NCBI GenBank assembly: GCA_009741485.1
Contig: CM019227.1
Span: 11,261,647-11,325,646, forward strand
DNA length: 64,000 bases
Origin: Malurus cyaneus samueli
Taxonomy: Eukaryota > Chordata > Aves > Passeriformes > Maluridae
Reading direction: 5' to 3'
The notes below the pieces were generated by a model, which worked only from the letters and a program-made list of their open reading frames with translations, had not been told where the DNA came from and made no database searches. A program made the position numbers and the translations under genes. Positions 1 to 64,000 of the stretch are shown piece by piece; position 1 is the stretch's first letter, and the number at the start of each line of letters is the position of its first letter.

Positions 1-1956
1 GTACCTTTTCTGACTACTTTCTTTTCAAATGAATGAATTTTAGTGACATTTGAGGCACTCAATTATTTCCCTAAGTGCAAATTCTGCATTCCTTAATCTG
101 TTAGCCCCATCTATTTAGAATGGATTGAACAGCACCTGCTGACTGGATGAATCATTTGCATCCAAGCCACAAAATGGGAACTTAAGGACCTCCAGTGCTG
201 CTGTGGAAATTGATGCTACTGATGCTGCCAATTCAACTCCTGGTGCTGGTACTAATCAACATCTCTTTAAAATGATTACAGCATTCAGATAGGGCCATAA
301 AACTACCAGGTGGGCTATATTTTGTACTGTTTCCTAGGTTTTTTACATTCTTCCCTATGGGAAAGGATTTATTAGTCCCATCAATCCCTCTTATAGTCTT
401 TAGCATGGGAAGGAGGTGTCACAGTGTTTTAATGTCTCATATATTTCCTCAATTACACAATCATTATAACCAGTTTGGCATAAAATACTGTTTTCATCAA
501 ACTCGGTATTTAAAGCAGAAAGTAGCATTTGTTGACTTAGCTGCAGATTAATGCAAATTTATATGCATGGATGAAATAGAAGATACTTATTGTTTTTTTA
601 AAGGTCTTCTAAACTGCATTTGCACACGAGCTTTATTTAAAAGCACACAACTTTTACCATGCCAGATTGTTCTCCAGAAAAAGCTGGCACAGGGAATTCA
701 AGTCAGTAAATCTGAACCTTCTGAATCCAGCTCTATTGCATGTCAGGGAGCTTTTAAAAGGTTTGTTGTTCTGTTGGTTTTTGTTGGTTTTTTTTTAAAG
801 GAGAACTCATGTGGGCTAAAGAATGGCTCAGACCAAGAGAGCTCCTTGAGTCTGGGACATTTTCCACTCCTTGTAACAGTCCCATCAGAAATATCTAAAA
901 TGTCTCTGGCATCCCTTAGCACAGCACCCGGGGCTCAGAAGACCCCAAAGGGTTTTCCCTGTTGTCACCAGTCTGGTGACAGTCCCTGAGGACAGTCTGA
1001 TGGTGCTCTCCTTGGCCCATGGAGCTCTACAACAGCCTGGTGGGCAGCAGGGATAAAAACTGTGCAAGATTTCTACCTCTGCTGTGGGAGGCAGGGAGGA
1101 ATTGCAGCAAGGACTCGCTCTGACCCTGCAGTCGTGGGATGAGGTCTTTGCCCAGGGACAGACACTGACACTGCCCCACCCCAGCACTGACTGTGTGAGT
1201 GACTGTGGCACTGAAATCATTGCTGAGCCATAGCACCACGCTCACAAAAAAGCAAATACAGCTCCTTCTGCTGGAGGTTATTTGCCAGAGTGAGACGTGA
1301 TAGAGGGAAGAAAAACAGATCAAATAATCCAGCTGAGCAATTGCACTCAAAGCTCTTCCCAGCTCCCTGATGCAGACTTCAGGGAACTTAAGTACATTTG
1401 GAAAGTTCATGAGTCTGGCTTTGGTTCTCTAACAATCAGCTGTGAGTTTAAATTCTTCATTATCTTTAATTAAGGAGGGAAGAATGACTTTCTGCTTCAC
1501 CAGTGTATTTCCCCAGTGCTGTTTTGGCCTTTCAGCTTCACGATGTAAAACACACGAATTCGGTGAAAAGGACAGCCAGGCAGGTTTCTATCTGTGTTCC
1601 CTTTTTGCTTTTCCAAAGTTCAGTTAGCTAACACCATTCTCATTAATTGATTCTGAATTTTAGCAATAGCTTTAATATAAACTGTTGAGCAATTCTAGTC
1701 CAGCTCTGAAACGTGTTAAGAAAATTTACCAAAGAATACTTGCCCTTGAGAAGCATGAAGAAATTAAATCAGTGTCAGCTTATTTTCTATAAAACATTAT
1801 TATTGGCCCCAGGATGAATATATTATTGGTATAGCTGTATAGATTTTCACACAGATTCATATATAGTTTCAAGTATTTCTATAAAGAAAAGCAAATATAT
1901 TTCTATAAAGTCAAGCAAAACTCATCTGGCAAATGATGCCTCAGACTGCAGACACC
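1..1956. other. unannotated unique sequence, no gene seen
   Basis: Mixed AT-rich sequence, more GC-rich between about 900 and 1,400. Open frames of up to 140 codons occur on both strands but none shows a recognisable domain, and they overlap each other antisense. A 24-bp imperfect direct duplication (ATTTCTATAAAG-containing unit) lies at 1875-1922, just upstream of the telomeric tract. I see no other structure. Confidence 0.6.
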
Positions 1957-2018
1957 AAACCCTAACCCTAATCCTAACCCTGATCCTAACCCTAACCCTG
2001 ACCCTGACCCTGACCCTT
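1957..2018. repeat. interstitial telomeric repeat tract (CCCTAA)n
   Basis: About ten hexamers read as CCCTAA with variants CCTAAT, CCTGAT and CCCTGA. The order is canonical CCCTAA first, then a run of CCCTGA at the right end. CCCTAA is the complement of the vertebrate telomere repeat TTAGGG, so this is an internal (interstitial) telomeric sequence. The variant hexamers suggest an old, mutating tract rather than a true chromosome end, since unique sequence continues on both sides. Such tracts usually arise by telomerase-mediated break repair or ancestral fusion; which applies here cannot be told. Confidence 0.85.
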
Positions 2019-2764
2019 TCATGCATTGCCTGGAACAATTCCTGCTTTTTTTGTCAGATGCTTTAATGGATGGTCATTATTTGTACTGCCTGGTGCTATG
2101 GTGGGCATCAGCTGCTCGGGACAGCGTTTAGGACTCGTGGACATTTCTGCAGAGATGCTGTTGGTGTGTTAGTGGGTCTGTCTCGTGTCAGGGTTGTTTA
2201 ATTCTGCTTTGTGAGCGCGTGTTCTCAACTGCAAACACTGAGAGACTACAACCACGTGAGTTATGTTTTCCCTACTCCACTCCAGGAGAATTATTTTTAT
2301 CTGGAGAAGGCTTTAGACAGAGTCTAGCTCAACAAAAAGGTGGGAGAAAGGCATGGGAAGTGCCAGTGGGGACAGGGGAGAGTGGGAACTCAAGGGAAGG
2401 AAATGAATTTGGGAGCAGTTCCTGGGAAGGGCCAAGGCAGCTCAGGGGAGGGTGGAGGAAGGGTTTCTACTGAGCAGTGAGATCTGTGTTAGAGTGAACA
2501 ACTTTAAACGGGAATCCTGGAAAGTGAACTGACAGATACAGAACAGAACTGGTTAAGGAAACTGAACCCATGCGAGGAAGTTTATGGAGGGATAGGGCAG
2601 CCTTGGAAGTGGTTTCTAGGAGGCCTTGCTGCAATACCTGTCTGTGGATTGCTGTGAGCCTTACCTGCCTGTAACTCCTGGGATCCTCCTCCTCTGAGAG
2701 AGAAGAGCCCCAGGCACTGGGAACTCTCCTGCCCACCACAGTGTTTGCGGGGCAGCAGGCAGTG
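2019..2764. other. unique sequence between two telomeric tracts
   Basis: No gene recognised. Positions about 2335-2470 form a purine-rich (G/A) stretch on the plus strand with many GGGA/GGAA runs. The interval is bounded by telomeric-type repeats in the same orientation on both sides, which is its only notable property. Confidence 0.5.
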
Positions 2765-2791
2765 CTAAACCTAAGCCTAACCCTAACCCTT
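2765..2791. repeat. short degenerate interstitial telomeric tract
   Basis: Four to five hexamers: TAAACC, TAAGCC, then TAACCC TAACCC TTA. Same orientation as the longer tract about 750 bp to the left. It is short but clearly hexameric, and its closeness to the first tract makes chance unlikely. Confidence 0.7.
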
Positions 2792-4254
2792 ACACTCCCA
2801 GTAAATCTGATAAAGGGTCAGAGGCCAAATGAGTCACATCTCCAGCAGCCATTGCAGGCAGAGCCTTGGGGACAAGGTGTTTTTGACTGGCTTTGGGAGT
2901 GACTCAGCGATGAGGACTGTGCTGAAGGGTATTTATGCAGTTATTGTTTAAATAGTGTAATGCTGGATAGTCAGATCCAGGGAGAAGCAGTCTGGGGGCA
3001 GACACAGGTGTTACAGAGGGGCTCACACAGCACAGCCTGGGTTTGCCAAAGGGCTGTGTTGACAGACATGTGCTGAGAATCCCAGCAACTCCTCACTCTG
3101 GGTTTCCATGGGTCAGCATCCCAACCACTTCAAAGATCCCCGACATCTGCCTAGATGCCTACACTTCCACTTGGATTCACAGGTCATCTGGAATTAGTAA
3201 ATGACCCAGAGGAAGAGTTACACCTAGCTAACCCAAGTGAAGAAAGTATTTTAATTCATTTTTACAGCAGCTTTTACAGCAAAGTTCAGTGAAAGATGTA
3301 AAACACAAGGCACAGTCTGTTCCTATCACAATTCAGTGTCATTATCATAAAATAAAGCACTAAGTTCATTTCTTTCCCTGAGCAAGGCCAGACTGGCTCG
3401 TTCAGCTCCTGTGTGAGCTCAGAGTGGTGCTGCTGGCCCCAGGAGCATGGGGTGCACTGTAGGGCTGTGCAGAGGGCACCACCCTCACCCCAAACCATTG
3501 CTGTGGCTAAAGCCACCTGCCAGGCTGGCCCACCCCTGGCACATCTGGGGATGCAGAGACATCACCTGTGAGCTTGGATCAGTGCTTACAAATCAACCTC
3601 AGCAAGCCAGACAGGCCTTCCTTTTAGTTTATTTGGAATTCTCTGTTTGAGGGAATTTCTGAGTGTCAGAAATGAATGACTCACATTGTTCAGGAGTTTC
3701 AGATTTCAAGTCGGTATTTTTAGGAAAGAAATGCACTGAGAGGGAACATGTTTTATCTTCCAGTTATTTGGAAGGTATAATGAGGATGATACAGCAACTG
3801 CCATCTACCCAAAAAATGTCACTGCCACAATGTCCCCAGTAATCCCCTGCCAACTGTGGTGGGAAGCTGCTGTCACACGTGGGCAGGCACCCGAGAGCGG
3901 AGCTGCTGCTGCCTCAGCCAAACCTTTCTTCATGTATTTCATCCACAAAAATCATCTCTGAATGCTGCTGTGATTCAAGCAGTTAGTAACATTATCGATA
4001 TAATTATTAATATTGTCACCTTGTGCAGTCAGTGTAATTAATGAGCTGCAGGCTGAGCCCTGTGCAAACCAACATTTGCACTGTGCCAGCAGGGACAGGG
4101 CCCTTGGACATGCACAGGTACAGCTGGCACTGCTGCAGAAATGAGATCCACAGCTCAGCAGCTCCCTGCTTACTCACAGATTCCACTTCTCCTTGGCAGG
4201 CTCAGCAGTGCCAATGATTTCAGATCATTTCAGATGCCAGATCTAAACTGGTCT
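2792..4254. other. unannotated unique sequence, no gene seen
   Basis: Open frames here are under 80 codons and lack recognisable domains. No repeats beyond short AT-rich runs were seen. The segment ends at the CR1 fragment. Confidence 0.55.
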
Positions 4255-4381
4255 TCACAGAATCACAGAATAAACAAGGCTGGAAAAGACCTTTGAGACC
4301 ACCGAGCCCGACCTATGACCTAACCCCACCTTATCAACTAAACCATGGCCCTGAGTGCCACATCCAGGCTTTTCTTAAATG
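4255..4381 (-). mobile_element. CR1 LINE, truncated 3'-end fragment
   Basis: Read on the minus strand this is the 3' tail of a CR1 non-LTR retrotransposon. On the plus strand it begins with two copies of CACAGAAT (complement ATTCTGTG), matching the tandem octamer that ends CR1 elements, followed by the typical AGGCTGGAAAAGACCTTTGA block and by AAACCATGGCCCTGAGTGCC. Only about 127 bp is recognisable, so the copy is strongly 5'-truncated, as is usual for CR1. It carries no reverse-transcriptase coding sequence. This is the best single indication that the window is from a bird (CR1 is the dominant LINE in birds and other sauropsids). Confidence 0.88.
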
Positions 4382-6759
4382 CTCTTCCTCAAATTTCATA
4401 ACTACAGAGAAAATATTTCCAACCATGTACTACTTCAATTAATTCTTTGGCACTTCTTGCATTAGAATTAAATTATCTTTTCTCAGCTTCAGGCTCCCTG
4501 ATAAATTTCCCATCACTTTGTAAACCTGTTCCTTTAGTTTTCTTCCTTTTCCCCCATGAGGAGTGTGGGGTTTCTTTATTAACTTGAGATGAATGCAGTC
4601 CAAGGTGCTAAGGCACTGAACCAACAAGAGCTTTTGCTATTCTAGACTTGGTCTTGTAAGCAGTGAGGGCATGACAGAAAATGTGACTTTGAACAACAAA
4701 TTGGTATTGAATAGGAAGAAGGTGATTCTGATTAAATTAAATGGAAAGATAATCAAAAACAAACCTGAAGGACAATCTTTGCTATATTAAAGAACCTAGA
4801 AACCAGCTGGGTCAACGTGTTCAGAGTCCATGGGTGCATGACAGCCTGGAAATTCTTGAATTCTGGATGGTGAATTTCCCAAGAGCTTTTGTCAAAGGCA
4901 CAGGGAAAAAAAAAAAAAAAGGGAGTGCTCCAAGGTAGATGAATAATCACTCCCAAAAAAGCATATTGTAAATAAAGAGAGAGTACACAAAAAATGGGGA
5001 AAAGGTACTATCAGTAAGGAAATACCATTCATAGTCTAGAAGATACAGAGAGGGTGAGGATTCTCACAAATCAGTCTGAATTACATCTTCAAAGGACCAT
5101 CAAACCAAACACTTGCAGGCCCTTCAGCAATGTGGCCATGGAGTCATGGACAATGAGAATGGAACAGCCAAGAACTGAAGGTGCAGTCAAACAATTTTTT
5201 AAAAGTTATAATTACAACTCAAATACTTCAAATCAGTTTTCAATCTCCCTCCCCTGCTAATCCTCTACTCCTGTTTTAAACACCCTCCCCAGGCTGGAAA
5301 ATCTGAGCCCACAGATCCATTCCCAGCACCAATTCACACAGCTGGCAGCGAGAAATAAAGTCCAGTGGTGGCACTGAGGACAACCAGTGCTGCTGCTCTG
5401 AGACAGGGACAGGGCAGGCTGGCCCCAGAGGACACATCTGAGAGACCTAATTTCAGTCTTAGTAGGGGAAGGACATGTGCCCAGATGACTTTTCCTGAGT
5501 TATGCATTGGTGAAATACATTTTTTAGCAATGAATGCTTTGTCTTTTAGGATTACAGCTAACTGATTTCAATAAAACTTTATTTTTTCTAATACATGTTT
5601 TAGCTATTGCAAGTCATCATTCTACTGTCTTATGGGTAGCCACACTAAATTGAACTAAAGATAATGCACAAGCGAGCTACTGGAAAGAGATTTACAACAA
5701 TCCAGATTTTTTCAGGGCAGTTTGTCTGCCTTATCTCCGCAAAGCTTCTGTGGTTTCCTCCACTCCTGCACGACAAAATCCAGCACAGCCCCTCCCCATT
5801 TGCCTGCTGGGGCACAGAGGTGGTGCCATTTCTGCCTGGGACAGAAGGGACAGGCACTGTGACAAAGTGCCACACAGGGCACAGCAGAGTTCAGGTGTTT
5901 CACTGTTCTGATGCCCTGTGAAGCCATCAGATCAACCAGGGACCAACTCCAGATTCTGACTATTGGACACTGCTTTGAGAGAGTGGAACCAGGATAGAGA
6001 TTCACTTTCTGGCCATGCACTGCTGGAATGGAGCAGCCTAGAATGATAAATTCCTAACTGTGCCCATCCCTTTGTGCATGTCAGTGACAGCTTTGTTATG
6101 TGTGTGATAAAATACCCCTTTGTCCACAGGTGCTCCTGCAGATCTCACTGTTGCCCTGCAACCCCCTGACAGATTTGGAAGTTCTCCTGGCCCTTTCCAG
6201 CACAAAGTCAGCTGTGTTTTTTTGCTTCCCACACAGTTCCAGCCAAAGCACAAGTGCTGATGCTCAGAAGGCAGGCAGGTATCACAGAGATTGAGCTGTG
6301 GAGGAATCTTGCTTATACATCTATAAATCAGTTGAGCAAAACCACCTGCCTGTCTTGAATTCAATCTTTTAAAGGATTTCTCTGACCTCCAGTCCCACAG
6401 TGAGCTCACTGGTCGGGGAGAAATTGCATCCTGCTTGCCTTGTCTGTGCTCTCTCTTTGCTGCTCAGGAAGAAAACAAGTGAGAAACCCTGCTGCTTCAG
6501 GATTCAGCTCATGCCACCTCCTCAGAGTCGTCAATAAATCAGAAAAGAGCATAGAAAGAGAAATTGTGGCCAAAATCTTTTATCACTCAGAGTTTCCAAC
6601 TATGAAGGTCTTTTTTGCTGCACAAAGCCGAGTGAGTGCTGAAGCAGTGACCTCACAGAGCAGTCCTTGGTGGCTCCTGTGGCTCCCTCAGCTCTTCTTC
6701 CTTTGATTCATTTTAATGAACCATGCAGAGCCTGAAACATAAATTGCAACCTTCATTTC
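4382..6759. other. unannotated unique sequence, no gene seen
   Basis: AT-rich just after the CR1 fragment and more GC-balanced from 5.3 to 6.5 kb. It contains an A15 tract at 4906-4920. Overlapping open frames of 60-123 codons on both strands between 5.6 and 6.4 kb have no recognisable domains and are judged to be chance. Confidence 0.5.
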
Positions 6760-6779
6760 TTTTTTTTTTTTTTTTTTTT
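6760..6779. repeat. poly-T tract (T20)
   Basis: Twenty consecutive T residues preceded by another short T run. It may be the tail of an unrecognised retrotransposed sequence on the minus strand, but I see no element body attached to it. Confidence 0.9.
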
Positions 6780-8959
6780 GGTTAATCCCAATGGTCAGAA
6801 TAAAATCTCGGCTTCAAATACGCACAGCGCTTTTGGAATATGCCATTTATGTCTGGATCAATCACAGATTATCAAAAACTCCCTAAAGCATTATGTGGGG
6901 GGGATTTTTCCTCCCCTTTCATTAAATACTAAACTGCAACAATGAGAAGTCCAAATGAGCTAAGGTGACATTCTTTTATAGTAAAAAGCATTGCTCTCAC
7001 ACTCAGCTCTCTCCCTCTTAGAACCTCCCTTATTTTTCACTCTTTGTTAGTCTTTCATGATTTTATCAGGCAAGTTATAGATATTTTTCCCTTGCACACT
7101 GATGGCCTCTAGGAATTACCTGAACTACATTTGATTTGAAAGTCTGTATGCATCCACGTGACACACAAGGCCAAAAAATCCTGTTATAAGCACGGTGAAT
7201 TAAATGTTTGCATGGCACAGCATGAGCCTGAAGGAATCCCAAAAGACACAGAAATATGGAGACTCCAGATTTAAACCTCAGATTGTTTTTCTGAAGCTTT
7301 TCCTTTTCTCTCAGTAATCAGACTGGCTGTCCCACTGAACTTTTAGAGATCTAAAATGAGGTGTGAAGAAAAATATCATGGGAAAAAATAATTATAATCT
7401 GTGTGTTGTTATCTTCCTGTCATTGTGCAGTGGAGCCTCTGTCATCTTTTCTTCCTATTACTGTCACCCAAGCTCTCAGTTAAGAATAAAACTTCATTTT
7501 TTCAAAGAAGTCCTTGCATGGCCATGTGGGAATGTCCCTCTGGTGGCTTACAAGCTAAGAACCTTTTACCTCTAGTCCACTATTGGTTTTGGCCAGTGAG
7601 TTTATTTTCAGGGACTGGTTTGGTTTGGTTTTTTCCTTAGTATATAAGATAACTTCTAAAAACAGTGTCCTTCTGCCCTTTTGAAAAAGTAACATTGTTT
7701 TAAAAACAAATTCCTGAACTCAGCAGACAGAAAATCTGCTTTCTGTCTAGGATATCCATATTAGCTTATGATACAATTGAGCCTTAGATGTCTCAATGCT
7801 TTTTATTTGCAAAGTTGTATTTCAGGATCAGCCCTTCTCTTTGTGTAACTGACTGTGCTCCCACATGAAGAGCACCAATTGTGGCAATGTGCAGGGTCAG
7901 AGGGACCTCTCACATCCCCCAGTCCCACACCTGGACCAGGCTCCCTCTGGATGCAATGCAGAAGTGTCCCAAACAGGGAGACAGCCTGACCTGGATGCAT
8001 CAGGCACTTCTCAGCTCATCTCAGGCTGCTCAGACACAGCTATGAAGTCAGTAGAACTTTAGGGTCAGGTTCAAAAAAGCTCTTTTCTGTGGCTTTAGAG
8101 TAAAAAGTTTTGAAGAGGGGAGGTAGGCAACAATTCCAGTTCAAACTAGGTGATGTGTGTTTGTTTCTTCTGGATGTTTCAGTGCAAATCCAGGACAGCT
8201 GCGTATCCCAGAGGAACCCTCACAAGCACGGGGCTCTGGTTGTTGGTTTGGTTTTGTTCTCTGAAAAGGTTCAGACCTTCAGGGAAAGATCTTTTGAATT
8301 TGACTGCACCTCTGCAGGGATCTGAGAGTTCAGTTGCCCTTGCAGTGTCTTTGGTGGTGAACACGTGGAACCTTCAGCTTCCACAAGGCTTTCCTTGTTT
8401 GTCCTGACAGTGGAAAGCCATCGCCTCTTCTCTTGAGAAAATTTATTAATGAAAGATGAGACTTTACATTTCACAGTAAAAAATTAATGCTCCACCAGCA
8501 ACTGCTGACAGCTCACAGCTTGGAAAGGTGAAGCAGCAAAACCTAACTTCCAAAGGAACATTCTTTACAAGTGTTTGTCTCAGAACCATTCATATCTTCC
8601 TGAAAATTCAAATCACACTAAGCTCCAAGTCCCCTGTGTTCAGAGCTTTTAAAAGGAGACGTATTTGGAGGATAATTTTCTGCACTGAGCTCTGAGGGTA
8701 TCTGACAAGTGTCAGGACATGCAGTCTCCTTAAGTCTGGATGAATAACATTGCTGAAGCTTCTTTCTAGGAATGTCTGCTGATAATCTGGGCCCACTCTG
8801 CTCAACAGTGTAGCAAGGATTTAGGCTTGACAGAGACAAAAACCAACTTGTATGGGATCATTCAAGGTGCAGGCTCCTGTGCCTTGGTGCCAAGGGTGGA
8901 GTGATCGACACATCACACACAGGGAGGGTCTTGGGTGCCTGAAAAACTGTTGCCTTGAA
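6780..8959. other. unannotated unique sequence, no gene seen
   Basis: Directly right of the poly-T, positions about 6780-6890 are compact, non-repetitive and look like possibly constrained non-coding DNA, but this is only an impression. Open frames are at most 85 codons. No domain, RNA gene or repeat was recognised. Confidence 0.45.
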
Positions 8960-9390
8960 CGGGCAGTTTTTAATAATGACACAGATACGGTTAAAGGGAT
9001 AAAAAGGGCTTTACCTCGGTATTTGGGATCCCAGGTGCACAACTTGATGGCAGAAAGCACACCCATGTACAGCACGGGGACAAGTTTTACAGGTTTCAGG
9101 AATTAGCATATCTATCTAGGATTCTCCAATAAGAAACTTAACAAATGCAGTGATGTCCCCCTATTCTAATGAATACTCCCCAGATGAGGCCAGAGCCCAG
9201 TTTACACAAGATGTTCTGGACAGAAGGCTTCACCCAAGGCTGGAGCCTCAGGTTTAAGATAGCACAGGACACGCTGATCTTTTCTTCAGGATGTTTGGTC
9301 CCTCTGCCCAGCAGAACTCTTAAACTAAGTTGGAATATCAGGCTTTAGGAATTACAAGCATTTGGGCTACAGGTGGATGCATAGAGGGTA
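8960..9390 (-). mobile_element. possible decayed LTR of an endogenous retrovirus
   Basis: On the minus strand this segment has LTR-like character: an inverted CCAAT box (CTTATTGG on the minus strand, about 9128-9135), then a block reading GTGCACCTGGGATCCCAAA and CCGAGGTAAAGCCC, which resembles the R/U5 end of avian retroviral LTRs as I remember them. There is no attached gag, pol or env coding sequence, and neither clear TG...CA ends nor a target-site duplication could be defined. At best it is a solo, eroded LTR. The identification rests on recalled similarity, not on an alignment. Confidence 0.4.
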
Positions 9391-9874
9391 CAGAAAGAGT
9401 GAAAAAAAAAAAATCACCTGCTGCACCCGTGACTGAGCAGCAGCTCCGATCCCTGCAGAGCCACAGGTGACATTCACAGAGCTCTCCCATGAACGCCCCT
9501 CACTGCTCTGACAATTCACCTGCCTGCTCCTTCCCTATCCAGAACAACAAATGGCACAGTTTCACAGCTCAGAACAGTTCCTCCTTTGAGCTGGTGTCAA
9601 TTTTCCATGTGACCATCCTATCTGAAGGTGGTTTGTTCCCAGCTGTACCCTCCCTTTGTGAAATGGGAGGGGGAGGTCTGGAGGATACCAAAACTGGACA
9701 AAGTGTTTGAAATGTGGGCACACAGCAGATTTATACAGCTGCACAGCAATGCTTTCTGGCTCATTCTCCTGTCTTTTCCTAGCAATTACTCCCATTCTAG
9801 CTGGGGTTTTGGTTTGGTTTGTTTCGCTTTGCTGCTGAATTGACAATATAATGGATAGTCCTATAAAACCACTC
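9391..9874. other. unannotated unique sequence
   Basis: Starts with an A12 tract at 9402-9413. A minus-strand open frame runs through here (part of a 168-codon frame from 10068 to 9562), but only its amino-terminal part, to the right of this interval, resembles a protein. The portion here looks like chance read-through. Confidence 0.45.
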
Positions 9875-10026
9875 AGGAAAGAGATCTTGGAGTTAATAGC
9901 TAGTTCAGAGACCATCAGCGAGTGTGTTTTTCCTCCCATGTGCATCGCTGCACATTTATCAACAATGAATTTCATCTGCCATTTTGTCAAAGCGTTTGAC
10001 AGTACGAGCTTGGGGATCCATTCCTG
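9875..10026 (-). pseudogene. ancient CR1/L3-like LINE reverse-transcriptase fragment
   Basis: The minus-strand translation contains KWQMKFIVDKCAAMHMG (about 9982 down to 9934) followed by SELAI (about 9909-9895). This matches the conserved W-M-KFN-x-x-KC-x-x-MH-x-G block near the C-terminal end of the CR1/L2/L3-clade reverse transcriptase, followed at the right distance by the short segment preceding the 'DLGV' motif, which is itself degraded here (SKISFL). Only about 50 codons survive, no start or catalytic YxDD motif is present, and the sequence on both sides is unrelated. It is a dead fragment of an old insertion. The same 168-codon frame has no other recognisable part. Its divergence makes it older than the CR1 tail at 4.3 kb. 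Confidence 0.65.
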
Positions 10027-12009
10027 CAAACCCCTCTTGCCCTGCAGGGTTTGCTCAGCTGAGCTCATGGCCAGGCTGCTTGCAGCTCTCCCATCAGCAC
10101 AGGGGGAACAAACCTGCTGGCAAACTGCACCAACACAGAATAATTAACTCCAATTACAACAAAACTTGGCCTAAAAGCAAGGGTGCAGCAGGGCTGCCCT
10201 TCAAAGTTGTGGGAAGCAGGAAGGAACTGGTGTGTTTGTACCACCTTCTGTACTCAGTGTGGGAGCATGAGGACCTGGAAAGCACACAGAACCGAACCAA
10301 CACTGCTTTTACAAACACCAAAACACGGTGCAAATGCCCATTATGACAGAATACAAAGGAACAAGCCCTCAAAGAGGCCCTGTATCATTTTTATGTTTCC
10401 CTACAACTCCCTGTGGCGTGATTTGATGTACAAAGTGGGCTGTTTTTCTTACTTGGTGCATTCTCTCTGAGAGAGCTCACACACCCCACACCCCACACCC
10501 AGCTCAAGAAATCAATCGTGACTCCTCTGGTTAATTTGTTTCTCAAAGAGATGTTTGCCTTCTCTTCTCAAAGGACACTGCCCTGTATTTCTGCTGAAGG
10601 CAAGCACAACTCATGTGAGAGACAGTTGCTTTTGGAGTGTTGATTCAGACAAAGCACCTCAGAGAGAGGAGCTCTCTCAAGGCAGTGAATAACACCACAG
10701 TTAGGAGCCTCTATAAAGCATAAAAAGAGCCTGCAGTTCTGGAGAGAAGTGTTCAGTCATGTCACAGCTCCATGGTCTTCAACATGATGCAGTTGTTGGT
10801 CATGAAAGACAATGAGCGCTCTAAATCCAGAAATTAAGCTTTGCTCCAAAACCTAGCAAAGTGAATAGAAAAACTGGGTTTGATTTTGGAAGAATCTGAG
10901 TGGTTCAAGCTTTTTAATTAATATTTTAGCAACAGTTATTTTAAAAGGCCTTATTTCAGATATCAGACATACTGGATATTTGCTCAACTTGTGTGTTCAA
11001 CAATCAAGACTAAGAGACCTCAAAATCTAGCGCACGGATAGTCTGGGTTATCCTTCCTGAAGGAAAATCACAGCAGCAGACACATGAGGAACACATGGCC
11101 TTACCAAGGGCTGATGAGCACAGAGGCAGAGAAGCCTTACTGAGCAGCACTCAGAATCCTGCTGCAAATCCCGAGGTGGGGTGGTGGTGTTACCCCACCT
11201 CAGCCTCTCTGCAGAGATGTCACTGCAACATTTACACCCAGGAGCATCTCTCTGTACAGGGACACACAGCTACACGTTCAAAAGCAGGGTTTGATTTCTG
11301 CAAATCCAGATTTGGACAGAATCTAATGAGCTGACAGCTTCACTGACACTGACCGGTGCTTAATGATGTTTTGTTTTTTTATTCTTGTGAGCATCTGCAG
11401 TCAGCAACGTGCAGGGCAATAAGATGCAGCTAGAGAGAATGACTTTCAGGAAAGTAGAATGCTACAGCTCCCTCCTATGGCATGATTCAGATCCTTTTTC
11501 CTGATCATTTTTAACAGTGCCCATCCTATTCTAATATTTCATTAATGTTCTTCATTTAGTCAATTAACCTGCAGTGGCAATCTCAGGGAAGCTGCACTCT
11601 TTTTGTGCTGTGCCATTCTGCTTTTCCTTAAATCAGAGATGTGTGACCACAGGAATGCTGGCCATGATATAAATCACTTTAGGAAAATGGATAAAAGTCA
11701 TCAATCAGACCAAATAATTTATGATCTTTCCAAAGAGGATAATCTATCTTGTAATAATTTCCTTCATGAAATGTCATCCAAGAGTTGGATGGCCCAGTTC
11801 AGGACCACTTTATGCTGACAGTTTTGCCTTGTGGGATTTGTCAATACAGAGGGTTCTGGGTTTCATGGGGTTTCTCTGACATTTGTTGCTTTCAGAGCCA
11901 CCTTCCCCACACCACTGCTCTCCCTGATCCCTTCAATCCCAACATTATGCTGTCCTTCAAAGTATCTGCTTGAGTGGCAGCCTAGAAAACATCAGTAAAG
12001 CAATGAAGC
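10027..12009. other. unannotated unique sequence, no gene seen
   Basis: Open frames of 60-120 codons overlap on both strands and have no recognisable domain. A short (CACACCC)n-type tract is listed separately. The rest is ordinary non-coding sequence, AT-rich from 10.8 kb. Confidence 0.5.
10478..10500. repeat. short CACACCC tandem repeat
   Basis: About three copies of a C/A-rich 7-mer, preceded by a small palindromic CTCTCTGAGAGAG stretch. A simple-sequence tract with no assigned function. Confidence 0.75.
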
Positions 12010-12375
12010 TGAATGCCATTGTATGAAAAGGGCCATTAAATCACCATTTAAAAAATAATTTTTAACCTACACTATTGGGGTCACTAATTAAAAATCAATT
12101 CCTTTCCGTGTTGCAAATCTGACAGTAATTCTGCCTCCAATGGGTACAGCAAGATTAACAGCACATCAGGTAAGTGCAGCTGGGAAATGACATTTTCATT
12201 AGTGATTTATTGGGTGTGAAATTTCCACCACGGTGAAATATTCATGAACAAAGCAGGTTAGAATGTCTCCATAAATATCCATGTTACTAATTACTGCTGA
12301 AGCCCACGCTGGATTAAATGTTCACAAAGCAAAGCATTCACGAGCCACAGGAGAATTCTCTAGGACAAGACTTTT
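12010..12375. other. candidate conserved non-coding element / cryptic exon region
   Basis: AT-rich, non-repetitive sequence with several homeodomain-type ATTA/TAAT cores (for example near 12088, 12198 and 12290) and CCACGGTGAAATATTCATGA-like compact blocks. It includes the perfect consensus splice donor CAG|GTAAGT (GT at 12170-12171) and an upstream acceptor-like TCTGACAG ending at 12125. The 44-nt segment between them is open in one frame (NSASNGYSKINSTS). Constraint cannot be measured from one genome, so both the enhancer and the exon reading are inferences. Confidence 0.25.
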
Positions 12376-15238
12376 AGGGGAGAAACCAAAAATACACAGA
12401 ACCCAATAAGCAGCAAATTAAGAGGTTTTCTACTAATCACAGCGTATCACTTTTGCCATCCCCAGAAAAACAAACAAACCAACCCCAAACCCCAAGAGAA
12501 AGCAGAGCAAAGTGATCCAGCCTCTGCTGGCTGTTTGCTGATGAGGAGTGCCAGGGAGGAATGTTGGGCACAAAGATCAAATGGTGAAAAGGCAGCAGCC
12601 CTTCCGTGTTCCTGTCCCTTCAGATGGGCACAGTGTGTCCAGGCAGCACCGGGCAGAGCTGTGCCCTCACCCAGAATCCAGGATTGGAGAGCACCCCGTG
12701 TCCTCCCCAGCAGCACAGAGGGACCAGCAAAGGTCACCTTGTCCCTGTCCCCTCTCACCTCAGGGTGTGACACCCTCGCTGTGATGGCCCCAGCCCTGCT
12801 TCCCTTTAGCACCTGGCTGCTCTGAGTTACCCCAGGAGATGGAATCTCAAGAGAGCTGCACTGCCACAGCACCTGGAAAGGGTCAGACAAGCCATTCCAA
12901 CCCAGCCAACAGAGACCTTCACCCCTTTGCAGTGAACTTTTGCATAAATGGTGAAGTCAGCAAAGCCAGAGCCAGCGACTCAAACAGCCCCTGCATCTTC
13001 TGTCTGCTGCCTGCAGGCACACAAAGCACTCTTGGACTGGGCACAAATTGGTGTATGAGTTTGTGCCCGCTTTTATGGTCAGTCACATCGGGTCTGGGCA
13101 CTTCCAGAACCTGACAAGGTCAATTTAAGCCACGCTGACTCCCAGCCATTGGTATTTTTAATTATTTTTTTTTAATTTTTTTTTTCATTTAATTAGAGCA
13201 CATCAGGGATCTGTGTTAATGTACAATCACACAGATGTGCACAGAGATCACCACTCTCAGGTGGGAGAGGCTGAGGAGGAGGCCACCCCAGAGCCCCTGG
13301 ACTGGGATGGACTCCTCATGAAACTCTTCTGCTCCCCACAAATTGGCAACATTTCTGGGGCCCCAGAAATTAACACTTTCTGCCTTAACACAAACATTTA
13401 TGGGCAACAAGATAAATCTGTGTTGTTGACTAATCAATAATTTCCCTTTTTCTTCTTTTTTGTACAAATGTTCCATGTGATAAATCACTTTAACCAAGGT
13501 AACTTCTCTGCCAAGTTTGATAATTGGACACACCAAATATTCTCTCATGATTAATATTTTCAAAGTGGTATGGCTTCAATAGGATTCATTTTCAATGGAA
13601 TGAGCTGCACAGGCTCATTCCACAGGAATGAGTGCAACAAGGCCCAGAATTCGAGAATCAATGGTTGGCCACAGTTAATAATCTGCTAGGTCTTCCCTGG
13701 CTTTGATAGCCCCTGAATAGAAATGTGCAATATGAAGACATTCAGAGAGTACAATCCTCAGAGTACTTCATAGTTTTGTAGATTGGAAGCTCCAAACCTT
13801 AAAAATAGCTTTATGAAATCCAATTTTGCACAGTTTGGACTAAATAGAAGAAACTGAAGAAGCAGATAAAAATGCGAAAGCAGCAAGTTTGAGTGAATTG
13901 AGGCTCAGAAGCTGTTGGGAGATAATGGCTTCAGGAGTCATCCATTCTGGTCACTGCCAGCTTTGCACCAGGGCTTCTGCATCTCTTTTTGAGCTCATTG
14001 TTAAAAGCATCACTACATATTACCAACATTGTTGTTGCTGACTAAAATACTTAGTAATGACACAAACATCATTCAAAATCAAATTATCAGATGTACAGAC
14101 AACACACTCCAGAATTTAATAGCACGTTAAATGATTGTGGGGAAATGTTCTGTGAAGCCAATGAAGCAGCAGCAAAAACTAATTCAATTCTCAAATGAGT
14201 AGAAGTGAGAAACTGTTCTTATAAAACCAATATTGTAAAAATACATGCTGGCATACACTGCTGGCTTCTGGGGAAGGAGAAAGAACTTCCTCTAGCAGTA
14301 ACCATCGAATTTTGGTGACTGATGTAGTTCACCTGGAATCAAAACTGCTCCATGTGCCTGGAATAGGAGTGTCCAAAATAACTCCATAAGGAATATGTTC
14401 AAAATACCAGTCATGACTCAAAACTATCTATCACTGATCATGATATGATGAACATATGGATCTCAAGTTAAATGAAATTCATCTTAAATTTCTGGAAGCT
14501 GCTAAAGAGTAAGAGCAGAGTTCTGTCTCTTACCTTCTGGAGCAAGCAGCACCCTGGCATGAAATTTGCATGGAACATGAAGGGTTTCACATCGCCCTAA
14601 ATTAGTGAAATATGCACTGATCATCACGTAGCTTCATCAGCCTTCTTCTGGCAGCACATCCTGGGACAGCTGCCAGCAGGAGAGAAACCTACAGCCATTA
14701 CCTGCTTCCAAACACCTCACATCAACACAGAAGAGTTTTCATAAAACACCATCCCTTGGAGATGGGTTTTAATGGTGCTTGAGATGAAGTAACATGTAAT
14801 TGAAAAGAGAGAATTAAATTATGGAAGTTGAATAAACTTCCAGATGGAAGTTTTAATGAAATGCATGCCAAAAAATAAGAATGCAAATCTTGTTATAAAC
14901 AAGAAAGCACAGTATGTTTGAACTTTACGCCTCTTCTAAGCTCTTTTTTATTAATGTTTTCTTTACAAAGCTCAGCATGTCCTTAAAGCATTGAGCAAGT
15001 CACAGCATTCACAGTGGGCCCATATATTGGCTTAGAACGGCTGGTGAAGTGCTCCCTGTCTGTGACAGAAATGGAGATTTATAAACAAATAAAACAGGCA
15101 AAAAAGCTGTAAAGTTCAACAAATTCCTGCTCCCTAGTTTATGCAGAGTTGGTTTCAGTGAATGGGTGCAGAACATCAGGAATCTCAGTCCCATTTCTGC
15201 ATCCCCACACTAGAGATGTGCTGCTCTGCACTGAGTGT
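12376..15238. other. unannotated unique sequence, no gene seen
   Basis: Moderately GC-rich from 12.5 to 13.1 kb, with overlapping open frames up to 147 codons on both strands but no domains. T-rich at about 13,150-13,195. A small 8-bp-arm inverted repeat (GGAATGAG...CTCATTCC) sits at 13,597-13,621. Nothing else was recognised. Confidence 0.5.
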
Positions 15239-15286
15239 CCCAGCCCAGTCCCAGCCCAGTCCCAGCCCAGTCCCAGTCCCAGTCCC
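15239..15286. repeat. CCCAGCCCAGT / CCCAGT minisatellite
   Basis: Three perfect 11-bp units CCCAGCCCAGT (15239-15271) followed by two 6-bp units CCCAGT and a final CCC. The shorter unit is the longer one with the CCCAG half deleted, so the array shows replication-slippage history. Non-coding. Confidence 0.9.
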
Positions 15287-17949
15287 TTTGCTGGCTGGCA
15301 GCTGCAGCACCCAGCAGGACTGTCCTCACCCAGTCCTGATGAGCTACTGAGGCTTTGCAGCCCTCCTCATCCTCTCTTTTCATCCTCCCAGCTCTGGAAG
15401 CACAGGGCAGGAGCAGTGCCCACGCTCCCCTGGATGCAAACACCCCATTTCAATGTCAGAAATCCCCTGCACTGCTGCACTCCCAAAAAGTAACCACTGC
15501 AGAGCTTCTAGGGGAAGCCTTAAACCAAAGAAACTCTCCAGCACCTGGAGAAAAAGATGATGATCTTGGGTTTGTGGCTGTGATGAGCAAAATACCAACA
15601 GCAATGGAAAGAATTTATCCCTGTGGTACAGAAGGGGAGTGTGACGGGAATGTGAACGATATTCCAACACTGCTGGAAGCATGGAGATGTCACACACAGC
15701 CCTCCCAGACACTGCCAGGATCTCAACTGAACTCACACAGACTTGCAGAAGAGTCACAATTCATTTTACTTTTTGCATATTGTACTTTTCATTTTCTGCC
15801 TCTAGCTATATTATTTAATTAATAACACACTAATAGCCAAATTGCAAACCTTACTATTTTGCTGAGTTGTCCGGGGTCAAAAACTATCCCTAATGAAAAG
15901 CAAACTTTAGCTGCTCTCTGTATTTGTGGAAAATAGGCAGCAAAATTCAATAGATGCCATGCACAATGCTTTTGACAGGAAGCTGTAAATCATCTTCCCA
16001 GAAACAGAATTCAGCTGCTCTCTAGAAATGGCATCTTTTATGCCATTTATGAACTCCGCAGAAAAGATTTCAGAGAGACCTAATAGATAGTAGATATTCT
16101 GTTTTGGGGTTCTCAAATGGAATATTTAAGAATATTGATTTTTGTAGTGCAGTTACATTGTATTCCCAAACACTAAACATTGAAGTGGTTTTAGGCAGAT
16201 ACCTGAAAACAGACATCAAATTTCCATTAGCTACTTTCTAGCAGAGACCTTGTTTTGAGATAATTGCTCAAGACAGGTAGGGACATAAATCCTAAGGACT
16301 TTTAATTACACATATAATCCTGTCTGTGTCTGAGTTTTTTAATTCAAATTTTTGAATTTTAAAAAAGCACAGAGAGACAAACAAAACAACAGCTCAGGAA
16401 AGGCAGCCCCATGGGCAGCACCCAGTGCCTTTGTTCAACTCCCAGCTCTGCCACAAGCTTTGTTTTTAGCTATGAGCCAGTCAGTTTGCCTTTCTTTTCC
16501 TCTCCTACAGCAGGTATGATATTCTGATCAGGAAACACTTAACAGGCACATCTGGGAAGAAGCCATTGTGCTGGTACAATTGTCACTTTAAAGAGTAAGA
16601 AAGACTACTAAAAAGCATATTTAAAAATCCAGATAGGAAAAAAATATATAACTACAAAAGAGAAGGTAGGGACAACAAACAGCCCTTCCAAAGTCAATGG
16701 GAGTTTTGCACTGACTTTACTGTAAACAATAAATTTCGGTATTAAATTTCTGTATGAAACACCCAGGGATGCTGTATCCAGTCCCTAAACCTGTTCCATC
16801 TGATTCAGTATCACAATATCTGCACCTATTTCACAACATGTGTTAAAAGCAGTGCACAAGGAGAACACTGAAAACCTGCAATCAGTGTGCTCAGGGAAGG
16901 ACAATGTGCTGGCATGTGTGAATTAGGAATGTTGCAGTTTATAAAATAATCTTTTATAAAGACAGGAGGATCACTCCTGCAGCATTCATATTTTCCAACA
17001 CAGCCAGAATCTTTCAAAGCCCAGCGTGCTCAGAATGTGATCCCAAGTTCCATGTATCACATTGATTTTGTAATTGATTATCTTCCCAGGGTCAGTATCT
17101 GGAAACCTGTAAGACATAATTTTTTTCAACTGATTTGTCTCCCTGGACAGCTGCTGCTTACACCCTCCCACTTTCCAATAGATGATGACAGCCTGGTGAA
17201 AGATGGCTCGAGTACTGTGATCATTCACTTCCACCCTGTGGGCTGCAATCCAAAACTGTCCTACACCTCATTTTTTTTCATGCTGTAAATCTTCATCGGG
17301 AACAAAGTTTCGAGATTTCCACTAAAGTGAGGGCATTTAATTGCTCTCCAAAATGTTGTGAGGGCTGATTCAAACACCTCTGGTGTGAAGCAGTGTGTAC
17401 ACCCTCACTGCTGACCGTGGGTCCCTCTGCTCAGCAGAAGTTCATCTGTGGCACATCTTCCATTTGCAGCTCGATATTTCCAATACCTCGGTGGTTTAGA
17501 GCCTGTCTTTGCAGGCACTTACTGCCTTGTAACTATATAGCTGAGGATCCAGAGTCCACTGGAATCAATGAGAGCCTTGCACGGACTGTGTGAGCTAAGA
17601 TTTAACCCCACAAAAGTTTGGTGACATCAGGCTTTCACTGCCACACCCCAGCAAAGTGCTGCCAGAGCTGTGTGTGAGCAGGGGCCAACAGCACTGCTTG
17701 AGCTGCGGGGAAATGAAACAGGAAAAACCATCCATGAATCACTGGGGAAAGACAAGAATGCAAAGAGCAGCTCTGAGCGGGGCTGTGCAACAGCAGCATC
17801 CCCTCTCCCCTGCCAAGACGCTTCCAGCACTCTGGGAAAGCAACTGGTATCGACTCCCCTGGAAGAACAGCCAGCTCAGGGAGATCTGTCCTGTCCAGGG
17901 ATCCGAGAGACCCTGCATGAGGACACCAGAGGGGAGTCCTCTGCATGCA
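15287..17949. other. unannotated unique sequence, no gene seen
   Basis: Open frames up to 155 codons at 15.35-15.82 kb overlap antisense frames of similar size and have no domain. A T/A-rich imperfect inverted repeat is present around 16,336-16,372. At about 16.99-17.29 kb both strands are open for about 80 codons, without recognisable similarity. Confidence 0.45.
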
Positions 17950-18040
17950 GGAAGGAACCAGCCTGCTGCTTCCCTTGCCCAGCCTGCTGCTTCCCTTGCC
18001 CAGCCTGCTGCTTCCCTTGCCCAGCCTGCTGGTTCCTTCC
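17950..18040. repeat. 21-bp minisatellite enclosed by 13-bp inverted repeats
   Basis: Three perfect units CAGCCTGCTGCTTCCCTTGCC at 17959-17979, 17980-18000 and 18001-18021, plus a partial fourth. The array is bracketed by exact 13-bp inverted arms: GGAAGGAACCAGC at 17950-17962 and GCTGGTTCCTTCC at 18028-18040. Since 21 is a multiple of three, open frames run through it on both strands, but I see no sign of a real protein. Confidence 0.9.
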
Positions 18041-21000
18041 AGAGCCCTGGCTCTGCTCCAGGAAGGGGATTTGTCTCTCCAAGTGCAGAGGGATCACTTT
18101 GTAATTTTTAGTAAACACCACCACCCTAGCTGGCTTTAATTCCTGATTACTTCTTCAGAGGTTAACGCTTCGCCTTAGCAGGCAATCATTTTGCTGTGAT
18201 TAATTACTGGTTTCAAAAATACCAACTTTGTATTTACTGGGCTTTATCACAAGGAGTTTTAAACCTCCAAAACTTTGCATTTTATTCACAGAATGACACG
18301 AGTCCAGTTATGGTCATCTAGTGCAAAATGCATTATACAGACCTACCAGAAACCAATTCCTGCTCCAAAGACTTTACAATTTAAAGCTGTGATTGAACAC
18401 TTGTTCACATCCTTATCTTAGAGGAGGTAGGTTGTTCCAAAGACTCCAAAGTGATTATTCATCCTATTCATGAATTCAGGAGCATGGATATATATTTGCA
18501 CAACTGGAAAAGGCCACAAGAGTTGGAATAACAGCAGAAGGATATAAAGAGAGATAATTGGAATTGATGCAATTAAGCAGTAGCTAGAGAAAAGTAGCTG
18601 TCAAGCTGTTGATGAATATTTTACTGGCAGTGCACTAGGGGCAAAAGTCAAGAGATTTGAAAAAGGACAGTGTAGTATTTTGCTGGCTTTTAGGACAGCT
18701 TTTCTTGTGCATTATAATAGGAAAAAGCACAAAAATGTCTGATGGAGATTGGATTAATGTCTTAATTTCTAAGGAGAATTAAATTACCTGGCATACTGCA
18801 GAGACATTTATAATTTATAAGTAAAACGACATTAGCAATTTACACGAAGCTTAGAGAAATAGTCTAGACAAGAATTATTACATTGAAACCCAAGGTTCAC
18901 ACTTCAGGAGAGTGTTTGACACCCATACCCTGTAAGAGGATCCACCACACTGAGGAAGCCATCAGTGCTCCTGCTTTCCCTGCCTCTGCTGTTGTGCAGA
19001 CAGGGGTCAGACGGATGAAAAGAAGAGGAAGAACAGCCCAGGGAATGCAATCCCACTCCAGCTGCACCACTTGTGGATTGTACAGCATCAGGAACTGGGC
19101 AGGATCCTGCACAGCATCATCCATCACCAAAGTGCATTACAGAGATGGAAGCCAGAGAACAATATAAAAATCCCTTTCTGTTAAATGATGTTACGGATTG
19201 TGAGTTTCCTTCACGTGTGTCAGCATTTTGCTGGCAGAGGGTTGCTCCACTGTTGTGGCTAAAACAAATGTTGCAAGCAATAAAAATAGTGCAAGGCTGC
19301 AAAGAGCCATTTATCAGCTTTCAGAGGCCACACAGCTGAGACCTGCAGGCCGAGGACAGGAACCATGGCTAGCTCAGAATTACTTCAGGCTCGGGGATGG
19401 GGGTAGCTTTTACCATTCTCTGCTCTATGTATCACCCACTAAACACTCACATTTTAAAATTCACTTCAGGGTTATCTAATTTCTAACCCTCGCTATTTTT
19501 AGCTATTATTTGAGATCCCCTCATTTTCCAGGCCATCAAAAGGTACAGACAGCACTGCCTGCCCTTTTAATCAGTGTTCAGGGATGTGCAGCAGTGTATT
19601 TTGCCCACAGAAAGGCCCATCAGGGTGACAAGCGTCGCTGATAAGGGGGTCTAACCCTCCTACAAAGATAAAGGACAAGCTGCCAAGAGCCTGCCTGCCG
19701 AACAGGCATTATCACATTGAAAATAGGGTACCTCTTCCTTCAGGGAGGTCACAGCCAGCCCCCACTGCTCTGTGACACCACAGGGCTGCCTGCAGAGTGT
19801 GGCACTACTCAAAGCAAAGGGGGACAGAGTCCAGATGCAAATCATTTGGACTAAAGTCCTCTATTAGAACATTAATTGAATCCTGTATTTTCTTCATGCA
19901 CAAAACTCTCTCTGGTGGGTCAGGGCGTTCTGGGAGCTGCTTGGATTTGTTGGAAGGTGCCCTGTCCTGTGTTTGCTCTCCATCCCGTGCCAGGGAGGTG
20001 AGGAGCACGAGGACATTTCAGACCTGCAGGTGCTGGAGCAAGACAAATCACAGCATTGATGGAGATGCTGTGAGCTAGAAACAGCACAGTAGAGAGGAGG
20101 AGGTAATAAATACCAGCTAGGGAAAAATATCCAACTGTTGGTTAGCTGATGAAAAGCTGGATCAAAACCCTGAGGTTTTAACATCTTTATAGATAGATAC
20201 AGCTAGGCAGTGCAGTTCAAAAGTTGCCAATACAATTTACTTTTAAAAAATCTAAATATAATGCTAAAAATAATAGAAGATTGAATTACCCACAAGGAGT
20301 GCCCTTTTTAATAATCTTTAAAACACATTCACACTTAATGTCACCTTTTTCAACTTCTGCAAAATGCACTCGAGCAATGGATTCTGTGCAGCAGGGAGGT
20401 ATTAATTTAGCACTTTAGTGTGAGTCTGGTTTTGCTCAGTTAACTTTCGGCTATTGATGTTTTATTGAGTGAATAAATTAGTCAGGTCCTATTTATTCCA
20501 TATCTTTATTTGGCTTTACATCATGTTGCGAGCACGGAGGGCGAATGGAGGCAGCTGAGGCCAGAGACTGGTGAGCTGCTGGACATGCCAGGATGTCAGA
20601 CTCTGTTCTGACCCATTGGTCAGAGCTGTGAGCATCACGAGCTGCATTTATCTTGTAGGGAGTTTGTGATGTGCAGGGGAGACCACGAGCCTGCTTATGA
20701 CCCCACAGGAGCACAGTCCCACTGGCAGCACCTCACTGCAATGGCTCCTCCTGGCCCCATAGGGGCTCTTCAGCATGAAAAACAAATCAAGATCCCAAAG
20801 GGAAGAAAGTCTCTGGAAGCCCAACATGAAAGAAATGCTGCACCTCACTCGATAACTTTGAATAAAACACAGCTTTAAATGCTGAAAGAGCCATTCTTTA
20901 TAAACCCTGGCAATTTTAGCACCATTACTTCTGTCTCTCTTGACCTAACAGTGATTTCACTGTCTTTGCACCCCACTGGAGCATTCTGGAAATGAAGGAA

Positions 21001-23932
21001 GCTTTATAAAGTGTTTGGGTGCCAGCAGCATGCCAGCAATACTGTGATTCCAGCATCTCCTAGCAACCAAGAGGGGCTGGTTATCCCCAACACTGTGTTG
21101 GAAGAGGAGCCACGCTGTAGATGAGGGTCTGGCTTTGCTACAGCCCGAGGAGACAAGAGCTGCCCCCCAGCAAAGCCAGGGGGCAGAAAACAAAGGAGAA
21201 GTGGAAATGTTACAGTAGTAAAAATGTGTAGAGGACATTCATTTATAGAGTCACTTAACTATGAGAAATGTATTATATATTGTATCTGTTAATAAAAAAT
21301 TACAAAACCTCCAGAATTCTTTCAGAATAAGCTTTAAATAGAAGGCTTAAGCAAATAATTTCATGTATTTTGTAACTCCTATCACATAACCAAGGAACAA
21401 GCCTGCTCTTGTACAAATCTCGAGCTGCAGCAGATGCTAAATCCCTCTCCTCCTTCTGCTGTGGAACAAAGTAATTGTTTCTAAATGCTGCTCGATACTT
21501 AGCAAAACTAAAGATTAATTGTTTATAGTTTTCACTTGCATTTCCACTAGAAACAAGAAAAGCAGCCAAGCAAATATCCAATTGCCTCTGTGCACGGCTC
21601 TGGTACAGTTTGACCAAACAAGTTCTGTGTTTTTTAAAGTAAAGGAAAAAATCTGTCCTGCAACCAACTTGCCTTTACCTCTTTGAACCTTGGCTGTTGT
21701 GACTTTTCAAACCAACATGAGATTATTTCTGCTGCTTGCAGGGAAAAAGTTAAATCCTGTGATGGGGATATTATAAACCCATCTTTTCCCCAGGGTTCAG
21801 GAACTGATCGTGTGCCTCCTTCCAATGCCTCTTCACAGTTTTGTTTAATGAGTGCTAGTGACTGATACGTGTGACAGTTTTTAATCTAAAAGAGTTTTAT
21901 TTCAGTGCTGATCAGAAGATCTGGTCTCCCTGGCCTTCCAGGCAGTTTGGATTTGGACAGGACGTGGCTGGGGTCACTTCAAGGTTTAAAGGAAAGTTTC
22001 AAGACTCCCAACAAAAACAGTGCTTGAAGCAACTATTCACGCTTGAGATGCCTCTGCTTGTGTGACAGGCCTGAGCGCAGAGATTTCCTTCCAGTTGACA
22101 TTTTGCCACTTTCTACATAAGATGCCAAGTTGGGAAAAGCACAGTGTGCACAGGTGACACATCTTGTATTTTAGAAAGATTTTAATTACATTTTTTTTTC
22201 ACTATATACTCTTGCTCATGAAATTCATAAAGGGCTTTGTTGGAAGTATCTCATTGTAGTTAACACAATGAGACCTCATTTCCATGCAGGTGATGCTCAG
22301 CAGTCGCTTCACAGAAAAGGAGAAACTTTTCTCAAAAGTTTTCTCAAAACACAACTCCTAAAGCCTCTGAAATTGTTCAGAGGAAACAACAGAGCAGTAA
22401 TGGAAGCAATAAGAAAATAATGAAACCACGAGTATGACACCTATTCACAGATGGCTGTAAAAATATTGAGCTATTATTACTGCATACATTTCTAACACAA
22501 TAGCAGTATCTAACACAGCATTTCAGGATTTCAAATAAGAGTAGAATAATGGCATGTTAGTGCCTCTTGCAAACATACAACTGAAAAAAGATGGTATTTC
22601 CTCTATAGAAGGAACAATACAAGCTGCTGATGGATCTCTGAACCCTCCTCCCCTGGGGTAAAGCATTTTGGGGAAAGAAACTTTAATCTGACATATAGCT
22701 AAACTGCTTTTCAATGTAGGAACGTATGAAATTGTTTCCTTTCTTTGATGCCAACTCCTTCTCTCTGGTTCTACCTACAAGGGATATAGGATGGAGCAGA
22801 GGGTAGGAGAGGCTATCAGACACACTAAGTGGAAATTAAAAGCAGTCTGTGGGTAAGGAACTGAAGGTCAGAGCTATAGCAAAAATAAAATCGGATTCAG
22901 GTGTAAATTTTGTTTAACCATGTAGGTACTATGTAATGGGAAAGGATCCACTTCAACACCCCGTCATCAGGAGTTAGTGAGCCATAAATGTTGGAATTTG
23001 ATAACGAAAATTAAGTTCCAAAAATACAAAGATTACATTTTAAAAAATCCCAAACATCTCACACTCCTAACATAAACACCTAAGTGTGATAGCAACTTAG
23101 GAGGTGGGAACATGACGTCCCTCCCAAGAAGTTAGGACAACTTTTCCAACCTTTTTTTTCTCTTTTCCCAGAATTGTACATACATTTGAGTATTCATAAA
23201 GTTCATTCTCTTACTGCTCAAACTGGTGCACTGACAGTCCCTCACAGGGCCAGCCAAGACCTCTCCAGGATGTCTGTGTAACTTGTATTTACTGCCAAGT
23301 GTGTTCTGCACAGAACACACAGGTCTGGAAACATCAAAATACGCTGTTCAAAATGACACAGCCCCATGTGAGCGTGTAACAGCGCTGAGACCATATGGGG
23401 AGCCAACTCCAAAGGTTTAAAGACACCCAGACTGAGGCCCCGGGCTGCTGCAGGGTCTGACTCCCATATGGAAAGGGCACTGTGCTGCCAGGCATCCTCT
23501 CAGGGCACAGCCTCCATGGAACATGTCTGAAGTGAGAGTCACTACTCCGAGCTGCTCTCCAGACTGCCATTTAACAAGCTGTCAGGATGACTTAAAAATA
23601 GCACAGGATCTAACTGCAAAACAGAGTTCTGGTTTGCTTGTTCTGCTTTCCCTGCTGTGATTTTATCAGGAATTGGCCGGCTTAATTTAGCTTTGCTGGT
23701 TGCCAGAGAATGGCACGATTTTGTTTGAATTTTGCTTCTTGGCTGGGTTTTCCAAACTTGAATTGTCCCTCAATGACTGGCACCAGCAGTTTGCACCAGA
23801 CCTTGGATCAGGAGGTCCTCCTCCCACTGCTGATGACAATGTGGCCACCAGGAAACATTTGTGTCCCCTCATGTGGCTTCCATGGCCACATTTATAAGAG
23901 CAACTTACAGTTACTGCCCAGGCTGGAAAGCT
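18041..23932. other. unannotated unique sequence, no gene seen
   Basis: About 5.9 kb of mostly AT-rich non-repetitive DNA. Open frames stay at or below about 105 codons. The minus-strand frame at 21,617-21,300 has a rather protein-like composition but no ATG start and no family I recognise. No RNA gene or transposon was identified. Confidence 0.45.
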
Positions 23933-23984
23933 GACACTTTTATAAATGCTCACAACTAGACACTTTTATAAATGCTCAGAACTA
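23933..23984. repeat. 26-bp tandem duplication
   Basis: Two head-to-tail copies of a 26-bp unit containing ACTTTTATAAATGCTCA (23933-23958 and 23959-23984), differing at one base. Each copy contains TATAAA. Its simplicity and near-identity suggest a local, fairly recent slippage event. Confidence 0.9.
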
Positions 23985-26900
23985 GAGACACCCGATTAAA
24001 GTGTTACTTTGTGAAGGTGTAAGCTTTGGGGGTGAGTTGGAAGGAAGTGCGAAATACAGGAATATAAAGCACCTGCAACACTGACACTGAAGCTGAGACC
24101 TCTTCCAACTGGCTCTGACTTCACCTTGCTTGCAAGAGTGAGATCCTCCTCCAGCTCAAGCAAGACCTATTTTGTCTGTTTGAAACTAATCTGGCCAAGG
24201 TAAAAATCAAGGTTTAAATAGCACAGATAAAATGAAAGCGATCATGCGGCTCTTCAAAATGTAATCCATTACCTTGCTTAAAACTTAATATTCAGATGTA
24301 ACAAGAACATGCTTTTGAACAGAATTTAAGATTACCAGAAGTAGAGAGGTCATTTGGAAAATGTCACAGCTTTGGTAAGCAGATCCAGGGATTGCTGAAA
24401 GTACCCAGGGGCATATTAAAAGATAAATCTTCCAAACGTAAAATTCATCAAAACATAGTATGAGGATCTATTGGATATCTGGTTTATCTGTATATTTCAG
24501 TTTGCCTTTTTACATTGTGATATTTCAGTGGCTTGAACTTGACTTCCTCCTTCGGATACAGATGAAAACTATCCCCAAGGAATTTACAAAATTCTTCTTG
24601 TTAGGCAGTGATAACTCTGCTAGCTGTTTGCAGAGAGATTTCAACACAGCTAGTCCCTGGGTAGCTTCTCTTTCCACTTTCCTTTAGGTGTTCTGTTAGA
24701 ACAATACTTTCCAATATTTTTGAGATCAAATTCTCTTCTAACAATCCTATTTTTACTTTGTTTTTATGAGACCCTGAAGAACATTGCTTGGTCACCATCC
24801 AGAACAGTATTTCTTTTCATGTATCAAATTCCATCTGTGACTGTTTTCCAACTGCACTAAGACTATTCTTTAGCTAAGCAATCTAGAAATATTGCTTTTC
24901 CACCCATTTTCCTTTTCCAGTCTTTCCAGTTCTGTAACTAAGTCTTCCTTGGTAAAATCTAAAACCACCCCAGCCCTGACTTAAATCTTCTCCCGTTACA
25001 CAGACAAAATTAGTCAAATGCTCTTTTGCAATCAAAACCACATGAACCTGTGTTGCTGAGCTGTTCTGTAAAAAATCGAGCCTGACCTTATTTCCCAGTG
25101 AGCACTTCCTCTACCTCCCACCTTCACATGTCTGGTTCCCTGACAGGCACTTCAGTGATCCGTGACTTCCCAAAATCTGGCAAGGACTGCCTACATTCCC
25201 AGTTTCAAAGATGTCTACATGTCAGCCCCAAACCTGATTTTGCTGCTCTGTCTGGTTCTCTGAAATCTTACCTGCCTAAAATCCTAGCAAGGTTCATGGA
25301 TCCTGCTCCAGGTAAACATCTGCTGTCCCTTCTGCTCACAGAATACGCCTCAAACAGCAAACTTTTATTTGTTCTTGTATATTTGAATAAATCCCTCCCC
25401 AAAACATTTCAGTCTTCCTGCATTGCTGAAAAAAACAAATCAAACAAAAACAATGTGGAGAATGCTGCTGCTTTTAGGTAGTGCCTCTTGTGTATATGGA
25501 AGAGGAAACTGGGAGAGTTATCAGACAGGAGTTTCTCTCATCTTGTTATTCTCACATAACCCTCCCCAGAAGAAATAATTAGAAAACAAAATTCTCCAAA
25601 CTCAAAGCATGGAGAAGAAATGTGGGCAAAGAAATAATTTTCTAAAGGTTCCAAGAAACAGAATTTGCATATCTGAAATCTGTAGGCAGCTCTGCAAACC
25701 ATATTTCTTTCTTTTTTGAAAGCAACTCCTCTCTGCATTCACAACTCAGCCTAATAAATTCCATAGCAACCCTGTGAAGTGCACAAATAATAGACCTCAA
25801 TAAGTCACAGTAGGAACTGTGAGAGAGGAGAGCCGAGGACAGAAAGAGGTCCCAAAGCCGCTTAGGAATACTTGATTTCTCAGGACATTCACCACCAGCA
25901 TTCCCACTGCCTCTTCAAACACTCCAAACCCAATCTGCGTCTCCATTGCCCACAAATCCCATTTTCCTCTGCAACAATACCACTGCTGCTCTGCAGGACC
26001 CAGCAGGCCCTGGAAGAGGAGGGGTTGAGGTCAGTTCTGGCTGTCACAGCATCCTCACACGTGGCTGTGTGCAGTGACAGAACCAGCCAGAGGCAGGGAA
26101 CCCCCACCAGAAAACAGTTCTTGTGATGTAGTTTATGTAGCAACAAGAATTTGTGAATCTTGTCATAGTAACATAAGAAATATTTAAGAAGTAGTATAAC
26201 ATATAAAGAAGCATATTTTTGGTTGCAGTAACTGTTGAAATTTTTAGTTAAGAATCACATGAATATTTACTCTCTCTCAATCTCTAGCAGCTTCCTACTT
26301 ATTTAGATGCAAGAAGGAAATACTTAGATATGCACATTATCTGTCCAGTTAAGTCAAAGAAAATAAACATAAATAAAAACATCTCAGCGCTAAAATGATT
26401 TCTGAGGACATTCAAAGAACTGATTGTTCCTCTAGCAACACTGAGAACTGACAGGGATAAACCCAGGCAGAAGTTTGCTTGGATTTCCTGAAGACCAGAA
26501 CCCACTGTCTGCTTGGAAAATTGCAGCAGCCTGGGTGTGTCCATAGATGATCATCTGGCAATGCTGAGGACTGAGTGTCAGGGGCATGGCAAGCTCTAGC
26601 AATGGTTTTACTGCTGGATTAGGAACAAACTGCACTGGGAATGCAGGTGAGGAGCAGGGAAGACAGGGAGAGGACACAGCAGCCTGGGGGGCAGCCTTGG
26701 AGCCAGCCGGAGGGCACCCACGGCAGGGAGCAACCCTCAGGGAGACCATGCCAGGAGCGTACAAAAGCTTCAGTCTCCAAAGCTCTTTAAATAGAACACG
26801 AAATCCAAGAAAAGAACAACGTAACTCTCCAGATACAAAACACAAATCTTCTGATTCAAAAACAAGTCCTGCCTCCCTTCCCACCACTGTGTCCTTGTGA

Positions 26901-29900
26901 AGTTGTCCTTCCTTCCTGCTTTGCTTTCAGCATGCCTGCCGTGACTCTGCCACCCCGGGTGTCTCTTTGGGCCCCTCCAGACCTTGTCTGCCTGCAGCAA
27001 TCCCATTTCCCTTCTCCCAGTGCCATCTGTGCCCCGGGCTCATCCCCTGTGCGTGTGTCTGCTCCTGGAGTTTGTCCCTCACCGCTGCAGCCGTAACTGC
27101 TCCAGAGGACAAGTGCTCCTGCCATCCCAGGAGGGCTCTCTGGCCAGACCACAGAGATCCATAAAGCAATCCTGATATCACAAATATTTGTCCTTGGAAA
27201 ACCCAAAACGGAGGAACAAGAGCACCTCTCATACGGTAAAGGACCAACACAGTGACAAGAACTCCCCCATCCCTTTGCTTTTCCTGCATTGTCAGCAGTA
27301 GGTCAGTGCACAAAGCCAGAGCATTTAGGAAGGAGCAGCAATTAATCTGGAATAATGACATGCAGGCAGAGAGATGGCTCAGAGGCAGCTCTGTGCATGC
27401 AGATCATCATGTGAAGTGCCCCATCAGGGAAAAAAATCAGGGCTCTGTCCTCACAGAGAAATGCCAATGTGCACCTGCTCACCCTTCCTGCAGCTCCATT
27501 ACCACTCCTGCCCTGGGGGAGTCCTGACCCATCACCTTCAAGGTAAATGTAGTAGCTCAAATGGGTTAAATTTCTTATCTACAGGATTTGTGGTTTTATT
27601 TTCTCTGTTTATCTGAAAAAAAAGATACTCCTTTGTATGACCAGCAAACATTTAGGAACACACACACACATCTCATATTGGAAATGTTTGAAACTACTGA
27701 CTGACATGCTTGAAACCTGATTGCTTATTAGCACTGCTCTGTAAAGCAGTTCAGGATTTCTATCACAATCTCATTTTTTCCTACATCCTCTGGTGTTACT
27801 ATTTTAAGTACAGAACTAAGAATGAGAAAACACAAAGGCAGGAATGAATATACTTCCCAAAAAAAAAATTTGCTCTTTGAATTTTGTTCTAGAAGCCAGC
27901 AGAAATCCAATCCTGTTGTGCTTTTATCTGTCATTTTCCCTGGAAGGTGTTATTAGCTCAATTAGCAGTATCCATACCAAAATTTCTCTTTCTGTCATTT
28001 CTTTACAGCTCTTGAATGTAAAATTCAAGAGGCAGAAATTTGAGATGCAATTTTTGCTAAGATTGAGAATCTTTCAGTCTTTTACCTCATTACCACACAC
28101 AAAGCCGTGTATTTAACTCCTGTTCCAGGCTGTGGTAACAGACAGAGCAGAGCTTGTCTGGAACAAGGGGCAGCTGCAGTCAGATCAGCCCACATGGACA
28201 TTTAGGCACTCAGAGTCACTGCAGAGGCTCAGCCTCAGCTCCTTCTGGGGACACAGCTCCTGCACAGCTCAACTGGCCAGTGTGGCCACCAGCTGTGGGA
28301 CTGGGCAACTGAGGTACCCACACAAAGCACACAGGCACAGAGACCACCTTTGAAAATGAGAAGTTAATGATTTGGTACCAGTCCTGCCTTGCTGCAACAA
28401 AGTCATCTCAGACAATAAGGCAGCTTTTCAGTGCTTCCATCATTATTATTCTATTAACACTCTCTACCTTTTGTTCTGCCTGAAATAATATTGACTTGTA
28501 CCTTTCCTTAAGGGCAGTTTGAAGATGCCAGCAAACTGCTATCTCTGCAGTATCTGAAACAGAGCAAACCTTTTCCATCAAGCCTTCACCTCCTCAAAAA
28601 ACACACACCTGCACTTGTGTGCATTCAGTTCTGTGCCTGGGAGGGATGCTCACAGTGCCTGGTTCAGCTGGGGACTCAAAGGGATTCAAAATCCAGGGGC
28701 TGCTGCCTGGCTGCCTGCCACGGCTGATGCTCTGCGGGATCCAGGAGCGAGCCTGACATTTCCAAAAGCTGTGCTTTGTGACTGCAGAAACCAAGCACTC
28801 CTTACATCTTCCTGTAAGCCCAGCAGCAAAGTCAGAGAGCTGCCACAGAGGAAAGAATATTTGTTTCTTCTCAGTCTCCCTTTCCCTCTGGATCCATTCT
28901 CTCATTACCTTGTACCCTGTCTAGAACAGGAGGTTGAAGGATGCAACCCAAAATCTCCCAGTCTTAGGGTAGCCCTAAAAGCACAGCTCCTACAGGAACT
29001 ACACTTCAGGAGCTTCCAGGAGAATTCCAAATGCTGTTAGCAGGGTTCTTCAACCTGTCTAAAAGGGCCAAAATACTAATAAAGGAGTCAAAGGAGGTGA
29101 GTCAACCCAGCCTTTGCAGAATACACACAATACTTTTGCAGAAAGCAGTGCAATAAAGGGGGAAGATTCTGTAGCTTGGTATAAAATTGTCAGCAGCTGT
29201 TACCCTTACAGGATGGTGGTCACCAGCTGGATCTGTAAATTTGTCTATCTTTAGAATAAAGGGACATTTCAAATATTACAGCTGTATATGTAAACACTGA
29301 CTTTCAACAACACAAACCAGGTGTTCATTTTGTACTTCTATTTAATAAATTCTAGTGCAAATACAGTCAAAAGCATCCCTTTATCTGAAGTCTAAAAATC
29401 TTTTGTTGGTAGACTGACGTCACCGCTGTTTCTGTAAACTGTGAATCAACTTCCCACACCTTAAATCAGCAAATTGCTGTATTATTTCTCTTGTGCTTGT
29501 CATTCAGAGCACTTCACCTCTAGAGGAAAGAAAGAATTTGTTTCTTTGACAGTGGCTGATAATGAGTATATTTGTACAAAAACATTTTATAAGGGTCAGT
29601 GGCCTGTTACAGAGGGATTCTTATATCGCTTTTCATCACAGAGCAAATGGAGAAAATGCTTTTTGCTGCTATTGAATCATATCAATTCCTGAAAATTACT
29701 GTGGTTTCTCTATTTACAGTGTGATTGAGACAGAGAAGGAAAAAGGTCAGTACTCACAGCATGGATCAAGAAAATCAGTGTTACAACATGCAGATATTAT
29801 GAATATGATAAAGCACTAGAAAACATTTTGCTATCATGTATCTCCCATTATCACCTGCCACGCTGGGCCACAGTGGAGGCAGGGCAAGGCTTCACAGCAC

Positions 29901-32900
29901 TGAATAGATCAGTCCATGAGGATGAGGCAATCTGTGCTGTGTTATTCTAGCTATGGTGTGGTTTCCATAGGTTGGTCATGACTGTTTGAAAAGCAGGCAT
30001 ACATCTCTATAAAGGTAAGCAGGAATACTAGTCTTCTATTTCTTTTATATAAATTTCTTTTATATTATCCAATATTTGTGTAATATCTCTTATTATACCA
30101 TAATTCTACATCAAAATCAGATTAGTAATTTGTCTGCTCTGAATCTGCAGGTTTTCCTATCAGCACTTCAACTTTCAGAATTGAATTTCTGCTTCTGAAC
30201 CACATTTCAGAAAAAGGTTATTTTTGCCAGCAATTTATATTGTATTATTCTTACTAAGAAATAGGCTTGAAAAGAGAGCAATAACAAAGGCTTTTAGTTT
30301 CCAAAAGCTGCAGAGCTGGTGGATCAGAGGGAGCCCCATTTCTAACTCAGAACCACAAACCTAAATTGACACAGTGTGTTAGCAAAACAAAATAATTCAG
30401 CAGAACAGAAATTAGAGAACATAACAGACAGAAAGAATTGATTAATCCTATTGATTGTGAGCAGCACTGTGTGCATTTAGCACTATCTAGAAATAAGACT
30501 CTTCCTAGTTTAGAATTTACATGTCTAATGGAAATACAATTACATTAAGGACATAGTGGGAAACAGAGCCACCATCCCCATTTCCAAACAGTACAAAAAA
30601 CTTTCCAGCTTTAGCCCTTACACAACTGAGACCACATACCTGAGCAGCCTTTCATGATATGGAAGAATAATAAAAACATTATATGTAATCTGATCTCAGA
30701 TGATCAGCTGATCTTTAGAGTCTTTTCCAGGTGTCATCACCATCTCCAAGGCAACTTTCTGACTCTAGATAATAATCATCATGTGTGTAGAAACAGTGGA
30801 CATTTAGTGCAGATAGAACAAGGTCAGTGTTTGGTCCGAAGCTGCCAGGAGAAAAGGGGTAATGGGATTCGAGATGACTACATTGATTTAAAGCTACTTT
30901 CACATTCAGATCATTATCCCATGGGCCCTTTCCTCAGTCACTCCAGCTCATGGCCTAGGATATTTAAGCTGCCATTCACATTAAAATGTCAGACTGTGAA
31001 TTGTAGGGGCAAGACAGACTCAGAGATTTGCCTCCAGCATCTCTGCTGCATGGGCTGTAATCTCTGACAACAGGACAGAGATGGAGCCCAGCAGCAGCAA
31101 TGGCTGAGTCACTATTAACTGGGCCAAAAACTATACCCAGAATTATGGCTGGAGTGATGAGAGGATCTCGAGGATAAAGATATCAAAATTTAAGCCAACA
31201 GGTATTTAAAGAAGTAGAACTGAAACTGCAGCATCAATTCTTCACTAAATCTCTTGCTGTGAATAAAAATCAATGATAATCTTGTCTCTAACTTTTCAGG
31301 ATGTGTTCAACAGATATATTACAAAGACTCTGAAAGCTAATGGAGCCTGGAATATGAGTTTCATCCTTAAAATGATATGTAATGCAATTATGCAAAATGT
31401 TCTTCTACTGTGTTACAAATTTACAGGAGAAATTTGACTTCTGTATAATTGCTTATTTGACATTAGTGCCTGTGCAACTGAAATCACATGCAGGTTTCAG
31501 CTTGTCAAATTTTTTGTGCTTTTCCACCTGTGAAACATTAGAATTAGCCTGACTTTTCTGCTTTATTCTAGCCCAAGTGAAATGTCCCTTTTGATCTTCT
31601 CGGCTTTAGGTATTGTTTTCAGCCACCCACAGCCGCCTACACTCTGTCATCATGAGAAGTACATGTCCTTCTCAAGGACAGGAGGCACAATCAGTACACC
31701 AAATCCAGAAAAGTCAGAAATGTGTTTCTCATGTTTCTCAGCATTTCCCATGCAGTAGAGGAAACCTCATTGGTTTTACCCAATTTGAAGGAAAATAAAG
31801 GTTAGGGGAGCCCCCATCTAGGATATAAGGTCATCACTCACATGTGGCTGATCAGTATTCCATCCCCCTCTGCACAGGATTGCCACTCCTACACATTCTG
31901 CTTTCATTACATGGTTGATTATTTGGATCCAGTCAGTACAAAGAGCCTGCCACAGACCTGTGCTAGGCAGATGCTTTGAAGCAAGCTGAAAGAGCGCTCT
32001 TGGCCAGCAATTAACTCCTTCTCACCAAAGGATCTACTTTAAAAAAAAAAAAAAAAAAGAAAAATCTGTCTCCACACAATTGAGCTGAAGATCAGACTGG
32101 CATGTTTACCTGCAGTCAAAAGTGAACATATCTTCAACACCGTACCAAGGTTTTCCCTCCCAGTAACAAGCATTACAGCCACGAGGCTCCAGGCATTGGT
32201 ATATGAGCACAGTATAACACCAAAATAATCAGGCTGTAAGTATTCTGAATTCTTATTTGAATGCTACATTGGTAAGGGATTTTTATTTTAAATTAACAAC
32301 ACGGACAATATGAATAAAGATGATTTTGAATTCATAAAGATGAATTTACTTGGATTAAAGGAACAGGCATGCAAATATCTGACACAGCTAAGCTTCAGTT
32401 ATCTTGCAGCAAAAACAAAGGCAACACCACAAAATCACTAGAAACTAGGTTAAAAAAGACAATGTGGAGAGAAGATTGAAAAGGGTGAAAACCAGCAGCA
32501 ATGAAGGTTAAAACCCAATCCACATACTCTGCCTTTTCATACACATATCTCACTGCAAAGAAAAAAAATACCATCTCCCACCAGTGGAATGGCTCATTGC
32601 CTCAAGGAAATGCAAAACAATTATTGTTACAGAATAAAAAAAAGACCACAGGATATGAGGAGAATGCTGTCTCCACAAAAACAAAAAATAAAATTTAAAA
32701 AAAAAAAACAAACCCTTACTGCTTACAAATGAATGCAAACACACAGCAACAAAATAACATCACAAAACCCAGGGTGAAGTGGTGCAATACAAAGACTTAC
32801 AAACTGAGTTATCTCAAGAACAATGGGAATATTCTTCCCAGCTTACATTTTGCTCACTCAAGCAAACAGCCCATGCAAAAATTCGAGGAACATCTCATGA

Positions 32901-33847
32901 AGCTCTACCTGTGCCTCACACAAAAGATAATAATTTCATAATGCATGGCAACAAAAGAAGAGCTGATCTTGATTTTTCATTGTTAGTATAAATTAGGAAC
33001 TATTTCACAGCAGCCACTGAAATCACCATACCAGACAGAAACTCTGCAGATATAAAATGAAGTTCAGGCTCAAGAGGAAACACTGACTCTATTTTTTAAT
33101 CCTCCTGCAGCAGAAGGCCTTTTTTTATTGACACAAGGAAGGAAAACACAAACAGCAAATCAATTTTGTCCATCTTTTCAGTTTATGATTAACATAAAAC
33201 AATTTCCACACCTTTTTTCTCCAACCCTGTTTTGGTGCTTACAGCACTTCCATCACTGATCTAACATAATATGAATGAATATTTTAAGGAAAAAACAACA
33301 CAAGTGGCAGCACAAAGTTTGTTTCTCAGGCAGGCAAGCTGCCATGCCTCAGAAGACAGCTGAGTCACAGAGTGTATAAATAACTCTGTCAAGAGAATAA
33401 CTTAGTCTCAGTGTGAAACCACTCAGCAGAGTCAGAAAGGTGGGGACACAGCAGTTGTTACCAGTGCTCAAGTGGTTCCCTTTCTTCCCACATCATCTGC
33501 AACAGCTTTTACCTCTTTCCAGCAGTACGAAGGCTGACAGGAATGTCTTGTTCCCAAGTGGAGGCATCAGGTTTTGTGAGAATTCATTAACTCTGTGACA
33601 ATTCACAAACCCTAACTGTGCTGGGAGGTCACTCAAGTGACCATGCATCAATGAGAAACAACCCTGTGAAAAGGGAGCCATACACAAACCTGATGAGGAG
33701 AAGTGGACGGTCACATCCCACTCCTTTGCCTTTCTCTATCTTCTCCATCTATGCAGCAGGTATTTCTCTATTTTCTATTTTGTACTCATTTTATAACCAT
33801 GTAATTCACAAAGTCAGGTAAGGATCAGAAAAATAATACTATATACT
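23985..33847. other. unannotated sequence, no gene confirmed
   Basis: Nearly 10 kb. Segment 24.5-25.1 kb has the feel of very old decayed LINE-derived DNA, but I could not confirm a match. An exon-like segment at 25,147-25,310 is described in the findings. GC-richer parts at 26.5-27.5 and 28.1-29.0 kb have open frames up to 151 codons on both strands without domains. An (AC)7 tract is at 27,658-27,671, and 32,480-32,760 is strongly A-rich. Confidence 0.45.
32041..32058. repeat. poly-A tract (A18)
   Basis: Eighteen consecutive A residues. No element body was recognised immediately to the left, so assigning it as a retrotransposon or processed-pseudogene tail is not supported. Confidence 0.9.
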
Positions 33848-33857
33848 NNNNNNNNNN
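33848..33857. other. assembly gap (10 N)
   Basis: Ten undetermined bases. A run of exactly ten is likely a placeholder, so the true gap length is unknown and coordinates to its right are relative to this assembly only. Confidence 0.98.
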
Positions 33858-35130
33858 AAGACCTCCACGCCAATGACTTTTTCTTTCTGCTTGATTTCTG
33901 TAGTATGAAAAACTGGGCTTCTACCTACTGTCATCATATTTTCACAACACAGAAAAACCTTTTGAGGCTTGAACTGAAAAATTAACTTCTCTCCTGTAGG
34001 TTAGGAGTGATTGGTGACCTGGTGGCAGTCTGAATGCAGAAGTGGCAGGCTGCGTTGCCAAGGCTGCTCGTGGCCATGGGACAGGGCAGTTCCTCACTGC
34101 CACACTCCAGCAGGCAGGCAGGATCCCACTGCTGCATCCATCAGGAGAGCAGGAGGGCTGGCAGCACAATGCCAGCTTTCATATTTATCTCCCTTTCACG
34201 GATGCCCAGTGAATACAAATGAAGGGATATGATGAAAACAAGTTTGTTTGTCATTGAGAGTCAGCTGTGAATGACTAACAATCAATGAATAACCCAGTGG
34301 GCGTTTGATTACATGGCCTGCTTGCTGAGTTTTTGGAGACTAACCTCTCCAAGCATGTTTTCATCCTCTTGGCTCCCTATGAGAGGATAAACATTTCAAA
34401 GAAGTCACTGTCTTCTGCAGTATTTGTTTGTACAATTGCCCTAGCACAATGGGGCTCTGTTCTCCAAGCAGTTCTTAATGAAAAGACCAACACCCATTTC
34501 TTTTTGTAATCACACAAGAAACAGTTTGTGTTTAGTCTTCTACTTTCCCAGTAGGCAAAAGCTTTATTGATCAGATCCCCTGTTAGTTATTCACCTCAGA
34601 CCCAATCCTCTTGCTAGGTAAGAGAGAAGAAAGAAATTGTTTTCCTCAAAAGCTGCATTCTTGCTTGTGTTCACTTCCACAAATAATTTTGGCTAAAGAT
34701 TACTTTCTTGTTTCCTCCAAGAGAGGTATTTGTTGAGCACAAGTGAAATTCTTGGAGAGTACTTCAGCTGTGAATACCAGTCTCTCTGCCTTGCACCTTT
34801 GAAGATATCTCTTCCTGAGCTACCAGTGATCAAGATTCAAACTGAACACTCACTGTTAGAAGTGAGATGTTGTGCTAAAGAGTGAGCATATCTGCAGCAT
34901 TTCACCTATGTGTGCCTTCAAGAGGAGCATTCTTGGGCAGCTTAACTCCCAGGTGCACCTATACTGTGCTTTGTCTCATCATGAAATTTTTTCTTAACAC
35001 AGTAAAAGTTACCTAAGCCCTTCTTGTGCTTCTACGTTTGGAGAATTGTTTTTGTGTAACAAACCCCTCCCCCCAGGAGCAGATCCCTACACAGCAGCTC
35101 CACTGCAGCAGCAAACCCCAGAAAGCCAAG
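33858..35130. other. unannotated unique sequence, no gene seen
   Basis: Ordinary AT-rich sequence with open frames of no more than 75 codons, and no recognised repeat or RNA gene. Confidence 0.5.
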
Positions 35131-35336
35131 CTCCAGCAGCACCCACCTTTCCTCCATCACGGAGAAGAACAGCCAATTCTCTCCAGCAGCACCCACCTTT
35201 CCTCCATCATGGGCAAGAACAGCCAATTCTCTCCAGCAGCACCCACCTTTCCTCCATCATGGAGAAGAACAGCCAATTCTCTCCAGCAGCACCCACCTTT
35301 CCTCCATCATGGAGAAGAACAGCCAATTCTCTCCAG
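35131..35336. repeat. 50-bp minisatellite, 4 copies
   Basis: Four head-to-tail 50-bp units at 35131-35180, 35181-35230, 35231-35280 and 35281-35330, plus a CTCCAG remnant. Each begins CTCCAGCAGCACCCACC and ends AGAACAGCCAATTCT. Units 3 and 4 are identical. Units 1 and 2 differ from them at one and two bases respectively (CATCACGGAG; CATCATGGGC). Because 50 is not a multiple of three, the reading frame shifts each unit and all plus frames stay open for up to about 140 codons, so these open frames reflect the repeat and not a gene. Confidence 0.95.
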
Positions 35337-37402
35337 TCAGGGCAGCAGCGTGGAAGAAGCTGTGCAGTGTTTACCAGGTCCACCCTCAAATCTGCCTCCT
35401 CTTCTGCATTTTCTGCTCCTCTACAGTTTTTTTTACTGATAACTGGCGTGACCACTTTCAATTCGTAGTTCTGCCTCAAAATGGTTTGAGGCAGAATGCT
35501 GTTGGAAGGCAGATGAAAATCTTTAGATACACTGTACCACCCTACTACAAAGCTGGGCAGTTATTTAATAATAACATAAATTATGTAAAGCTGTAGAGGA
35601 ATCTGTGAGACTCAGACTAACAAACTCTAGGTTTGTACCCTGTTTTTGGACATATTTCTGCTGGAAATCCTGACAAATATGAAAGAAATTCCCAACATTC
35701 ATTGAGAAATGTGTAAGTTGAGGAGGAAACCTGATAAAGTTAATTTTACAGAATGCAACAATGTTAACTGACAGCAAAGTGTGAAGGGTGGGGATGATGG
35801 GCTTCCAGAAATGCTATCTGGCCACTTTGGCACATTTGAGAACTTGGAAAGATTAGTAAATATAACTGGCTTACACAGCTGAAGGTGTTGATATGAGTGA
35901 TAATTGAAAAAGGACAAGCATTCGTTTTAAATGCAACAGAGGTTATGGAAAAGGAAAAGGGGATGAGCAATGTCTAAATAGTAAGGGAAAGGAGCGAGGC
36001 AAAGGGCCAAGAAAAAATAGAACACTCTCTATTTTTGTTTTCCTTGACTATAATGTTTTCCTTAAGCCAAAACCACTTGTCAATCTACCTCAAGAACAAC
36101 ATGAACTAGGCTTTTGAAACAATGGCAGCTCATTGAAGCTGCACCTTTTACAGATGAGCATCCATGGAAATTCCTCCTGGTGCCCACTGTTACCCCTCGC
36201 ACCGGACCCTGTAGGATAGCACTGCCCCAGATATGTCACAGTGAATTAGGACATCAAGGGAGAGTAATGAGATCTATGAAACTACCATAGCAGAGACAGA
36301 AATAGTCCCTTGATAAAGGCAACCTTCACTTCTCATCTGCCTTAGACTCACTGTGGAGCTGAGACAGCTCACAAAGTGTCAATTTAGAGTCACATGGAAG
36401 GGTAGTTTGCATATAATGGGCAGCTGGTCTACTCCCAATGAATCTGAACCCACCAATTTATTGCATGCAGCAATCAAACATTAATGGGTTTGTGTTTTAA
36501 CCTGTTCAGAGCAGAGATGGTGACTGAAAGAGATAAAATTGCATTTCATCATGGGTCTGCACAGCCAACGAGGTGCTTTCATCTTGCAATCACTTTTTTT
36601 CCTTTGTAGTAAAAGGAAAGTTGGGATCCGTAAAGACTTCAAACACATTGCATTCTCCAAACAGGAACTTCCCTGTCAATTTATCATAGATTTCAGCCTC
36701 TTGATCTTTCTTTGTGTCTTGTGATAAGACCAAGTGCCAAGAAAGATTTTTCTTAAGGGGCCAGCCTATAAAAGCAAGGGGATTTTATTTCATACCTTAA
36801 GATTAGAAATGCATTATTGATAGGATCATTAATTATATATTTTGGATTTATAACCAAGATTTGAAGAAAAGCACAATATTTGAACATATATAATTGCTTT
36901 CGCAGCATACAATCACTTTTTTTTTTATTAAGCATAGACCCCATTTCCTCCTTGTATGAATATTTTATTCTGAATATATGTTCCAGTAATTGGGCAATAT
37001 CTTCTTTTCCATTTCAGCCCTTATTTTGAAAGAAGGAATCTCAGATGTGAAGATTTCCTACTGGTATAATCTAGTTCTACTTCTGAATCAAAATAAGTGA
37101 TTGAAAATTTGAAGTGCAATGTCTTTAAAAAAAAAACCAAACAAATCCTTCCAGCTCTCTCCAGGGCTCACACCCACAGACTGGGGTTACTGCAGAACTT
37201 CAGTCCCTGGATGCATCTTCCCAGCCTTCTGTCACAGGGTAGGACCTGCCTTTCCATGGTTTGCAGAATTGCTGCCAGCACAGAACATACACATTGCTCA
37301 AGGTTTTTACATGGCAGTGAGTTGATCTGCAGCCCTTCTCTGTGTTTGTGTGCACATGTGCATCCTTTTCTCTCAGAACAGAAGCAGAGAAGGAACCTCC
37401 AT
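35337..37402. other. unannotated sequence, no gene seen
   Basis: AT-rich sequence apart from the hairpin annotated at 35,469. Open frames are at most 95 codons with no recognised domains. Confidence 0.45.
35469..35496. repeat. perfect 12-bp inverted repeat (hairpin)
   Basis: Arms TTCTGCCTCAAA (35469-35480) and TTTGAGGCAGAA (35485-35496) with the 4-nt loop ATGG. The match is perfect. It is too short for a miRNA precursor and lacks the U-run of a simple terminator, which in any case would not apply in a eukaryotic polymerase II context. Confidence 0.9.
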
Positions 37403-37429
37403 CAAGTTTTCAGCCACGCTGAAAACTTG
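37403..37429. repeat. perfect 12-bp inverted repeat (hairpin)
   Basis: Arms CAAGTTTTCAGC (37403-37414) and GCTGAAAACTTG (37418-37429) with the 3-nt loop CAC. A perfect stem with no bulges. Function unknown. Confidence 0.9.
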
Positions 37430-40400
37430 GTTTTAGCCAGCTGCTACATTAAGTAACTGAGAGAAAAGGATCTGATATTCTGCTATCATTTTGCATTTCA
37501 TTTCTCTAGGTATGACTACACTATTTAACATAAAAACTTTAAAGTTACTGAGACTGAGAAAACAGGATCTTTGATGTGTTTTATGCTTACTTCATTCATA
37601 GGGTAGATACTAAAACTCCTGCTTCAGAGACTGAAGATGGCTTCATTACTAAATGCCTGTGCATCATGGCCCTTACAAATCTCTATTAAACTGAGGATTA
37701 GGCAAGGGCTGGAACAGATAGACAGTATATTTTTATTCAATCTCCTTTAAAATAATGATGCATGCAACTTCATGTCATTACTCTTTAATGGTCTTAAGCC
37801 TATTTAATAGCACAGTAATATTCCAAAAAGGAAAAGGGAATTATTTCCACATTTAATTTTCATCGCAAAAGTGAATGTGGTTCTTGCCATGGCAGATAAG
37901 CAGCTAAAGCTGCTTGGTACCTTAACTGGGATATGACTGCATTAGCTCTGCTACATTACAGCTGGGCTAATGAAACAAAGCAAAATTATTAGCTTCAGAC
38001 TCCCTGGGGTATCTGGAGGTAACATCTGGCTTATTTCTAGGGACCTCCGCCGGGGCAATGGGATGTGCAGGTGAAGCACCTGGATGAGATGGAGCTTGGC
38101 CTGTGTGACTGAGCTGGTTCCCCATCCCATCCTCCCCTGGCACAGGTCCTGGCTGGGGCTGCATGGGGAGCCAGGGATTGTTATGGCCCCAGCCATGGCA
38201 CCTCTCATGCAAGAGCTGGGTATTGCCAAGGGAATGGTTACCCTGGCAAAGCTTTGTCCTGCCCTTACTTACACCGATGGAACTCCAAATGTTGTAGATC
38301 CACTCCGGCTGCACCTCTGCAGAAAGGAGTTGACACTTGGGCTTCTCAGCTCTGGCATCACAAGGCAAAATAACGTGGTTTTCCTTCTTTAAAAAAAAAA
38401 AAAAATCACAATCTACTACTTGTTATTCTAGGAGACTCTCCTACAAGTTAATTTAACTCAAAAAAAAACCAAACAGATTCAGATGGAGGTTGTGCAAAGG
38501 GTATCTGAGTCAAGGTTCAGAACCTTTCTTTCCATGCAAAATTGGATTAATTTTGCCCTCCTGGGGGTGTTACTATATTCGTATTTCAGCTTTTTACTAC
38601 ACAGATATTTAGCATAAAGTTCTATTCTTTAACAGAGAAGTTGTCTGTGTACCAAACATCTAGGGTTATTTGCACTACGATTATTAATTATGGTAAGTGG
38701 CCAAACTGCATTAGTCCTTGAAATCTAAGAGCATTTCACTAACTTTTCCCAAGGACTTTTCCCTGACTTTTCCCAAGGATTTTCCCAAAGGATTTAAGAA
38801 CACAGATTTCATTAATTTTTATTGGCTATGTAATCTTCAACTACAAAAATTCTAAAAACCCCCACCTTTGAAGACATTATAAGAAAGATCATAAATGTGT
38901 ATGGAAACACATAAAACGAGTCAGGGAACTTCACTAGGTTAACACACTGTGACTGGTTTAATAAAGCATATCTTTCCTCCTCATGCAGGAATAAAAATCT
39001 GTTGGGTTTTTTTTCCTTAACCATTAATTAATGAGGTTGCAACAGTATGAATGATTTACAGTGACATGCTCTGACAGGTTATACATGGTGAGTAATGCCT
39101 TGTCAGATGCTTCAGTATTTATATTGAGATGAATGGCACATAATGTGATGCACATGCTAACAATGAATATCAATATTTAATACTCCCAGCAAAGCCTGCT
39201 GGTATGATAAATTTGGCCTTAACTTCATATTTATCTGCAGGCTTGCCTATCAGCTGAGTTTACATAAAGAAATATTTCCAGAGAACCTTTATCAAGTGTA
39301 TGTACCCATCCTCACTGCTTTGGCAAGACCTTTTACTTCTCCTTGGAACTGTGAGCTCCACGCACATCCCTTTGTAAGATCCTGAAGTCCATTGAGGCCA
39401 GCCAGGCTCAGGACCTGGAAAGAGCTCAACACACACACACAAAATAATCAGCAAGGCTGCTGAGCACACAGACACCTCTTACATTCACACATCTTGCTCT
39501 TCTTACAGCCTCCTCCATGGCAAGGGATGTGGGCTTGGCAATCTTGAAAGATCCAGCCCCAGTCATGCTGAGATTTCCCTCAGGAAAGGCAAAGAGACAG
39601 CAAATGCAGTTCTGATAAAAGCCGTGGAGAAGGTACCATAATGCTGAGAACTATCACACAAATCAGCAGATGAAACACAGTCAATAGCTACATCCCTATC
39701 CATGTTCTTCCTGCAGTTTTGTGCTGCTGTTTCCTGCCACCCAAGTCCCTTTCATCCTGTGATACATTCATGATGGTGCTATTCTTAGTGGCTGGGCTCA
39801 AAACCTTACTGCTTTGTATGGTCTGAATTGATCCTGTAAAGAATTCTTTGAAAACTACTATTAGGATGATGTATGGCCTCATTTTGGTTGCTATAGTATT
39901 TGGAGTCAGACTTATGACTGGGGAAACAATCTCCCACTCACTTGAAATGCAGGAAAAGCTTTCAGTGCTGCAAGAAAAGGCTTTCTGGCTGAAAAGTCAT
40001 ATTTTAAAGTTTACAGCTCCTGCTTCTGGCTCAGAGCTGTTACAGCAGCAAGGAGAGGAGAGCCAGCCTGGCAGGGCTGTGCAGAGCCCTGGCTGAGACC
40101 ACTCCAGAATTCTGCTGTAGCTGCTTTATGGGATGAGTGTAGCAGCAGTTTACTACCAGAAGTACCACGATGCCATTTGAATTTTTCTACAGTTTTAAAA
40201 GCAGCACATTTTTATTAGGATAGAAATGGCTTTGAGGAACCAAGTGCATTTTAACAGAGGCAGTGAGATGCAATGCAAGAACATTGTGCAGCCCTTTATG
40301 GCTGGCAATAGATACCATTGCTATCAACCTTTTCTGTTGCCTTCCATCAAGTTTAATGTGCATGGCCTTGGCAGCAGAACCTCATCTCACACCCTGTGCC

Positions 40401-43400
40401 CTTGGGGCCATATAAACAAATATATTAAACTAAAGCCAAATCCCAAAGCAGACAGGAGAACCTCCTTTTCTCTCTTCATTTAACTTATATCTGTTCGTAT
40501 GACAGAGGCCCTCAAAGCACTACTGTATATATACATTGTACTCTATGAAAACCAATTCTTATTTTAAAAATTAACATAGGACAGCTGAATTTAAAACCTT
40601 CCTCCAGTTCTGAATGCTTCAGCTTAGACATTTTAGCAGGATTTTACAAGTGCTAAGCACCAGTTTCAGAAGCAGTTTATACTTGTACCAAGCTTCACTG
40701 ATGTTCAAACAGACCTTTAGAAGTCATGAACTAGGTTCTCCAGAATTAGGCTTTAAAACATAATTTTCAAAGCTGGTAAAAGATCCTGTTATTAATAATG
40801 CACTTTAGACTAATCCAACCAGGCAAATCAGGATAACCTACCCATTGCTTGTATGTGTGACAAATTCATTTACATGCAACCACGACCCTTCAGACTGAGA
40901 TTGCACAAACAGGTCATTTGGCTCAGCTTCATTTCCTTTTAGGTAATGTTTTCAGCTGGGGAACAGAATCTGTTTTTAAGTGTATTTCTGCTTATGAGAG
41001 ATACTAAACTGGCTAATGTTCTTAGTGCTGCTTCCGCAGATTTTCACCATCCTCAAATATGAGGTACCTGTGGCACGCACACTGCATATGGCTGATGAAT
41101 TTTAGCTAAACTAATCTCTGCTTCTATTCTCATTCTCAGCCATTTTAGCAATGCCCACTCCCATAACTACACTGAGAAGTCATTTCCTGGTTACAAAGCA
41201 GATGCTCGGATGTTCCACAGAGAACAGAAATGTCCTATTCAGTGCGGTTCCAGGGCTGCTAATGAGCTTTTAATTTCTTACCACTGACACTCTATCTTTC
41301 CTCTAAACCTTAAACAGGTGAAACTCCGAGTTCTTACATACAACAGAACCCTTTCCCCAAGAGATTCATGCCACAACGCATTATCAGGAAGGGTCTCTAC
41401 TGACAGACTGGATGCTAAAAGGCTTCAGCCTTAGAGAGCTTTTTAATTCATTTTTTTTGTTTTTGACTTGTTTTACTTCAAAGGTTTTCCCAGCAGTTCT
41501 AATCTGTAATGGAATATTAAACTGTATCTCCTGTAGCTCTGTTGGTCACAGTTACAGAGCAGATTTGATTCCCACTGTTTTTAAAAGGCAAGGGACAGGC
41601 TTTACCAGGACATGCGTGACCTTTCCAAAGCCACGGCCTGGCAGGAATTGCGTCGATTGCTCTGACCTGTCAATGAGCAAGAGCTGCAAAGGCAGCAGGA
41701 GAACACGTTCTGCTGCCTGTAGTTCAATAACAGCACCTCAGGAGAGCACATTTATGAAACATCTGAAGGGCTGAAAGGTCACTCCCGATGAATGTTCCCT
41801 TTCGTGGGAGCAGGAGCTGCCATTTCCCAGGCGCTCCCCTGGCTGGGCCGGCTGTACCACAGCGGCCTGAATCTGAGCAGCTCCAGGCCTCTTTAGAGAA
41901 AGGAATTTCATAGATTTGAGCCTTTCTCCATAATGTATTATATACATAAAGCAACACTAAACTTCTGGCAGAAATTGTAAAAAACCCCAAGGGCTGGAAC
42001 TTCTTTAAGGCCCAGTCACCTTTTCACACAGGTTCCCAGAGGCCTCACATGCTCCTTTCTGGGGCCAAGAGTCTCCAAACACCACCCACAGCAATTAAAG
42101 CTTTTATGCCCTCAAACATCCCACACTTACAGTTTGAAAACCTTCCAAAACTCATCACAACATGCCAGGAATCAGGGCATTCCTGCAAAGGTTTCACTGA
42201 GAAGCTCTGCACTCCCACAGAGTTCTCATCCCACCACACAGCTCTGGCAGCCCCAAGCTCTTTCCCCATTCCCTTCACTGCCAATTCCTGCAAATTTTTG
42301 GCAGCTCCATGCAGCAGGTAACACTTCATTGAGCAGAACCTGACTTTCAGGAAAACTAAAGAAAGCAAAAGTCGCCCCTGGAGTCCTCTGTTGTGCCCTG
42401 AGCCCACAGAGCAGGGAGGCAAGCACAGGGACTCAAGGAGCTGTCACCCATTTCTAAGGCACCGCGCTGAAATTCCCAACACTGCTCCCCACACAGACAT
42501 CCTCATTCTGGGGTAGAAATTCCTCTTACTTTACCTTCCCTGCTGCCCGCTGAACAGCTCTCCACACACCCCACGGACTGTAACAAGGGTGTTCCTGCCT
42601 TTGCCTCTGGCTTTGAGTTCTGTCCTGTTTTCCATGCTGCTCTCCATGGCTTTGAGGTGTCTCCATACCTGTTCAAATGACAGATGAAAATCAAATCAAT
42701 ACCGTGCCTATGTGCACACTCTGGTCTTTGGATACTTCAGCTTTCTTTTAGAGAAGGCACATTTAGAGTTTCCTGTTTTTAGCCCAGGTAAAGGGATCTG
42801 GTATGGACATCAGTCTCTAAGTCTGGTGTGATGCTTTTTAGACTGTACAACATACCAATGGCCTGCCTAAAACCTAGAGTGTTTTCGTCATGAGCTGTTT
42901 TGTTGCCAGCTTAAAGAGCAAGTATCTCAAAAATAGATCTTTTACTGCAAACTTCATGATCTTGAAGTAACTCAAATGTTTTACATTTAAAATTTTTTCA
43001 TTTCCTCAAATCTGCTGTCTCTTGACACCTTCCGTCCCTGATTTAAAAGCTTTTCTAATCCAGAATGGCATAAGAAACAGGATGCTATAAAGTGCATACA
43101 GTAAAGTCTGACTGGGTAATCTGGCAATAGTCTTACAATAACTGTTTTTCAAAACCCACTAGTACACTTTCTCAATGTTCCAGTTAGTATATAAAAAATA
43201 ATGCTTTAACTGTACAACTTCCATAAAAACCTAGAGCAGGCAGTGCACTCCTTGGCACAACCACACACTTCAAAAATGGATTTTTATCACAGTATTTCAT
43301 TTCCAGTCAATCGAGGTCTGCATTCATAGATCATTTTGCACATACATTACTCAGCGGCTGCTCCTTCTATCTCTAGTCTGGTAAATATTTTTGCCTTGTG

Positions 43401-43658
43401 CAAACGATATATGGACAACACAGCCAAGATGAATTCTTGCATTAGTCTTGCAGCCCAGATGACAGTGACATACAGCAAGATATTGGAGCATTCTGGCATC
43501 AGAAATGTACAGTAAGCCTGAGTAAAGGATGTAGCCCAGAGTTTTATAGCCCAAGACCCAGGAAAACAAAGATAAAAGGTACACTTCCATTGTAACATAT
43601 GGCCAAGTTTAGTCATTCTGAATGGCATACCCCATCAATTAAATTTAACCTATCAATT
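37430..43658. other. unannotated sequence with two exon-like segments
   Basis: No gene was recognised with confidence. It includes a minus-strand exon-like segment (38,273-38,386) and a plus-strand one (38,636-38,692), both discussed in the findings. An A15 tract is at 38,391-38,405, an (AC)6 tract at 39,429-39,441, and 39.0-39.25 kb is compact and possibly constrained. A minus-strand 93-codon open frame rich in hydrophobic residues ends at 43,347 and starts at 43,628, next to the CpG array. Confidence 0.45.
38741..38792. repeat. imperfect ACTTTTCCCAAGG tandem repeat
   Basis: Repeated ACTTTTCCCAAGG and shortened versions (ACTTTTCCC, ATTTTCCCAAAGG) follow one another over about 50 bp. Likely slippage-derived. 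Confidence 0.7.
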
Positions 43659-43688
43659 CATCATCTTCCTGGAGCCAGGAAGATGATG
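43659..43688. repeat. perfect 14-bp inverted repeat at left edge of CpG array
   Basis: Arms CATCATCTTCCTGG (43659-43672) and CCAGGAAGATGATG (43675-43688), separated by only AG. With a 2-nt centre this is almost a perfect 30-bp palindrome and could extrude as a cruciform. The arms contain back-to-back ETS-type cores (TTCC / GGAA). It abuts the first tandem unit within about 3-10 bp, which suggests it belongs to, or helped nucleate, the array. Confidence 0.93.
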
Positions 43689-43690
43689 CT

Positions 43691-44472
43691 TACCCTTGCC
43701 AATATGGCGGCCCGCCCTTCCCAATATGGCGGCCGCGCATGCAGATACCCTTCCGCCCTTGCCAATATGGCGGCCCGCGCATGCGCGGTAGCCCTTGCCC
43801 TTGCCAATATGGCGGCCGCGCATGCGCGGCAGCCCTTTGCCCTTCCCAATATGGCGACCGCGCATGCGCGGTAGCCATTTGCCTTCCCAATATGGCGCCC
43901 GCATGCCCTACATTTGCCTTCCCAAATGGCGCCGCGCATGCGCGGCAGCCCTTTGCCCTTCCCAATATGGCGACCGCGCATGCGCGGTAGCCATTTGCCC
44001 TTCCCAATATGGCGGCCGCGCATGCGCGGTAGCCCCTTCCTTGCCAATATGGCGGGCCATGCGCGGATAGCCCTTGCCCTTGCCAATATGGCGGCCGCGC
44101 ATGCGCGGTAGCCCCCCCCTTCCAATGGCGGCCGCGCATGGCGCAGCCCTCCCTTGCCAATATGGCGGCCGCGCATGCGCGGTAGCCCTCCGCCCTTCCC
44201 AATATGGCGGCCGCGCATGCGCAGTAGCTCCTCCGCCCTCAAAGATGGCGGCCGCGCATGCGCGTAGCCTCTGCCCTTGCCAATATGGCGCCGCGCATGC
44301 GCGGTAGCCCCCGCCCTTGCCAATATGGCGCCGCGCATGCGCGTAGCCCCCCCGCCCTTGCAAATATGGCGGCCGCGCATGCACGGTAGCCCCTTGCCTG
44401 GCCAATATGGCGGCCACCCATACTCGGTAGCCCCTTGCCCTCGCCAATATGGCAAGCCCAGGTGCCTGCGAG
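43691..44472. repeat. CpG-dense tandem array with YY1/NRF1/CCAAT-type motifs, about 20 units
   Basis: Unit starts (at AATATGG or its equivalent) are 43701, 43723, 43764, 43806, 43848, 43889, 43924, 43964, 44006, 44046, 44085, 44124, 44159, 44201, 44241, 44282, 44322, 44363, 44404 and 44446, giving spacings of mostly 39-42 bp. The consensus reads CCAATATGGCGGC, then CCGCGCATGCGCGG, then TAGCCCTTGCCCTTG. ATGGCG is kept in 19 of 20 units, CCAAT in about 17, and the exact NRF1-type core GCGCATGCGC in 12. Unit 15 has the strict YY1 form AAGATGGCGGC. Units at both ends are degenerate, as in arrays homogenised from the centre. In a CpG-poor neighbourhood this forms an isolated CpG island. The motifs are read directly; YY1, NRF1 and NF-Y binding is inference. 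The minus strand lacks stop codons in all three frames through the array (open to 264 codons), which reflects base composition and is not evidence of a protein. Confidence 0.95.
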
Positions 44473-47400
44473 GACAGCTTGGCCTGTTTCATGCAGTGCA
44501 ATAGAGATCAATAAGGAGGGGCTACGGGGTAGTGGATGGTGCCCATGTGTCTAGCAAAGAAAATAAATACGTAACTTAGAGTTGTTAAACTGTTTTACTG
44601 CTTCTAAACGGACATCAGTATTCTATCTCATAATCCAGTAGTAAAGTAGCAGAGAAGTTTGGCTCTTGAAAGTGTTAAAAGGCTGCTGTGATGTTCTAGC
44701 AGGCAGCAGGAAACTGCTCCCAGCAAGTTCCCAGTTACTGGTGTCAGTTTTATGGGCACACCAGAGGCAGCTGCAGAGCAGTGCATAACCAGTCTGTCAT
44801 GAGCAAAGAATGTTTTGTTTCTCTATATTGATGGGAAGTCTTCATTTCTCTTTACAGGCATTAATCCACTGAAATCAAGCATATTTGGAAGAAAGAGCTC
44901 AGGTTAAGCTTTTCTTTCTACAGCCCAGCAGTGTTGCACATACAGCATTTATGTCTCCAGCCTTATCAGCATTCAAAGCCACATCAGTGGCTAACAGTAC
45001 TAAGATTTTTAAACAGCTAATGAATTCTGAGCATGGCCAGCACTACTTTAATTCAAATTTGCCTTATATTGAGTTCTCTCAGCTCAGCAAAGAAGGCAGT
45101 TTAATGTGCAATAAAGGCTCTCTCTGCTATGTAAGCTGTTTTTATTGTATCAAAAATCATAAATGAGAAGAACTAACACATTGGAGAGCCATTCTAAGGT
45201 GATGAAGAAGAGAAAAGCTCATGCAAAATATGGACTGTATCCAAGTTTCAGTCACCTTGAAAACCGTGCAAACAGCAAACAGCTCATTTAACATCTCAGT
45301 GGTCAATTTACTAAAATGATACAGAAGGACAATGGCAAGCCACAGAGCTTTAGCAGAGTGATTACTGAAATCTCTTCATGAGTGACCTGTGCTATCCTCT
45401 TCTTGTTTGTAAATTTATATGAGACGTCGTAAACATACATATAAAGAACAAAAAAACAGTCTCGTGATAGAAAGTAATCCATACAAATTCTATCAGAGCA
45501 ATAAGCTGTCTCAGAATTTTATCCTCAGGGCTCCAGATAACCTCATCCAGTGAGGAATTCAATAACTCCATCAGTCAAGAGCCAGAAAAGCGGGTGGTAA
45601 CTGGGTTCAGAAGCAATGCTAATGAAACTCTACAGATGCAGCTTCTCAAACGGAATTAATTTGATGAGAATAGAACACAGAGAATCATTTCAGGCTCATT
45701 TTTTGACATCTTTCAAAGTTAAAATACTTCCAAATTTATATGCTTGAAACCCTAGCAACTGCCTCAATTTTCTAATGTAATATCTTTGTGGGTAGAATCG
45801 TGGAAGACAAAAATTTATTAGCACATGGCAGTATTATTTAATCTAACTTGGTCTGCAGGCTCAAAACACTTAATTTAAATTCCTACAGAATTAACCATAT
45901 TTAGTGTTACTATGACTGAATTTTAATAACCAGAAATTCAAGCTGGACCAGTTGGAGGAGGGAGACATAAAAACTGAGCTACTCATTTTTTGCTTTCAAA
46001 TACTACCAAGTCCTTAATTTTTAACTAGTGAAATATCTCCAGGCATGGCAGATATCACAGTTTGGTGGGTATTCCATAAAATAGGATGAAGTTAAAAAAT
46101 TAATACTTTTCCTTCTTCTAAATAACTTCCAATTAAAAAATGAAAAAAAAAAAAAATTAAAAGACCAAACAAATCAAGGCATGAAGAAACAGCACTGATT
46201 TATGAAAGCTTAGTGGTTCAATGCACAGTGCCCCAGATTTTTTCTCAACAGAAGTATTTTGAGGCATTTTAGTCCTGATGGTGTGATGGGCTTGTGTGGA
46301 AAAGGCAACACGGAAAATATTCAAATAGGTAGCTCACAGTAACACACTGGGGAGATGGACTGGAGGGAAACACTGAACTGAGGGAAGGAATTATGGTTTG
46401 GCACGTGATACTAGCAGCAAAGCAACACAACATGGTCTATTGCTTTTCTTTAGAAAATGAATAGAATTTATTGCCTTTAAAAAATGAAGGAAAAAAGTGA
46501 CCTAACTTCTTTTCAGTGATGGTAAAAAATTGTAAATGTTTTTGTATTGAATGTTTTGTAATAGCAGATTTGTCCAGCAATTGCTAAATTGTAAAAATTG
46601 TCCTGAATCTCCTGGATCAGTTGCCAGCAGGAACCCAGAGCATGTTCAGTGCAGGGAGATACACACATACACAGCAACAGTCACTAAAACCACAGAGTTT
46701 GGCAAGACCATGCTGGATCTGGGAATTAAGACATGACTTTGTGCTTTTATACATAACACTGAAATTCTTTCTCTGAAATTACTTGATTATTCTCTTTGTT
46801 TGCTTCCTTCCATTAAACTCATATGTGCCAAAACTGACAACCTCAACTCCCTCTATGTTTGGGATGTCATTAATAAATTCCAGCCCCACATACAGAGGGT
46901 TGTAGGGGGTTGGGGCTGCTGTTGGAGACTCAGCAAAGCACTGCTTGTACCGTGCTCTGCAAGAACCATGAGGTGTTTCAAACACAGCCTGTTCTGGGGG
47001 TGCCCAAGGCAGCATCTTCCAAAGAAACGATGGGAGAACTCTGAAGGCTGGGAGAGGGTGAGGCCTGAGCTAGAAAACCAATGTCTTTATCAGCAGATTA
47101 CTCCTGTAGTATCAGTGGAAAATAGTTGGGCAAAGGTGAGTCATGCCTCAAAGTGGGATTGCTGAACTAGGCATGAGTTTTCAATGGAGTGTTGCAGTGC
47201 TAAGATGCAAAAACAAAAACAAAACAATCGTAACTAGAGAAGCTGTGTAACTTCAGGCTTTCTCTTCACCACAAACCACCTGTGGGAAGCACAACTTTCA
47301 CTTATTTACACAGAAAACTCAGGCTTCTAAACTGAGAGGGTCTGCACCTCCACATCGACTCATGCTGTCAAACATAACCACAATAAAAGCACCATCCTAT

Positions 47401-47553
47401 TTGGATTTCTTATTGATCTGTGTTCTACTATGAATGGCATTATTTTCTTCCTTGGCCTCAGTTCAGGGAACAATTTAGAAGCTTTTCAAAATCTGCTTTT
47501 CTATTATTTAGAAACAGATTTGAATTTATTGAACAAGAACTGTTTTTACAAAT

Positions 47554-47604
47554 GCTTTTTTTTTTTTGCTTTTTTTTTTTTTGCTTTTTTTTTTGCTTTT
47601 TTTT
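47554..47604. repeat. GC-punctuated poly-T minisatellite
   Basis: Four blocks of GC followed by T12, T13, T10 and T8. The regular GC spacing distinguishes it from a plain homopolymer. It accounts for the phenylalanine-rich open frames across this stretch. Block lengths may contain sequencing error. Confidence 0.85.
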
Positions 47605-50560
47605 CTTTCCATCTTGCTTTTCTGTTCTCTCCCTCCTGTCCCAAGGTGGATGTGCACCTCAGGCTGCCTGAGTAGCTTTTAAACATTAAACAAAACACAT
47701 CAGCTTGCCATGTCTGTCTCAGCAGAAAGTCAATATCTACTCCAGGAGCAATCAAGCACCCAAGCACAGAGGATATAGCAAAAAGCTGTAAAAAATGTAG
47801 TAACAATGCCTGAAAGTGGTTTGAGTAAAGGTTTTCTTGTAAACCTGCAGTTGAAACCAACTTTATCTAAGAAATTACAAAGACTTTGATCAATCTCAAA
47901 TGAATTTTGATATTACAAGCACAATATATGGCCAAATGTAATTCTGAGCCAAGCAATGCACAAGGACCTTCTCCAAAGTTTACTGAAATTCTAGTAATAA
48001 AGTTTTTGTGTAAATTTTGCCATTCTAAACCTTTGATGTGCTCAGAATTTTAGTTAACCCACGTCTCAAGATATTTATTGCTTTTATAAATGCAGATAGT
48101 GAGAAAAATATTGGTTTTCTAGCAGTACAGCTTTGAAAATCTTTACCTAATAAATAAACTCATTTCACACGTGTCACTGATCATGCGCTGGATGATAAAT
48201 GCTTTTTATCACTACCAATCTCAAGAAAAGTTTCAACGAAGAAACATCTAAGTCAAAAACAATACAGACTATGAATTACCTTTTATTTCCTAGAACAACT
48301 CAAACATAATAAAGTTAGTCCAGCAAAGATTTTAACCATTATCCTATAAAAGTAGAAATGCTTTCTTTCTTGTGAAAATCTACATAAATAAAATGACTGC
48401 AGATTCTATAGACTTAAAAAAATAATTTTCATATTATTAAATAGTCTAGATAAGACTTTTCTAGCTCAAGATAACTGTGGAAAGCACTGGGTGCCTGAGA
48501 AACACAAATGTCATTAAAATTGCAACAAGTTGTGAAGAAAGGTTTGTTAGTATGAGTTAGAGCATGACTCAGCAATGCTGGCATCCTTGCTAACACAACG
48601 AGGTGGTCTCAGCTCACAAGTATTAAATGTGGGAGCAAACAGCACTGGCAGCACACTGGGTCTGGAGTGAAAACATTTCTCTTCAAGAAAAACTGATACT
48701 GCTCTTGAGCACTTGGGCTTTAAATCTTCTTATTGTTTGGGCAAAAACGCTGAAAAAAATTCTAAAACAGTGGGTAATGTGTAAACTACAGAGTGGAAGC
48801 ATTTCTGACAAGGAAAGTCATATCAAGGAAATATCAATTCTCCATGCTTTCACAATATGTAAATATTTTACACTTAGAAAAACATTTACATGCTCATAAT
48901 TGCTGTGGGCACTTCTACCCTGAGAACTCAGCTGATTCAGGAACAAACAGGCCAGCAGACACAGCTGTTCAAATCAAACTTAAAAAAATAAGCAAGGACA
49001 GTGGCTATCATGGAAACATTATTTTACAACAGGTATCATGGAAATACTTATCACCCCCAAACAAAACCAGACCAAAAGAACAACTTCAGCATCTTAAATC
49101 ATGATTCACAAGCAGTCACAGGCTCCAAATTATCTCAAAACTATGATTATCTGTCGCAGAATTACACAGCCATCTTGCACATAAGCATGACTACTCTGGA
49201 ACTCATGTTTTTTTTTAAAGCCAAACTTCTGTCTCAGCGGCAGAATTTAATCTCTCTTATTTATGGTTCTCCCAATTCCCCAAACAATTAGGTCGCAGCA
49301 GAAAGAGGGAGGCACGGACAGAGGCTGATGTCTGTCCCACACCACAGCAGTCGGGCACTCCTCCTCTCTGGCACTCCAGAATCAGGGTGGCAGTGCAAGG
49401 TCGTGATGATTTGTAGTGCCAGAGGACTGCAGAAGCCTCAGGCAATTGTCAGAAGCCTTGGCTTCCTACTAGAGCTCAGTGAATTATTTCCAAATTTACT
49501 GCTACGGTAAACAGCTGCCAAATAATCTCAGCACCCACAGCCCAGAAAGGCAGGGAGGAATGAATTAAGTTGAGAGGAGATGCAGAGTTTCTGTCTGTGT
49601 GAGATGTCACCATCACAGACACAGCTTGATTTACTTTACAGTGACCCAATTGCATCCTTTCAGTGCCTGATCGTTCTGGAGGCCACGAGAAAGATGACAC
49701 TTCTCCAATAACAGGTTAATTATAAACTTATGTAGCAGGTGACAGAATACTGATGTTACAGATCAAGATTCTTCCTGAGACTTACTCAGAATAAAAGAAA
49801 AAATATTTCTGAAACTTTAGTCAGCAACTGTTAATAGATGCAAAAGGCAAAGCGTGAGTTCCTGAGAGAGGGGTGTGTAACAGAGCAGTTACAGCACACC
49901 CCAAACCACAAACACCAGGTGTTAGCTCACACCTCCTCTTACCTCTGCTCTGCTTACTCATCTGTAAATGCAGAACTGAAATTTCCTACAGTCTTTTGGA
50001 CTGTATTCATTTGGATAGTTTTGATATTTGAGAACTATTACTTTTAAATCATGAACTGCCAAAATTTTAAAAAAAAACATTTTATTTTAATTAGATATAT
50101 TCAACTGATTATAAACAACAAAACCAAAAAAGGTATCTTGACTAACAATATAAGTAATTTAAGTAGCTAATCCATATCTTCAGAAATGACAAATATAGAG
50201 CTTGCTAAAAGTCATATGTAACTCTAAAAATGTTCGCACTAGCATAAAAAAAAATGCAGAATGAAAAATATGTAATTGCTGCTCCTTAAAATGGTGCATT
50301 TCTTCAAAAAAATTGCTCTGAATGTTCACAGTTTTCTCACATTATATCACTGTATTAATAAATATCAATTTATATGTATTTCTATGCAGTTCAATGACTA
50401 ACATGCATATTAAAAAAGGAAAATGCTATTTGGTTTGGATAGGGTTTTTTAGAGAAGACTTTTGCATTTGGCAAGCTAGATTAGAAGTCTTAGAGAGAAC
50501 ATAAGAGAGCAGATTTTAATATGTGAAAGAAATTAATTACAATAGTTAAATGTTAAAATT

Positions 50561-50573
50561 ACCCTAACCCTTA
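50561..50573. repeat. minimal telomere-like motif
   Basis: Two CCCTAA-type hexamers (ACCCTAACCCTTA), continuing into TACAC as the tract near 2.79 kb also does. At this length a chance origin cannot be excluded. Confidence 0.35.
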
Positions 50574-53500
50574 CACACCATAACTGCATTTCCTCTTGCA
50601 GCTGCCCCTTTGCAATAACATTTTCTACTCTGAGATGGGCCCAGTGAAAAAAGCACAAATATACTCAAGTCCCTTAAGCCAACCAAAGTTCATCCCAGCT
50701 AATTCTCTTCCAAACTTCCCATATTTACCAAATTCAGCAATGCTGTGTACAGTACTGCAGTAATAAAAATGTCATCCTTTGCACTTTGCTGCTGGCACAC
50801 CCGTTATGCCATCCCTTTGACAAAATGCATTCTCCCTGTCTACAATGTATTACAAGTCCTACTATTTGCTATGTGTTTTCCCTCTTAAATGAGGTGTATG
50901 GGACAAAGGGCAGCAGTGACTGTCACCTGGTGGATTTGCTTTCTCAGTTATCAGAGAAGTTTTCCAATATAGAAATCTCTGCTCTCAGTAAGCCCAGCTC
51001 CACAAGTTATGAAAGGCAAACTCATCATTCAGTTGCACTGAGGATTATCCACAGCTGCCTGGAAACAGCTCGTTCTCCTCTTCCCTCACCCCATCTTCTC
51101 TAGCAGTGTTTGCCTCTTCCCTTTTCCTAGTACTCATTTGGAGAAAATAACTCATTTTTAGCTCCACATAATTTCAAAAACCTTTTCATTTATCACGCTC
51201 TGCCCACAACACTGTTTGTTCCTCCCTGGGAACAGCAGGGAGCTGCACAACAACTCAGCACCCAGGGGTTTAAAGGCTTGGCTGTTTCCTCCTAATCTAA
51301 GGCAAAAGCACCCAAAACCTTCACATGCTCCATGTGCTCAACCCACATTTTTTCCTAATTTATTTTAATTAGTCAAGTAAACCCTAAATGCTTCTGGATG
51401 TGAGCACATCTCCATCAGGCAAAATAATTTGAGGGAGATTCTCTAAAATTTGTGAAAAAAAAAAAAAGGATTTTTTGCAAGCCCTAAGGATGACCTTGGG
51501 CACTTCTGCCTTCAGAAAGAAGAACATTTAAATAGAGTAGAAGGGTAAGGGTCACATCCATCAAAGAAAAGTCTCTGTAACAATACAATCAGCGTGAACC
51601 AGAAGACAACAGAAATCCCGTGCATAAAAGAGAACAGTTCTGGTTCAAATGACAATCTGTCAAAAAAGGTGCTGGCCTCCTAAACATTCCAGAGAGACTT
51701 AAGTTTGAAATTATTGAACAAAAAAGAGTCACAAAGATGAGAGGAGGCTGCTATGAGGGAACAAGCAGGAACAATGTTCTTGGGGAAGAGGTATTAGCTG
51801 TTCCCAGGGAGCAGGAGAGGTCTGTATGAAGGGATGACATACTCAGTTTAACAACTGCAGCAGAGCTACAGTGACAGGCAAGGAGCCAGGTATGAGAAAG
51901 AAGCTAGATGGAAAACTTCCAAGCTCTAGTAATCATGGCAGTATTAACTTTTAAATTTTCCTGAGGCTGATGTTTCAGTAAAAGCAATTCTAATGTATTA
52001 GGACTTTAAAAAATGCACACTTGAATACAAATACTAGAAAACTGATTGTAATCAGGAACAACAAAAAAAAAGCATTTAACTCATGGGTAAAGACTGAGAA
52101 CTGCAATCAGCCCACAAACTACACCTGAGTAATTTTAGAGGAGTTAAATCACGCAAACCTTAATCACAATTCATGCCGAAATTTCGGTGAGTTGAGTTTT
52201 GTAGCTGTCTCAGTGCACACCTAAAGCATCATAAAACCTTTATGAGAATCAGTAGTGAGTAAATGAACATATAAATAATTGTCTGACAGAAAGGATCAAA
52301 ATTCTTTATGAGCATTTAGCCCTTGGATGAGGCCAACATCTGATAAGATAGGAATACATAAAAGAAAAGCAGAATTAAACATCAAATTGCAGAACACTCA
52401 CAGGCAGTACTACCTTTTTCCTTCTAAGAGCTCTTGAAAAGGAGAAGCCTGCTCCCACCTTGATGCTTTGGGCCTGGTTCACAGCACCACCACCCTCTTT
52501 TACTGTGATCAGATGGGTTTTAGCATCTCAGCTGAAAGCAGCCCTAATAAGGACCTCTCCTCTGTGCAATTTACACATCTATGTTCTCAAATTTAAATCA
52601 CAATATTTAATACCTCATTCACACATAGTATCTGTGGAAAGAGATTAAAATAAACATCATAGAAGTGGAAAGTCTTATTTCTAGGCAGCTCTGACGGTAA
52701 TAGAGACCTCAGAGATGATGGTGACATCCTTCTCCTCTGCAAGGCCACTCACCAAGTTTTGTGCTGCTATCAAGGACAAACAAATAAGGGAAACCAAGAG
52801 AAATCCAGTTCCTAAGCAACGCTGTATTTCTGTACCCCACTCAGGCTCTGGCAGAGGTTTATCTTGCTCCAGGCTCTGAAATAGGACACAAAAGGTCTGT
52901 GGTACTGTCTGGGAAGCACAGCCCAGCTTCCAACAGCACCTTATTAAATCACACCCTTCTCGGGCTGTTATTACTCGCCTGGATGATGAAAATCATTGCT
53001 TTCCCTTTTTCAAGCCTTTGTGTTTCTCATCTATCTGCCCAACAGAGCCATCAGGGCAGTGATCAGATCTTTCTGTGGCTGCACAACACCAGGCAAAAGG
53101 AAGCCCTGGATTCAGAGGGAGGATCTCTGATGTGACTGCAATACAAAACATAACAGCAGCTATCTGGACACAAACCCAGATTTTCCTCCTGCCAGTTCTT
53201 GCATTTGGTGTTTGTTTGTCTGAACACTTCACCTGCAGCAAATACAACTTCTCCTGCAACCAAAATCAGACTAAATTGCAGCATTGCCACAGACCAAGGG
53301 CATGCACAGGGCCACGAGGTGAGAGCCGCCATGTGCACAGGAGATCCACCCAATACACCCTGGTTATAAACTCCTGCATGAGCTGATGCACCTGGTGCAT
53401 GGCACTGCAGCAGGACCTGTGGAAACATGAATATCTGCCATCTGTTCAGGGAGATGTGGCACAAATGAAAACACCCAGGTAAGGGGGGAAAATAAAAAAC

Positions 53501-54579
53501 ATCTTTTCACAGTCATCACTACGTACTTCTTACACCAGCCACCAAGATAAACCACCAAAAACATCACTGTTAGAGGAAAATGAACAAAAGAAAAAAATTG
53601 GTTTTCCCTAGCACACAGACAAAATGCATCCTCTGATTGCATAAAGCTCCATGAACAATTTTGTAGAAGGATTACTTTGTCTCCACGCAGTTGCCTAGTG
53701 ATAATATTTGTCCATCTGTTGTAAGGCATATTTCCATATCCAAAGGCACAGCACACACTGCCATGTGCTGGAAGAGATGCAGGATTCTCGCCTTGCAAAT
53801 CAACCCATTGATCATAATGAAAAATGGCAAAATGCCAGCAGTTTATGCACCGAGACATCTCAAGGATTCACAGCTGAATAGCTATTTAAATAATAAACCC
53901 ACCCTACTTCAAGTCATATTTAGAGCTAAGTATCACCAGACTAACAACTTTTTCTGTGGTATAATGTTCTTTATAAGTAATAAGCAATGTAAATTTTTGC
54001 AAGCTGAAGCATAAAGCCATAACTATACAAATAATCACTACATGTAAATGTAGACCTTTTGGCCTCAGTGCAGTTATTTCACTCAGAGGAATACTTCTAT
54101 TTATGAAGGGTTTGTTTGTTCTGGCCCCACTTCTTCTTATGATAGTCTGCTCTAATCACAAATGGATGTGGGGTTGATTTGAACCATTTCTTTTGCTTCT
54201 AAAATTGGTATTTATGTCTAAGCATCAGCACAAAATCTAAGTTATTCCACTACATGACTTTAGCCACAAGGAAAGGAGAAAAGGTTCTCCAAACAAAATT
54301 TCTCCTATATATTTTAAGTTTGAAGGGCATAACCACCCATTAGTAAATGTAAATTATCACTTTACTATTAATCTAACCATTCACCAATTACAATGATTGA
54401 ACAGATGTCATTAGTGAGCCTGGGTTCACTCTGGTGAAAGCACACATGCTCCCTGAGTCCTAGACAGATGAAATTTCAGTTCTCACCCTGGTTTTCAGGA
54501 ATCCCACATACTCCTGCCTTTCTAAACTACACCAACAAAACATTAGCATTCATTCACAAATGATTAGCACCAAAGAAAC

Positions 54580-54900
54580 ACAGGTTTAACCTTTGTGTAG
54601 ATGCTTGCAGCACAGGAAAAGCATCTCAGAGTTCACCACTAATGACTTTAACCCAGTCTAGATGAGCCAGCCTTCCAAGTGGTTAAAGCTAATTTAGATT
54701 AGATGCTAATTTAGGTCTGAGCCTCTCCTGTGAGCGGCTTGTGCCAGATTGAATATGGTGCTCTAGTGATATGGGATTACAGTCAAAAGAATTACGGAGC
54801 AGCTACCTAATTAATTTCAGTTAATGGTATTTAAAGCCATGCAGCTGTATGCAAACCAGCTTTGCATCACCAAGGAGTGCAATGATATTTCATTCAGAAA
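54580..54900. promoter_or_regulatory. candidate distal regulatory element
   Basis: A dense set of developmental transcription-factor-type motifs in non-repetitive sequence: a repeated GCTAATTTAG (54688-54697 and 54705-54714), TAATTAAT (54808-54815), the E-box CAGCTG (54842-54847), and divergent octamer-like sites ATGCAAAC (54849-54856) and TTTGCAT (54861-54867). There is no open frame of note. Motif clustering alone is weak evidence, and conservation and chromatin data are lacking, so this is only a candidate. Confidence 0.25.
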
Positions 54901-57900
54901 GCTACTGAGTGCCCATAACATGGCCACATTCACAGGTTGGTGACACAGCCCTGCATTTGCCTATCTGAGCAGCACAGGCATGTCCCTTGTCCCCTCTTTG
55001 GCACAGCGGGAGAGCACGTCCTGCTCTCTGCCCACAACGCTGCTGCAAGTGAGGAATGGAGGATGGGCAAGAACAACTGCAAGGAAAGGTTAAAGGCATG
55101 AAAAATGCAGTTTTCCAATTGCTCAATATTTTCCTTGCAGCAGCTTTGCAGCCCCCATGCCCCATGCAGGTCTCTGACACAGCCTCGGGGGGCTCTGCTG
55201 TCCCAAGGGACAACCTCCATGGCTTTTCCTGGGCAGTGTGGAGCCAAATAACCCAGTGCTGTGACAGCAGAGGAGCTGGAGCACACCCCCTGAAGGGACT
55301 TTTGACATGGTAAAATATCATTCTGCAGCTGCTGCAGAGGGTTGTCTGAACCTCCTGATTCTCCATGGGAATTTTGCCACAAGAATCTTCTCCCTCTTTT
55401 TTTTTTGCAGAAGTCCTGCATTTAACCCTGAGATGCTCCTCGGGGACTGTGGGACAACAGGAACGTGCTGCCAGTGATGGGGACTGACTCTGAGTGCATT
55501 GCCTTGGCTGCCAGGTGGTCTGGAAAAGGGTTACTCAGTACTGGGAGATGATTCCAAACAAAAAGGATCTGTTTTATCTATGGGTGCTCAGCCTGGTGTC
55601 ATTTCTCACCCCTCAATGAAAAAAAAGGAGAGCTGGATGCTGAGTATTGTTAAAATACTATTCTGGGGCAAACACTGAGGCCACCAACCCAACCTAAATT
55701 CTGCTCCAGTCTTTCCCTGACCTCCCCATTTGCAAGTCATAATTGTATCATCTTCTTTCCTGCACAGGAAATTAAAAGTACGTAAAAAATTATTACCTAT
55801 GCCAAAAGTTCCATGTGTTTTTTAACGCACATTAAGTATCCTATAAAAACGCGCAAGGCTTGTGAAGAGTGGAACACCAAAATCGCAAGCACAAACTCCA
55901 CTGAAAATTGATACCAGGCACTTACTGCATTTTTTTTTTTTTNATAATTTCAGCATCATGCCACCAATTCTTTTTTACTTTCCATTAAAATACCACTGCA
56001 GAGCATCAGATCCTCGCTACCCCCTCGGAGGTGGCAAAATGTAAATGTTCAGAGACGTCTGGATCATTATTTTAAATGTCACCAAACCCAAACCTCAGCA
56101 TTACAGGAGTTATTAGTTATATCCACGTTCTGTTCGTGCCAAAACATTTGCTCCCTCATCAACTGTTCCTGTGTGTTTTGCTCTTAATTCACGAAGTTCT
56201 AAACTCACAGATGGCTTCAGTAAGTTTGTCTTACAGAGTAAGCAACACAGAAGAAAAACTGCAGTAATGAACAATGCCTTTAACGAGTCACACTTAAGGA
56301 GATCAATAAGGTCTAACTTTTGAAAGAATGCAGTAAATCCCTCTCACCTGTCACATTCACATACTCACAGATAATCATGGCAATCTGAGCTTATTTGAAT
56401 AAACTGGAAACATAAAACTGATAATTTAAATCACTAAAGCATATTCTCTTTTGCTTTTAGCAATTTAAAACAAGACATTTTTGCCAGTAATTTTTTCTGT
56501 AGAGTACAATAAACAGGAAGTAGGTTTCACAAGTCAGTATAAATTGAATTTAAGCTAGTACACTAAAATTAGTATAACTACAATGTAAATCCCTGCAATG
56601 TTTTACAATTATTTCATACATTTTAAATTACTTATTAAGAGGGCAACAAAACAACACCCAGTCAAATTTCTATTTATATAAACACTATTTCAGCTTCTAC
56701 CTCAGTAGAACTAGATCAGTAGCAATTTAGAATTAAACATTCGGGTCATGCAACACCCATTTTCTCATGCAAAAATTATACAAGAGATGAGGCCACCAAA
56801 ACAAAATTAAGTTCATAAATGGATATGTGTATATATCTGGAACCACACATTTGCATTGCACAGAATGGACAAAATCAGGATGAAGAAGTAGGAAACTTAC
56901 CCTAGAGATATCTAGAAATAAATTATTTTCCAACCATAAAATAGTCATAACATTTCTTTACAGCATATGTTAGAGCATTAAAAAATCCTTACTGAGGAAG
57001 AAAAGCAACATGGAAATTTCTGGAAATATTGATTTCCCCTCCCATTTTCCAGGCTTAGGAATTTTCCACTTTCGCTGAGTTTTAGTTAATCAAACAGTGT
57101 CAGTGGTTCAGTGCACCGTGTGTTACAGCAGCAGGGTCTGAGTGCTAAATAACAGAGGTTGATGTTACACTTCCCTGCAGACAAGATATCTTCATCTATG
57201 GATGGATCAAACAAGGAGCACGGAATCTGACCACATGGAGGGGAAACTCAATTCACCCAATACACCATCTAACAAGAGGGGGGAACAGAAGAACTATGAA
57301 AAACCAAAATACACAGCCTTATTGAAAACCTGTCCATCATGATGATTCCATTAAAATGGAACACCAGTAACAATGGCAGTGATGATCTCTAATGCAGCTG
57401 TGAAATTTTAGCCCAAGTATCAATACTGGGTTGAATATCCTGTGTTTTCACTGGTCCAAGCAGTTTCTCCCCCTGCTTTCAGTAAATACAAGGCTAAGGT
57501 TTGAATCAGTTGCTTGCTTGTACATTGTCCCAGTGACTTGGAAATATCCTCCTGGGAGGGGTGATAGGGTTATAGCTCTGCATTTCTGCTCTCCTCTTTC
57601 AATTAAGGGTTTTTTTATATCACCAAAATGTGTTTTACGTAAATGCAAATGAAGGATTTGTTACTGAGCTGCATTTGGTATTTATAAACTTCTGAGAGAG
57701 CAGGCAGTGAGGCTCGTGGTATATTGCTGCTTTAAACCTATTGTAATCTACGAAACATGATCAGTTGTTGTGGAGGCTCTGAGTATTTAAAGCAAAATCC
57801 ATTTTTCTTTGTCAACCACTTTACGTGATATGAGATGTTAGAGACACAGACTGAGTCATTTTCTCATTAGCTCAGCCAATTATCTACGTCTTTCCCCATC

Positions 57901-60900
57901 CACTCCTTGAATTTGTGTTATGAAAAGATACATATTTTGAAGCAAACCATTTTCTCTGCATGTTAAAAACAAAACCAAGTTGGAGACTGAGAAGGAACAG
58001 CTGAAAGTAATCTAAATCCCAGAATATATTTAAAGGGAAGAACAATGTATACTTCTATTGGGAGATAAGCCATATTGAGCTTATCAAAAAGACAGTCCTT
58101 GGATGCCATGGTTTGCATGTGGCTTGAAGATAAAGAAACAATGCTGCTTTCTTCCGCTCTCTAATCCTTCAAATGTGCAGCTTTAAAACATCTCATCATT
58201 TAAGTATGGATCAGAAATCAGGTACATTTATTTTTCACAGCTAATTACATTTGGAGTGATTAAGAAATCAGTATATTCCAGTGCTTTTGGAAAATAAGAA
58301 GTGACATTCTAGGACTGTGTCTGCAGTCCTGCTCACTGGGCTTGTAGTTAACATTACTGTACCCAATACAGCTTTGCAAAACAGGGGTTTGCTGCATTGT
58401 ATTTATTCAAAATTAATATCGTTTTAACTTAATTAACTGCAAGAAATTGAGGTAATAAACCAGGAATTAGATTTGTAACATTCAAAGACAGAGAAATGAA
58501 AGGTATCTCAAAAAAGCAAAAGACTGAAATTCCAAGTACCCAATTCCAGCCTTTCCAACACCTGAGTGACTTAAAGTCCTCCTACTAAAGCCCCAAGACA
58601 GCTCCATGCTTGATTAGGACCACACACTTTTAGACAAATTGATTTATGTGAACAAAGCTCACTCCTCTGACCCCAGAAAGTCTGGGATGAGACTGAGGTA
58701 AGAATTTTCCCAAACTGGAACAGGATAGCCTGGCTGTGTCTCAGCCAAGCTGGAGCTACACCAGCCCCCTAAAAATTGCTGCAGGGAGAGGGAGTGCTCT
58801 GTAAAACTCTTCTGTACTACAATGTTTAGTCTTTGTTGTTCCACTAGACATATCCCCATCCAAAAATAATGCAATGTTCCATTCAAGTTGTGTTTTAGGG
58901 GAACAACAGCTTGTTATTTTTGAACACATCAGAAGCAATAGAGATTTCAAAGCACAAAGTGTATAAGCAACAAATATTAATGCCTGCTTGAGCTGCTCTG
59001 TAATATTTTATCTGGAGATCTGCCAAATTCTTTGTCTGAAATTCAGCTAAAGTTTGATGATCACAAGTAGAATGGCTATTTTTGTATCCAACACGCATAT
59101 TATCAGGAATGAAAAGACAAATTGTCAAGTGAATGGCACTGTTGTTGCAAAGGTGGTATTTAAACAATTGGAGAACTTAGAAGCAAATAGAAGGCACCCA
59201 GCCAATTCCACATTGCTTCAAAAGAAATTTTTACAAAGCTCCATTTTCCAATTATTTCACATAATGTGCTCTGCTCTGTGGGTTTGGATCTCCAGTGCAA
59301 CGCTGCAACATGAACTCCACAGAGTGCTGGGAAAAAAAGACCTCTTAGGCTATTTTGAAAAATACTTTTTTAAAAAGTAACTAAAGCCAGAAGGACAATT
59401 TTCATGCATAAACACAGCTTTCTGGCTGTTTATCACTGCTGTCAGGCAAACATTAGCTGTGCTCAGCATGGCACTTCCCCTCAGCTCTATTTTGTAACTT
59501 CCATTGCACACTGAAAACGAGGCTCACCAAGAATAGATTTTTTTAAAGGTTTCTTGCTAAGGATAAACGAATTCATGAAAATTTCATCCACACATTAAAC
59601 ATCCCACAATTACAATTAAAACAATTACAATCTCACTTTCTATCCCATCTGCTTCTCCAAGTCTGGAAGTGCACATTCTCTCTTACTTTTGCATGACACT
59701 GCCAATACACAAAAACTCCTATCACATCCAAGTCCCTCAGGCACCTTGCATTTCCTTTTCTACATTCCAGTTAACCCAGTATCTCATCTCTAAATGATAT
59801 TTTTAGACACCAGCTGTCTCTAGATGTCCTATGTCCTTTATCCTTGCTCCTGTCTCCAGGTGGTAGCAAAGTATAACCTTCTCACAAAACAGACTCATCA
59901 GGATAAACTTCCTTCTGGTTCCAACAGGAAAAAGAGCAATGGATCAAAAACTCAACGATGACCTCCCCAGAATAATGAACTCTTCCAAGGCCCTTTAAAA
60001 CAAATCAAATAGTCATGTTTCATTTCCTTTATTAAATATACCTACGGCAATATATCTTTTACTTTTGCCTACAGATGTTTGCTTTGGGGGTCAACAAATA
60101 TTGGGAAGTCTCACTTTTCACCTGTGGACATTTTCACCTCTCGGACTGACCTAAAAGCTGCTGAAGGAGGGAAAAAAGGAATGACAGAATTAGCAGAAAG
60201 TTGGTCTCTCTCTTTGTTCCATTAGTATACAGACACACATTTTATTAATCTAAATAAATTGCTTTCAAGTTTTGCTTGCTGAAACAGTGCTGCCACCTCC
60301 TCCACAGTCTCCCAGTCATCCCTGCCAGTGGCAGATGGGTTCAGGAGAAACCTCTACAGAGCAGCCATCGAGAGCATGAGCAGAGATTCACATCTCTGAG
60401 AAGAGAAGGAGCTCTCTTCAGCAGCAGCTGTTCCAGGAACAACTTCCCCAGGTGACTGACAACAGCCTTATGGCATCTCAGACTTATCCACCATCATTTA
60501 TATTTTCCCTACAGCTAACTTTCTGAAAAAAGATAGATATACACTGATCATGACTCGTCCTCATCTGCTCACGTCTCAATCTCTGTCTTTTACAACTTAA
60601 CACACACATCTCTAACATGCACAGGCTTCCATCAACCACAGGCTGCCCAGACAAATGCTGTATGGCATGTCCAGCCTGAGCACTTCATGGAAAAATCCTA
60701 AATCCTGGTGTTTTGTGGTCAGAGGTAGCTCTGGTTTGCATCTCTCGGCCCTCAGGCATCCCACACTCTGTATCCCCACCTCAACAGTTTGTGAGGCAGA
60801 TGTGAATTTGAGACAATCCCGAGCATGTTCCTGTCAGAAGCACTCTAAACTGGAATGCCAGTTCTGGTTTCTGAATGTTCCCTGGCAGACCTTGCCCTCC

Positions 60901-63900
60901 TCCTGTGTGTGCACCATTATCTCTTGCCTGGAGCACTGTGACTGAGCTCTTGTATTTCTTGTGCCTCTTTGCTTTATGGCATGAAGACACTGCTTAAATA
61001 AACAATATCAAACAGACTTGTGGTCTCAGACAGGTAAACTTCTGGCAGTATAAAAATGTAACAAATCATTATATTTTTGCTATGGTAAGCTATTATATGA
61101 GGTACTGGCAGCAAAGGAATTGAATTGACAGATACTAAAATCAGTATTGACAGCAACAGCTTGAAAGAGAAAAAAATTAAAGAACAAGAAAAGAAAATCA
61201 CACAGAGATTCAGCTTCAAATGTTCCTACATTTTCAGACACAACCAGCTGCAGCAAATGGGATGTCCTGGGGGTGCTCCAGGCCAACACTGTGGTTAACC
61301 TAATTCAAACCACTCTTACCCTTTAACACAGGTGCAGTACTTCACATCCTCCCACACGGAGCTGTAACTGCCCTAAGAACACCCTTGAATAAATTCCTTT
61401 TCTGAGCAGCATCACCCAGGGAAACCACACTGACTCTGAGTTGATGGCATGCAGTTGCCATCCACAAACCTCAGCATTCCTTGGCTCCAAAAGCAATCCT
61501 CAACTCTCAGCACCAAAGGGAAAGCTCACTGTAAACATTTATTTATTCACCCAGCTGATAAAATGCCTGCAGGCCGCCTCCCTTGCTCATTCCCAGAGAG
61601 CAGCATGGTTTGCTGGTGAAGTGTGTTTTCATTCTCTGAGATGATGATTATGGTTGCTGGATGTGATGATCACCTCCCAGGACATTATCACGATTCAAAA
61701 CCTGCTTTGGCAAAGATATTTATTTCATTATCTAAAGGGCATTTAGGAAAATGTTGTTATATATATATGTGAGCCCTAATGAATGAGCACTAGACTGTGC
61801 TAACCCTTAAAGCAATCCAGTATGATTAGGGAGGTGGGTGGCACATTCTCCCACAATTTTTTAGAAATTAGGAAATGAGAAAAAGAAATTCTTAAATCCA
61901 CTTCTATTCCCACCATCACTTACGCAGATGTCATTTTCCTTATTCTGTAAATACCAGGTCTTTATCCTGTCTCGTTATTACTGTCAGAAGACCCATTTTA
62001 GACCATCTACCTAAATATCTCAGCAGAGAACCTAGGAAAAAAAAATAAATTGCAAAGCACCAGGCTAATTTATTTTCCTGAGTATGAGGCTGCAGATGAA
62101 TCAGAGCATAAAATAATAATTCTGAGTGCATGGAAGTAAAGGTATCTAAAGACCTGACTCTATATTTTAAATAATAATTTATTATATTGCCATAGACATA
62201 TAGCCATATGATATATTAAGTGAGATTAGTTCAGAAGTATATTTAACATGTCTATTTTAAAAATCCATCTCATTTCTCAAAGAGAACACACTGCAGCCTC
62301 CCTTGCTTGAATACAATGAAATTTATGAATGTGGATGAGGATTCTCAGCAGTAAAGGCTTTTTAACAGGATCAGGTTTTCACCTTCAGAAAACGAGCAGT
62401 TCTTGTCTCCTCTGCCAATCCCATATTGCAGGGGAGTTGTGCTGAATACTCATCTCATCAGTCAATGCTTTGATTTATCCTTGCACATGTATTGAAGGAA
62501 AAGCACCTCAAAATGTAATCACCGGAATGTCATGACATACATGATAATTTAAGAGGTTCAAGCTTTCCACTTACTATCCTTTATTATAAAAGATATTCGT
62601 CCTTGTCGATATTTAGCAGAGTGTAAAAAATTACTATAATGTTTAAAACTGTACATTAACAATATGTTGCTAAAACTTTCATTTTTAAGACTAAATTTTA
62701 GCTCTTTCATGCCTGCTTCAAAATCAAAACCCAAACCCAGCCTTTTAGCAATTTTCTAGCACTGACTTGCTCTGAAGGTGCTAAGTCACTGGTGAAACAC
62801 ATTATTAGATTGCAGTAACTTTCTACCACATCTCCTTTGTCCCGGGTTTCTCCTACTGCTTACAGATTGGCCTCAATGTTATTTATTTTTACACCTACAG
62901 ATACAGAAACTCACATATCTACATACCTATTTACACAACAGAAACATAGCTTATTGTTCCTGATCTTAATTATTTAGTTGAATTCTTAAGGAGGCTTTAA
63001 AGGAATTCTTTTTCTGCAGAATAGAAACACTGAAGGAATCCTGATCCTGCAGGCACAGAATATTGCATTTGAGTGCTCAGCATATTCAGTGAGACTTGAG
63101 TGACTCATACAAGGACATGGCTGAAGAATAAATGTTTTTATTAATTATTTACCAATCTTCAGTGTTTCGGTGCCATACTGAGTTAGCATAACTTTCTGGA
63201 TAAATTATTCATCTTTTCACAGTTCAACCCAAGCACAGCACAGCTCCAAAGAGATGACAAACCTGTGACACACAGCACATACCCACTAAACCCCTTCCTT
63301 CTTTGAGCCCTTGATATTTTAATCACATTTCTACCCAGGGATGAACTCCCTAGCACCAGGCAGTGTAAATCAGAGGAGTTCAGTCATAAATACTATGGAA
63401 ATTCAGTGCTTGGAACAGGAGCACAACACACTGAACGAAACATTGGAAGGAGGAGGTCACAGCACCCAAGATGCTCCAGCAGAAATTCTCACTGGCCAAA
63501 TGGGCTGGGTCAGGGTCCTGCTGTGCCCAGACCCTCTGGGGCAGTCTTACAGGGGCTGGGCAGAGCATCCAGACACACTTCTCCACCTGAAACCCTCCCT
63601 CCTGAACCACAGTGCACTGCTGTTTTGTGACCTGAGGTTACAGCATTTTCACCAATTGCCAAATCATGTTTTCCACCCTTGATACTGAGGCTCTGAGGAG
63701 TCTTGCTCCTGTACAAAAGGCGAGTTTAAAACCCTGCCAAGCTTGGGGTCTAGGTGCTGTTGTACAGCCATGAGCTCCAGAAGCTCACTGGGTATTATAA
63801 ATAAAAGAGGGAGCCATAAAATGTCAATGCTTTAGGAATGACCCATAATGTAAACTAGATGAGAAGGTTTTTGAGCATTTCCTTCTGCAGAGTTACCTTC

Positions 63901-64000
63901 ACTGGAGCAACCTCTCTGTCTGGGCATTGGCTGAGCAAACTGTGCCTGAATCACTCCCTGCAGATCCCAACTGTGCCCAGGCTGAGAGCTCAGCACAGGC
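54901..64000. other. unannotated sequence, no gene seen
   Basis: Somewhat GC-richer at 54.9-55.5 kb, with overlapping open frames up to 163 codons on the minus strand but no domains. The remainder is AT-rich. A T12 tract precedes the undetermined base at 55,943. An acceptor-like T10-GCAG ends at 55,410 without a convincing exon after it. The last kilobase has overlapping frames (63.34-63.72 kb) judged to be chance. No transposon, RNA gene or repeat array was recognised. Confidence 0.45.
55943..55943. other. single undetermined base
   Basis: One N directly after a run of 12 T residues, most likely an unresolved homopolymer length or a consensus error. Confidence 0.98.

What the first reader, a model, noticed from the sequence alone, without database searches (positions are those of the whole stretch)
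43691..44472. Tandem array of combined CCAAT/YY1/NRF1-type sites forming an isolated CpG island
About 20 units of roughly 40-42 bp each join a CCAAT sequence, an ATGGCGGC YY1-type core and a GCGCATGCGC NRF1-type core. Such sites are normally found singly in housekeeping promoters. Clustered YY1 sites in CpG islands are known at mammalian imprinted loci such as Peg3, and birds are not known to imprint, so a comparable bird array would be notable. The typical 42-bp spacing is close to four helical turns, which would place repeated sites on the same DNA face. It could be a promoter, insulator, lncRNA start or methylation-sensitive switch, or just an amplified promoter fragment.
Basis: partly seen in the sequence, partly recalled or inferred. 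Interest (0 to 1): 0.85.

Follow-up and report, generated by a model that had tools for sequence, protein, structure and literature searches.

The report
Dispersed CpG-rich YY1/NRF1 satellite array
A short stretch of repeated DNA packed with promoter-type protein-binding sites is one of several copies scattered through this genome; it probably descends from a longer CpG-rich satellite repeat and appears, unusually, to have escaped the mutational decay that methylated repeats normally show.

Summary
Window 43691-44472 is a tandem array (about 18-20 units, mostly 40-42 bp) with 11 YY1-type and 12 NRF1-type consensus sites (chance 0.03 and 0.00); it is the window's only CpG island. The CCAAT does not fit an NF-Y consensus, and helical phasing is weak.

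It is not a lone element. The same unit forms eight array blocks at seven loci of this genome, and no sequence is shared next to the arrays of different loci. It very probably derives from one module of a second family found here: a 238-bp, CpG-rich satellite with two YY1 sites and one NRF1 site per unit, on at least 13 contigs. The window array keeps one stretch spanning both parental modules.

CpG sites in seven of eight blocks show no excess of deamination-type changes; the block on unplaced contig C644 does. I read the arrays as satellite-derived orphan CpG islands, unmethylated in the germ line, probably through NRF1/YY1 occupancy (inferred). A six-frame Pfam search found no domain in the 64-kb window. 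Nothing here supports imprinting, insulation or promoter function for a host gene. A young, neutral minisatellite remains the main rival.

The parts
43691..44472 (+). Whole array as given; core tandem block 43714-44453, 42-bp period, 18.4 copies; only CpG island of the window
   Evidence: TRF; unit listing and CpG statistics; wraparound alignment span 740 bp
43701..44414 (+). 11 YY1-type sites AANATGGCGGC (first starts 43701, last ends 44414), all one orientation; 10 are AATATGGCGGC, one (44242) is the canonical AAGATGGCGGC
   Evidence: the DNA search: 11 found, 0.03 expected
43776..44343 (+). 12 NRF1-type palindromes YGCGCATGCGCR
   Evidence: the DNA search: 12 found, 0.00 expected
44191..44264 (+). 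Stretch that aligns across both YY1 modules of the 238-bp satellite (query 3-86, 82%), read as a remnant of the step from satellite to array
   Evidence: BLAST of the satellite unit against the own genome, place C114:11305837-11305910, E 5.9e-12; alignment shown
43659..43688 (.). Perfect 14-bp inverted repeat with a 2-base loop directly left of the array; whether it belongs to the element is uncertain
   Evidence: the repeat finder, pair I10; not tested against chance

Best explanation
The array is a copy of a small dispersed tandem-repeat family that is homologous to one YY1-NRF1 module (about 39 bp) of a 238-bp CpG-rich satellite and probably arose by amplification of that module; it was spread as multi-unit pieces to seven loci where it expanded locally (family, homology and clustering are shown; direction of descent and way of spread are inferred). 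In the chromosome-arm copies, this one included, the CpG-dense units behave as orphan CpG islands: NRF1 and YY1 bind their sites, keep the DNA unmethylated in the germ line and so protect the CpGs from deamination (inferred from the substitution pattern). Any transcription or effect on a host gene would be a by-product; no host-gene role is indicated.
For: Same 31-mer with up to 3 mismatches: 167 places in the own genome, reversed-pattern control 0; 163 of 167 fall in the regions I fetched, and 125 of 126 for a gapped NRF1-YY1 pattern. With arrays masked, none of 11 between-locus BLAST matches has both sides within 1 kb of an array. Spacer variants are shared by up to seven of eight blocks, yet a unit's nearest relative lies in its own block in 51% against 18% in 30 label shuffles. 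Satellite: the 42-bp unit aligns with 35 of 39 identities to its first module, score 58 against at most 33 in 2000 shuffles; satellite matches on 13 contigs. CpG transitions in seven blocks 24/3020 against 37/3939 at other C/G sites (p 0.60); in C644 16/177 against 8/230 (p 0.02); C644 against the seven p 8e-11. Transition variants seen in at least two units, per column: seven blocks CpG 0.10, other C/G 0.15; C644 0.50 and 0.16. Satellite on C1: CpG transition rates 0.000, 0.004, 0.025 in three pieces against 0.020, 0.025, 0.035 at other C/G. The 2-kb flanks have CpG o/e 0.07-0.29, except one C644 flank at 0.86, so ordinary sequence here does lose CpG.
Against: No methylation, binding or expression data. 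Non-CpG substitutions at the retained columns are about 1%, with transitions no commoner than transversions, so part of that baseline may be alignment or assembly noise, which weakens the comparison. Units are not independent. 121 of 484 unit passes were dropped for more than 8 edits or missing columns; the unfiltered column table also shows no C-to-T excess at CpG. With column 25 and all other columns and blocks counted, CpG transitions are slightly commoner (86/3529 against 143/6658), largely through one variant amplified in C67. Single satellite copies on C178 and C644 have slightly more CpG than non-CpG transitions (0.060 against 0.041, 0.068 against 0.050). In the C1 satellite the column-based test is marginal (p 0.055, 0.03, 0.12 at three thresholds). 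GC-biased gene conversion could slow C-to-T fixation. Short spacer variants could recur independently. Descent could run the other way.
Confidence: 0.6

Rival explanations
1. A recently spread, neutral GC-rich minisatellite: the CpGs survive only because the arrays are young and homogenised, and the factor sites are a relic of the promoter-like satellite.
For: Retained columns outside the shared-variant ones differ by only about 1% per change class between units; spacer variants are shared between loci, so dispersal may be recent; the stretches left of the two C71 blocks are 99.55% identical.
Against: Age alone predicts CpG transitions several-fold above other transitions (about tenfold, recalled); the ratio is 0.85 in seven blocks and 2.6 in C644. 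The C1 satellite pieces, with more non-CpG change, also show fewer CpG than non-CpG transitions, though the single copies on C178 and C644 do not.
Confidence: 0.28
2. The array is a selected host regulatory element: a promoter, lncRNA start, insulator or methylation-sensitive switch comparable to the YY1 clusters of Peg3 or Gnas.
For: Motif density and CpG-island character; conserved tandem repeats with YY1 sites are reported in the DMRs of Peg3 and at Gnas (PMC3091771, passages). One sister array lies about 2.5 kb 3' of the GALK2 last coding exon.
Against: Seven loci without shared flanks and with differing break phases; no Pfam domain in six frames of the 64-kb window; the arrays are separate from other CpG islands; core constancy cannot be told from recency, because much spacer variation seems to predate dispersal.
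Confidence: 0.08
3. Assembly artefact or contaminant.
For: Frequent short deletions at doubled bases suggest consensus errors; the C1 satellite borders a run of N.
Against: Eight blocks in seven contexts without shared flanks; no match in phage records or viral contigs, and one isolated match in Rhizobium among prokaryote contigs.
Confidence: 0.03

Closest known systems
Clustered YY1 sites in tandem repeats of mammalian imprinting control regions (Peg3, Gnas)
   Same: Tandem repeats carrying YY1 sites in CpG-rich regulatory DNA (Peg3 and Gnas as described in PMC3091771, passages)
   Different: Here a dispersed satellite-like family with NRF1 palindromes, no associated gene detected in the window, no evidence of allele-specific methylation
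CpG-rich macrosatellites such as D4Z4 (search listings only)
   Same: CpG-rich tandem array; the listings count YY1 in those papers, which were not opened
   Different: D4Z4 has 3.3-kb units (start of an abstract); here 42-bp and 238-bp units
Avian CNM, PO41 and sate-21 satellites (PMC9974502 passages; PMC4301066 passages)
   Same: Short-period avian satellites; some copies of the 238-bp unit sit inside an AT-rich repeat of roughly 20-22 bp
   Different: The unit carries YY1/NRF1 motifs and keeps its CpGs; the chicken paper describes large hypermethylated tandem arrays on the W. CNM and PO41 unit sequences were not in hand, so identity with the AT-rich partner was not tested
NRF1/YY1-type housekeeping CpG-island promoters (recalled)
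   Same: Same consensus motifs, adjacent, in a CpG island
   Different: Amplified in tandem, with no gene start detected nearby in the window

Membership tests
Dispersed satellite/minisatellite family | Head-to-tail copies of one unit | tested here: met
   TRF and wraparound alignment
Dispersed satellite/minisatellite family | Same unit at several unrelated loci | tested here: met
   Seven loci; no between-locus match next to the arrays
Derivative of the 238-bp satellite | Sequence homology to a module of the unit | tested here: met
   35 of 39 identical, score 58 against max 33 of 2000 shuffles; spanning match in the window
Derivative of the 238-bp satellite | Direction of descent (238 bp first) | tested here: inconclusive
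   Satellite-like G at column 5 seen only in C644 (1 of 19) and the window (1 of 15) among retained units; no outgroup
CpG-island promoter | GC and CpG criteria plus YY1/NRF1 sites | tested here: met
CpG-island promoter | Gene or transcript start | not testable with these tools
   No expression data; no Pfam hit in the window
Imprinting control region of the Peg3 type | Clustered YY1 sites in a CpG island | tested here: met
   11 sites
Imprinting control region of the Peg3 type | Parent-of-origin methylation and expression | not testable with these tools
   no methylation or reciprocal-cross data
NF-Y (CCAAT box) site | RRCCAATSR context | tested here: not met
   0 on the array strand in eight blocks; consensus recalled
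Germ-line unmethylated CpG island | No excess of CpG transitions (indirect sign) | tested here: met
   seven of eight blocks including the window; C644 fails
Germ-line unmethylated CpG island | Measured low 5mC in germ cells | not testable with these tools
   no methylation data

The most novel reading that the evidence does not exclude
A vertebrate satellite family that acts as a self-protecting CpG island: by carrying dense NRF1 and YY1 sites it stays unmethylated in the germ line, escapes the usual satellite silencing and CpG decay, and may serve as an internal promoter that transcribes the AT-rich satellite arrays in which some 238-bp copies sit; its 42-bp derivative then seeds new orphan CpG islands on chromosome arms.
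Probability: 0.25. Interest if true: 0.78.

Novelty: new variant of a known kind. Interest (0 to 1): 0.5.

Why it matters
Vertebrate satellites are usually methylated and lose CpGs (recalled). A family that keeps them at unrelated loci gives natural replicates for asking whether factor-site density alone is enough to make and keep a CpG island, with the decaying C644 copy as a contrast. It also warns that a YY1/NRF1 cluster in such a genome need not mean an imprinted or housekeeping promoter.

Tried and rejected
Viral or bacterial origin: 0 matches in viral contigs, 1 isolated match in Rhizobium in prokaryote contigs, 0 in phage records. A transposon carrying the array: with arrays masked, 22 fetched stretches gave 11 between-locus matches, none with both sides within 1 kb of an array (the earlier list was cut at about 120 rows), and boundaries fall at different unit phases. 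Known RNA genes: no Rfam match at gathering score in the window or in five satellite-related loci. Host gene for the window: no Pfam family at 1e-3 in six frames of all 64 kb; small or unusual exons could be missed. Selection on the motif core from its low variation: dropped, because spacer variants are shared across loci and so seem to predate dispersal. Fixed helical phasing: weak. Literature: ten paper searches; the two for the unit letters and for a 238-bp bird satellite listed no paper; four on YY1/NRF1 repeats or satellites listed 1, 0, 0 and 3 papers, none about such a family by title (not opened, and only open-licence papers are held). In PMC9974502 'YY1' does not occur in the main text.

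Full report
What is there. The window array is real and far beyond chance. TRF reports 43714-44453 with a 42-bp period and 18.4 copies. Eleven AANATGGCGGC and twelve YGCGCATGCGCR sites are present, all inside the array, against 0.03 and 0.00 expected in shuffles. The names YY1 and NRF1 are assigned from recalled consensus sequences. GC is 0.67 and CpG o/e 1.01 in a window with 0.42 and 0.17, and two scans found no other CpG island in the 64 kb. The CCAAT does not sit in an NF-Y context on the array strand in any block. Spacing is 41 (6), 42 (5) or 40 (3) in 14 of 20 intervals, and vector strength at 10.5 bp is only 0.33-0.42. Over the chromosome-arm loci together the modal spacing is 42: 85 of 248 GCATGC intervals of 26 to 59 bp, C644 not included. 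No Pfam family was found in six frames of the window.

A family, not a single element. In the window's own genome (1.07 Gb, 1295 contigs) a 31-base unit consensus with up to three mismatches occurs 167 times, with 0 for the reversed control (the list of places was cut, the count is whole). Of these, 163 lie in regions I fetched, and so do 125 of 126 places of a gapped NRF1-YY1 pattern; the remaining one, C101:1453003, is a lone pair outside the arrays. The blocks are C67, C71 (two), C101, C104, C114 at 6.4 Mb, C644 and the window, 0.74 to 6.1 kb long. C67 contains a stretch of about 1.2 kb without a profile match, and C644 has a further small block of about five units (L016:9681-9887) that I left out of the unit counts. 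With the arrays masked, 22 fetched stretches gave 11 between-locus matches; none has both sides within 1 kb of an array. Within C71, a 2.7-kb stretch left of both blocks is 99.55% identical. Boundaries fall at different points of the unit, and C104 begins with inverted, head-to-head units. The C104 block lies about 2.5 kb 3' of the last coding exon of GALK2; the block at C114 6.4 Mb lies about 9 kb from a GPCR reading frame whose best matches are orexin and other peptide receptors. Pfam scans of the sister loci covered 10 of the 21 fetched stretches.

How it spread. Spacer variants recur across blocks: CCCCTTGCCCTTG in seven of eight, CCCCCGCCCTTG in seven of eight. Yet nearest relatives are in the same block in 51% of units against 18% in 30 label shuffles. 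The simplest reading is spread of multi-unit pieces that were already variable, then local expansion; such short variants might also have arisen more than once. Either way, low variation in the core cannot be taken as proof of selection.

The larger satellite. The canonical form AASATGGCGGCYGCGCATGCGC gave 27 places, many about 240 bp apart. These belong to a 238-bp tandem repeat with 36 CpGs, two YY1 cores 51 bp apart and one NRF1 palindrome in its consensus. BLAST of one unit gave 130 matches including the 42-bp arrays; strong matches beyond the shared module lie on 13 contigs (C1, C29, C42, C56, C89, C121, C178, C505, C530, C644, C969, C1035, C1079). On C1 there are two stretches, about 1158.0-1160.8 kb, starting at a run of N, and 1172.7-1175.9 kb. 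The 42-bp consensus aligns to the first module with 35 of 39 identities, score 58 against at most 33 in 2000 shuffles (the shuffle dealt out two-base blocks, so it does not keep full dinucleotide statistics). In the window, 44191-44264 spans both modules and holds the array's only canonical AAGATGGCGGC. Copies on C178 (L051), C29 (L050) and C644 (L016) sit beside or inside AT-rich repeats of about 20-22 bp. I infer that the 42-bp array arose by amplification of one module; the reverse is not excluded.

CpG decay. I aligned all blocks to the circular 42-bp consensus and kept 363 of 484 unit passes (all 42 columns, at most 8 edits). In the seven blocks other than C644, transitions at nine CpG columns were 24 of 3020 against 37 of 3939 at twelve other C/G columns (p 0.60). 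In C644 they were 16 of 177 against 8 of 230 (p 0.02), and C644 differs from the rest at CpG with p 8e-11. The window block alone had 2 of 146 against 4 of 196. Column 25 was left out of that test, and spacer columns with shared variants too; C67 carries a shared G-to-A variant at column 25 (39 of 95 gapless units). With every column and all eight blocks counted, CpG transitions are 86 of 3529 against 143 of 6658, a slight excess. Counting variants rather than cells, column 25 included, the seven blocks have 0.27, 0.10 and 0.04 CpG transitions per column (seen in at least one, two, three units) against 0.28, 0.15 and 0.07 at other C/G columns; C644 has 0.80, 0.50 and 0.30 against 0.53, 0.16 and 0.16. 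C67 is the weakest of the seven: 87% of its CpG pairs are intact, against 92-99% in the other six and 75% in C644. In the satellite on C1 the CpG transition rates were 0.000, 0.004 and 0.025 in three pieces against 0.020, 0.025 and 0.035; by columns, transitions in at least one, two or three units occur in 3, 0 and 0 of 72 CpG columns against 11, 6 and 4 of 83 (p 0.055, 0.03, 0.12). Copies on C178, C29 and C644 had 0.060, 0.034 and 0.068 against 0.041, 0.050 and 0.050, so two of these three go slightly the other way. Flanking DNA (2 kb) has CpG o/e 0.07-0.29, except one C644 flank at 0.86, which holds a piece of the 238-bp unit.

Mechanism. That NRF1 binds only unmethylated sites, and that bound factors can keep CpG islands unmethylated, is recalled; a paper looked for by DOI was not held. 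On that basis the arrays are best read as orphan CpG islands maintained by their own sites. Shown: array, family, homology to the larger satellite, no CpG excess in seven blocks, decay in C644. Inferred: germ-line hypomethylation, factor occupancy, direction of descent. Not shown: any transcript or effect on a gene.

Limits. The substitution baseline is low and transitions are no commoner than transversions, so noise contributes. Many deletions at doubled bases may be assembly errors. Biased gene conversion could favour C and G, though it should act on CpG and non-CpG sites alike. No other bird genome was available. The 84-base search for further, more diverged arrays did not complete, so the count of seven loci is for arrays with units close to the consensus.

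Noticed in passing
43659-43688: Perfect 14-bp inverted repeat with a 2-base loop directly at the left edge of the array.
   Followed up: partly
43851-43878, 43967-43994 and other units: Each unit holds an imperfect palindrome of up to 28 bp (ATGGC...CCGCGCATGCGCGG...GCCAT), so single strands of the array could fold back at every unit.
   Followed up: no
1958-2017: Ten copies of AACCCT (telomere-type hexamer) inside the window.
   Followed up: no
35131-35336: Four copies of a 50-bp unit, 96% matches.
   Followed up: no
L011:2642-5320 and L011:7317-9998 (C71): Duplicated stretch at 99.55% identity, one copy left of each C71 array block.
   Followed up: partly
L014:4150-4290 (C104): Inverted units meeting head to head at the left end of the C104 array.
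   Followed up: no
L048:2091-2917 (C1): A 23-bp minisatellite, about 35 copies, begins shortly after the 238-bp satellite ends.
   Followed up: no
L016:3440-4020 (C644): Degenerate roughly 20-bp repeats containing TGACATCA, near the C644 array.
   Followed up: no
L051, L050, L016: Copies of the 238-bp unit beside or inside an AT-rich TTTTGGGG/GGGGAAAA repeat of about 20-22 bp; relation to PO41, CNM or sate-21 untested.
   Followed up: partly
window 8948-9416 and L026:1629-2108: An 88% identical stretch of about 480 bp shared with a flank of C71, about 34 kb from the window array; probably a dispersed repeat.
   Followed up: no
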